Virus record (IMG/VR): IMGVR_UViG_3300030333_005053
Coordinates: 1-36,570 of that record
Reading direction: 5' to 3' (one strand)
Source: a virus
Length of the DNA: 36,570 nt
This document shows, in pieces, positions 1 through 36,570 of the stretch. How positions within the stretch are numbered: the stretch's first letter is position 1; the number at the start of each line of letters is the position of its first letter. Under the pieces are notes generated by a model. It saw nothing but the letters and a program-made list of their open reading frames with translations, did not search any database and was not told the origin of the DNA. Both the position numbers and the translations under genes were made by a program.

Positions 1-118
1 CTCTGGCGGCCTCCCTGCGCTACGATGCAATGCCCCCCCGGCCCATATGGTCCCCCGAGCGCGCGTGCGTTAGACGGCCTCTGAGGGCCTCTGTGCGCAA
101 CGCCCACCTACCACCTTT

Positions 119-135
119 GGGGATCGTTGATCCCC
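119..135. repeat. Inverted repeat GGGGATC-GTT-GATCCCC
   Basis: A perfect 7-bp inverted repeat with a 3-base centre lies in the non-coding left end, between two long C-runs. It could be a protein-binding site for terminase or another regulator, or a hairpin in a leftward transcript. No T-tract follows on either strand, so a terminator is unlikely. Confidence 0.5.
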
Positions 136-152
136 GCGGATTCCCCCCCCTT

Positions 153-174
153 TTGGGGCGACTTTTTGCCCCAA
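153..174. repeat. Inverted repeat TTGGGGC ... GCCCCAA
   Basis: A 7-bp perfect stem with an 8-base loop (GACTTTTT) sits next to C-runs at 143-150 and 178-183. The T-tract lies in the loop rather than after the stem, so it does not look like an intrinsic terminator. It is probably part of the same packaging or leader architecture as 119-135. Confidence 0.45.
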
Positions 175-199
175 TTACCCCCCTAATGGCGTCTTAACC

Positions 200-220
200 A
201 AAAAACGGCCGCGCTGGCCG
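200..220 (-). terminator. Short intrinsic terminator after the leftward accessory block
   Basis: On the minus strand CGGCC-AGCGC-GGCCG is followed directly by six T residues. It lies about 60 bases past the stop codon of the last gene of the leftward block (277-546). The stem is only 5 bp, so efficiency is uncertain. It would separate this block from the terminase genes if the molecule is circular. Confidence 0.5.
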
Positions 221-254
221 CGATTGGAATGGCAATCATTGCCGCAACGGCGAC

Positions 255-278
255 GATCGCCCGCCAGTTCGGGCGATC
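255..278 (-). repeat. Perfect hairpin overlapping the stop codon of the 89-aa membrane protein gene
   Basis: GATCGCCCG, a six-base loop (CCAGTT) and CGGGCGATC form a perfect 9-bp inverted repeat that covers the TGA stop of the gene at 277-546. There is no T-tract next to it. It may stabilise the 3' end of the leftward transcript upstream of the terminator at 200-220. Confidence 0.45.
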
Positions 279-546
279 AAGTCGCATCGCGCCGAACAAA
301 TTCCGTCCGCAACTCTCGTTCAATCTCGCGAACCAACCGTTGCACGTCTTGTATGTCGCTGGCGTTAGCTTTCATTTGATCAACCAACGGCGACAACGCG
401 CGATCAATCCGCGCGTCCTTTTGCGCCGGCGTTTCAAGCATTTGCAGCGTACCGCCAAACCAAAACGCAAGCGTCGCCAATCCAATGACCGGCGTCCACG
501 CCGATTTGATAAACGTTGAAAGTCCCGCCGTCCATTGATCAACCAC
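277..546 (-). CDS. Small membrane protein with coiled-coil tail
   Basis: This encodes 89 aa. Residues about 18-36 form one hydrophobic segment (WTPVIGLATLAFWFGGTL), and residues about 45-85 are charged, heptad-like and probably helical or coiled. It starts with GTG behind a good GGAGGG site and overlaps the end of the HNH gene by 8 bp, so the two are probably translationally coupled. It is the last gene of the leftward block. The shape (one N-terminal transmembrane segment, extended charged C-terminus) fits inner-membrane spanin-like or holin-accessory proteins, but there is no family match I can name. A lysis role is only suggested by the membrane and peptidase genes upstream. Confidence 0.7.
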   Translation of the reverse strand: MVDQWTAGLSTFIKSAWTPVIGLATLAFWFGGTLQMLETPAQKDARIDRALSPLVDQMKANASDIQDVQRLVREIERELRTEFVRRDAT

Positions 547-847
547 CGCTTGCCCTCCGCTCTTCCATTGTCTTGCGCGTATGGCAGCGTTTGCAAAGCA
601 ACTGCAAATTGTCCATCGCCCAAAACAATTCCGGCTTATCTTGCGCCGGCTCTATATGGTCAACATCTTCGCCCGGTTCATTGCATTTGACACACAAACC
701 CAAGTCGCGGTTGATTATCATTTGCCGCAAGCGTCGCCATCGCGCTGAGTTGTAGCGCGGTTGCAACGGATTGAATTGCCGCGCATGGCTTCGGCAAACT
801 CCCGCGCAAACCTTCTGACAAACCGAACAAAGCACCATTTGTTTCAT
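539..847 (-). CDS. HNH endonuclease
   Basis: This encodes 102 aa of a compact HNH nuclease: a CxxC pair near the N-terminus (LCSVCQKVC), a CVKC knuckle, the DHI motif at about residues 68-70, then N-x-Q-L-L-C-x-x-C-H-x-x-K-T near the end. This is the ββα-metal layout of the HNH family, with zinc ligands and the catalytic His in place. In HK97-like phages a small HNH protein encoded beside the terminase works with terminase in cos cleavage and DNA packaging. Here the gene lies next to terminase only across the window junction, so this role depends on a circular map. The start overlaps the stop of the upstream gene by 4 bp and no clear Shine-Dalgarno is seen. Confidence 0.88.
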   Translation of the reverse strand: MKQMVLCSVCQKVCAGVCRSHARQFNPLQPRYNSARWRRLRQMIINRDLGLCVKCNEPGEDVDHIEPAQDKPELFWAMDNLQLLCKRCHTRKTMEERRASGG

Positions 848-1200
848 TGTTCAAAAATCTTGTATTGCACGTCGCAAGCTGCCGTGTTTGCCCGCAGATA
901 AATCGCGCTGATCGTTGACTGTAACGGCATCAACGCAACTTGGCCCGCCAGTAATTTCACAACATAACTGCCCGTTGAAAATCCAAGCTCAACATAATTT
1001 GTTGAGTCACGATTAACAACGATTGCATAACCGGCGTCGCCAATGTCCGTCTTAAGCGTCAACGTTGTTTCCGACGTACCGACTTCAATAACGCCGCTGT
1101 CTTCGTGTTCGCCAGTTGTTGCGAAAGCATCCGGCCGAACGCTCAACGTTTCGTTTGTTGTCGTGTTTGTTATCGTTGCGCTAATGTCAAGCGTTGGCAT
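844..1200 (-). CDS. Beta-rich virion-like protein (118 aa)
   Basis: This encodes 118 aa that are Thr/Ser/Ala rich with strand-like alternation and no cysteine cluster or membrane segment. That is typical of small phage decoration, baseplate or fibre-associated beta domains. I start it at the ATG behind GGAGGTGATTTG, one codon inside a possible TTG start; the ATG overlaps the stop of the upstream gene (TGATG). It is encoded with 1200-1898, with which it shares composition, so the two probably form one structure. The exact role is unknown. Confidence 0.75.
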   Translation of the reverse strand: MPTLDISATITNTTTNETLSVRPDAFATTGEHEDSGVIEVGTSETTLTLKTDIGDAGYAIVVNRDSTNYVELGFSTGSYVVKLLAGQVALMPLQSTISAIYLRANTAACDVQYKIFEQ

Positions 1201-1898
1201 CAAATCACCTCCAAGTTTCCAAGACCGACCAACGTTTGGCCGTCGGTTGTTGTGGCCGTTGCTTTCATGCGAAAGCTTCCGGCCGTTGTGTTGCTGATTG
1301 AAAAATGAACTTGGCAGCGTTGCGCGTCAATTGCTTGGCTGGCAATGGTCGGCGCAACTCCGCTGTAAGTTGTCTCAACGGCAACGGTCGGCGTTTGCGT
1401 TGCTAAATCCGTCCCCGGATTTAAAACATCCTTGAAGTCAAAAGCAACGGTCATAGTTGAACCGGCGTTGACCGTCACGCGCTGTTGCGCGATTGGGTAT
1501 TCGCCAGAATCTCGCATAAACCAAGTTCTTGTTTGATCAATGATCGCCGGCGTTGAGCTATCGGCGGCAACGTCGCTTATATCAATCGGATTGCCGGAGC
1601 TGATTTGGATAACATCTTGGCCGATTGCCAAATCGCTGTTGTTGTCGTCGTGAATGGTCACAACTGCATCGCCGCTATAAGTTGAAAGCGTTCCGCTAAC
1701 GCCGCCAACATAACGCCCCGTGTAAGGCGCGGAACCTTCCGTCAACGTTATCTTTGTATCCGCCAGCGATGGCGACGACGCCCAATCGCCCGCGTTCGTG
1801 TCCCAAATGTCGCCAAGCGTTCCATCGTCGGCGATCTTCTGCAACGTCGCAAAAAGCGTCGCGCCCGTTGTGTGCGTCGTGCTAATGCTTACGCTCAT
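1200..1898 (-). CDS. Beta-rich virion-like protein (232 aa)
   Basis: This encodes 232 aa, rich in Thr, Ser, Asp and Ala, without signal peptide or membrane segment. The C-terminal part (about 125-232) reads like an immunoglobulin-like beta-sandwich. The N-terminal part begins with a short Ser/Thr stretch and a 'TGATLFATLQ' segment. A GGAG site lies 8-9 bases before the ATG. The gene lies between a 205-aa protein of unknown function and a similar 118-aa protein. Most likely a virion surface or baseplate-type protein encoded away from the main structural operon. I do not recognise a named family. Confidence 0.75.
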   Translation of the reverse strand: MSVSISTTHTTGATLFATLQKIADDGTLGDIWDTNAGDWASSPSLADTKITLTEGSAPYTGRYVGGVSGTLSTYSGDAVVTIHDDNNSDLAIGQDVIQISSGNPIDISDVAADSSTPAIIDQTRTWFMRDSGEYPIAQQRVTVNAGSTMTVAFDFKDVLNPGTDLATQTPTVAVETTYSGVAPTIASQAIDAQRCQVHFSISNTTAGSFRMKATATTTDGQTLVGLGNLEVI

Positions 1899-2499
1899 TT
1901 TTTAAACTCCAATTTTTTCCGTTTTTCAAAATCCAATCGCCATCGTCGCTTGCCGCCAGTTGATAAGGTGCAGCGTCAACGGCGATGAATTGGTTTCCTT
2001 TTGTTCTGACGATCCGCAATCCGTCCATTTTTTTTAAATCGTAAACATCAAATTCATACGTTGACCATTCTTCGCGCGTGCAATTACGCATTAGATGCGC
2101 AATTGCTTTTTGTTTGAACGATTGCAAATCAATTAATCGCCAAAGCGTTATCGCCTCCGACGTTCTTTCCGCCCAACAAAACAGCAACAAATCAGCGCCG
2201 CCGCTTTGCATGATACAACGTTCGGTTTCGCACAAATGAGGACCGCGGGAATGCGCCCGCAACGTAAACGATTGCCCGTACTTTTCAGCGTAACCTTTTC
2301 GGTCTTCAAGGATACGCAAGCTGACGCTAAACCCAACGCGGCCAACTCCGTCGCGCGACGTAAAAACATCAACTGACGATTCCTTGTCTAAGTGTTCGTC
2401 AATCGGCTCGCGCAAAAGCAGTTGGCCCAATATCGCCTTTTGTTGTGGCAAAAATTGGTCCGCCCACAGTCGCCGTTTGTCGTAATCGTCGCGCTTCAA
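1882..2499 (-). CDS. Unknown phage protein, 205 aa, possibly nuclease-like
   Basis: This encodes 205 aa. The order 'DVFTSRDGVGRVGFSVSLR', then 'FTLRAHSRG', then 'LLLFCWAERTSEAITLWRLIDL' resembles a phage hypothetical family I have seen beside similar genes: a beta-strand with Asp, an Arg-rich strand, and a 'trp-x-leu-ile-asp-leu' strand. The pattern is loosely compatible with a PD-(D/E)XK-like fold, but I cannot point to a complete catalytic motif. It starts with TTG overlapping the TGA of the gene upstream (TGATTG) behind AAAAGGCG. It overlaps the next gene by 17 bp. Confidence 0.75.
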   Translation of the reverse strand: MKRDDYDKRRLWADQFLPQQKAILGQLLLREPIDEHLDKESSVDVFTSRDGVGRVGFSVSLRILEDRKGYAEKYGQSFTLRAHSRGPHLCETERCIMQSGGADLLLFCWAERTSEAITLWRLIDLQSFKQKAIAHLMRNCTREEWSTYEFDVYDLKKMDGLRIVRTKGNQFIAVDAAPYQLAASDDGDWILKNGKNWSLKNERKH

Positions 2500-2889
2500 T
2501 CAATCGCCTTTTCGTTGCATTTCACGCCACGACTTTCCTAAAACCAAAATACTGATCGCCGTAACAATCGGCGAAACAATCGCCGCCGAAATTCCAAGCC
2601 AAGGCGCAACGACCGTCGTTCCGATGCTAATTGCCGTCAACCAAAAGCGCGAGCTTTTCAGCAAGTCGGACAAATAACCCGTCGCGCGGATCGTGTCGCC
2701 CGCAACCCAAGCCAGTAAAGCTTGCGTGATAAGTTCAACGATTGCCGGATCAATTTCGTTTTCGGTTCCGAAATACCGCAACGCCGCGGCGACAACAAGC
2801 GCGATCGCCCGTTTACTTTGAAACAAGCCAATAATTTTGTCGCGCAGCCGGCCGCCGCTTGAATTTAAAAGTTGATCGCCCGTCGCCAT
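2500..2889 (-). CDS. Integral membrane protein, holin-like candidate
   Basis: This encodes 129 aa with hydrophobic stretches at about residues 28-40, 50-64 and 82-117 (the last long enough for two passes: FWLTAISIGTTVVAPWLG and AAIVSPIVTAISILVLG). A positively charged tail ends in REMQRKGD. Small size, several transmembrane segments and a basic C-terminus are what phage holins show. The gene follows a peptidase gene and a secreted-protein gene, the normal setting for lysis genes. An excellent AGGAGGT site precedes the ATG. Holin function is inferred from topology and context only. Confidence 0.8.
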   Translation of the reverse strand: MATGDQLLNSSGGRLRDKIIGLFQSKRAIALVVAAALRYFGTENEIDPAIVELITQALLAWVAGDTIRATGYLSDLLKSSRFWLTAISIGTTVVAPWLGISAAIVSPIVTAISILVLGKSWREMQRKGD

Positions 2890-2957
2890 GATTACCTCCT
2901 AAAAAAACGAAAACGAAAACGTCGTTGCTGGTTTCGCCCGGAAACCACTGGCGGCCG

Positions 2958-3305
2958 TCAGCCGCCGCCAGTGCAATCGGCGGCGGTATCCGCGGGTGAT
3001 TTGTCGCCGCTTGAGTCGGTCGCGTTACCGGGCAAACTGGCGACGTTATCAACGTCGTCAATTCTGCCATCGCCGCCGCATCGCAAGCATTCCGTTTCAA
3101 TCGTACCATCGCCGACAACGCCGCGCCCATTGCAATCGGAACAACGGCCGCCCGCGGGCGGCGCTACGTCAACGTCCTTGGCCGTGATAGCATACGCGCG
3201 CGCAATTAACGCCGACGACAAGTTGCGCCAATCGGCGGCGGATCGCTGGCCGGCCAAAACGGCCAGCGGGACGCCAAACGCAACAATCAAAAAAGCTTTT
3301 ACCAT
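2958..3305 (-). CDS. Secreted small protein with DnaJ-type CxxCxGxG pair
   Basis: This encodes 115 aa. It starts with a signal peptide (MVKAFLIVAFGVPLAVLAGQ, likely cleaved after Ala-Gly). A central segment (about 52-80) holds CSDCNGRG and, 11 residues later, CLRCGGDG. These two CxxCxGxG knuckles form one zinc module like that of the DnaJ cysteine-rich domain. The Asp/Gly/Ala-rich tail ends with another Cys. There is no J domain. The ATG at 3305 overlaps the last codons of the papain-like gene; a longer in-frame reading from 3407 lies inside that gene and would hide the signal peptide. It is probably periplasmic or envelope-located and acts with the neighbouring peptidase; no experimental role is known to me. 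Confidence 0.78.
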   Translation of the reverse strand: MVKAFLIVAFGVPLAVLAGQRSAADWRNLSSALIARAYAITAKDVDVAPPAGGRCSDCNGRGVVGDGTIETECLRCGGDGRIDDVDNVASLPGNATDSSGDKSPADTAADCTGGG

Positions 3306-4369
3306 GACGATCCCATTGTTTCTAACGGCGGCAACTGCCAACCATTTGCGCCAGCGATTGTGTAGAATCCGCCGGCGTTTCGTTCCACGTAGCCAAGGTC
3401 CGCCCAAAATGCGCCGTCGGGAATTAGGTACGGCGTGTCGTGAATTTCACGCGGTCCGCGGTTCCACGTTCCCCAACTTTGTTGGATCAAAACGAGTCCC
3501 GACGGGTAACGCTCAAGCGTACTTGGCCGAATATCCAAGCCAGACCAAGCCATTGCATGGCGCCAAGTTGATCGCGGCTTTGAAACGCCCCAATCGTTGC
3601 GCTCTGACGAAAATCCCATTGACGAGCATCCGCCGACGGGCAAGCCGTTTTGAAAAGCCAATATGATTTCGCTGCGCGTGTTGCATCGCGTGACGTCTTG
3701 GATTTGATACGGCTTGCCAAAGTTGCAAACGGCCGACGGAACGCCCGACGCGCCCCACTTTGTGCCGATGGTCGGATTGTATTTCCGCAAATCTAGTTTG
3801 CCAAAATTTGGAATTTCCAATTCTTGCCGGAGAAACATTCCGCCAGCCGTAGAAACAAACGCCAGCAGTCGCGAACAAGATGCACCATGGCCGCGATGAT
3901 TGCGATGGCCGTAAATCGGCTCCGTTGCGCCGCGCGTTATGAATGCTTCCGGCTCGCCGTTGCAAATTTCTTGGCAACGTAGCAAATCACAAATGTTCCT
4001 AACAAAATGGCTGACGCAATCGCCCACGAGTTGAGCTTCCGGCCATGGTCTCAAGCGGCTGTCGCGCGACAAGTCCGCCAGCGATCCGGACACGCCCGCG
4101 GCGTTTGCTTCGCATTTCAATTGCGCCAGGAATGGCAAATACAAACCGTCTTCAAGGACGCCCGGCAATCGCGTTGATCCGTTTCCTTTTCCCAAAAACG
4201 GAAACGAATCAACGACGTCGGAAAACGTCGGCCAATTCATGCGTTGAGACAATTCGCCATCGGCTTCCGGATCGTCAATCACGCCGGCAAATCCCGCGCG
4301 GTAAACGTCGGCCATTGCCGCCGACGCCGCGTGTTCTTCAACGTTCAAATCTACCGGCCAACGCGGCAT
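3299..4369 (-). CDS. Papain-like (C1-type) cysteine peptidase
   Basis: This encodes 356 aa. The papain catalytic order is visible: Gln113 and Cys118 in EAQLVGDCVSHF (oxyanion Gln plus nucleophile Cys), His271 in WRHAMAW, then IQQSWGTWNRG at about 295-305. The last corresponds to papain's I-x-NSWG-x-x-WG with Gln297 where papain has the catalytic Asn. About 100 N-terminal residues precede the active-site Cys and could be a prodomain or targeting region. No signal peptide is present. It overlaps the upstream gene at the stop/start, so it is co-translated with the signal-peptide protein at 4369-4854. No lysozyme or amidase is found in the window, so this is the best candidate for the lysin or for a virion-associated peptidase that opens a proteinaceous envelope. 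Confidence 0.85.
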   Translation of the reverse strand: MPRWPVDLNVEEHAASAAMADVYRAGFAGVIDDPEADGELSQRMNWPTFSDVVDSFPFLGKGNGSTRLPGVLEDGLYLPFLAQLKCEANAAGVSGSLADLSRDSRLRPWPEAQLVGDCVSHFVRNICDLLRCQEICNGEPEAFITRGATEPIYGHRNHRGHGASCSRLLAFVSTAGGMFLRQELEIPNFGKLDLRKYNPTIGTKWGASGVPSAVCNFGKPYQIQDVTRCNTRSEIILAFQNGLPVGGCSSMGFSSERNDWGVSKPRSTWRHAMAWSGLDIRPSTLERYPSGLVLIQQSWGTWNRGPREIHDTPYLIPDGAFWADLGYVERNAGGFYTIAGANGWQLPPLETMGSSW

Positions 4370-4854
4370 TATTGACTCGCTTTCCTAACGGCGTACTCAA
4401 CAGCCAAGTAAGCTGCGGCCAACTTTTCTAGGTCTTGCGGCGTTAGCTGCTTTTGCGGAATCACCGCGTTTGATTCAATGCCCCACGCCGCGCGAATAAC
4501 GTTGTCAATTTCATCATTGATTGGCGTCAGAAACTCCACGCCATGCGCAGCCATTGCGGACGTTGCGGCTTCGTTAAGCTGCCAAACGTCTTGCGTTGTC
4601 TGGATTCCGCCAAGCTCAAGAACGTCAGCCAGCGTTGAGTAAAATCCTTGGATTTTAAAACATTCGTCCGGCGAATCAGCAAGCCGCAACGTTAGCGCGT
4701 CAACGGCTTGGATCAGCTCCGGCGCTGGCGCCTCAATTTCAATCGTCGGCGATGACGGCGCCAGCAAACGGGACGCCGCGTCTTGGACGACGCTTGGAAA
4801 CAACACGCCTAAGCCGCTGGCAATCAGCAACAAATTAAGCATCGGCTTCGTCAT
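4369..4854 (-). CDS. Exported or membrane-anchored protein of unknown function
   Basis: This encodes 161 aa from the ATG at 4854, chosen because GGGGGAAG precedes it and because it exposes a signal or anchor sequence (MTKPMLNLLLIASGLGVLF). A longer in-frame start at 4908 would place charged residues before it. The rest is soluble, acidic and mostly helical, including a segment around 'ELIQAVDALTLRLADSPDECFKIQGFYSTLADVLEL'. It is encoded directly upstream of the papain-like peptidase with abutting stop and start, so the products probably act together in the envelope. No family is recognised. Confidence 0.75.
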   Translation of the reverse strand: MTKPMLNLLLIASGLGVLFPSVVQDAASRLLAPSSPTIEIEAPAPELIQAVDALTLRLADSPDECFKIQGFYSTLADVLELGGIQTTQDVWQLNEAATSAMAAHGVEFLTPINDEIDNVIRAAWGIESNAVIPQKQLTPQDLEKLAAAYLAVEYAVRKASQ

Positions 4855-5089
4855 CGCTTCCCCCCGTTTCGCATAGGAAGTTGAAACTTTCCGACGCGGC
4901 ATCGTCAATCAGTAGCCAAACGCTGCGCGGTAAGTCGTCCCGCTTGGCCGCTTCCGCGATTGTTCGCACCGCCAGCGATTGACGCCGGCGGCCAAACGTC
5001 ATGACGCCCCCTAGCGCGTCGCGATTGATCCACGCCGCCGCGGCAGCCAGTGCGATCATGCCAATGGTTTGGATTGCAGATAGGTCCAT
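4835..5089 (-). CDS. Small single-pass membrane protein
   Basis: This encodes 84 aa. An N-terminal hydrophobic helix (about 5-22, AIQTIGMIALAAAAAWI) is followed by a basic patch (FGRRRQS) and an acidic tail with one CETGG. It overlaps the upstream reading frame by 34 bp and the downstream signal-peptide gene by 20 bp, which indicates tight coupling. The start has no clear Shine-Dalgarno site; translation coupled to the upstream frame is likely. It could be a holin, antiholin or spanin component, by context only. Confidence 0.65.
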   Translation of the reverse strand: MDLSAIQTIGMIALAAAAAWINRDALGGVMTFGRRRQSLAVRTIAEAAKRDDLPRSVWLLIDDAASESFNFLCETGGSDDEADA

Positions 5090-5274
5090 TCGTCGCCGTC
5101 CGTAAAAATTCCGCCGGATTTATAGCGCGCGCGAAACTCATCACGTAGCGCGCGCCAAGCGCACAACAATTTTACCGGGCAACTGTCACGCCCGTAAGAA
5201 CTTTTAAATTTTGAAGCGGTTACCCCCTTACCGCATATTGATAAGCGTCCGTAAAATGAAATTGAAGCAGCCAA
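5056..5274 (-). CDS. Small basic protein, first gene of leftward block (start uncertain)
   Basis: This encodes up to 72 aa from a TTG at 5274 with no obvious ribosome site. The C-terminal half (LLCAWRALRDEFRARYKSGGIFTDGDEW) reads like real coding sequence. An AGGGGG run inside the frame (around 5225) is not followed by a usable start codon. It is the most upstream frame before the 5275-5988 control region. It may be a genuine short gene or merely the coupling leader for the 84-aa membrane protein. Confidence 0.42.
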   Translation of the reverse strand: MAASISFYGRLSICGKGVTASKFKSSYGRDSCPVKLLCAWRALRDEFRARYKSGGIFTDGDEWTYLQSKPLA

Positions 5275-5278
5275 CGCA

Positions 5279-5326
5279 ACGCCGCCAAGATCGGCGGCCG
5301 GGCCTTGATGGCCGACCGCCGTGGCG
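5279..5326 (-). promoter_or_regulatory. Nested hairpins upstream of the leftward block
   Basis: A GC-rich run of inverted repeats (GCCGCCAAGATCGGCGGC, then GGCCTTGATGGCC, then CGACCGCCGTGGCG) lies just before the first leftward frame. The first part, ACGCCGCCAAGATCGGCGG, is nearly identical to a sequence at 6298-6317 on the other side of the control region. If transcribed leftward it would form the 5' leader of the accessory block and may act as an attenuator. No promoter consensus is clear beside it. Confidence 0.45.
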
Positions 5327-5430
5327 TTGTCTAATTAAATTGCCGCGGATTGCGCGCGCGTCGTCGCTTGCGGCGCATTTCTAAATTCTGTCTACGGAAC
5401 CCCCTTAAATCCCGCGTTCTAGGCGGTTGT

Positions 5431-5450
5431 GTAGACGTAGACACGTAGAC
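5431..5450. repeat. Three GTAGAC direct repeats
   Basis: GTAGAC occurs at 5431-5436, 5437-5442 and 5445-5450, and the reverse complement GTCTAC occurs upstream at about 5390-5395. It is probably a second protein-binding array on the leftward side of the control region. The ligand is unknown. Confidence 0.4.
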
Positions 5451-5461
5451 AAGCAGCCAGT

Positions 5462-5505
5462 GCGATATCAGTGACACTGTCACGCGATATCAGTGACACT
5501 GTCAC
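5462..5505. promoter_or_regulatory. Tandem 22-bp operator repeat containing GTGACACTGTCAC
   Basis: Two exact, adjacent 22-bp copies (5462-5483 and 5484-5505) each consist of GCGATATCA plus the perfect palindrome GTGACACTGTCAC. A third, nearly complete palindrome (TTGACACTGTCAC) is at 5617-5629. Spacing of two helical turns and perfect dyad symmetry are what a dimeric regulator's operators look like. No regulator gene is recognised in the window, so the ligand may be a host protein or one of the small unknown early proteins. Confidence 0.7.
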
Positions 5506-5510
5506 GCGGT

Positions 5511-5613
5511 ACGCAACGCAACGCAACACGCAACGCCCGCGAGCGAATAACGCCTAAAAACAAGGTGTTTTCTTGATACGCAACGCAACGCCTACGCAAC
5601 GCTTACGCAACGC
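5511..5613. repeat. Iteron-like ACGCAACGC repeats, candidate replication origin
   Basis: ACGCAACGC occurs seven times: 5511, 5516, 5528, then 5578, 5583, 5594 and 5605. In both clusters the first two copies are 5 bp apart and later ones are 11-12 bp apart, close to one helical turn. The clusters flank a short inverted repeat, AAAACA-AGG-TGTTTT (5557-5571), and are followed by an AT-rich stretch (5640-5790) with the palindrome AATTCCGGAATT at 5665-5676. Phased iterons beside an AT-rich zone in a divergent intergenic region are the classic architecture of a replication origin. Confidence 0.6.
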
Positions 5614-5616
5614 ACA

Positions 5617-5646
5617 TTGACACTGTCACGCGATCCCCAAAATAAT
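5617..5646 (+). promoter_or_regulatory. Possible operator-overlapped promoter
   Basis: TTGACA at 5617-5622 is followed 17-18 bases later by AAATAA/AATAAT (about 5640-5646). The -35 box lies inside the third copy of the TGACACTGTCA palindrome, so a protein bound there would block it. The -10 match is fair. It may be a second, repressible rightward promoter about 140 bases upstream of the main one. Confidence 0.4.
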
Positions 5647-5761
5647 TCCGCGAAAATTTTCAAAAATTCCGGAATTGTCAAAAATGCCGGGATTTAGCCC
5701 CAAAAAACGTTGAATTCAACGCTTTTTTCAACGGTTTAATTACGGACCGTCTAAAGTTAAT

Positions 5762-5790
5762 TTGCAATCGCGCCGATTTAATGGTATAGT
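5762..5790 (+). promoter_or_regulatory. Early rightward sigma70-type promoter
   Basis: TTGCAA (5762-5767), a 17-base spacer and TATAGT (5785-5790) match the housekeeping consensus well. Transcription would start at about 5794-5797, directly before a strongly folded leader. It faces the early gene block and is the best promoter visible in the window. Confidence 0.72.
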
Positions 5791-5796
5791 GATGGT

Positions 5797-5969
5797 TCGG
5801 TTGTGTGGAAACACACGCCGGGGGGCGACAAGTCCCGCGGCAACAACCGGGCGCCGCGAGGCGCTTAACCGCGGGATAGCTTCCCGCGGACTGATCTTTG
5901 GCAATCCGGAATACTAACAACAACACGCCCGCCGGCGATGTTGCTCAACGTCCGTTGAGTCGCTGGCGG
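5797..5969 (+). ncRNA. Highly structured early leader RNA (three-way junction plus four hairpins)
   Basis: The leader folds on paper as follows. P1 is CGGTT (5798-5802) with AACCG (5845-5849). It encloses P2, GTGTG-GAAA-CACAC (5803-5816), and P3, GCCG/CGGC plus GGGGC/GTCCC (5817-5841). Next come P4, GCGCC-GCGA-GGCGC (5851-5864), and P5, CCGCGGG/CCCGCGG (5869-5889). A long bulged hairpin follows at 5929-5969, with CTCAACG-TC-CGTTGAG at its tip. P2 and P4 carry GNRA tetraloops (GAAA, GCGA), which often make tertiary contacts. It ends 7 bases before the AAAGGAG of the first gene. It could be a riboswitch-like element, a stabilising leader or a separate small RNA; I match no named class. Confidence 0.55.
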
Positions 5970-5988
5970 TCAATCAAAGGAGAAAACT

Positions 5989-6282
5989 ATGGCAACGAAA
6001 AAAATTGTTACTGAATACTTGCGGAACATTCACGCCGACGCCCAAATTGACGCCAGCTTTGGCGACGTTTGGGAGGCTGAAATCAACGCACCGCAAGGCT
6101 TCCATTGGTGCGAAGGTCCGCACCAACTTGTAGAAAGTTGCCCGGCCGGATTGATCAGCAAAGCTCAATTCTGGTCAAACGTTTTGGACCGACTCCAAGG
6201 TTTGGAGGCGGTCCGATGCGATGACGACAACAACCCGTGCGAAGGCTTTGACGGCTTTGGCGGTTGCGAATGGTGGTCGTAA
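5989..6282 (+). CDS. First early protein, 97 aa, unknown function
   Basis: This encodes 97 acidic, soluble aa with six Cys/Trp-rich positions; the C-terminal end is striking (CDDDNNPCEGFDGFGGCEWWS). The ATG follows a consensus AAAGGAGAAAACT site. It is the first gene behind the early promoter and the structured leader, so it is probably made in large amounts soon after infection. First early genes are often host-takeover or anti-defence proteins. No family is recognised. Confidence 0.75.
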   Translation: MATKKIVTEYLRNIHADAQIDASFGDVWEAEINAPQGFHWCEGPHQLVESCPAGLISKAQFWSNVLDRLQGLEAVRCDDDNNPCEGFDGFGGCEWWS

Positions 6283-6299
6283 GAATCGGCGGCGGCAAC

Positions 6300-6342
6300 G
6301 CCGCCAAGCTTGGCGGCCGGACTTAAACCGGCCGCCGCTTTT
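6300..6342 (+). terminator. Intergenic attenuator-like hairpins
   Basis: GCCGCCAAG-CTTGGCGGC (6300-6317) is a perfect palindrome that overlaps a second, stronger stem, GGCGGCCGG-ACTTAAA-CCGGCCGCC (6312-6336), followed by GCTTTT. The two stems are mutually exclusive, as in attenuators. The short T-tract suggests leaky termination. The downstream AAAGGAG lies 8 bases after the T-tract. Confidence 0.55.
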
Positions 6343-6361
6343 AACATCAAAGGAGAAAACC

Positions 6362-6601
6362 ATGAGCGATTACAACGGTTGGAAGAATTACGAAACTTGG
6401 AACGTTAACCTTTGGATTCAAAACGACGAAAGCTTGAGCAGCATCGCTTTTGAATCGGAAAGCTATAAAGACTTTGTCGACACGATGCGCGAACTTGGAT
6501 CGCTTGAAACGCCGGATCGCGTTGCTTGGAACGATAGCGGCATTGACGTTGACGAAATCAACGAATCAAATTTCAACCGCGAAGAATCCGAAACGCTTTA
6601 A
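6362..6601 (+). CDS. DUF7249-type small phage protein
   Basis: This encodes 79 acidic aa beginning MSDYNGWKNYETWNVNLWIQND. The YNGWKNYETWNV(A/N)LW opening is a widespread phage and plasmid signature that I know as the DUF7249 type, function unknown. Start chosen at 6362 because AAAGGAG lies just upstream; an open frame extends further upstream but runs through the hairpins at 6300-6342. It lies in the early block between other small unknown genes, all with the same ribosome site. Confidence 0.82.
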   Translation: MSDYNGWKNYETWNVNLWIQNDESLSSIAFESESYKDFVDTMRELGSLETPDRVAWNDSGIDVDEINESNFNREESETL

Positions 6602-6616
6602 TCAAAGGAGAAAACC

Positions 6617-6982
6617 ATGAACACGATGCAACATTTTTTGAATGGAACTAAACGCCAGCTCGCGCGTTTTTACGATTGCGAAATTGCGGTCAAGCAATCA
6701 AGCTTGCTCGCTTTTGATTGCCGATTCGGTTTTGAATTTTTCGCGCCGACTCTCAACGTTATTCACGCCAACCATGAGGCGCCGGAAAAATTTCAAACGA
6801 ACGTCTACGTTTTCCAAAACAAAATCAAAACGCTTTTTGTCCATCCGGATTGCTTGGACGGGCATTGGAAAAACGAAACGCAAATTGATTTGGATCGCCT
6901 GATTGTTGAAAACGACACGATGGCGATCGCCAAGTTGATCGCGTTGGATTACGGCCGATACACGTTGGCAATGCATGCTTGA
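6617..6982 (+). CDS. Early protein, 121 aa, unknown function
   Basis: This encodes 121 aa, mixed alpha/beta in look, no membrane segment, with many aromatic residues (FGFEFFAPTLNVIH). AAAGGAGAAAACC precedes the ATG. It follows the DUF7249-type gene by 15 bases and is probably on the same transcript. No known family is recognised. Confidence 0.72.
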   Translation: MNTMQHFLNGTKRQLARFYDCEIAVKQSSLLAFDCRFGFEFFAPTLNVIHANHEAPEKFQTNVYVFQNKIKTLFVHPDCLDGHWKNETQIDLDRLIVENDTMAIAKLIALDYGRYTLAMHA

Positions 6983-7013
6983 TTTAAAACCATCGCCACA
7001 AAAGGAGAATGAT

Positions 7014-7223
7014 ATGTATGATATGAAAACTGAAACCAGCGTTGAGGCATTAGGTGAATTGTTGAGAGCAGCAAGAGAGTTCCAAAAAATTCCTAAATCG
7101 CAAGCCGCGGCCATTTCCCTCAACGATGGCCGTAGCCCGCGATCGCCTGATTGTTGGGAACGTCTTGATAAATGCATTTCAATTATTTCTGAAGATTTAG
7201 ACAAATTTTGGTACCAGAAATAA
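7014..7223 (+). CDS. Early protein, 69 aa, unknown function
   Basis: This encodes 69 aa starting MYDMKTETSVEALG, chosen because AAAAGGAGAATGAT immediately precedes this ATG; an in-frame start further upstream (6975) overlaps the previous gene. The protein is mostly helical with a conserved-looking 'LGELLRAAREFQKI' and 'WERLDKCISIISEDLDKFW'. It is followed by a strong terminator-like hairpin. Function unknown. Confidence 0.68.
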   Translation: MYDMKTETSVEALGELLRAAREFQKIPKSQAAAISLNDGRSPRSPDCWERLDKCISIISEDLDKFWYQK

Positions 7224-7237
7224 TCGCAACAATTCAA

Positions 7238-7271
7238 CCGCCGCGGCGATTCAGCCGCGGCGGCATTTTTT
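7238..7271 (+). terminator. Intrinsic terminator/attenuator with RBS module
   Basis: CCGCCGCGGC-GATTCA-GCCGCGGCGG is a 10-bp perfect stem followed by CATTTTTT. It is almost the same sequence as 8227-8259, and both are followed by a nearly identical A(A/G)CATCAAAGGAGAA ribosome site. It probably sets the level of the downstream DUF932 gene by partial read-through. Confidence 0.75.
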
Positions 7272-7290
7272 AACATCAAAGGAGAATGAT

Positions 7291-8214
7291 ATGAACACGA
7301 CTCAAAATAATATTAGCGACGCAGTTCAAAACGCTTTTAACTTTTCCGTTGAAAAGTTCCCTCTGTTCGGTCCGGACAATTTGCCGACGGATCAATACGG
7401 ATTGTTCAAAAGCGACAGCGGATACATTAAGGGCGTGCAAAGCGTGTCTAAAAATTACACGCCTCATTCCACTGAAGACGTTGTAACGCTGGCGGAAGCG
7501 GCCGCGAGCGCGTTTGGCAACGACGTAAACGTTGATTGCCATTGGCAAAAGGGGCACTATGTCACCATTTCGCCGACCGACGGTTACCGCCGCGCGATCT
7601 ACGGAGAGCGCGACAACATCTTTCCACGGTTAACGATCCGCGCCGGATACAACGGCCAAAGCTTTCGCGGATCAATTGGGTATTATCGCGACGCTTGCGA
7701 TAACTTGCTCATGATACAAACGGTAAAAAAATTTACCGTTTCAATTAGACACGACCGCAACTTGCGGTCGCGAATGAGCGACTTGATTGACACTTTCCGC
7801 GGCTTGTCCGCAAAGTGGCAAAGCGTCGGCGAAATGGCCGCTGAAATGCAACGACGCGAAGTAAGCCTTGCGCGTTTTCTTAACGACGTTTACGGCCAGC
7901 CAACGCCGGAACAACTCGCGTTGCATCAAAGCGGGCAGCGTGTCCGCGCAGTAACGACGCATGAAAAGCGAACGGAAGCAATCTTCCGGCGGATTGTTCG
8001 CGAGCGAACGTTGACCGGGCGACCGGACGTTGATCCAGCCGACTGGCGCGTCAGCGCTTGGGAAGCGTTCAACGCCGTTCAGGGTTACGTTCAACACGAC
8101 GCGACGATACGTCGCGAAAACGATACGCGATTTGACCGCATCATTCGGGCAGCCAATAGCCCTGCGGTCCGCAAAGCTTTTGCAATGGCAACAAGCGACG
8201 CGATCAGCGCGTAA
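7291..8214 (+). CDS. DUF932 (TIGR03299-like) phage/plasmid protein
   Basis: This encodes 307 aa. The order 'GLFKSDSGYIKGVQSVSKNYTPHSTEDVVTLAEAAASAF', an 'RLTIRAGYNGQSFRGSIGYYRDACDNLL' core, and a helical C-terminal half fit the DUF932 family of plasmid and phage proteins: a central beta region with an 'R.xC.N' strand, then helices. The molecular function is not established; these genes commonly sit in early or accessory regions. AAAGGAGAATGAT precedes the ATG, and terminator-like hairpins bracket the gene on both sides, so it forms its own expression unit. Confidence 0.78.
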   Translation: MNTTQNNISDAVQNAFNFSVEKFPLFGPDNLPTDQYGLFKSDSGYIKGVQSVSKNYTPHSTEDVVTLAEAAASAFGNDVNVDCHWQKGHYVTISPTDGYRRAIYGERDNIFPRLTIRAGYNGQSFRGSIGYYRDACDNLLMIQTVKKFTVSIRHDRNLRSRMSDLIDTFRGLSAKWQSVGEMAAEMQRREVSLARFLNDVYGQPTPEQLALHQSGQRVRAVTTHEKRTEAIFRRIVRERTLTGRPDVDPADWRVSAWEAFNAVQGYVQHDATIRRENDTRFDRIIRAANSPAVRKAFAMATSDAISA

Positions 8215-8226
8215 CTTTAAATCCAA

Positions 8227-8259
8227 CCGCCGCGGCAATTCAGCCGCGGCGGTATTTTT
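8227..8259 (+). terminator. Intrinsic terminator/attenuator, copy of the 7238 element
   Basis: CCGCCGCGGC-AATTCA-GCCGCGGCGG is followed by TATTTTT. It differs from the 7238-7271 element mainly at one loop base and shares the flanking CATCAAAGGAGA ribosome site. A duplicated expression module is the simplest explanation. Confidence 0.72.
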
Positions 8260-8279
8260 CAGCATCAAAGGAGAAAACT

Positions 8280-8648
8280 ATGAACACGCCAGCAATTTGC
8301 CAAATCAATTTGAGCAGCGAATTCTTATCTTTCAACGACGATTTAACTCGCGACGACGCCGAAGCGTATAGCGACAAGCTTTGCGAAGCAATTGAAAAGC
8401 TTTGCGACGAAAATTTTCCGGGCAATTTCGCGGACAAGATTACCATTGACGGCGATCCGTCAAATTACTTGTCGGATTCCGACGCGAAACACGTTATCAA
8501 GTTCGTCAATATAAACCCGGTTCGGTGGAACGGCTTACGCAGATCAAACACCGACCATTCATACGCGCGGGCGCATTTTGGAAAAGTCCCCGCCGCGGTT
8601 AACGACTTGATTTATAAAGCGATAACGATAATTGAAAGCGAAGCTTAG
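8280..8648 (+). CDS. Early protein, 122 aa, unknown function
   Basis: This encodes 122 acidic aa, probably alpha-helical in the first half ('TRDDAEAYSDKLCEAIEKLCDENF'), no membrane segment. AAAGGAGAAAACT precedes the ATG. It lies between two terminator-like hairpins, like its neighbour. No family is recognised; early small acidic proteins of this kind may be DNA-mimic or anti-defence proteins, but nothing in the sequence proves that. Confidence 0.7.
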   Translation: MNTPAICQINLSSEFLSFNDDLTRDDAEAYSDKLCEAIEKLCDENFPGNFADKITIDGDPSNYLSDSDAKHVIKFVNINPVRWNGLRRSNTDHSYARAHFGKVPAAVNDLIYKAITIIESEA

Positions 8649-8667
8649 AAAGTTGCTTGTGATTTTC

Positions 8668-8703
8668 AAAGCGGCCGGCCATTAACGCCGGCCGCTTTTT
8701 TTT
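8668..8703 (+). terminator. Strong intrinsic terminator
   Basis: AAAGCGGCCGGC, then CATTAAC, then GCCGGCCGCTTT forms a 9-bp GC stem extended by A-T pairs and followed by eight T residues. This is the best terminator of the early block. It separates the small unknown genes (5989-8648) from the zinc-ribbon and recombination genes, so a new promoter or antitermination is needed downstream. Confidence 0.82.
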
Positions 8704-8778
8704 ATGCTAGCGATATTGATTTTTGCTTTTGCGGGCGTTATGTTTCCGATTCAACGTCAAAGGAGGGCGGAATGTTGA
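8704..8778 (+). CDS. Possible 24-aa hydrophobic leader peptide
   Basis: The frame ATG CTA GCG ATA TTG runs 24 codons to a TGA that overlaps the ATG of the next gene (8772). The predicted peptide, MLAILIFAFAGVMFP followed by a basic, Cys-ended tail, looks like a membrane peptide. It starts directly after the terminator T-tract with no ribosome site, so it is either a coupled leader or chance. The rest of 8649-8771 holds the terminator and a weak TTGATT...TTATGT promoter-like pair. Confidence 0.25.
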   Translation: MLAILIFAFAGVMFPIQRQRRAEC

Positions 8779-9254
8779 GAACAACGACCGGCTTAAAATG
8801 CCGCAAATGCGATTGCATTATTCCAATTGGCAAACACGATTTGTGTCGCGATTGCCGCCGAATGCAGGCGGCAAGCTGGCAACTTGAAGGATTGATTGGC
8901 AACTTTTCGCCAATTGAAATCCGGTTTGCCGCAATCATATTGGCCGGCGTCAGATCAAGCCGTGAAATTTTGCGCTTAATGGATTTAGGCCAAGGCGGTG
9001 CGCCAGTAACGCCGCGGCGGTGCGCAGAAATTGCACGCGATCCGGCAATCATCAAGCTTCTATCGTCCGCCGGTTTAAACGTAACGGCTTTGCACGCCGA
9101 CACTGCGCCAATGCGTTGTGAATGTTGCGGCGCAACCGTAAACAAATTGCCTTGCGTGTATTGCTTGGCGACGCACAAAATAAATTACGAGCCAATTCAG
9201 CCTTGCCGGCTTGAGCGAATCGCGCAACGAATGGACAAGATGTTATGGTCATAA
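8772..9254 (+). CDS. Double zinc-ribbon protein
   Basis: This encodes 160 aa with two Cys-rich modules: CRKC...CRDC at about residues 10-28, and CECC...CVYC at about 115-131. The middle is helical ('IRFAAIILAGVRSSREILRLMDLG'). An AAAGGAGGGCGGA site precedes the ATG. Two zinc ribbons around a helical segment suggest a nucleic-acid-binding or transcription-modulating protein. The position after a strong terminator and before the recombination genes would suit a regulator of delayed-early genes. That role is an inference. Confidence 0.72.
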   Translation: MLRTTTGLKCRKCDCIIPIGKHDLCRDCRRMQAASWQLEGLIGNFSPIEIRFAAIILAGVRSSREILRLMDLGQGGAPVTPRRCAEIARDPAIIKLLSSAGLNVTALHADTAPMRCECCGATVNKLPCVYCLATHKINYEPIQPCRLERIAQRMDKMLWS

Positions 9255-9919
9255 AAATTCACGCGCTCACGCGATGGGCGGTTGAAACAATCATCGCCGA
9301 CAACTTAAATTTTTTTCACGTTGATTCACTTGAATCGTTGCCGGTCGTAAGCTGGTTTGAATTTGAACGAAAAATAAATCCGCTTCAATTTTTCACGCGG
9401 TCGCAACGCTGGCGATATTCGCTTGAGGTGGCAAATCAGGACGAAAGCGATAACGCAATGCACGTTGTTGATTTGCTGGACGCGATCAATATTGATCCTG
9501 AGCATCCCGGTTTCTTGCTTCCGCTTTGTAATTTTCTTGGCGGCATAAAACACGAAAACGAACGCTTTCAAAATCTGGCAAGCCAAGCGTTTGGCATGCT
9601 TGGATATGAAGTTGATGATAGTTTTCATGGTTCATGGTGGCGCGTATGTACCATTATGAACCACTTGCAAAGCGTAACTGATAGCGATTGGATTCATCCC
9701 GACCATTGTTGCGGCGCTGAAATTTATCAGCTAGATCTATTTGAAGAAATGCGCGACGAACAACGCGCGGCTGATTTTTTGTTTGGGCAATCTAACGGCG
9801 AAGAAGTCACGCTAGAAACTTACGTTTTAAGCGCCGACGATCAAAATTGGATTGAAAAACAATTCGGATTTGATGCGCAACTGCGACGACTTGAAATTTT
9901 AACCGGCCGGGCGCAATGA
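9245..9919 (+). CDS. Unknown protein, 224 aa
   Basis: This encodes 224 acidic aa, many aromatic residues, no signal or membrane segment. A 'FLLPLCNFLGGIKHENERFQNLASQAFGMLGYEV' helical stretch lies in the middle and a 'QLDLFEEMRDEQRAADFLFG' helix near the end. It overlaps the zinc-ribbon gene by 10 bp and the next gene by 4 bp (ATGA), so all three are co-translated. I do not recognise a family. Confidence 0.7.
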   Translation: MVIKIHALTRWAVETIIADNLNFFHVDSLESLPVVSWFEFERKINPLQFFTRSQRWRYSLEVANQDESDNAMHVVDLLDAINIDPEHPGFLLPLCNFLGGIKHENERFQNLASQAFGMLGYEVDDSFHGSWWRVCTIMNHLQSVTDSDWIHPDHCCGAEIYQLDLFEEMRDEQRAADFLFGQSNGEEVTLETYVLSADDQNWIEKQFGFDAQLRRLEILTGRAQ

Positions 9920-10122
9920 GTAAGCAACGCGGGCGACCGTTTGAAGCAACCTTTGAAGTTCCAACGCAGCTACCAACGCCAACGCGTTGCGTTCCTGGTA
10001 GCGACGAAAAGATTGAAGTATTGCGGCAACGGTACGCGGCGGGCGTTTTGTTGCATCATCCGGAAGATGCGACGTTGCGCGACTGCAAACCATACGAGCG
10101 AGTTTTCAAGGTGCTTTTTTAA
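9916..10122 (+). CDS. Small protein of the 'PTRxxPGSxEKI' type
   Basis: This encodes 68 aa. 'PTRCVPGSDEKIEVLRQRYAAGVLLHHPEDA' is a pattern I associate with small hypothetical proteins near replication genes of phage-like contigs (P-T-x-x-x-P-G-x-x-E-K-I, then a short helix and H-P-x-D-A). Function unknown. It starts with ATGA overlapping the previous stop and ends with TAATG overlapping the RuvC-like start, so it is tightly coupled in the recombination operon. Confidence 0.7.
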   Translation: MSKQRGRPFEATFEVPTQLPTPTRCVPGSDEKIEVLRQRYAAGVLLHHPEDATLRDCKPYERVFKVLF

Positions 10123-10625
10123 TGAAGACGAAACATATTGGCATTGATCCCGGTAAATCAGGCGCGGCGGCTTGCGTTACCATTAGCGACGGATCAATTG
10201 ACGACGTTGACTGGCTTTGCTTCAATCACCGCGAAACATCCGCGAAGCAAATTTTGAAAACGTTTAAAACAAATTGGAACGATCCGAAAAGTTGCGTTGT
10301 TGAAAAGGTGCATTCGTCGCCACAAATGGGCGTCGTGTCTTCGTTCAGTTTTGGCAAGTCCGCGGGCGCGATTGAAGTTTTAGTTGATTTGGCTTATCCG
10401 CTTACTTGGACCTATTGCAGTCCGCGCTACTGGCAAAGCCGGCTGAATTGCTTGACAAAAGGAAACAAAAACGTAACGCGGCTTGCCGTCAAAAAGATGT
10501 TGCCAAGCATCGCCAAACAAATAACGCACCGCAACGCTGACGCGATACTGATTGCGCTATACGGCGCCGTGCAACATGAGTGCATTGACTTGGAATTGAT
10601 TACGAAAAAACAAGAGTTGTTTTGA
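10122..10625 (+). CDS. RuvC-like Holliday junction resolvase
   Basis: This encodes 167 aa, the usual length for RuvC-type resolvases. Catalytic residues of the RNase H-like fold are visible: Asp9 in GIDPGKSG, Glu61 in VVEKVH, His136 and Asp140 in THRNADAILIA, plus the F-x-F-G-x-x-x-G segment at about 75-82. The enzyme cuts four-way junctions to resolve recombination and branched replication or packaging intermediates. It is the first recognisable enzyme of the recombination set and overlaps both neighbours by a few bases. Confidence 0.88.
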   Translation: MKTKHIGIDPGKSGAAACVTISDGSIDDVDWLCFNHRETSAKQILKTFKTNWNDPKSCVVEKVHSSPQMGVVSSFSFGKSAGAIEVLVDLAYPLTWTYCSPRYWQSRLNCLTKGNKNVTRLAVKKMLPSIAKQITHRNADAILIALYGAVQHECIDLELITKKQELF

Positions 10626-11440
10626 TGCATGACCTTATTAAAAACTTGATCGTCGTTGACGAATCAGAGTATCACGCGCAAAGCGGCGTCGCTTATTTGT
10701 CGTCGCATCGCCTGCAAGCGGTGCGCGAAACGAACGATTGCCAGCAATTTTTTGAAGGCCAACAACTTGAAGACACTTCCGGATTTTTGAGATTTGGGCG
10801 GATGGTTCACGCTTACACGCTTGAAGGTCCGCAAAAGTTTTTTGATGAATGGCAAACGATAGGCGGTCCGCGCGGGCCGCGCGGCGGATACAAAGCGCCG
10901 CACGAATTGACCGCGGAACAATTGAAAACATGGCAAGAAAACAACGGCGGCGAATGGGTAACGCCGCGCGAGCTTGAAAAATTAACGGCGATGGCTGAAT
11001 CCGTTTGGACGGTTGCCGGCAAGCAACTTAGAAAAGGATGGCCGGAGCTTACGGCGCGGGCGGTTGTCGGCGGCTTACGATGCCAAGGCCGCATTGATTG
11101 GATCAGCGAAAGCGACGGCGGTTGCATCGTTGATTTAAAGACAACGCGCAGCCTTGAAATGTTGCCAAATCAAATCGCCAAATTCGGCTACGTGAATCAG
11201 CTCGCGTTTTACCAGTTGTTGTATTGCCTTTGCACTGGCAACGATCCGCCGCCCGTGTACATTGTCGGCGTTGAAAAAACAAAACCATTCGCGGCCAAGT
11301 TGATACAACTTGCACAATACAAGCTTGACGAAAAGCGGCGCGAAAACTTGGCAACGATTAACACGCTCAAGCGTTATTTCGAAAGTACCAAAAGCGAAGG
11401 AGGAAAGTTATGGCAAAAATCACGAAAGATATTGGCGTGA
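10625..11440 (+). CDS. PDDEXK-like exodeoxyribonuclease (DUF3799/RecE type)
   Basis: This encodes 271 aa. The family landmarks are 'SSHRLQAV' near the start, 'FLRFGRMVHAYTLEG' (Gly-Arg-x-x-His of this family), then 'GGLRCQGRIDWI' and 'CIVDLKTT' (the D...DxK core), and 'NQLAFYQLLY'. These identify the PD-(D/E)XK exonuclease related to exodeoxyribonuclease VIII, which degrades one strand of duplex ends to make ssDNA for annealing. The ATG overlaps the RuvC stop (TGATG). Its 3' end overlaps the ATPase gene by 31 bp, so the exonuclease and recombinase are co-translated, as expected for partners. Confidence 0.88.
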   Translation: MHDLIKNLIVVDESEYHAQSGVAYLSSHRLQAVRETNDCQQFFEGQQLEDTSGFLRFGRMVHAYTLEGPQKFFDEWQTIGGPRGPRGGYKAPHELTAEQLKTWQENNGGEWVTPRELEKLTAMAESVWTVAGKQLRKGWPELTARAVVGGLRCQGRIDWISESDGGCIVDLKTTRSLEMLPNQIAKFGYVNQLAFYQLLYCLCTGNDPPPVYIVGVEKTKPFAAKLIQLAQYKLDEKRRENLATINTLKRYFESTKSEGGKLWQKSRKILA

Positions 11441-12186
11441 ACGGAAAGCCAAAAATTGAAATTCACCGCGGCAAAAAACAGAACGCGCGGCGCGTGCTGC
11501 TTTACGGTCCGGGCGGCGTCGGCAAATCTACATGGGCGGCGGGAGCTTGGCAACCGCTTTTTATGTGCGCCGAAAACGGCGTTGACGATTTGGACGTTGC
11601 CAGCGTTCCGGCTGACGGCGTTTATCAAAACTGGCCGTCGTTTCTTGCCGACCTGCAAGAACTTACAAGCAACCCAAAAAATTACGGATTTCAAACGCTT
11701 GTGATTGATTCGCTAGATTGGCTTGAAAAGATAATCTGGCGCGACGTATGCGACGAACACGGTCACAAAGATATCAGCGAATTTGCATACGGCAAAGGTT
11801 ACGGGATCGCGTCGCATTACTGGCGCCAGTTTATTGGCTGCCTTGAAGCGGCGCGAGCGCAAAACGTTTTTATTGTGTTGTTGGCGCATCATAAGATTGA
11901 GCGTTTTGAGTCGCCAGATACCGACGCTTTTGATCGTTATACGATCAACTTGCACAAACTCGCGTCGGCGATGATTCAAGAATGGGCCGACGAAGTGTTG
12001 TTTGCCAACTTTAAAGCTGAAGTACGCGAAAGCGGCGACGGTATCCACAAAACGAAAAAAGGAATCGGCGGCCGTCGCTACGTTCTGACAACGAACAAAC
12101 CGACGGCGGTTGCGAAAAGCCGATTGAATTTACCCGATGAAATTGATTTAAATTTCGCAGCGTATGCGGAATGCATTTCTAAGTAA
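11410..12186 (+). CDS. Sak4-like RecA-fold ATPase
   Basis: This encodes 258 aa. Walker A is GPGGVGKST (33-41), Walker B is TLVIDSLDWLE with Asp100, followed by 'VFIVLLAHHKIERFE' (sensor-like His). These fit AAA_24/Sak4, a core RecA-like protein of phage recombination that promotes single-strand annealing together with an SSB. AAGGAGGAAAGTT precedes the ATG. Exonuclease upstream and SSB-like protein downstream complete the usual trio. Confidence 0.88.
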   Translation: MAKITKDIGVNGKPKIEIHRGKKQNARRVLLYGPGGVGKSTWAAGAWQPLFMCAENGVDDLDVASVPADGVYQNWPSFLADLQELTSNPKNYGFQTLVIDSLDWLEKIIWRDVCDEHGHKDISEFAYGKGYGIASHYWRQFIGCLEAARAQNVFIVLLAHHKIERFESPDTDAFDRYTINLHKLASAMIQEWADEVLFANFKAEVRESGDGIHKTKKGIGGRRYVLTTNKPTAVAKSRLNLPDEIDLNFAAYAECISK

Positions 12187-12204
12187 CCCGAAGGAGGAAT
12201 TGAA

Positions 12205-12654
12205 ATGACCAGCGAATTTTTCAAAGGCGTTGACTTTAGCGCACCGGTTGAAAGCGAGAAAAAAACTTACGAGCCATTAAGCGGCAATTTTGATTTGCTT
12301 TGCGACGACGCAAAAGAAACGATCGCGAGCGTTAACGGGCGCGACGTTCCACAACTTGAGATTCAATTTAAAATTCAAGGCGGCGACCATGACGGCCGGT
12401 TATGGTGGTTCAAATGCCGGCGCGATTTGGATTTTCAAATTGAGCAATGCCGGCAATTGTTCCACTTGTTAGGCCATCAATCACCGCCAGCGGTTACCGA
12501 TTTAATCGGCGAACGTGTCCGCGCGAAGTTGTACGCGAAAAACGGCTACACGAATTTAAGCCGATGGCTTCCGCGTCGCGAAACGCAAGCCAGCCAAGCG
12601 CCGACCAATCCGGCGCCGGCTGCGCCATGGTCTAACGAAGACGGAATGTTTTAA
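12205..12654 (+). CDS. SSB-like protein with acidic C-terminal tip
   Basis: This encodes 149 aa. The N-terminal about 115 residues have an OB-fold-like strand pattern ('YEPLSGNFDLLCDDAKETIA', 'PQLEIQFKIQGGDHDGRLWWFKC'), like the DUF669-type phage proteins found with Sak4. A flexible Pro/Ala/Gln linker leads to PWSNEDGMF, an acidic tip ending in Phe as in bacterial SSB. That tip normally recruits replication and repair partners. AAGGAGGAATTGAA precedes the ATG. Identification rests on fold pattern, tail and operon position. Confidence 0.75.
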   Translation: MTSEFFKGVDFSAPVESEKKTYEPLSGNFDLLCDDAKETIASVNGRDVPQLEIQFKIQGGDHDGRLWWFKCRRDLDFQIEQCRQLFHLLGHQSPPAVTDLIGERVRAKLYAKNGYTNLSRWLPRRETQASQAPTNPAPAAPWSNEDGMF

Positions 12655-12682
12655 CCCAAGCGGGCGGCGTAGCCCGCAAGGC

Positions 12683-12757
12683 GTTTGCGGCTGTTGGCCC
12701 GGCCGCAAACGTTAGTCGCCCGGCCAATTGACGTCGCGCCGGGCGACTATTTTTTTT
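12683..12757 (+). terminator. Tandem hairpin terminator before the PrimPol-helicase gene
   Basis: The first stem is GTTTGCGGC (12683-12691) with GCCGCAAAC (12702-12710). The second is AGTCGCCCGG (12714-12723) with CCGGGCGACT (12739-12748), followed by ATTTTTTTT. The ribosome site AAAGGA begins right after the T-tract. It resembles the early-block modules and probably lowers, rather than blocks, expression of the replication enzyme. The gap 12655-12769 holds nothing else. Confidence 0.78.
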
Positions 12758-12769
12758 AAAGGATTGAAA

Positions 12770-14881
12770 ATGAAAATTCCAAACGGATTGACGGCTGTTG
12801 ATCAATGGGTTTTGTGGCGCGAGATTGACAAAGGCAGCGGCAAGCCAACAAAGATGCCGATTCGTTTAGACGGATCGCCGGCCGCGGTTGACGATTCAAA
12901 ATCATGGTCGTCTTTTGCGCAAGCTTGCGACGCGCTCAAATTCAACGGCGACGCCAACGGCGTTGGGTTTGTTTTCACGACTGACGACAATTTTTTTGGC
13001 ATTGATCTTGATGATTGTTTAGACGAATCGCAAACGTTGCTGCCATGGGCGCAGCCAATCGTAGAAACGTTCCGGACTTATTGGGAAGTTTCGCCAAGCG
13101 GGCGCGGGCTAAAAGGATTTGCCGTTGGTCAAATTCCCGCCGGCTTTAAAAATCGCGCACCAATTGAAAACGGAAGGATTGAAGTCTACGGTTCGCGTCG
13201 TTTTTTTACGGTCACTGGTGATTGGCTTCACGCTGACGAATTTGATTTGCCGAAAATCAAATTTGTTGATGCGTCGCAACTTTGCGAAAAGTATCTACCC
13301 AAACGAAACGCGGGCGCGTCGTTGGGATTTTTGCCAGAACAAGCGAGCGACGAATTTTTTGAGTTGTGTTTGTCAGAATTAAAAAAGTTGCCAAATTCCG
13401 TAAGCGGCGAAAGCGGACACGATAGCTTGCTGCGCGCGGCTTGTGAAACGGTCCGGTTCAATTTAACGGATGCCAGTGCATTGCGTGCGCTGAAATGGTT
13501 CAACAAAAATAAATGCATTCCGCCTTGGTCACAATACGATCTTGAACGCAAACTGAGCGAAGCAAAAAAAATTGCCGGCGAAGAGCAAGGCGCGGCGGTT
13601 ATGTTTGTGCGTCCGAAAACGCACAAACTAGAATTGCCAACAAAGCTAATTGATTCCGACGACTTAGATATTGAAAAGCTGGCTTCCGATGCGCCCGGCT
13701 TTGTCGGCAAAATTACAAATTGGATTTTGGAAACGTCTTGGTATAAACATCCGCAACTTGCGTTAGGCGCCAGCATCGCAACGCTCGCGACGGTCCTTGG
13801 CCGTCGTTATTGCGACGACAACAACACGCGCACCAACATTTATATCTTGTCGCTTGGCGAAACAAGCAGTGGCAAAAACGATGCATTCGTTGCGCCGCGG
13901 TTGCTTTTCAACGCGGCGGGATTGTCGGAACTTTGCGGCTTTACAAATTTCGGAAGTCGTCTCGCGCTGACTCGTCACCTTGAGCAAACGCCGTCGCAAC
14001 TTTTCAGAATTGACGAAGCTGACAATTTGTTTCGCGATATGAATAGCAACGACGTAATGAGCGGACTGGCTGAAGATTTCAAAACGCTTTGGTCGGAATC
14101 CAACAATTTGCAATACCGCGGAAGCGGTTTCATTGATCCCAACAAAACCGTAACCATTGATCAGCCGAACGCATCGCTTTATTGTACGGCGACCCCCCGC
14201 GCATTTTTTGAATCATTAAGCGGCCGCGATATTGAAGGCGGATTGATCGGCCGATTTATCGTATTGCAAGGCGTTGAAAGCTATCCCCCGCGAAACAATA
14301 AAAAGCTTCAAGGCGAACAAGCTGCGCCGCCGAAGCAGATACTTGATTTTTTGAAATGGCAACACGGGCGGCCAGTAATACACGGGCTGGCGCCTTGGCA
14401 TCAATTCGCCGTTGAGCAATCGCCAGAATCAAAGGAAATGATTTTGCAATTTATGGACGACGTCCGCGACGTAATGCGCGAAAACGTTGACCGCAACCCG
14501 GAGGCAGTAAGCGCAATCGGTAAGTCGCCGGAGATTGCCGCAAAGCTTGCGCTGATTGCTGGCATTTGCAACGGTCGCGATGGAATCATCGGCCGCAATG
14601 AAACACAATGGGCGATCAACGTTGCGCGTTTGTCGTCCTCAAATATATCGGCGGCAATGGATTCACACGTAAGCCGAAGCAAGTTTGAATCATTAGTTAA
14701 AAAGCTACGGGCGCGCGGTCGCGAAGCTGGCGAATTATCTTTAACGGAAGTCTCGCGCGTGCTGCGCGTTCCGCCTCAATTAAGAACGGACGTTATAAAC
14801 CATTTGGCGGAATGCAACGAACTCTGCGTTGATATAAAGAAAACAACGACCAAGCCGGTTACGGTTTACCGATTCACCTAG
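12770..14881 (+). CDS. PrimPol-helicase (NrS-1-like primase-polymerase plus SF3/DUF3987-type ATPase)
   Basis: This encodes 703 aa from the ATG at 12770, behind AAAGGATTGAAA; a slightly longer in-frame start at 12728 lies inside the terminator. The N-terminal archaeo-eukaryotic primase-like core shows FGIDLDDC (77-83, metal-binding acids), EVSPSGRGLKGF (106-117) and IEVYGSRRFFTVTGD (137-151). This set is seen in the self-priming polymerase of phage NrS-1 and related PrimPols. The C-terminal ATPase shows GETSSGKND (363-371, Walker A) and LFRIDEAD (411-418, Walker B). It should both prime and unwind, and perhaps polymerise, at the phage origin. There is no other DNA polymerase gene in the window. 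It is the last gene of the rightward block and converges with the tail genes. Confidence 0.88.
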   Translation: MKIPNGLTAVDQWVLWREIDKGSGKPTKMPIRLDGSPAAVDDSKSWSSFAQACDALKFNGDANGVGFVFTTDDNFFGIDLDDCLDESQTLLPWAQPIVETFRTYWEVSPSGRGLKGFAVGQIPAGFKNRAPIENGRIEVYGSRRFFTVTGDWLHADEFDLPKIKFVDASQLCEKYLPKRNAGASLGFLPEQASDEFFELCLSELKKLPNSVSGESGHDSLLRAACETVRFNLTDASALRALKWFNKNKCIPPWSQYDLERKLSEAKKIAGEEQGAAVMFVRPKTHKLELPTKLIDSDDLDIEKLASDAPGFVGKITNWILETSWYKHPQLALGASIATLATVLGRRYCDDNNTRTNIYILSLGETSSGKNDAFVAPRLLFNAAGLSELCGFTNFGSRLALTRHLEQTPSQLFRIDEADNLFRDMNSNDVMSGLAEDFKTLWSESNNLQYRGSGFIDPNKTVTIDQPNASLYCTATPRAFFESLSGRDIEGGLIGRFIVLQGVESYPPRNNKKLQGEQAAPPKQILDFLKWQHGRPVIHGLAPWHQFAVEQSPESKEMILQFMDDVRDVMRENVDRNPEAVSAIGKSPEIAAKLALIAGICNGRDGIIGRNETQWAINVARLSSSNISAAMDSHVSRSKFESLVKKLRARGREAGELSLTEVSRVLRVPPQLRTDVINHLAECNELCVDIKKTTTKPVTVYRFT

Positions 14882-14938
14882 TCGGCTTTGGCTTCTTGAT
14901 TGCTTGCCCGCCGATCGCGATTGACGGTTTGCCGCATT

Positions 14939-15136
14939 TTATAACGACGTGTTTTTGTTGCATGCAAGACAAGCCAGAAACCCTTTTTGCAGAAGTCGCG
15001 TTTTAAATTGGATAGGCGCCAGCGGAACGCATGGCGTTGATAACAAATGGCAATCGGCGGTCGCATGCTTTCGGCCGCATCGGCCGACGTTGACGCTGCC
15101 GCCGTTAAACGTTGCGTGTTTGCAAATCAATTCCAT
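14939..15136 (-). CDS. Possible Cys-rich small protein at the end of the tail operon
   Basis: A 65-aa frame starts with ATG inside the last codons of the tail gene upstream (GAATGGAATTGA), ideal for coupled translation. It has seven Cys and three His, with a terminal CLAC pair, suggestive of a zinc-binding fold (C-K-H near the start, C-G-R-K-H). An overlapping minus-strand frame of similar length (14878-15066) is less likely. The convergent gap 14882-15126 has no clear terminator, only the palindrome CGGCCGCATCGGCCG. Low-to-moderate support. Confidence 0.38.
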   Translation of the reverse strand: MELICKHATFNGGSVNVGRCGRKHATADCHLLSTPCVPLAPIQFKTRLLQKGFLACLACNKNTSL

Positions 15137-15768
15137 TCAAGATCAAGCGTAACATCGCTTGGCCCTAAGTTTACGCGCTGATAATATCCCGTCGGATTGT
15201 CGCTTGAGTTGTCTTCAATTATCAATCCAATTTTGCTTGTTGTCGTCCATCCTGATCGGTTGACGATTTCTTGTATGATTGTTTGCAAATTGTTGCAAGC
15301 GGAAACTGTGCCTCCGTTAAAAATGGACGTTCCGACGTCAGCAGAAAACGAAACGCTTGCAGTTGTTTTTGGCAAGCTGTTAAAATCGCTGGCGGTTGTT
15401 GCCGACGTGTCTTGCGTGTCATTGTCTTCTCCGTAAATTTTCCAGCGCGCAACCGTTGGGTCTGTTCCAAAAGTTGGCGTTGTTGTGTTTACCAAGCTTT
15501 CTCCACTTAATGCCACGTTGAAAGCAAGATTTGCTTTTGTAATTGTTGCCCCTTGCGGGATACCCGGAACGGTTTGCCAACGAATGTGCGCCGATACTTG
15601 TGAAAACGTCAAAGCGCCCCAAGGCGGCGACACTTGGAAACTTGAAAAACAAAATACTGCCGGCTGATGCAAACCTTGCGACAAATGATTTGGAAACCAG
15701 CTTCTATACGTTTCGTTGATTAACAACGCAGATCCTTGCGTTGTGCAACAACACCAAAAGCCAACCAT
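15127..15768 (-). CDS. Tail-tip or fibre-type beta protein (213 aa)
   Basis: This encodes 213 aa from the ATG at 15768, chosen because AAGGGG precedes it; a longer frame runs into the previous gene. The C-terminal about 150 aa form a DNRLRE-like or galactose-binding-like beta-sandwich: 'QGATITKANLAFNV', 'ARWKIYGEDN', 'LQTIIQEIVNRSGW' and 'SKIGLIIEDNSS'. The N-terminus has an odd CCC cluster. Placed after tape measure and two other tail genes, it is likely a distal tail or receptor-contact protein. Confidence 0.7.
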   Translation of the reverse strand: MVGFWCCCTTQGSALLINETYRSWFPNHLSQGLHQPAVFCFSSFQVSPPWGALTFSQVSAHIRWQTVPGIPQGATITKANLAFNVALSGESLVNTTTPTFGTDPTVARWKIYGEDNDTQDTSATTASDFNSLPKTTASVSFSADVGTSIFNGGTVSACNNLQTIIQEIVNRSGWTTTSKIGLIIEDNSSDNPTGYYQRVNLGPSDVTLDLEWN

Positions 15769-15778
15769 TGAAAACCCC

Positions 15779-16360
15779 TTACGTACAATCGGCGGCGTAG
15801 ATTTCCCAACGCGACGCGCCAGTTGAAGATGAGTAGACAAGTTCCGCCCAAACTTCTTCCGACGCGCCAACGTCAACCGATGACGTTAGCAAATGCGCCG
15901 TTGCGGTCGTGTCGCTACAATGGCCGTTCAATGCAACGATACTCGTAACGGTTCCGCTTCCGCCGGCGGTTATACCGCCAGCGGGCGCCGTTGCCCGGAT
16001 GCGCGTTGCTGACCAGGCTTGAACGATCCCGTACTTATTGTGCGCCGTGTCGCCCATTTGCAGCGGCATAATCAAAAGCGTTGCGCCGTCCCAAACTTTT
16101 TGGCCGGGATTGTAGACGGAAAACTGCGTCGTGCTGTCTGCCGTCTTTGACGAATCAAAGTCTGACGCTTTCAAAATGTCGGCGGTTCCGAAAGTATTAT
16201 GTTCAATGTCCGCCGTTGCCTCAACGAATCTTGTCAACAAACGATTGTTTGTATTTGCTGGCAAAAACAAATCATTTTTGGTTCCGAACGTTTTGCCTTG
16301 CTTTTCGTTTTTTATAACCGTGCGCGCAATGCGCTGCTGAGATTGCTTGTCAAAAGGCAT
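15779..16360 (-). CDS. Distal tail-region protein, 193 aa, unknown
   Basis: This encodes 193 aa. The N-terminal 30 residues are basic and helical (FDKQSQQRIARTVIKNEKQ). The rest is Thr/Ala/Gly-rich beta sequence, ending in EIYAADCT. That layout (short helical anchor, then beta domain) is common for small tail-tip or fibre proteins. It starts one base after the previous gene's stop and is followed by the 213-aa protein. No family is named with certainty. Confidence 0.7.
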   Translation of the reverse strand: MPFDKQSQQRIARTVIKNEKQGKTFGTKNDLFLPANTNNRLLTRFVEATADIEHNTFGTADILKASDFDSSKTADSTTQFSVYNPGQKVWDGATLLIMPLQMGDTAHNKYGIVQAWSATRIRATAPAGGITAGGSGTVTSIVALNGHCSDTTATAHLLTSSVDVGASEEVWAELVYSSSTGASRWEIYAADCT

Positions 16361-17254
16361 TTAATTAAACCTGCCCAAACCCATGTTGTTAAAGTTGGCC
16401 GTGGGAAATCTGACATCAATTAAACAATCCGTATCGTTTAGCCCCGCCGGTAAGCTGTTAGAAGCTTTGCTTAATTTAGGTCCGATGATTGGATTGCCGT
16501 GTTCGTCAAAGTCTTGAACTCTCTCGCCGTTTTTTAAAACGATAAAATCAAGCATTGGTATCCGCGCGTGGCTTGTTGCCGTGTTGTTAAAATCAACTTC
16601 AAAATTAAAATGAACAGTGTAAAACGCAATACCATTTTCTCGTTGTATTCCGCCCGTTGCAATTGAAGAGCAGCGAAGTTGCCCGGCGCTGAAACCAGCA
16701 AAGGCGGTTGAATTATTTTTGTTCATGTAAAGCGATTGCAAGCGGCGGACGTCGGTTAAAAAGCGAAAGTTTTTTTCCGCCGTTAACGTCGGGATTGATT
16801 TACTATAATCAAATCCAGTAAGCGCGACGTTTTCGTGTACGGTTAAAATTGGTTTGTTGTCGGCCGGGTGCGTAAACAGTTTTTCGGTTTCGTAACTTGT
16901 TCCAAGCTGCCATCGCGTTGGACGCAATAAAGGATTGTCGCCGGCGTTCTTTTCCTCTTGCGGATCTTGCCCGTCTGGCGGTTGCGACCAACGGGCAACC
17001 GCCAGCCAATAACCGCCCTCGTTTTCTTTGACCGGGCTGAAGTCTAGCGAAACGCAAAAGCTGTTTGAATCAAGCGGATGTTGTTCGTACTTATCCGGAA
17101 CGGGATCAGGCGACGCATTGATTGCGCCTTTGTAAACCGTGTACGGATCGTCGTCATTTGCTGCTTTGACGAGATAAGTCCAAGTGTGAGTGCGCTTGCC
17201 TTCAAGGCCGAGCGACATTTCCTTTTTTCTCAACCGCGAATTTGTTACGGCCAT
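16361..17254 (-). CDS. Tail protein directly after tape measure (distal-tail candidate)
   Basis: This encodes 297 aa, mixed beta content, no membrane segment. In siphoviruses the gene after the tape measure usually encodes the distal tail protein, and this position is the main evidence. The sequence (for example 'HARIPMLDFIVLKNGERVQDFDEHGNPI') shows no motif I can assign. AGGTTGAT precedes the ATG. Confidence 0.68.
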   Translation of the reverse strand: MAVTNSRLRKKEMSLGLEGKRTHTWTYLVKAANDDDPYTVYKGAINASPDPVPDKYEQHPLDSNSFCVSLDFSPVKENEGGYWLAVARWSQPPDGQDPQEEKNAGDNPLLRPTRWQLGTSYETEKLFTHPADNKPILTVHENVALTGFDYSKSIPTLTAEKNFRFLTDVRRLQSLYMNKNNSTAFAGFSAGQLRCSSIATGGIQRENGIAFYTVHFNFEVDFNNTATSHARIPMLDFIVLKNGERVQDFDEHGNPIIGPKLSKASNSLPAGLNDTDCLIDVRFPTANFNNMGLGRFN

Positions 17255-17263
17255 CAGATCAAC

Positions 17264-18754
17264 CTATGCGTGCGGAATGGTGACGGTAGATAAGTCCATG
17301 CGTTGCAAAGCGTCGCCCATGTTTTTTAAATGACGATTTCCGGTTTCTTGTTCTTTGATTTGCGCGTCTCGTTTTCTCATTGCTTCCTTTTCAAGTAGCT
17401 GCTTCATTGATGCCGGTCCGCGTTGTCTTTTTTCAGCTTCTAAATTTTTTAACAATTCGGCGGTAACACGTTCGTTTTGTGTTTGTTGACGCGGACCGAT
17501 AAAGCCGCCAGTTGCTCCAAATCCGGCCGCGCGTTGTTTGCTTCCAATTAATACTTGCTTTTTGTGGGCGGCAGTAAACGGGCTTACTTGTCCGGGCGAC
17601 GCTCCTGCAAATTGTCCGCCGCCGATTTCTAGCGCTTTGTCAGTATCAACCAGCGAAACAAAACCATCGCCAAACGCTTCCGCCGGAAAACGTTTTCGCA
17701 ATTCGCGAAGTTCTTCCTTGCTTAATGTCGGACGCTCAACGCCAGAAGTCCGAAACGCCAACGGGTTATCTTTCATTTGCTGGCGAATCATTTCGTCGCT
17801 TTGACGTTTTTTATCCTCTAGAGTTGATTCAAGTCCAAACGTGCGTTCAAACCAACCGCGATTTTTTTTGCGTTCCAAGTCAGCTTTTAAAATGTCGCGT
17901 TTTCTTTCCGTTGCCTCTTTGTTGGTTTCTCCCTTTAATCGTCCTTTTGGTATTTTTTGCTTTTGTGTTTTCATCAATTCCGACAACGTTTCAATCGTAG
18001 CCGCAACCGCTGGCGCGATTTGGATAACGAATTGTCGCTGCATGCTTTCAAACGCTGACGTCATTTGCTTCGTTGATTTCAAATATTCTTGAACGCCGGC
18101 GCCATCAAAAGCAGTACCCATTTCAACCGCTTCTTCGCGCAGCCGTTTGATTCCGTCAGCCCCTTGATTAATCAACGGCATAACCTTGAACGCATCGCCG
18201 CCAAACAAAGCATCGGCCAGCTCAATTTTTTCTGCGCCTTGAATTGATTCCAAATGTTTTGCAAGTTGGCCGAAAGCTTCTTCCGGTTTCATGGCAAGCA
18301 AAGCCGCGACCGGAACGTTAAGCTGCTCAAGAGCGGCTTTTGCTGATCCGGAACCCTTTGCCGCTTCAGATAGGCGAATGTTCATTTCTTCCAACAAGCC
18401 GTGCAAGTCGTCAAACTCAACGCCGTTTTGTTTTGCAGCGTGCGCAAGTTCGCTTAATGCTTGCGTTGACATTTGCAACGCCCCTGCGCGCTTTTGAATT
18501 TCGCCCATAGCTGCCGCGGTGCGATTAAAAGAAGTTGCCGCGGAAGTTGCGGCGGAAGACATTGCATTGAAAACGTTTTTGATTGCAAGCTTTGTGAATT
18601 GGCGTTTTGCTTTTGTTAAAGCATTCATCGCCTTTTCGTTTTTTTTAACGTTGCGCTCAAATTTGCGCAAGCCAACTTTGCTTCGCCGCAATCCTTGCTC
18701 AAATTTTCCAGTGCGCGCCGTAATGGCCACGGCAAGTTCGCCGATGATTCCCAT
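17264..18754 (-). CDS. Tape measure protein
   Basis: This encodes 496 aa. A basic helical N-terminus (LAVAITARTGKFEQGLRRSKVGLRKFERNVKK) is followed by long Ala/Lys/Glu-rich helices, a 'GEIQKRAGALQMSTQALSELAHAAKQNG' segment typical of TP901-type tape measures, and a charged C-terminal part. The protein fills the tail tube and sets tail length; by the usual rule of about 1.5 Å per residue the tail would be about 75 nm. It starts two bases after the stop of the chaperone frameshift frame, with AAGGA upstream. Confidence 0.88.
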   Translation of the reverse strand: MGIIGELAVAITARTGKFEQGLRRSKVGLRKFERNVKKNEKAMNALTKAKRQFTKLAIKNVFNAMSSAATSAATSFNRTAAAMGEIQKRAGALQMSTQALSELAHAAKQNGVEFDDLHGLLEEMNIRLSEAAKGSGSAKAALEQLNVPVAALLAMKPEEAFGQLAKHLESIQGAEKIELADALFGGDAFKVMPLINQGADGIKRLREEAVEMGTAFDGAGVQEYLKSTKQMTSAFESMQRQFVIQIAPAVAATIETLSELMKTQKQKIPKGRLKGETNKEATERKRDILKADLERKKNRGWFERTFGLESTLEDKKRQSDEMIRQQMKDNPLAFRTSGVERPTLSKEELRELRKRFPAEAFGDGFVSLVDTDKALEIGGGQFAGASPGQVSPFTAAHKKQVLIGSKQRAAGFGATGGFIGPRQQTQNERVTAELLKNLEAEKRQRGPASMKQLLEKEAMRKRDAQIKEQETGNRHLKNMGDALQRMDLSTVTIPHA

Positions 18755-18755
18755 T

Positions 18756-19279
18756 TCAAAAAGTCCTTTTCAAATGTTCCAGAAACAACGGATCGTCGGG
18801 CGACCAATTTTGCGCGTTGTCTTGATTCACAAGATCCAACAAAACCGCCAGCCGCTCAACAAATTCCTCCGGCGTCATTTGCGCCAACATTTGATCAACG
18901 CTCATTGCGCCTAAATGGTTTGCCAGCATTACCGCCGCCAAACGATCCGGGCGCTCTTTTAGTTTTTTGCCGCTTGCTCAACGTCAATCGCGCTTAAGTG
19001 GTCGTTGATCGCGTCAACAATCGGCCCGGTTACGGAAGCATCTAAATTCAAAATTGATTCAATGTCGCTTTCGTCGTCCGAATAAACGCGGTCCTTGTTT
19101 TCATCAACCAAGCAATACGCAATCAGCATTGCGTGCAATCTTGGCAAATCGTTTCCGGCTTCAACAAATATCGTCGTTCGTTCAAGCTCGCTTAAACTTT
19201 GCAACGTTGCTTCACCGCCGGGAATGCTTACGCTTACAAATCTTCTCTTGACGCTTTCAAGTTGCTGGCGAATGTTCAT
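18756..19279 (-). CDS. Tail assembly chaperone, -1 frameshift product (G-T type)
   Basis: The extended product shares the first 106 residues with the 18959-19279 protein, shifts -1 on A AAA AAC (18962-18968) just before the TAA, and continues for 68 codons (LKERPDRLAAVMLANHLG... to ...LEHLKRTF) to about 174 aa. The extension reads 'RPDRLAAVMLANHLG...MTPEEF', the style of the T domain that binds tail tube and tape measure in lambda gpG-GT and its analogues. Its stop lies two bases before the tape measure start, the canonical position. Confidence 0.82.
18959..19279 (-). CDS. Tail assembly chaperone (unshifted form)
   Basis: This encodes 106 aa from the ATG at 19279. The pattern 'RTTIFVEAGNDLPRLHAMLIAYCLVDENKDRVYSDDESDIESI' followed by 'LNLDASVTGPIVDAI' matches siphovirus tail assembly chaperones, which coat the tape measure during tail building. 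A longer in-frame start (TTG, 19369) would add 30 residues overlapping the preceding gene and is less likely. No strong ribosome site is visible. It overlaps the 19257-19511 gene by about 23 bp. Confidence 0.82.
   Translation of the reverse strand: MNIRQQLESVKRRFVSVSIPGGEATLQSLSELERTTIFVEAGNDLPRLHAMLIAYCLVDENKDRVYSDDESDIESILNLDASVTGPIVDAINDHLSAIDVEQAAKN
18962..18968 (-). promoter_or_regulatory. Programmed -1 ribosomal frameshift site A AAA AAC
   Basis: On the minus strand the zero-frame codons are GCA AAA AAC TAA, so the heptamer A AAA AAC is in the correct register directly before the stop. It is one of the most efficient bacterial slippery sequences. A -1 slip enters a 68-codon open frame ending just before the tape measure gene. 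Confidence 0.85.
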
Positions 19280-19511
19280 CGTTAAATTTTCGGGCGCGTT
19301 GCGCCCGCCCCTTAATGTATGCGGCAAAAACAATTTTCCGCTTTTGTAAATGTCCGGTTTCGTTTTCAAGCAATGTCACGACAGAACGCACAATCGCATC
19401 GCTTGCCCGCGGCGACATTATGACAATGCCGCCGCCGGGCTTGTTTTCAGCAAGCGCCAGCAAATCGCCGTCGTTGGCAACTTCTAAAACCGGCGCTTTT
19501 AAATTTTTCAC
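19257..19511 (-). CDS. Small protein between tail tube and chaperone
   Basis: This encodes up to 91 aa if it starts at TTG 19532, or 84 aa from GTG 19511; I favour the GTG just after the tube stop. The N-terminal half, 'APVLEVANDGDLLALAENKPGGGIVIMSPRASDAIVRSVVTLLE', looks like an alpha/beta domain; the tail is basic. Its place suggests a minor tail-assembly role. No family is recognised. Confidence 0.6.
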   Translation of the reverse strand: MKNLKAPVLEVANDGDLLALAENKPGGGIVIMSPRASDAIVRSVVTLLENETGHLQKRKIVFAAYIKGRAQRARKFNDEHSPAT

Positions 19512-19513
19512 GA

Positions 19514-19933
19514 TCAACTGTTTTGCGTCCAAGTCGGTCCAGTTTTACCGTCAAACTGAATCGTGATACTGCCCGTCGTCGGTTCGCCGCTCGTCAATGT
19601 TGGCGTTTCAACTTCGGTAACAAAACCGCTTCCGGTTAAATTACCCGCGGCGGTGCTGTCTGATTGATCGGGAAAAGAAAACGTAAACGTTCCCGCTGAT
19701 CCTACCGTCGGCAATGCCTCATCCCAATTCCAAAAACATTCAACCGTAATCGGTCCAATTGCTTTCAAATCGGCTGGCACCATTTCTTGATAATCCGTAG
19801 ACGCGAGCGACGTATCATCAAGCGCTTCAACGGAAACATTGAATCCGCTAATGGAAATCACTTTCCAATTTCCAACCGTACCTCCGGCCGGCCAAGCCGA
19901 AATAGTTGCGCCTAATCCTGTATTTACTGCCAT
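19514..19933 (-). CDS. Major tail tube protein
   Basis: This encodes 139 aa of Thr/Ser/Gly-rich beta sequence. 'VISISGFNVSVEALDDTSLASTDYQEMVPADLKAIGPITVECFWNW' and a final 'SGEPTTGSITIQFDGKTGPTW' match phage tail tube proteins: a small beta-sandwich with a 'D-x-T-x-L-x-x-x-x-x-x-x-VPADLK' loop. Subunits polymerise as hexamer rings around the tape measure. GGAG precedes the ATG. The position between tail terminator and chaperone is standard. Confidence 0.85.
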   Translation of the reverse strand: MAVNTGLGATISAWPAGGTVGNWKVISISGFNVSVEALDDTSLASTDYQEMVPADLKAIGPITVECFWNWDEALPTVGSAGTFTFSFPDQSDSTAAGNLTGSGFVTEVETPTLTSGEPTTGSITIQFDGKTGPTWTQNS

Positions 19934-19947
19934 TGCTCAAACTCCGT

Positions 19948-20454
19948 TTAAAAAACTGGTGACGCTGCTTGATAGTACACGCTAAAATCTAAACTTGTAA
20001 CAAACGACCATTTCCCTTGGCCGCCTATCGGTTCTAATTGTTCCGACGATATATTCTGCAACGTTGATTCCGTTACAAAATAATCGCCCCACTTTTTGCC
20101 ATGGAATCCGTCGCAAGCCATGCGAACAAGAAAAGACAAAACTTGATTTCTTTGCGGCGCATGATGGCCGCTTGTATAGCAATCAATTTGAACGATTGAA
20201 TTTGCGGTATCGGTAACGCCCGCGGTCGTTGGTTGCGAAGACGTGTTGATGACGTCAAGCAGCATATAAGCCGGCTTGAATCCTTCCGGATTGCGACCGA
20301 AATAAACATCGCGGCCAATGCGGCTTTGCAACTCGCGTCGTGCGTCGTCGCGATGCTTGAGCGTCAAACCTAATCCAGTTTGCGCCGGGCTGAACAATCG
20401 CGTATCAACCGACGATGGGTTTGTTAGATAGTCGTGCAAGCCGTAGATAATCAT
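19948..20454 (-). CDS. Tail terminator-like protein
   Basis: This encodes 168 aa, DUF3168-like in layout: an N-terminal 'DYLTNPSSVDTRLF' segment, a 'GFKPAYMLLDVINTSSQPTT' strand pair, then 'SIVQIDCYTSG' and 'DFSVYY' near the end. Such proteins cap the tail and join it to the neck. Position between the gp10-like and tail tube genes supports this. It overlaps the previous gene by 4 bp. Confidence 0.72.
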   Translation of the reverse strand: MIIYGLHDYLTNPSSVDTRLFSPAQTGLGLTLKHRDDARRELQSRIGRDVYFGRNPEGFKPAYMLLDVINTSSQPTTAGVTDTANSIVQIDCYTSGHHAPQRNQVLSFLVRMACDGFHGKKWGDYFVTESTLQNISSEQLEPIGGQGKWSFVTSLDFSVYYQAASPVF

Positions 20455-21038
20455 ATCCGTTTATTCTTGCTCCAAATGTTTTCAACGTTTGCGGCCGCAT
20501 CAAAAAATTCTTTTTTGACTGGTCCTTTTTTTGCCATCTTTGCGGGGATCGTTTTGATGTAGTCAATGATGGCTTTTCTGAAAATGCGTTGAATCAATTT
20601 TTCGTTGTGATAAAGCGCCCGCCGCAAATACGCTTTGCCTTCCTTTTTGTTTTTCTTGCCGCGGGTTTTCCAACCTAACTCTTGAGCGACGGCATAAAGG
20701 TAATCGCCTGCGCCAATGTCAAAATTTTTGTTGTCGCTTCTGATTGTTACGACGGCGCCAAGTATCAATTTGTGAAATGGCGTTTTCCGTTTGTATGCTT
20801 TTGACTTTTTAAGAGAGCGAACTTGAATTGCTTTTTTTATGTTGCCGCGATCAACTGGCGCAAAAATGCGCGCCATGGTTTGAACTTGTTTAGCGCTTTG
20901 ACGAACGGCAGACCGCAACGCTTTTTTTTTCATGTTCGGTTCAAGCGAGTCTAGTTGCTTTTCAAGTTGAATCCTGCCAATCAAACCAATATCAAAATGA
21001 TCCGACGCGGATGTTTTTATTTTCTTTCGTCTACCCAT
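20451..21038 (-). CDS. HK97 gp10-like neck/tail protein
   Basis: This encodes 195 very basic aa. 'LRSAVRQSAKQVQTMARIFAPVDRGNIKKAIQVRSL' is the hallmark of the HK97 gp10-like family (ala-rich helix, then A-P-x-D-x-G-x-L/I-x-x-S/A-I), followed by a 'YAVAQELGWKTRGK' segment (tyr-x-x-x-x-x-glu-x-gly) and a C-terminal helix. It acts at the head-tail joining or tail-completion step. The Lys/Arg-rich ends are longer than in most homologues. Overlaps both neighbours. Confidence 0.82.
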   Translation of the reverse strand: MGRRKKIKTSASDHFDIGLIGRIQLEKQLDSLEPNMKKKALRSAVRQSAKQVQTMARIFAPVDRGNIKKAIQVRSLKKSKAYKRKTPFHKLILGAVVTIRSDNKNFDIGAGDYLYAVAQELGWKTRGKKNKKEGKAYLRRALYHNEKLIQRIFRKAIIDYIKTIPAKMAKKGPVKKEFFDAAANVENIWSKNKRI

Positions 21039-21351
21039 TGCCGACCTGTTTTATCAAATGCAATTCAAGAAATTCGTTTCGTTCGTCAACGTTTATCAGT
21101 GCAACAATTCCGTAAACGTCGTTGCCGATTTTTAATTCATGGTTTTCGGTTATTTGTTTTTGATAACGCGCGAAGGCAACATGGCTATAAACGATTTGCG
21201 TCGTGTCCGCTTTTTGCGCCGTTGTTTGCTTTGCGTTTTTTAAATCAATCCAAATCTTTCCGACGACTTTGGATCGCGCCGGTTCATAATTAAAATCAGA
21301 ATCAATTGTTTCGCGCTCAAGAACAATCGCGAGTTTGTTCATTCTATGCAT
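21031..21351 (-). CDS. Head-tail stopper (SPP1 gp16-like)
   Basis: This encodes 106 aa from the ATG at 21351 (alternatives: TTG 21357 and ATG 21342, the latter directly after the upstream stop). The order 'LAIVLERETIDSDF', 'KIWIDLKNAKQTTAQ', 'YSHVAFARYQKQIT' and 'LKIGNDVYGIVALINVDERNEFLELHL' is that of the phage head-tail joining/stopper family. This small beta-barrel plugs the portal after packaging. It overlaps both neighbouring genes, as neck genes often do. Confidence 0.78.
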   Translation of the reverse strand: MHRMNKLAIVLERETIDSDFNYEPARSKVVGKIWIDLKNAKQTTAQKADTTQIVYSHVAFARYQKQITENHELKIGNDVYGIVALINVDERNEFLELHLIKQVGNG

Positions 21352-22162
21352 CGGCAACGTGTCCCGTTCTAAGCGCCCACAACATCGGCTTGAGCCAAAT
21401 CGGCTCTTTAGATGACAAACCCGGATTGTCGTACCATTCGCGCGCCAGCATTAGAATCGCTTGGCTGGCAACCGATGGAACATCGGCCGCGGAATCATAG
21501 CCGGCAAACCATAGCAAACGAACGGCATCCGGTCGGTCGTAAACGTCCGGCCAAGTTTGATCCGGCGCAATGGTCAAAACCGTTGCGTCGTTTTCCACGT
21601 AACTCAACCACTTAGAAGACGCCAGCGTTGTTAGCGTGTTAGTTGAATCGTAATACTGAACGCGCGCAACCGCTTGCGTCGGATAGCTTGGAATGAAAAT
21701 TTTGTCTTCAAACTTTGGAAGCGTCATCGTTTTTGACTTTGACAAAAACGTGCGCCCCGTACTGCCTTCGACAAATTCGGTTGCGGCGCGAATCAGCGAT
21801 TCAATCCGCTGATCCTCGTCGTCAGTTGTAACGCGCAGATAGTGCTTTGCTTCGGCAAGATCAACAACGGGCGCGCGTCGCCCTTCATTAACGAGAACAT
21901 CGCGAACGCGAACAAAAAGAGTTCGTTGGTAAGTTGTTCCGCCGGGCAACGTAATTGTGTTCGTCGCTTCATAAGTAACGCCATCGCTGCCGCCAATGAA
22001 ACGAATGCCCGTTGTTGTCGTTGTGTTTGTTTCGTTGCTTGTCGCAAGTCCGGCGCCAATAACCCAAGCGCTAGTTGATATGGTCCGGCTGCCGAGCAAG
22101 CCGGACCAATCAACGGTAACGTCGCTAATGCTGTCCGGATCTTTGAAATAAACGGTTGCCAT
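21344..22162 (-). CDS. Head-tail connector fused to an N-terminal beta domain
   Basis: This encodes 272 aa. From about residue 98 on it is a gp6-like connector: 'DLAEAKHYLRVTTDDEDQRIESLIRAATEFVEGSTGRTFL', then strands and a final 'VASQAILMLAREWYDNP' helix. Residues 1-92 ('VYFKDPDSISDVTVDWSGLLGSRTISTSAWVI...GTTYQRTLFVRV') resemble a separate small phage beta protein, annotated elsewhere as fibre-tail adaptor-like, usually encoded next door. The two are continuous here, so this looks like a natural fusion. The connector part binds the portal ring. Confidence 0.8.
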   Translation of the reverse strand: MATVYFKDPDSISDVTVDWSGLLGSRTISTSAWVIGAGLATSNETNTTTTTGIRFIGGSDGVTYEATNTITLPGGTTYQRTLFVRVRDVLVNEGRRAPVVDLAEAKHYLRVTTDDEDQRIESLIRAATEFVEGSTGRTFLSKSKTMTLPKFEDKIFIPSYPTQAVARVQYYDSTNTLTTLASSKWLSYVENDATVLTIAPDQTWPDVYDRPDAVRLLWFAGYDSAADVPSVASQAILMLAREWYDNPGLSSKEPIWLKPMLWALRTGHVADA

Positions 22163-22165
22163 GTT

Positions 22166-22582
22166 TTATGATTCCGGCTGCGTATGGGTAAAGCTGTTGA
22201 TGGTCACGGTTTGACCACTGGTAATTGATGCCGAATCCAAAACCATATCGGTTCCGGATGTTCCCGCGTCGCCATCCCACAAATGATTTTCGTCTGAATC
22301 GTAAACTCTGAAATATCCCGCGGTGCCAGTTGCAACGGCGGTTCCGCTTGGAGTTCCGGCCATGGTTGCACGTCCGCCCGGCGTCGCATCGGCTGCCGCG
22401 CCGAATGCTGGATCTTGCAGCGTAATCGTTACCAACAACGTTCCGGTTTCTGCCGTGTCTGAATCGGTCGGCTGGCTGCCCGTGTAAATGCGAACAAACC
22501 CGGCGCCGCTTCCGGCGTCAACTAAATCGACCATCGCATTGCAAGCAGCCAACGCCGTTGCATTAGAAATTTTCGTTGCCAT
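22166..22582 (-). CDS. Virion-associated protein of a common phage family (138 aa)
   Basis: This encodes 138 aa from the ATG at 22582, behind GAGGTTTAAC. 'SNATALAACNAMVDLVDAGSGAGFVRIYTGSQPTDSDTAETGTLLVTITLQDPAFG', then 'ATGTAGYFRVYDSDENHLWDGDAGTSGTDMVLDSASITSGQTVTINSFTHTQPE' is a pattern I recognise in many phages next to connector genes: one helix, then a beta-sandwich. Probably a decoration or neck-associated protein; function not established. A slightly longer start at 22594 overlaps the upstream stop. Confidence 0.78.
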   Translation of the reverse strand: MATKISNATALAACNAMVDLVDAGSGAGFVRIYTGSQPTDSDTAETGTLLVTITLQDPAFGAAADATPGGRATMAGTPSGTAVATGTAGYFRVYDSDENHLWDGDAGTSGTDMVLDSASITSGQTVTINSFTHTQPES

Positions 22583-22583
22583 G

Positions 22584-23228
22584 TTAAACCTCAATCGCTT
22601 TCAAATTTTGAGATAAAAAAGTTTCGTCTTTGCCGATAACGAAAACACTTTCGGATTCATCAACCGGAAGAATCGCGAGCGTTTCTTGAGCAACAACTTT
22701 TATTGTATCGGCTGCAATGGCTGACGTTGCCGCCGCGGTTGTTGTTGTAACGTTTGCAAGATTAGCGGGTGCGCCGGCGTTTGATGAACTAACGGCCGCG
22801 GCCGTTGTTGTTGTTATGGTCGCGCCAATTAAAGCGGAAGACGTCGCCGCGCTAATTGCCGCGGCCGTTGACGTTGTAACGCTAGCGCTAATCCCGGCGC
22901 TACCCGTTACCGCTGACGTTGCAGCGGGCGCCGTTGTCGCAATGTCGCCAGCAATCGCGACGCTAACGGTAACCGCTGACGTTGCAGCGGGCGCCGTCGT
23001 TGTGATTGCCGTAAAAGATCCCGTAACGGCCAGCGACGACGACGACGTTGCAGCGGGCGCCGTCGTCGTAATATCGCCAGCGATTGCAACGCTGCCCGTT
23101 ACCGATGACGTTGCAGCGGGCGCCGTCGTTGTTACGGTTGCGGAACCTTGCGCAAGCTTTACGCTGATATATTTTCGCGGGCGGCGAAAATAGAAGTTCC
23201 GGTTTTTTGTTAATTGGCCGTAAGCCAT
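22584..23228 (-). CDS. Thr/Ala repeat virion protein
   Basis: This encodes 214 aa. Residues about 28-185 consist of about seven imperfect repeats of roughly 22 aa with the core TTTAPAATS(S/A)VTGSVAIAG; the first four are most regular and the later ones degenerate to TTTTAAAVSS. The N-terminus is basic and aromatic (NRNFYFRRPRKYISV). The C-terminal 25 residues form a non-repetitive cap (VDESESVFVIGKDETFLSQN). It resembles fibrous or stacked-strand spike segments. GAGGAAG precedes the ATG, which overlaps the upstream stop (TAATG). At DNA level the repeat is the 14-mer GCAGCGGGCGCCGT, four times between 22921 and 23130. Confidence 0.75.
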   Translation of the reverse strand: MAYGQLTKNRNFYFRRPRKYISVKLAQGSATVTTTAPAATSSVTGSVAIAGDITTTAPAATSSSSLAVTGSFTAITTTAPAATSAVTVSVAIAGDIATTAPAATSAVTGSAGISASVTTSTAAAISAATSSALIGATITTTTAAAVSSSNAGAPANLANVTTTTAAATSAIAADTIKVVAQETLAILPVDESESVFVIGKDETFLSQNLKAIEV

Positions 23229-23707
23229 TAGCCGACTTCCTCAACGATCGCGACGATGTTCAAATTTAATGCATCGCTAGGCGCTTCAACTGAAATTACA
23301 AACGCATCGGTTCCGCTGATTTCTGGCCGATGCTCTGGCGCGACATAATATTGATAGTCGCTTTGAATGTTCCAACCGGCGGTATGCAAAACTTGCAACG
23401 TTCCTGATCCTGCCGCGGCCGCCGATGACGTGTTGCGTTGCGCGGTTGCATTTGCTGCGCCAGCGTTTACCGTCGTCATTTTGATAGGTGATACGCTGGC
23501 ATTGTTCCCGCCCGTTGTATAAGCGCCGGCGGCGCGTTTCAATTCAACTTTCAAACCTTCGGATTCGCTATCGCCGAAGTCGCTCGTTTGACTAACGCAA
23601 AATGAATGCAAGATCAAACTGTTTGCAGATCCCGCGATAATCTCCAATTCAAACAACGTCGTAACGCTGCTAACGATGCCAGTGTCGACCGTGTAAAGTT
23701 GTCCCAC
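23228..23707 (-). CDS. Beta-rich virion protein, 159 aa
   Basis: This encodes 159 aa of strand-rich, low-charge sequence ('SLILHSFCVSQTSDFGDSESEGLKVELKRAAGAYTTGG', 'GWNIQSDYQYYVAPEHRPEISGTDAFVISV'). It resembles small hypothetical capsid- or fibre-associated proteins common in phage and prophage contigs. It lies between two other structural genes with abutting coordinates. It is likely part of the same head-decoration or fibre complex. Confidence 0.72.
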   Translation of the reverse strand: MGQLYTVDTGIVSSVTTLFELEIIAGSANSLILHSFCVSQTSDFGDSESEGLKVELKRAAGAYTTGGNNASVSPIKMTTVNAGAANATAQRNTSSAAAAGSGTLQVLHTAGWNIQSDYQYYVAPEHRPEISGTDAFVISVEAPSDALNLNIVAIVEEVG

Positions 23708-25102
23708 TTATTCGCTCCTTAAATAATATCCGCGGTAACGCGCAGCCGTCGCGCGATTGCGCGGCTTAAATGATTGTTGGGAAGTTACCGACGCGCTAAC
23801 GATTGAGCTTGCCGCGGCGGCTGTTGTTGTAATTGTTGCCGAAGGAGCTGAATCGCCTTCCTCAATTTGAAGCGCCCAACCATAGTATCGCTGGCTTGAT
23901 CCGCCGCCGGATACGGTCGTGTAATCTAAAACCGTTCCTGTTGAAGAGAAGCTATCAAAATCAGCGACGGCCAACGTGTCTTCGTTAAACGAGTTGTTTA
24001 CGGTTTTATCCGTAAACAAATTCAAAGCTTCCGTCGTGCTGCTTGATCTATAGGCGGCCGTTACCGTCGTTGAGCTGTTGTTATGATCGACTTGAGTTTG
24101 ATTGTAAAGCGATTGAAGTTCATCAATTAAATTATTGCCAATCACTTCTCCGACGTTTGTGCTTGTTGATGAAGTGTCGTGGCTTGAATTTGTGTCGCGA
24201 CTTAAACACGACATAAAAAACTGCGGCGTAAATGTTGTCGTTCCGACGGTATCCGTTCCGGTCGCCGTTGGCGTTCCGTAAGCGTCGTTTAATTTAATTC
24301 CTGCATCGCCTAACGCCAGACACAAATAACCGACGTCATCGCTTCCCGCGTTGTTATCGCGCTCCGTAACAACAAATCCATCGGATGTAAACGACGTGAC
24401 CTCCTGCCGCCATGCGGTGGATTGCGTAAACGCTTGCGCAGCAATTCCGTCGTTTCTTCTAACGCCGGCGATGTTTTTAGTATTATTAGCGGCGCCCCTA
24501 GCTAAAACGCTTTGCTCAATTCCGCTTCCCGTATCGTGCGCAACGCCCCAGCTAATAACCGAATGAGTTTGATTTGTTGCGTTTGCGATCCCGGCTGTTG
24601 TTGCAAAAATCAATTTTGGCTGAAACGACAAACTTGAAATCGTTCTCGTCGAGCCAGTACTGCCCGGAACTTGAAAGTCTCCCACTGCCGCGTCAACGTC
24701 GTCGCCAGCAAACAAAATCAAATCAACATGGCATCCGGTTAACCCGCTTCCGTTTGTAACATTTAAACGAACGCCGTCCGTAATCCAAGACCCAAAAGCA
24801 ACATTGTTTGTTGCGCTTCCGTCAAGCATCGCAACGTAGGATGTTGATTGAGAACGTGTACCGCTGTGATTGCTCGCGCTATCGTCCCAATCGGCGTAAG
24901 CGGAAAAATGATTGCTGCCATCGGTGAATCCGTAACCCATGACGCAATCTTGTTGATTAGCGTTGCCGGCGGTTCCCGTGTCGCGGTAGAAAATAAAAAT
25001 CGCAGCGGAAGGCGTACCGATTCCGGAAACGGTCACGTCGTGCGTTGTTGTTGATGAAGTCGGCAACGTTGTCCGTTGAACGCCTATAGTCACGTCAGCC
25101 AT
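23708..25102 (-). CDS. Fibre/decoration-type protein with Thr/Ala C-terminal repeat
   Basis: This encodes 464 aa of Ser/Thr/Asp/Asn-rich beta sequence ('SAAIFIFYRDTGTAGNANQQDCVMGYGFTDGS', 'PKLIFATTAGIANATNQTHSVISWGVA', 'GFVVTERDNNAGSDDVGYLCLALG'), as in virion surface proteins. At about 425-440, 'SATITTTAAAASSIVSASV' repeats the motif of the neighbouring 22584-23228 protein, then a basic end (ARYRGYYLRSE). The shared motif suggests contact between the two products, or gene conversion. Overlaps the 1190-aa gene by one base. Confidence 0.75.
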   Translation of the reverse strand: MADVTIGVQRTTLPTSSTTTHDVTVSGIGTPSAAIFIFYRDTGTAGNANQQDCVMGYGFTDGSNHFSAYADWDDSASNHSGTRSQSTSYVAMLDGSATNNVAFGSWITDGVRLNVTNGSGLTGCHVDLILFAGDDVDAAVGDFQVPGSTGSTRTISSLSFQPKLIFATTAGIANATNQTHSVISWGVAHDTGSGIEQSVLARGAANNTKNIAGVRRNDGIAAQAFTQSTAWRQEVTSFTSDGFVVTERDNNAGSDDVGYLCLALGDAGIKLNDAYGTPTATGTDTVGTTTFTPQFFMSCLSRDTNSSHDTSSTSTNVGEVIGNNLIDELQSLYNQTQVDHNNSSTTVTAAYRSSSTTEALNLFTDKTVNNSFNEDTLAVADFDSFSSTGTVLDYTTVSGGGSSQRYYGWALQIEEGDSAPSATITTTAAAASSIVSASVTSQQSFKPRNRATAARYRGYYLRSE

Positions 25103-28100
25103 TAATTGCGCTCCTCATGTTCAACCATAATTGCCGCCGTTCCTGCATCGTTTGAAATTGTCAAGCGGTGCGAAGCGTTGCTGGCGTTAATTCCTAATTC
25201 TGAAAAATCAGAATCGTCGTTTTGAATCGTCCAGCCATCCGGCAAATAGAACGACAAGAAATCAACAAAGGAACGCTGGCCGGTCGGCGTGTCGCCAATT
25301 CCTTTTTGCGTCGGTCCAATGTCGCGGCGATTGTTGTTTTTTGTTTCAAGAAAAGAAACGTTGCCAGTGTCTTCGTTGTTTAGAAATGGCCCAAGCAAAT
25401 TTTGCACGCCGGGCATTTCTTCTTCCGTTGGGCCTGCATCGTACAACTTGCCGGAATCATTTGGAATCAAACCGGATCGCGTGCCGATATCAACCGGCGC
25501 CCAAAATCCCGCCGACGGGTTTTTTGTTTGTGCGTTTGATTGCTGCCAAACGTTTTCAATGTCATCGGATACGCGATCGCCGTTGCTTGGAATCAAAAGC
25601 TCAACGCTGTTTTGATCAATCCCGTAATTTTCAAACATGCTTTGAATTGTTGCAACGCCGATCAAATCTTTGTTGTGCGTCGTTGCGTATAAATTGAAGT
25701 AAGCGTTTCGGTCCCAAAAATTGTATTTAAGTTTTCCGCCGACGGTTGTTGATTCGGTCGGCGCCGATGTTATGTCATCAACGTTAGAATGAAAGAAACC
25801 GGACGACGAACGCAACCAAATACAACTTGCAAAAAACGCCGATTGTTTTGCAAGCAAATTTATCCGCCCGTTTTTGTATTGTGTTTGCAACGTTGTTCCG
25901 ACGATATTCAAAGGGGAATGATTGACGGAGCCGCGCCATTTAAAACCGGCATCCGGTCCGCTTTGGTTTGCCGCGCCAGTGTGTTGATTGTTAATAAGCC
26001 AATTTGGAATTGAGCCAGTATCCGAATCCTGCGCCGATGCAATGCGGTATCCCGCAAAAGCCGCGCGAGTGTCGCCGCAAAACAAAACCGGAAAATTCTG
26101 ATCCGGTCCGATTGTGTTATTGTATTCGTCGCGGTTTGGATACGATCCCGCAAGCCGCGTTGAAATCTGACATTTCAAATTGTCTTGATTGTTTAATTCA
26201 ATGCGGCGACGAACTGCCCATGTATAAAAGAAATCAACATCGGCAACATAGCGACCATTTGCGCCGGGATCGCTTACGTTGTTGATGGCGTCGCCGTCAA
26301 TCGTTGCTGAAATTTCAAACGTGTTTTCGCTGGCGTTAACAACAAAATAAAACGTTTCCGGCGTTGGCGTTTTGTTGCTTGCGGTTTTGCCGCTTGATAG
26401 GCTATAAGTTTCGGCGGATAGCTGCGATGGTACGGCCGCCGATTGGCTGCCGATAAAACAAACGCGATTTCCGTTTTGGTACCCATGGCCGGCAACATTA
26501 AATGTTTGCCCGTTGCTTATCGTGTATTGCTTATAATTTCGCTGGCGTAAAACATGGCCGGCGCCAATATCATTTCCGCGGACGCTGACGTTGTAATTTG
26601 TTTGGCCGTCGTTGCTTTGAAAAGCAACATCCCAAGCGTTGTAATTATCAACGGTCGTTGCGTTGCTTACCGTGTATTGATCGTAATAACGCGGCTGCGC
26701 TTGCCAGTGCCACTTTGACAATATCGGCGCAACGCCGTTTATGTTTGTGTTTTTCCAGTTTGCGCCGTGCCACGATTTGCAATGGTGGTGAATGTTTCCG
26801 CCTTCGCTATGGTCGAACTCAAACAAGTCGTCATAAATCGCATAGAATTCGCAATGATCTAAAACGTTGTTGCGGCTGATTGATTTGCCGCCGCTGCCGC
26901 TGTTGTGACCATAACCGCTTTCATACAAATTGTGAAAGCGACAAAACGAAAACACGCTTGACAACGTGCGATTGTCAAACGCTTCGCCCGGCGTCCAACA
27001 ATCGCGAACGCTCAACCCATTGTCTTGCGTATCGTTTTTTACGCTGTCAAAGTCGGGATAGCTTCCAAGCTCAATCAAACAATCCTCAATCAACCAATCG
27101 CGCAAAACTTGGCCGCTTGTTCCGCCAAGGAAAAACCCGCCGTGTCCGTCGTAACGCTTGCCATCAATGGCCGCGCCATGTATCTCGGTCGGCAAGCTTG
27201 CGTTTTTGATTTTGCAATTTTGAAACACAACGCCGCGCGAGTTGCAATTTGCCTTGACCGAAAAAACTTGCGTCTTGCTGGTTAATCCGATGCCGCTTGA
27301 AAACCAATTGCAAATTTGAAAATCGCTAAACGTAAGCCAATCAGCGTTATCCGAAAAAACAAAGCGCGGCAAAATTGTTTGATCGCCTTCGCCTTGAATC
27401 AATATCGGGTTTGATTCAATTCCGGAAACGCTTATTCCGTCAAGCTTGTTTGTTCCATTGGCATCGGAAAAGTCGCCGGATGGAATTTTAATAACGTCGC
27501 CAGCCGTTGCGGTTGTTCCGGTTGTTCCGTTGCAGCCAAGCAAAACGCGCAACTGATCAAGCGTTGTCGGTTGATGAATTGTTCCGCCGCTTGGATTTAC
27601 TGGCCGCGTTCGTGTTCTGAAATTTGTTTTGATTGTTGCGACTTCGTTTTTGTTTTCGTCGCCAACATAAACGCCGCTTGTGTTTTTGATTTTAAATTCA
27701 ACGTCGTAAAGCGTGTTTGCGTTAAGCCGAATGATGCAGCCGCAAATCTGCCACTTGTAAGATTCGTAACTATTTCGCGCCCGATAAACGCGAGCGTTTG
27801 TTGCTCGCTTCCAATTTGTGGCTGCCCTTGGTTTGTAGCGAACTTCACAAACTGTTTTCATTTCCGAATCGCCAGCAATGTGAACGCGAAACGAAAACGT
27901 ATCAAAAGTTACGTCGCCGCTTATTTCTTTAACGTAAGTCGTTAGCGACCATGGCGACTTGATCCACAACGAATCATTCCCGTCGCCGCCGTTTTCAAAA
28001 TCAATGACGTTGCCCGACTCGGTTTCAATCTTGAATTTTCCGTTTGTGGAAGTATACGAATCCAAATAATAAACTTCGCTTGATAAAACTTGCGGCGTTG

Positions 28101-28674
28101 TATTTGGCAACGATGCGCCGTTTTTTGTCGTCAACTTAATTTGTTCGCGCCAAGACCGTGTATCGTAACGTTCAAAAACTGGCAAGCCGGCAACCGTCAA
28201 ATAGTTTGTTGACGTGTCAACGTTGTATTGATATTTAAAGTTGAAATCGTCGGACGGTCCGCCAGCGTATGTAATCGTTGAAAATCCCCACTGCGAAAAA
28301 TTGCCTTCGCCGTTGCTGGTTGATTGATTGTTGATTGCCGGTTCTGTTTTGTTTGACGACGGATTGCGGCGATGCGTTTGTGACCATAGCCCATGAACAA
28401 ACTGCAAAAATTCGCCGCAAGTTTTCAAGTTCCAATTTTCAGAAGCAACGCCGCCGGCAATCTTTAAAACGCCGTTGTCGTCAACGCGGCTTGCGGTCAA
28501 ATTAACGTTGTCGCCGTTGCTTTTTATTACGGCGCCCAATCCATCGCGAAACTCTTTTTTGCCGATGATTGTTGTTCCGGGCGCGTTGCTCAACAATTCT
28601 TCGTAACGCTGCCAAGAGTTGGCAACGACCGAATTTCGTTTTTTGTAAAACTTAACACGCGCGCCGATTGGCAT
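25102..28674 (-). CDS. Large beta-helix fibre/spike protein
   Basis: This encodes 1190 aa, the largest product of the window. Rough order: N-terminal part of unknown fold (1-260); an FnIII-like domain at about 265-355 ('TVCEVRYKPRAATNWKRATNARVY', 'LNANTLYDVEFKIKNTSG'); a right-handed beta-helix of pectate-lyase type at about 360-660 ('GDVIKIPSGDF', 'NPILIQGEGDQTIL', 'GVVFQNCKI', 'LIEDCLIELG', 'NVLDHCEFYAI'); a small beta domain ('YTISNGQTFNVAGHGYQNGNRVCFIG'); then a further about 350 aa. Such proteins bind or cut surface glycans. It is encoded directly after the capsid region, not after the tape measure. GGAAG precedes the ATG. Confidence 0.8.
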   Translation of the reverse strand: MPIGARVKFYKKRNSVVANSWQRYEELLSNAPGTTIIGKKEFRDGLGAVIKSNGDNVNLTASRVDDNGVLKIAGGVASENWNLKTCGEFLQFVHGLWSQTHRRNPSSNKTEPAINNQSTSNGEGNFSQWGFSTITYAGGPSDDFNFKYQYNVDTSTNYLTVAGLPVFERYDTRSWREQIKLTTKNGASLPNTTPQVLSSEVYYLDSYTSTNGKFKIETESGNVIDFENGGDGNDSLWIKSPWSLTTYVKEISGDVTFDTFSFRVHIAGDSEMKTVCEVRYKPRAATNWKRATNARVYRARNSYESYKWQICGCIIRLNANTLYDVEFKIKNTSGVYVGDENKNEVATIKTNFRTRTRPVNPSGGTIHQPTTLDQLRVLLGCNGTTGTTATAGDVIKIPSGDFSDANGTNKLDGISVSGIESNPILIQGEGDQTILPRFVFSDNADWLTFSDFQICNWFSSGIGLTSKTQVFSVKANCNSRGVVFQNCKIKNASLPTEIHGAAIDGKRYDGHGGFFLGGTSGQVLRDWLIEDCLIELGSYPDFDSVKNDTQDNGLSVRDCWTPGEAFDNRTLSSVFSFCRFHNLYESGYGHNSGSGGKSISRNNVLDHCEFYAIYDDLFEFDHSEGGNIHHHCKSWHGANWKNTNINGVAPILSKWHWQAQPRYYDQYTVSNATTVDNYNAWDVAFQSNDGQTNYNVSVRGNDIGAGHVLRQRNYKQYTISNGQTFNVAGHGYQNGNRVCFIGSQSAAVPSQLSAETYSLSSGKTASNKTPTPETFYFVVNASENTFEISATIDGDAINNVSDPGANGRYVADVDFFYTWAVRRRIELNNQDNLKCQISTRLAGSYPNRDEYNNTIGPDQNFPVLFCGDTRAAFAGYRIASAQDSDTGSIPNWLINNQHTGAANQSGPDAGFKWRGSVNHSPLNIVGTTLQTQYKNGRINLLAKQSAFFASCIWLRSSSGFFHSNVDDITSAPTESTTVGGKLKYNFWDRNAYFNLYATTHNKDLIGVATIQSMFENYGIDQNSVELLIPSNGDRVSDDIENVWQQSNAQTKNPSAGFWAPVDIGTRSGLIPNDSGKLYDAGPTEEEMPGVQNLLGPFLNNEDTGNVSFLETKNNNRRDIGPTQKGIGDTPTGQRSFVDFLSFYLPDGWTIQNDDSDFSELGINASNASHRLTISNDAGTAAIMVEHEERN

Positions 28675-28676
28675 AT

Positions 28677-28874
28677 TTAATCTTCCGCAGATTTCCGCGG
28701 CGTTTTTTTAACCGCGCGTTTTTTTGAAATCTTTCGCGTTGCCGTTTCTTCAAACGGTTCTAGGTCGCCGTTTGCGATTCCGACTTTTGCAAACATAGGA
28801 TCAATATCAATGATCGCGCCGGCTGGCGCTTTGTGCGTTGGACAATCAAACGGCCGAAGAACTTTGACTTTCAT
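28677..28874 (-). CDS. Small basic protein after capsid gene
   Basis: This encodes 65 aa. Residues 1-40 form a short beta barrel-like segment ('KVKVLRPFDCPTHKAPAGAIIDID', 'VGIANGDLEPFEE'), followed by a Lys/Arg tail (RKISKKRAVKKTPRK). Similar small K-x-L-x-P/V-x-x-G proteins are found beside capsid genes in many phages, with proposed decoration or head-completion roles. AAAAGGTAAAAA precedes the ATG. Confidence 0.7.
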   Translation of the reverse strand: MKVKVLRPFDCPTHKAPAGAIIDIDPMFAKVGIANGDLEPFEETATRKISKKRAVKKTPRKSAED

Positions 28875-28894
28875 TTTTTACCTTTTGAAAACCC

Positions 28895-28933
28895 GCCGGC
28901 CGACCGTTGCCGCGCAAACAAACAACGGCCGGC
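28895..28933 (-). terminator. Bulged hairpin after the capsid gene
   Basis: CCGTTG/CAACGG and GCCGG/CCGGC stems with a small internal bulge lie in the 78-base gap downstream of the capsid gene. On the minus strand the stem is followed by GGGTTTTC, a poor T-tract. It is more likely an RNA-stabilising or attenuating hairpin that keeps capsid mRNA abundant than a full terminator. Confidence 0.45.
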
Positions 28934-28952
28934 CATTGGGAAGGGGATCTAA

Positions 28953-30209
28953 TTAGCTGGCCGCGGTTGCGTACTTGATAGCGTTCTGCTGCACCGTGTC
29001 GCTATCGCTGCGCAAGTAAGCGACAAAGCTGGCTTGAAACTGATCAAAGTTCCAATCGTCGCTACGGCGAAGCGTAACGCCTTGAACGCGGCGGACGAAG
29101 AATTTATCCATCCGCCCAAACAACAGACACTTGCTTGCGCTACCGCTTGCCATATCTTGATTGATGGCGACGGGATAGCCAAGCAAAGTACCGGGCGCGC
29201 CAGATTGTAGATTAGCTGGCAAAAACAACGGACGATTTTGCGAATCAGCGATTTCTTTAATCTGCCGGAAAATGGTATCGTTGAACATCCACGAAGCGCC
29301 TTGGCGGTAAGACGGATCAACCGCATGCTCAAGCGTCAAAAGTTCTTCGTAAGTGACGGCCGTATTTGCGGCAAGCGTCAACGACGAATCAGCCGCGGAT
29401 GTTACGATTCCATCGTGCTGGCTGCTTCCGGTTCCGGTTGTCAGCAAAGCGTTTTCGCCTCGCGCCAAACGCTCGCCAAGCAGCGAACCAATCAACGAAC
29501 CAACATCCACGACGCCATCCTGCAACATTTCGTAACTAACGTTGACGATATCGCTGGTCACCTTATAGGCGTTCAACGTCACTTTTCCGAACGTCGGATC
29601 GGTTTCATCATCGGCTGTATTCTCCGCGAGAATGCTTCCGCTGTTGCCGGTATCCGTAACGGTCGGCATTTCCAGAGCGCCGCCGCCGGGCGTCGTGATA
29701 ACGCGAGCCACGCCGGACACGTTTCCAAATTCAACCATAGCTCGCTCAATTTCGGCCATCATTGAAGTCGGTACGGCGTTACCGCCAGCCGATGCAGTGC
29801 CAACGCTCAAATCGCGATATTCCGGCGACAAGTGATTGACGCCGCATTTTTGAGCCGCGCGAACTTGTTCCGCGGTTGCGCGGTTGCCAAGCGTATAAGC
29901 GCGGAAAGCCAATTCGCGATCCGCCGCCGTTGGTTCCGATTCGGGAGCTTCGCGTTCTTGCTTGGCTTCCCAAGCTGCGCGCTCTTCCGATTCAAGTTGT
30001 TCGTCGGACTTATTAAGCGTTGACGTTTCAATCTTTCGGGCAACTTCAATCCGTTTATCCAAGTCGTCAACTTTGGCGGCAAGTTCGCTGAAGTCGCGTT
30101 GTTCGTCGTCTTTGAAAGATCGGTCTTCGGTTTCACAAGCGTTATGAATCGCCTGCATGGCTTCAAATGCGTCGTTGCGTTGTTGGTGCAATTCGTTTAA
30201 TGATGGCAT
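28953..30209 (-). CDS. Major capsid protein, HK97 fold
   Basis: This encodes 418 aa. Residues 1-105 are charged and coiled-coil (LNELHQQRNDAFEAMQAIHNACE, KVDDLDKRIEVARKIE), the scaffold-like delta domain removed by the prohead protease. From about 125 the mature HK97 shell protein follows: 'SAGGNAVPTSMMAEIERAMVEFGNVSGVARVITTPGGGALEMPTV', 'ERLARGENALLTTGTGSSQHDGIV' and 'LLGYPVAINQDMASG...CLLFGRMDKFFVRRVQGVTLRRSDDW'. Shine-Dalgarno AAAAGG precedes the ATG. The protease gene is normally adjacent, but here a plus-strand cassette lies between them. Confidence 0.92.
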   Translation of the reverse strand: MPSLNELHQQRNDAFEAMQAIHNACETEDRSFKDDEQRDFSELAAKVDDLDKRIEVARKIETSTLNKSDEQLESEERAAWEAKQEREAPESEPTAADRELAFRAYTLGNRATAEQVRAAQKCGVNHLSPEYRDLSVGTASAGGNAVPTSMMAEIERAMVEFGNVSGVARVITTPGGGALEMPTVTDTGNSGSILAENTADDETDPTFGKVTLNAYKVTSDIVNVSYEMLQDGVVDVGSLIGSLLGERLARGENALLTTGTGSSQHDGIVTSAADSSLTLAANTAVTYEELLTLEHAVDPSYRQGASWMFNDTIFRQIKEIADSQNRPLFLPANLQSGAPGTLLGYPVAINQDMASGSASKCLLFGRMDKFFVRRVQGVTLRRSDDWNFDQFQASFVAYLRSDSDTVQQNAIKYATAAS

Positions 30210-30361
30210 CGTTTAACCTTTTGGTTTGTGGAAAAATTTGCGCAAGAGAGCGTCAACTTGTCGCGGATGGTCGCGAGAGAAATCAATGCAGGGATTGATG
30301 CATTTAATTTAACCGCTAAACAAATCAGCGTCATTTGCGGGAAAAACGACGTTTTTTGCTA

Positions 30362-30391
30362 TTGGTGCAAACGTTTCCCGGCCGATATATT
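30362..30391 (+). promoter_or_regulatory. Promoter of the reverse-oriented cassette
   Basis: TTGGTG (30362-30367), an 18-base spacer and TATATT (30386-30391) form a fair sigma70 promoter pointing into the cassette. It would start at about 30398, inside the palindrome at 30399-30414. This lets the cassette be expressed independently of the structural operon that runs the other way. Confidence 0.5.
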
Positions 30392-30398
30392 ACGAGCG

Positions 30399-30414
30399 GC
30401 GCGAACGTTCGCGC
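30399..30414. promoter_or_regulatory. Perfect 16-bp palindrome, operator candidate
   Basis: GCGCGAACGTTCGCGC is a perfect dyad placed just after the TATATT box, covering the predicted start site. A regulator bound there would block the cassette promoter. This is the usual arrangement for self-contained phage 'moron' genes. Confidence 0.55.
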
Positions 30415-30440
30415 GAACAATTAACAAAGGAGCGCAAGCC

Positions 30441-30677
30441 ATGAAAGCAGAACTCGCTGATTTTCTTTTCTACGACGGCGAAGACACGTTTGAACAGCGG
30501 ACCGTTTTTGATTGCATTCAAACGCAAGCCGTTCTCAACGCGATGCAAAACGAAACTTGCCCGGAAACAATGCGCGGCATTATCAAGCTAGCAATACACG
30601 ACCGGGAATTTGCCCGCGATTACTTGACGCCAGCGGGCGCCATCGGATGCAAGTGGAGAACGATAAATGACGAATAA
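30441..30677 (+). CDS. First cassette protein, unknown (start ambiguous)
   Basis: This encodes 78 aa from the ATG at 30441, preferred because AAAGGAG lies just before it and the promoter/palindrome lies upstream. The protein ('MKAELADFLFYDGEDTFEQRTVFDCIQTQAVLNAMQNE') is acidic and helical, no family known. The same frame is open back to a GTG at 30228. That extension contains a helix-turn-helix-looking stretch, LTAKQISVICGKNDVFCYWC. If the long form is real (149 aa), the gene could encode its own regulator, but no ribosome site supports it. Confidence 0.6.
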   Translation: MKAELADFLFYDGEDTFEQRTVFDCIQTQAVLNAMQNETCPETMRGIIKLAIHDREFARDYLTPAGAIGCKWRTINDE

Positions 30678-30783
30678 AACGTTTGCCATTTTTTCCGCGT
30701 TGGTTTTTGTTTTTTTGATCGTCTGCCTTTTGACCAACCTTTACGCAACGTTTAAAGTTTGGCGGGCGGGTTACCTCCTTTGA
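30667..30783 (+). CDS. 38-aa single-pass membrane peptide
   Basis: The ATG at 30667 lies inside the end of the previous gene (11-bp overlap), and the frame runs 38 codons: MTNKTFAIFSALVFVFLIVCLLTNLY, then a short basic tail (FKVWRAGYLL). One clear transmembrane helix spans residues 6-24. It is coupled to the upstream gene and followed at once by a terminator. Possible roles are membrane-based superinfection exclusion or a small lysis protein; nothing is proven. Confidence 0.62.
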   Translation: MTNKTFAIFSALVFVFLIVCLLTNLYATFKVWRAGYLL

Positions 30784-30796
30784 CCGCCGTTGAGGA

Positions 30797-30828
30797 CAAC
30801 GCCCGGTTTCGGCCGGGCGTTGTTTTTT
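30797..30828 (+). terminator. Intrinsic terminator inside the cassette
   Basis: CAACGCCCGG-TTTCGG-CCGGGCGTTG is a perfect 10-bp stem followed by six T residues. It ends the first two cassette genes; the methyltransferase ATG is 15 bases further on, so read-through or a separate promoter must feed it. Confidence 0.82.
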
Positions 30829-30842
30829 AAATAGGGGAAATC

Positions 30843-31601
30843 ATGACTCCGTATTTTGAAGATGATTTAATAAAAATTTATTGCGCTGATTGCAACGATG
30901 CTTTTGATTTTATTGAAAACGTTTCGTTAATTGTTACAAGTCCGCCTTACAATCATTTAGGAAATCGGTTGCCGAACAATCCAACCGGATTGCATGGCGA
31001 AAGCAATTGGGTAAACGACACAAAAAAAAATTGTTATCCCGATGATATGGATGAAAGCGAATATCAAAAATTGATGATTGATATTTTCAAAAAGTCAAAA
31101 CAATGCGTCAACGAAAACGCTTCATTGTGCATCAATCACAAATGCCGCTGGCGAAATAAAACGTTGCTGCATCCAATTGATTTAATTAATCAACTCAAGC
31201 CGGATTGGAATTTGAGGCAAGAAATTATTTGGCAGCAACCCGGATCAACAACTTTAAACGCAAAACTTTTCGCGCCAAACGATGAAAGAATTTTTTGGTG
31301 TACTGGCGGCGATAAATTTAAATGGAATCAACCAGCAGCGTCTTTTCTAAGCGTTTGGAATATATCGCACGAAAAAAGACAATCAAACAATCATCCTTGC
31401 CCTTATCCGACTGAGCTAGTTAAACGACTAGTGATTGGATTAACAGACGAAAATGATATTGTTCTTGATCCATTTATGGGAAGCGGAACAACATTGGTTG
31501 CCGCAAAAATGCTAAACAGGAAAGCAATCGGAATTGAGAAAGAAGAAAGATTTTGTGAAATTGCAGTTGATCGGTTACGTCAAAACGTTTTGAATTTTTA
31601 A
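30843..31601 (+). CDS. DNA methyltransferase (beta-class, N4-cytosine or N6-adenine)
   Basis: This encodes 252 aa. Catalytic motif IV, TSPPYN (32-37), comes first, then a target-recognition middle part, motif X-like 'HPCPYPTELVKRLV' (184-197) and motif I, DPFMGSGTT (209-217, AdoMet binding), with 'AIGIEKEERFCEIAVDRL' after it. This order is the beta class of amino-methyltransferases. Ser before PPY favours N4-cytosine but does not exclude N6-adenine. No restriction endonuclease gene is adjacent, so it is a solitary enzyme that may protect phage DNA. Its codons are visibly more AT-rich than those of neighbours, which suggests recent transfer. Confidence 0.9.
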   Translation: MTPYFEDDLIKIYCADCNDAFDFIENVSLIVTSPPYNHLGNRLPNNPTGLHGESNWVNDTKKNCYPDDMDESEYQKLMIDIFKKSKQCVNENASLCINHKCRWRNKTLLHPIDLINQLKPDWNLRQEIIWQQPGSTTLNAKLFAPNDERIFWCTGGDKFKWNQPAASFLSVWNISHEKRQSNNHPCPYPTELVKRLVIGLTDENDIVLDPFMGSGTTLVAAKMLNRKAIGIEKEERFCEIAVDRLRQNVLNF

Positions 31602-31624
31602 ATTTAACGAACGGAGTCTAAACG

Positions 31625-32029
31625 ATGCGCGGGTTTGTTTTGTTTTTGTTGTTGTGTTTTGTTTCGCCAGCAATGGCCGAAACATGTTGCAAAAAAATTG
31701 ATTGCAAGATTTGCGTTTACGAATTGCGCGTTATTGAACTTTGCAACGTTGAGCGCGAGAAACGCGGATTGCATCCGCTCAAAAGATTGGCGGATCTTGT
31801 GACGGCTTGCCGAAAGCATAGCGCCGTACAACGCGCCCGCCGGTCAATGCATCATGGCAACCTTGCCGGATGTTCCGCGGAAAACGTTGCGGTCGGTCAA
31901 GAATCGCCGGAACAAGTTGTGCGCGCTTGGATGAATTCAAGCGGGCATCGCGCCAACATTCTATCGCGTCGCTGGCAATGCATCGGCTACGGCCGCGCCG
32001 GCAAATACCATACGCAACAATTCAAATGA
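31625..32029 (+). CDS. Secreted CAP-domain (SCP-like) protein
   Basis: This encodes 134 aa. A signal peptide (MRGFVLFLLLCFVSPAMA, cleaved before ETCC) is followed by a Cys-rich stretch and a compact CAP domain: 'IELCNVEREKRGLHPL', HHG at about 76-78, 'AENVAVG' (Glu86), and 'WMNSSGHRANIL' (His108). The two His and the Glu of the CAP cavity are present. Bacterial CAP proteins are secreted and poorly understood, some linked to spores or envelopes. In a phage it may act at the envelope during lysis or exclude other phages. GGAG precedes the ATG; a strong terminator follows. Confidence 0.82.
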   Translation: MRGFVLFLLLCFVSPAMAETCCKKIDCKICVYELRVIELCNVEREKRGLHPLKRLADLVTACRKHSAVQRARRSMHHGNLAGCSAENVAVGQESPEQVVRAWMNSSGHRANILSRRWQCIGYGRAGKYHTQQFK

Positions 32030-32049
32030 TTGGGCGCGTTGCCCAACAA

Positions 32050-32090
32050 AACGGCCGCGGGCTTCGGCTTGCCCGCGGTCGTTTTTTTTT
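32050..32090 (+). terminator. Strong intrinsic terminator closing the cassette
   Basis: AACGGCCGCGGGC and GCCCGCGGTCGTT form a 13-bp stem with one G-T wobble and an 8-base loop, followed by a nine-T run. It ends the plus-strand cassette two bases before the stop of the oppositely oriented protease gene and insulates the structural operon. Confidence 0.85.
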
Positions 32091-32092
32091 GC

Positions 32093-32752
32093 TTAATGAT
32101 ACTTGTAAAGCGTTGAGCGCATTCCCAAGCGATCAAGCGTTACCTTTGCTTTTTTCATGGCATCCGCTAAACCGTCGGCGCGTTTTTCATTGCGCCAGTT
32201 TTCATAAGATTGTTGTGCTTCGTGTTGATCAGCTTCGCGGATGCTTGACGTTGAAGCAGTGTAAGCCGGATTGACGACCGGACCGACTTCAAACAATCGC
32301 ACCAATTCCAATTCGCGGACGTCTGGCTCGTCGTCTTCGCCCTCAATCCATTTGTCGCGCAGCGGGATAAATGTAAAGCTGCTGCCTTTAACGTCGCCGC
32401 GTTGCATGCTTGTCACCAAGTCGCGGTAGAACGTTGTGGAGCTTGCTTTGACTTTGTAACGCAAGCCGACGTTGTCGACCATTAGCGAAAGCGTTCCGGC
32501 CGACACGCGCCCCAAAACTTGCATATCATTATGATTGTAGGTCGCGTAGACTTCCGACGCCGCGGGATCGCTTTGCAAATCGTCAAACGCGCCCGGCATA
32601 ATTCTTTCGGCGACTCCATCCCACAAATCGTAAGTCGTTCCCGGTTCATCCGCGCGATAGAACGGAGCGCCAACGCCGCTAATATCTGGCAAGTCGCCAT
32701 CGCCCGCGCGAAGTTCCAAAGTTGCATTCGTGAATCGTTTTACTTTTTGCAT
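32093..32752 (-). CDS. HK97-type prohead protease (S78)
   Basis: This encodes 219 aa. Catalytic elements: His74 in YNHNDMQVLGR, Ser125 in VKGSSFTF, and acidic Glu155 in LFEVGPVVNPAY. This is the His-Ser-acid arrangement of the herpesvirus-like S78 proteases, which cleave the capsid delta domain and then themselves. The usual 'FEVSPV' reads FEVGPV here. GGAG precedes the ATG, which overlaps the portal gene by 13 bp. A plus-strand cassette separates it from the capsid gene. Confidence 0.9.
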   Translation of the reverse strand: MQKVKRFTNATLELRAGDGDLPDISGVGAPFYRADEPGTTYDLWDGVAERIMPGAFDDLQSDPAASEVYATYNHNDMQVLGRVSAGTLSLMVDNVGLRYKVKASSTTFYRDLVTSMQRGDVKGSSFTFIPLRDKWIEGEDDEPDVRELELVRLFEVGPVVNPAYTASTSSIREADQHEAQQSYENWRNEKRADGLADAMKKAKVTLDRLGMRSTLYKYH

Positions 32753-34377
32753 TGTTTCGACTCCAATAATTCAATCGCTCGCGAAACGGTCCATTCGTTT
32801 AGCGAAGTTTCAAAATCAGTTACGCGCGTTTTGAGTTGGTCCGGCTGGCAATCGGCGGCGTTTAAAAGTCCGTCGCTAATGTGCTCCAAATAATTTTTGC
32901 ATTCTAAATCGGCATCGGCGCCCGCAAGCCGCAACGCCGGCCAAAGCATTTCCTTGATGATTGGCATTTGCTCCGTCAATTGATTGACGCCGGCAAGATA
33001 CTTTTCGGGCGATAATTTTTTGGCCCGTAACATCATCCGCTTGTTGACGCGCTTGAACGCATCAACGAGCGCGGCTTGCCTTGCCAATAAATCCGATCGC
33101 GAGTTTTCCGATTCTTCAAGTTCGTAATCTTCTGACAATTCGCTTTCATCAATTGTTTGCATGTTCATCGGCGTTATGCAAACATCGCCGCCAGCAATTG
33201 GATTTAGATTTTCTTCTGCGCGAACTTCGTTTCGCGTTTTGATTCCCCACTGAATCGCAGTTGAATAAGCGGTGAAACGTTCCGACGTGTCAGCCTTAAA
33301 CAACGCATCAAGTTTGAACTCCGCAAAATGTGAGTCGCTATCCATTTCGCGCTGGCTGAAAAGCTTTGCGTTTGCTTCGGCTTCAATTCTTGAAATCCAT
33401 TTGCCAAGCGTTGAATTAAAATAAGATCGGTTCTCTTGTTCAACGCTTGAGTATGAAGTGCGCGAATCGTCGCCAAGTTTGCCCGGCGGTAAGTTGAAAA
33501 ATCTAGCGATATCCTTGATTCCGAAATTTGCAACTTCAATCAACATTGCGTCTTCCGGACTAACGCCCATATCAGACCAAGTAATGCCCTCCTCTAAAAG
33601 CGCCACGCGATGATGATTGCCTTGCCCTTGATGCCGAGCGTTCCAACCGCGCAAAAAGTTTTTGCGTGCGTCTTCGGTAAGCTGGCCGGGATGACTTAAA
33701 AACCCTTGAGCGACCGCGCCATTCGCGAAGAACTCTGCACCATATTGATCGGCCGCAAGTTGTTTGCCAATTGTCTGCGCGGCGAAATGAACGATTCCGC
33801 AACCGCCGTTGTAATTGACGGTCAATCCTTGCAGGTGAAACATTTCCTCCGCTGCAACAATTTTCGGGATATGATCAAGATCGCCGCAAATTGTGTTGTT
33901 GCGAATACGATAAAAGTTGCGCTGGCCGTCCCAACAACATTCAACGTTTTCGGTATGAATCCAATGCAAGCCAATCGGATTAAATTGGTTGTCGCGTTCA
34001 ATGTAGCTATACGAGTTACCATACAACAAAGCGTGCGAAATCATTCGCGAGCGCCAAAGATTGGCCGTCAATCTATTGTTGGCGCTACGTTTCAAAATAT
34101 TGTACGCGGCGTGATTTGTTGCGCGTTGTTTTCCGCTGCCGTGTTCCGTTTCAATTCGCTCGTAGACAATCAACGGCAATCTACTAATATCGCCGCTAAT
34201 TAAATCAATGCCTTGCCAGACTGGCGAATAGGTCAACGCTTTGTCGGCGTCAATTCTAATGCCGGCGTTTGTTTGCGTTGACGTGTTGTAGAATTCGTCC
34301 CAATGTTCAACGTCGGTCAAGCTGCCCGTGTACCCCTTGTAAGCGCGCTTGAGCTTTTCAATAAACGTTATCTTCAT
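32740..34377 (-). CDS. Portal protein (HK97 family)
   Basis: This encodes 545 aa. Typical landmarks are 'ADKALTYSPVWQGIDLISGDISRLPLIVYERI', 'HALLYGNSYSYIERDNQFNPIGL', 'FNLPPGKLGDDSRTSYSSVEQENRSYFNSTLGKWISRIEAEANAKLF', and an 'RNEVRAEENLNPIAGGD' motif near residue 398. It forms the twelve-subunit DNA gate at one capsid vertex. The C-terminal about 130 residues are charged and probably helical. No clear ribosome site precedes the ATG, so coupling to the terminase gene 4 bases upstream is likely. Confidence 0.92.
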   Translation of the reverse strand: MKITFIEKLKRAYKGYTGSLTDVEHWDEFYNTSTQTNAGIRIDADKALTYSPVWQGIDLISGDISRLPLIVYERIETEHGSGKQRATNHAAYNILKRSANNRLTANLWRSRMISHALLYGNSYSYIERDNQFNPIGLHWIHTENVECCWDGQRNFYRIRNNTICGDLDHIPKIVAAEEMFHLQGLTVNYNGGCGIVHFAAQTIGKQLAADQYGAEFFANGAVAQGFLSHPGQLTEDARKNFLRGWNARHQGQGNHHRVALLEEGITWSDMGVSPEDAMLIEVANFGIKDIARFFNLPPGKLGDDSRTSYSSVEQENRSYFNSTLGKWISRIEAEANAKLFSQREMDSDSHFAEFKLDALFKADTSERFTAYSTAIQWGIKTRNEVRAEENLNPIAGGDVCITPMNMQTIDESELSEDYELEESENSRSDLLARQAALVDAFKRVNKRMMLRAKKLSPEKYLAGVNQLTEQMPIIKEMLWPALRLAGADADLECKNYLEHISDGLLNAADCQPDQLKTRVTDFETSLNEWTVSRAIELLESKQCKK

Positions 34378-34380
34378 TTG

Positions 34381-36000
34381 TTAAACCAGAATCGGCCCTC
34401 TTGTTTCGTAGATACTTCCAGCCGATTGCCCCGCTGCTATCGCGACCCCTAACGCCATGACGGCGGCAACAATTCCGTCGATCTTCTTTCCGCTTCCATG
34501 CGGCGGCCGTACTGGCCGAATGTTTCCGTTATGATCCGCGTGAACTTCTACGTTCTCGGCGCACCAACCAAGCATTGGATTTTCGCCATGGTCAAGCGTT
34601 CCCGCCAAAACGCAAGCCTCCAATTCTTTGCAAGGCGCGGACAATGTTGCGGCGCCTTGCCGAACTTTCACCATTGGAACGCCAGCGGATTCAAGACGCA
34701 TGCTCAACCCTTCAGCGTTCCAAGGATCAAAGCCAACGTAACGAACGTTGTAACGTTCGCACGCTTCAACGATGAATTTTTCAATCCAACTTTGATCAAT
34801 GCGATGGCCGGGAATTACTGTCAAATGCCCTTGATCAGCCCACGTTGAATATGGGACACGATCCCGCTTTTCTATTTCATGCATTCGCTTTTCAGGAATC
34901 CAAAAATGCGGACGCAATTTAAATCCGCCGTCGGGAGTCCTTGCCGCCAAACAAACGCAAGTTAGATCGGTCGTTGCCGACAAATCCAAGCCAGCAAACA
35001 CAACGGTTTCGCGCTCAAAGTCCGTTTGCGTTGTGGCGCATTTGCGCCAATCGTCCATCATCAACCATCGCATTTTTTGCGAAGTCCATTGGTTGCAATG
35101 CAAACGCCGAAACGTGTTTTGATACGACGGTTCATTTATCGCGCGGTTGCATTCCGCAGCCATGTAATCTTCGCGCAGACTGATCCCGAAATTTGGATTT
35201 GATTTTTTCCAGACTTCCGGATCTTGCCAGTCGTCGTTTTCTTCGGCTTCGTAAATGACCGGCAAGTAATACGGATCGTCAATCTTTCCATCGCGCACGC
35301 CCTTGGCGTATGAATACTCCTTGTAGCAAATGCTTTCGCGATCATGGCCGGCGGTAGTAATCCAAATGCAAACGGGCTGCGGTCGGGCGCCCATTCCCGT
35401 TTGCAAAACGTCGTACATTTTTCGCGTCGGCCATGCGTGCAATTCATCGCCGCATAAAAACGAAATATCAAACCCGTGCGACGCTTCTTCGTTAGCTGGA
35501 ATGGCGCGCAAAAAACTATCGCGATAAATAATCCGTCGTTGTGAATCAACGACTTTGCAAACGTCCTTTAGATCTTTGTTCGCGCGTAACATTGCGGCCG
35601 CCGTTGCGAAAGCCAAGCTCGCTTGCTCGCGGTCGGCGCCCGCGCAATAGTTTTCGCCGCGGGCTTCGCCATCGCATAGCATGACAAACAACGCTTCGCC
35701 AGCGGTCCAAGTTGTCTTGCCGTTTTTGCGCGGAACGGTCCGAAACGATTTGCGGAAGCGTCGCGTTCCGTCCGGACGGAGCCAACCATACATTGTCGCG
35801 TTTACGTCCGCTTGCCACGGTTCCAATACAAACGGCTTGCCGGCCGCCGGGCCTTTTGTATGTTGCAAGCAATCCGAAAAAAAGTTGACGGCGCGGCGCG
35901 CGTGTTCTGGTGACCAAATGCAATCGCCAGCATTTGCGGACGGATCAAACACGACGCCGCTTGCGTTAATGGTCGGCGGATTTTCAAAACGCGCAGTCAA
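34381..36000 (-). CDS. Terminase large subunit
   Basis: This encodes 539 aa. ATPase: Walker A 'RTVPRKNGKTTW' (87-98), Walker B 'FLCGDELH' with Asp185-Glu186, coupling motif 'WITTAG' at about 213-218. Nuclease (RNase H-like): Asp339 in FAGLDLSATTD, Asp425 in VGFDPWNA, Asp508 in KKIDGIVAAVMALG. This is the Terminase_1 family found in HK97-like cos phages. It pumps DNA into the capsid and cuts concatemers. The ATGA overlap with the small subunit gene supports co-translation. Confidence 0.94.
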   Translation of the reverse strand: MTARFENPPTINASGVVFDPSANAGDCIWSPEHARRAVNFFSDCLQHTKGPAAGKPFVLEPWQADVNATMYGWLRPDGTRRFRKSFRTVPRKNGKTTWTAGEALFVMLCDGEARGENYCAGADREQASLAFATAAAMLRANKDLKDVCKVVDSQRRIIYRDSFLRAIPANEEASHGFDISFLCGDELHAWPTRKMYDVLQTGMGARPQPVCIWITTAGHDRESICYKEYSYAKGVRDGKIDDPYYLPVIYEAEENDDWQDPEVWKKSNPNFGISLREDYMAAECNRAINEPSYQNTFRRLHCNQWTSQKMRWLMMDDWRKCATTQTDFERETVVFAGLDLSATTDLTCVCLAARTPDGGFKLRPHFWIPEKRMHEIEKRDRVPYSTWADQGHLTVIPGHRIDQSWIEKFIVEACERYNVRYVGFDPWNAEGLSMRLESAGVPMVKVRQGAATLSAPCKELEACVLAGTLDHGENPMLGWCAENVEVHADHNGNIRPVRPPHGSGKKIDGIVAAVMALGVAIAAGQSAGSIYETRGPILV

Positions 36001-36425
36001 GCCAGATACCTTTGCGTCGTCGACATTTCTTGCGGCTTGCTGCCAAGTCCGGCAAGCTTGGCGCGGTCAACCGGACTGAACCCAAAGCGCGACGCCAAAC
36101 CCTGCCACTTGTCAAACGCGCGGCCGGCCAACTGGTAATCCAGATCTAGCTGCGCTTGGCGAAGCGTTGCGTACCATTCGCAAAGTTGTTCTAGCGCCGC
36201 TTGATCAAGCGACGTCGCCAAGCCAAGCCGCGTCAATTCTGGCACGACTTGCGCCCACATGTGCCGGCAGAGTTCCGCATGCTCTCCGTTGCCGTCGAAA
36301 CGTTCCGGCATCGCGGCAACGCCGGCCGGTTTAATTTCGTCGGGAATGTCTCGCTTGCCGGGATTCCCCTCAATCAATTTGATCGCCGCCGGTTTTGGTT
36401 TTCGGCCGCTTCCGATTCCGCCCAT
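35997..36425 (-). CDS. Terminase small subunit (P27 family)
   Basis: This encodes 142 aa. The start 'GGIGSGRKPKPAAIKLIEGNPGKRDIPDEIKPAG' is the P27/Terminase_4 signature, followed by helical 'AELCRHMWAQVVPELTRLGLATSLDQAALEQLCEWYATLRQA' and 'SRFGFSPVDRAKL'. It recognises the packaging site and loads the large subunit. The ribosome site is unusual: TTAGGGGGGGAATC, a run of seven G residues just before the ATG, part of the G-tract array of the window end. Confidence 0.92.
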   Translation of the reverse strand: MGGIGSGRKPKPAAIKLIEGNPGKRDIPDEIKPAGVAAMPERFDGNGEHAELCRHMWAQVVPELTRLGLATSLDQAALEQLCEWYATLRQAQLDLDYQLAGRAFDKWQGLASRFGFSPVDRAKLAGLGSKPQEMSTTQRYLA

Positions 36426-36570
36426 GATTCCCCCCCTAATGGTGAAACAGTCTACTCATTTACCCCCCCGTTTGGGACAACGATGGCCCAAAACGGCGTC
36501 AAAATCGCCCCCCCGGATGGAAACCACCCCAATGGGGACGCCCGTTTTTCCGCGAAAAATGTAGCATGCC
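36426..36570. other. Non-coding right end with C/G-tracts
   Basis: On the plus strand seven-base C-runs occur at 36430-36436, 36463-36469 and 36508-36514, with shorter runs at 36527-36530. A copy of the ATTxCCCCCCCTAATGG sequence at 36428-36442 also occurs in the left end (175-189). This segment is the upstream leader of the terminase genes and, with the left end, the likely packaging region. No promoter of standard type is clear. Confidence 0.5.

Follow-up and report, generated by a model that had tools for sequence, protein, structure and literature searches.

The early operon of this uncultivated phage begins with a 192-nt leader that, by thermodynamic folding, appears to be a real case of an unusually stable, strand-biased RNA of no known class in an isolated phage, although the three-way junction near its 5′ end is only marginal. 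As the leading, still tentative explanation, argued by analogy with known phage systems, we propose that the leader acts in cis to let RNA polymerase read through in-line terminators between the early genes. The window analysed is the whole of IMG/VR record IMGVR_UViG_3300030333_005053 (36,570 bases). Its − strand carries a block with HK97-type head genes (TerL, portal and capsid) and its + strand an early block (5989-14881) with an exonuclease, a Sak4-like annealing protein and a primase, the early (+) and late (−) blocks diverging across 5090-5988. Portal and TerL are about equally remote from actinobacterial, Firmicutes and planctomycete (pPLIM01) phages. Joining the two ends would place an HNH gene (539-847, − strand) and TerS/TerL (35997-36425, − strand) in the usual HNH-TerS order, so this may be a whole genome that is circularly permuted.

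The leader is flanked by a promoter-like site on its 5′ side and by the first early gene on its 3′ side (see the table), and transcription would be expected to start near 5797 (about 5795-5799), judging from the predicted promoter; the consensus scan that found this site returned three sites in 1.7 kb against 1.1 expected. When folded, the leader reached a z-score of -4.47, with none of 200 dinucleotide shuffles as stable, compared with -1.72 (11 of 200 shuffles) for its complementary strand. This difference points to selection on the transcribed RNA, the excess of predicted stability residing in the strand presumed to be transcribed. The elaborate folding claimed in an earlier, sequence-only reading of this DNA thus proves to be far beyond chance, and so are its two GNRA tetraloop hairpins: two distinct perfect GNRA hairpins were found in none of 1000 dinucleotide shuffles of the 192 nt, and one in 1.3%. 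The multiloop of the minimum free energy structure, present in 84% of shuffles, is not unusual. In a GC-corrected energy scan of the genome the leader falls about 2.7 sd below the trend, and three other early intergenic regions (12571-12750, 8131-8310 and 6181-6360) exceed it. Since these are equally or more structured, the leader is one of several hairpin-rich spots in the genome.

Table. Predicted features of the early control region, leader and early operon
Feature	Position	Strand	Description
Predicted sigma70-type promoter	5762-5790	+	TTGCAA, 17 nt, TATAGT, extended -10 TG; consensus scan
Structured 5′ leader of early operon	5797-5988	+	MFE -88.3 kcal/mol, z -4.47
Domain 1	5798-5849	+	P1 (5798-5804/5843-5849) encloses P2 and P3
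P2 hairpin, GAAA loop	5803-5816	+	GTGTG-GAAA-CACAC; probability 0.57-0.95 in most folds
P3, 9-bp imperfect stem, GACAA loop	5817-5841	+	probability ~1.0 in almost all folds
P4 hairpin, GCGA tetraloop	5850-5865	+	directly adjoins P1; probability 0.96-1.0
P5 hairpin CCGCGGGA-UAGCU-UCCCGCGG	5869-5889	+	probability 0.99; terminator-like stem without proper U-tract
Linker, mostly single-stranded	5890-5928	+	contains weak P6 (5897-5910), probability 0-0.66
P7 two-part hairpin	5929-5969	+	probability 0.95-0.96; ends 6 nt 5′ of SD
Repeated translation start region ATCAAAGGAGAAAACTATG	5973-5991	+	first of five copies; repeat search
First early gene	5989-6282	+	97 aa, no relative in databases searched
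GNRA (GCAA) hairpin and terminator-like hairpin 5′ of gene 2	6288-6340	+	core 6312-6336, then GCTTTT (U4)
Predicted intrinsic terminator	7238-7269	+	-24.2 kcal/mol, TTTTTT; 27 nt before ATG 7291
Predicted intrinsic terminator	8226-8259	+	-25.1 kcal/mol, TTTTT; 26 nt before ATG 8280
Predicted intrinsic terminator	8668-8706	+	-23.4 kcal/mol, T8; 73 nt before next ATG
Predicted intrinsic terminator	12714-12757	+	11-bp stem; T8 tract adjoins SD AAAGGA of primase gene, ATG 12770

The individual stems of the sequence-only reading were all found where it had placed them: CGGTT/AACCG (5798-5802/5845-5849), the GAAA hairpin, the 9-bp stem, GCGCC-GCGA-GGCGC (5851-5864), CCGCGGG/CCCGCGG (5869-5875/5883-5889) and the two-part hairpin, the last of which ends 6 rather than 7 bases before the Shine-Dalgarno sequence (SD) AAAGGAG of the first early gene (5976-5982). 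P2-P5 and P7 are robust hairpins in silico, with P3 dropping to 0.58 only when the transcript was extended upstream to 5653. The closing helix P1 depends on transcript length, with a pairing probability of 0.96-0.98 in the first 53-94 nt (5797-5849/5890), 0.73 in 5797-5988, 0.18-0.20 in transcripts reaching 6040 and 0.52 in those reaching 6288 (overall range 0.07-0.98). Forcing it to form costs 1.5 kcal/mol; P1 and P2 compete for G5803-U5804, which are common to both, and alternative long-range pairs compete with P1 as well. Of the closed three-way junction that had been described, P2 and P3 are thus predicted to form and P1 to close in nascent RNA, but closure weakens in the full leader and mostly disappears (~0.2) in transcripts extended into the start of gene 1; a three-way junction is likely to exist at most during RNA synthesis. 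With closure only marginal, taking GNRA loops plus a junction as the mark of an RNA with tertiary structure was an overstatement. In all folds tried, the SD of the first gene is largely accessible (unpaired at 0.62-0.74), apart from minor pairing to 5896-5899 (probability 0.14), and none of the leader hairpins was seen to be followed by a proper U-tract. An arginine-rich open frame of 41 codons (5792-5917) overlaps the leader and is probably there by chance, since it begins 5′ of the predicted transcription start and has no SD.

Comparisons with known RNAs agreed with the earlier view of a structured early leader of no nameable class. No Rfam covariance model matched the window at the gathering threshold, and at E ≤ 10 the region 5650-6100 gave only a chance miRNA match on the other strand (E 2.1); a tRNA, a tmRNA or another known RNA family was not supported by these searches. 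Homologues of the leader were found in none of the phage, plasmid or IMG/VR searches: near and distant blastn against phages and distant blastn of the leader against plasmids gave no match, nine matches to leader sequence patterns all lay inside frames of 151-919 codons and had no leader fold (another pattern had no match), and a single-sequence covariance model of the leader run over 1.57 Mb of loci returned nothing below E 1 except itself. Peptide patterns recovered no relatives of gene 1, the primase or the portal, and the 17 contigs matching the start-region pattern ATCAAAGGAGAAAACYATG included none that was related. The sole close relative found is a 16-kb contig (TerL 99%) that does not include the leader region; a TerL profile search added relatives at only 38-44%, and distant phages have only single genes in common with this one. 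Relatives of the DUF932 protein (gene 7291-8214) number 25 (44-58%), all in unrelated metagenomic phages and none among annotated phage records, and the neighbourhoods on those 25 contigs have no other early gene and no leader in common with this phage. The missing homologues do not count against the structure.

Downstream of the leader, four canonical or near-canonical predicted terminators (6312-6336, 7238-7263, 8226-8253 and 12714-12748) stand 20-27 nt before the next start codon. No promoter fits into such a gap, so the genes beyond could be transcribed only by polymerase that has already passed the terminator. After the terminator at 8668-8706 there is room for a promoter, and this one may be an ordinary operon end. 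Hairpins with a U-tract at ≤ -18 kcal/mol number five on the + strand, compared with about 0.1 per shuffled genome strand, and in the late operon, on the − strand, the only hairpins of that strength are the reverse sides of + strand terminators. The terminators at 6312 and 12714 lie about 30 and 60 nt past the preceding stop codon, where ribosome shadowing would not cover them. Five early genes have the start region TCAAAGGAGAA in common (five copies, <0.1 expected), and in four of them a strong hairpin lies immediately 5′ of it, that of gene 1 being P7, without a U-tract; one hairpin-SD cassette is duplicated (7231-7299 and 8220-8288, 88% identical). We also noted that 12571-12790 is the most structured window of the genome, with three consecutive strong hairpins before the primase gene on both strands, and that a DNA methylase gene is preceded by a -23.4 kcal/mol hairpin with a T-tract (30795-30843, hairpin 30795-30824) 18 nt before its ATG.

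With the in-line terminators in view, ‘structured RNA’ ceases to be a vague label and becomes a specific hypothesis open to a cheap test. At the front of the early transcript, the leader RNA, unaided or together with host factors, would modify the very polymerase that transcribed it, and the modified enzyme would then read through the intrinsic terminators separating the early genes. The active part would be domain 1 with the adjoining P4, about the first 70 nt, which we propose because these elements fold best on emerging from the polymerase. The bias in stability towards the transcribed strand, the high probability of the three-way domain in nascent RNA, the position of the leader directly 3′ of the promoter-like site and the terminators with no promoter room behind them all support this proposal, in which we infer a start near 5797, working terminators and the leader as what overcomes them. 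Counting against it, we identified no comparable leader for the similar in-line terminator 5′ of the methylase gene, the stability of P1 becomes marginal as transcripts lengthen, and terminator read-through might simply be partial. The comparisons with HK022 putL/putR, the boxA-like sequence (both below) and the homologue searches also yielded nothing in its favour.

Antitermination has its nearest rival, a possible reading and a close second, in a generic array of 5′-UTR hairpins that would protect the early mRNA against nuclease attack at its 5′ end and tie up upstream sequence so that the SD stays unpaired, the leader being the strongest case of a hairpin-before-SD style found across the early operon. 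It ranks so high because that style is general across these genes and the SD stays free whichever fold is taken; P7 stands just before the SD, where other early genes carry terminator hairpins, hairpin-SD cassettes are repeated, and the leader is matched or exceeded in structure by other early intergenic regions. However, it leaves the U-tracts of the in-line hairpins unexplained, along with the presence of five leader elements where one would do. If the leader merely stabilises the 5′ UTR, the finding is an ordinary one, and the arrangement of terminators before gene starts would still have to be explained.

The remaining explanations are less likely than either antitermination or a generic array. 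We consider it improbable that the leader is a protein-dependent, nut-like antitermination site in which a phage RNA-binding protein reads the GNRA or GACAA loops. The in-line terminators would suit such a site, and the GAAA, GACAA and GCGA loops in consecutive hairpins recall the GNRA-like loops of the lambda and P22 nut sites (boxA-boxB), GACAA being the loop of P22 boxB. Unlike in nut, though, the boxA-like sequence of the leader (TGATCTTTGGCAA, 5892-5904) is on the wrong side of the hairpin and is not above chance (with up to 3 mismatches allowed, 97 matches would be expected and 72 were found), so that by boxA the leader is not a nut site, and no N-like arginine-rich small protein was seen among the early genes read.

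Ranked next, and also improbable, is a role at the DNA level, with the palindromes acting as DNA or as single-strand initiation hairpins in a control region or replication origin. The genes diverge here, and the adjoining 5460-5730 is rich in operator-like 22-bp repeats, iteron-like repeats and AT-rich palindromes, but the strong strand asymmetry in stability is what an RNA would give. Within that adjoining region, at 5462-5640, two exact 22-bp direct repeats with the palindrome GTGACACTGTCAC and a third copy, placed on the -35 element of another predicted promoter (5617-5646, matching at 11/12), are likely to be repressor operators; we identified no repressor gene to go with them. Four copies of the iteron-like repeat TACGCAACGC (5510-5614), followed by the AT-rich palindromes (5656-5685 and 5702-5727), form a possible replication origin.

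A riboswitch-like sensor or translational switch, as the sequence-only reading had suggested, or an attenuator is very improbable: the length and position of the leader would suit one and long-range alternatives do compete with P1, but the SD is not sequestered, the leader hairpins have no proper U-tract and no Rfam family matched. Least probable of all is that processing frees a stable small RNA from the leader, a reading which the compact and stable 5′ domain would fit but for which no terminator or processing site was identified.

Among known systems, the arrangement at the early gene starts is reminiscent of the SAS/ESAS elements of Cluster K mycobacteriophages, in which a repeated SD-containing motif precedes many genes, often with inverted repeats just upstream, and which their authors prefer to see as DNA-binding sites rather than mRNA hairpins (PMC3203893). 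The likeness of the TCAAAGGAGAA starts and their upstream hairpins to these elements is in arrangement only; the inverted repeats of this phage form GC-rich hairpins followed by U-tracts, as terminators do, and the motif sequence is unrelated.

For the proposed antitermination, the closest parallel is the put RNA of phage HK022. The putL RNA, located just 3′ of its early promoter, binds polymerase and suppresses terminators kilobases away without protein factors, and it consists of two long V-shaped stem-loops with a triplex (PMC9378689). Read-through by put RNAs acts in cis and relies on the β′ zinc-binding domain. Like putL, the leader is a strongly folded RNA at the start of the early transcript (as predicted from the promoter-like site) with a candidate active region of about 70 nt, ahead of intrinsic terminators (6312-12757). 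In contrast to put, it consists of a pair of hairpins that a further helix may or may not close, and P4 comes after them; the spacing of about one nucleotide between the put stem-loops might have a counterpart in the way domain 1 adjoins P4, but this domain branches and its P1 is marginal. Local alignment of the leader with the HK022 PL/PR (putL/putR) regions gave at best 15 bases (E 0.17) and the covariance model of the leader had no match in HK022 26-36 kb, so membership among put RNAs by sequence was rejected; put-like action is a separate claim, made here by analogy. In its narrower form, namely that the first ~70 nt are an RNA-only antiterminator, unrelated to HK022 put in sequence and fold, which carries polymerase past the terminators at early gene starts, we regard the claim as rather unlikely. 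Protein-free antiterminator RNAs are known from very few phages, and if this form were true, the leader would add a second design, unrelated to the first, from a phage remote from the lambdoids; it would show that evolution arrived at such a device more than once and provide a compact cis element for study.
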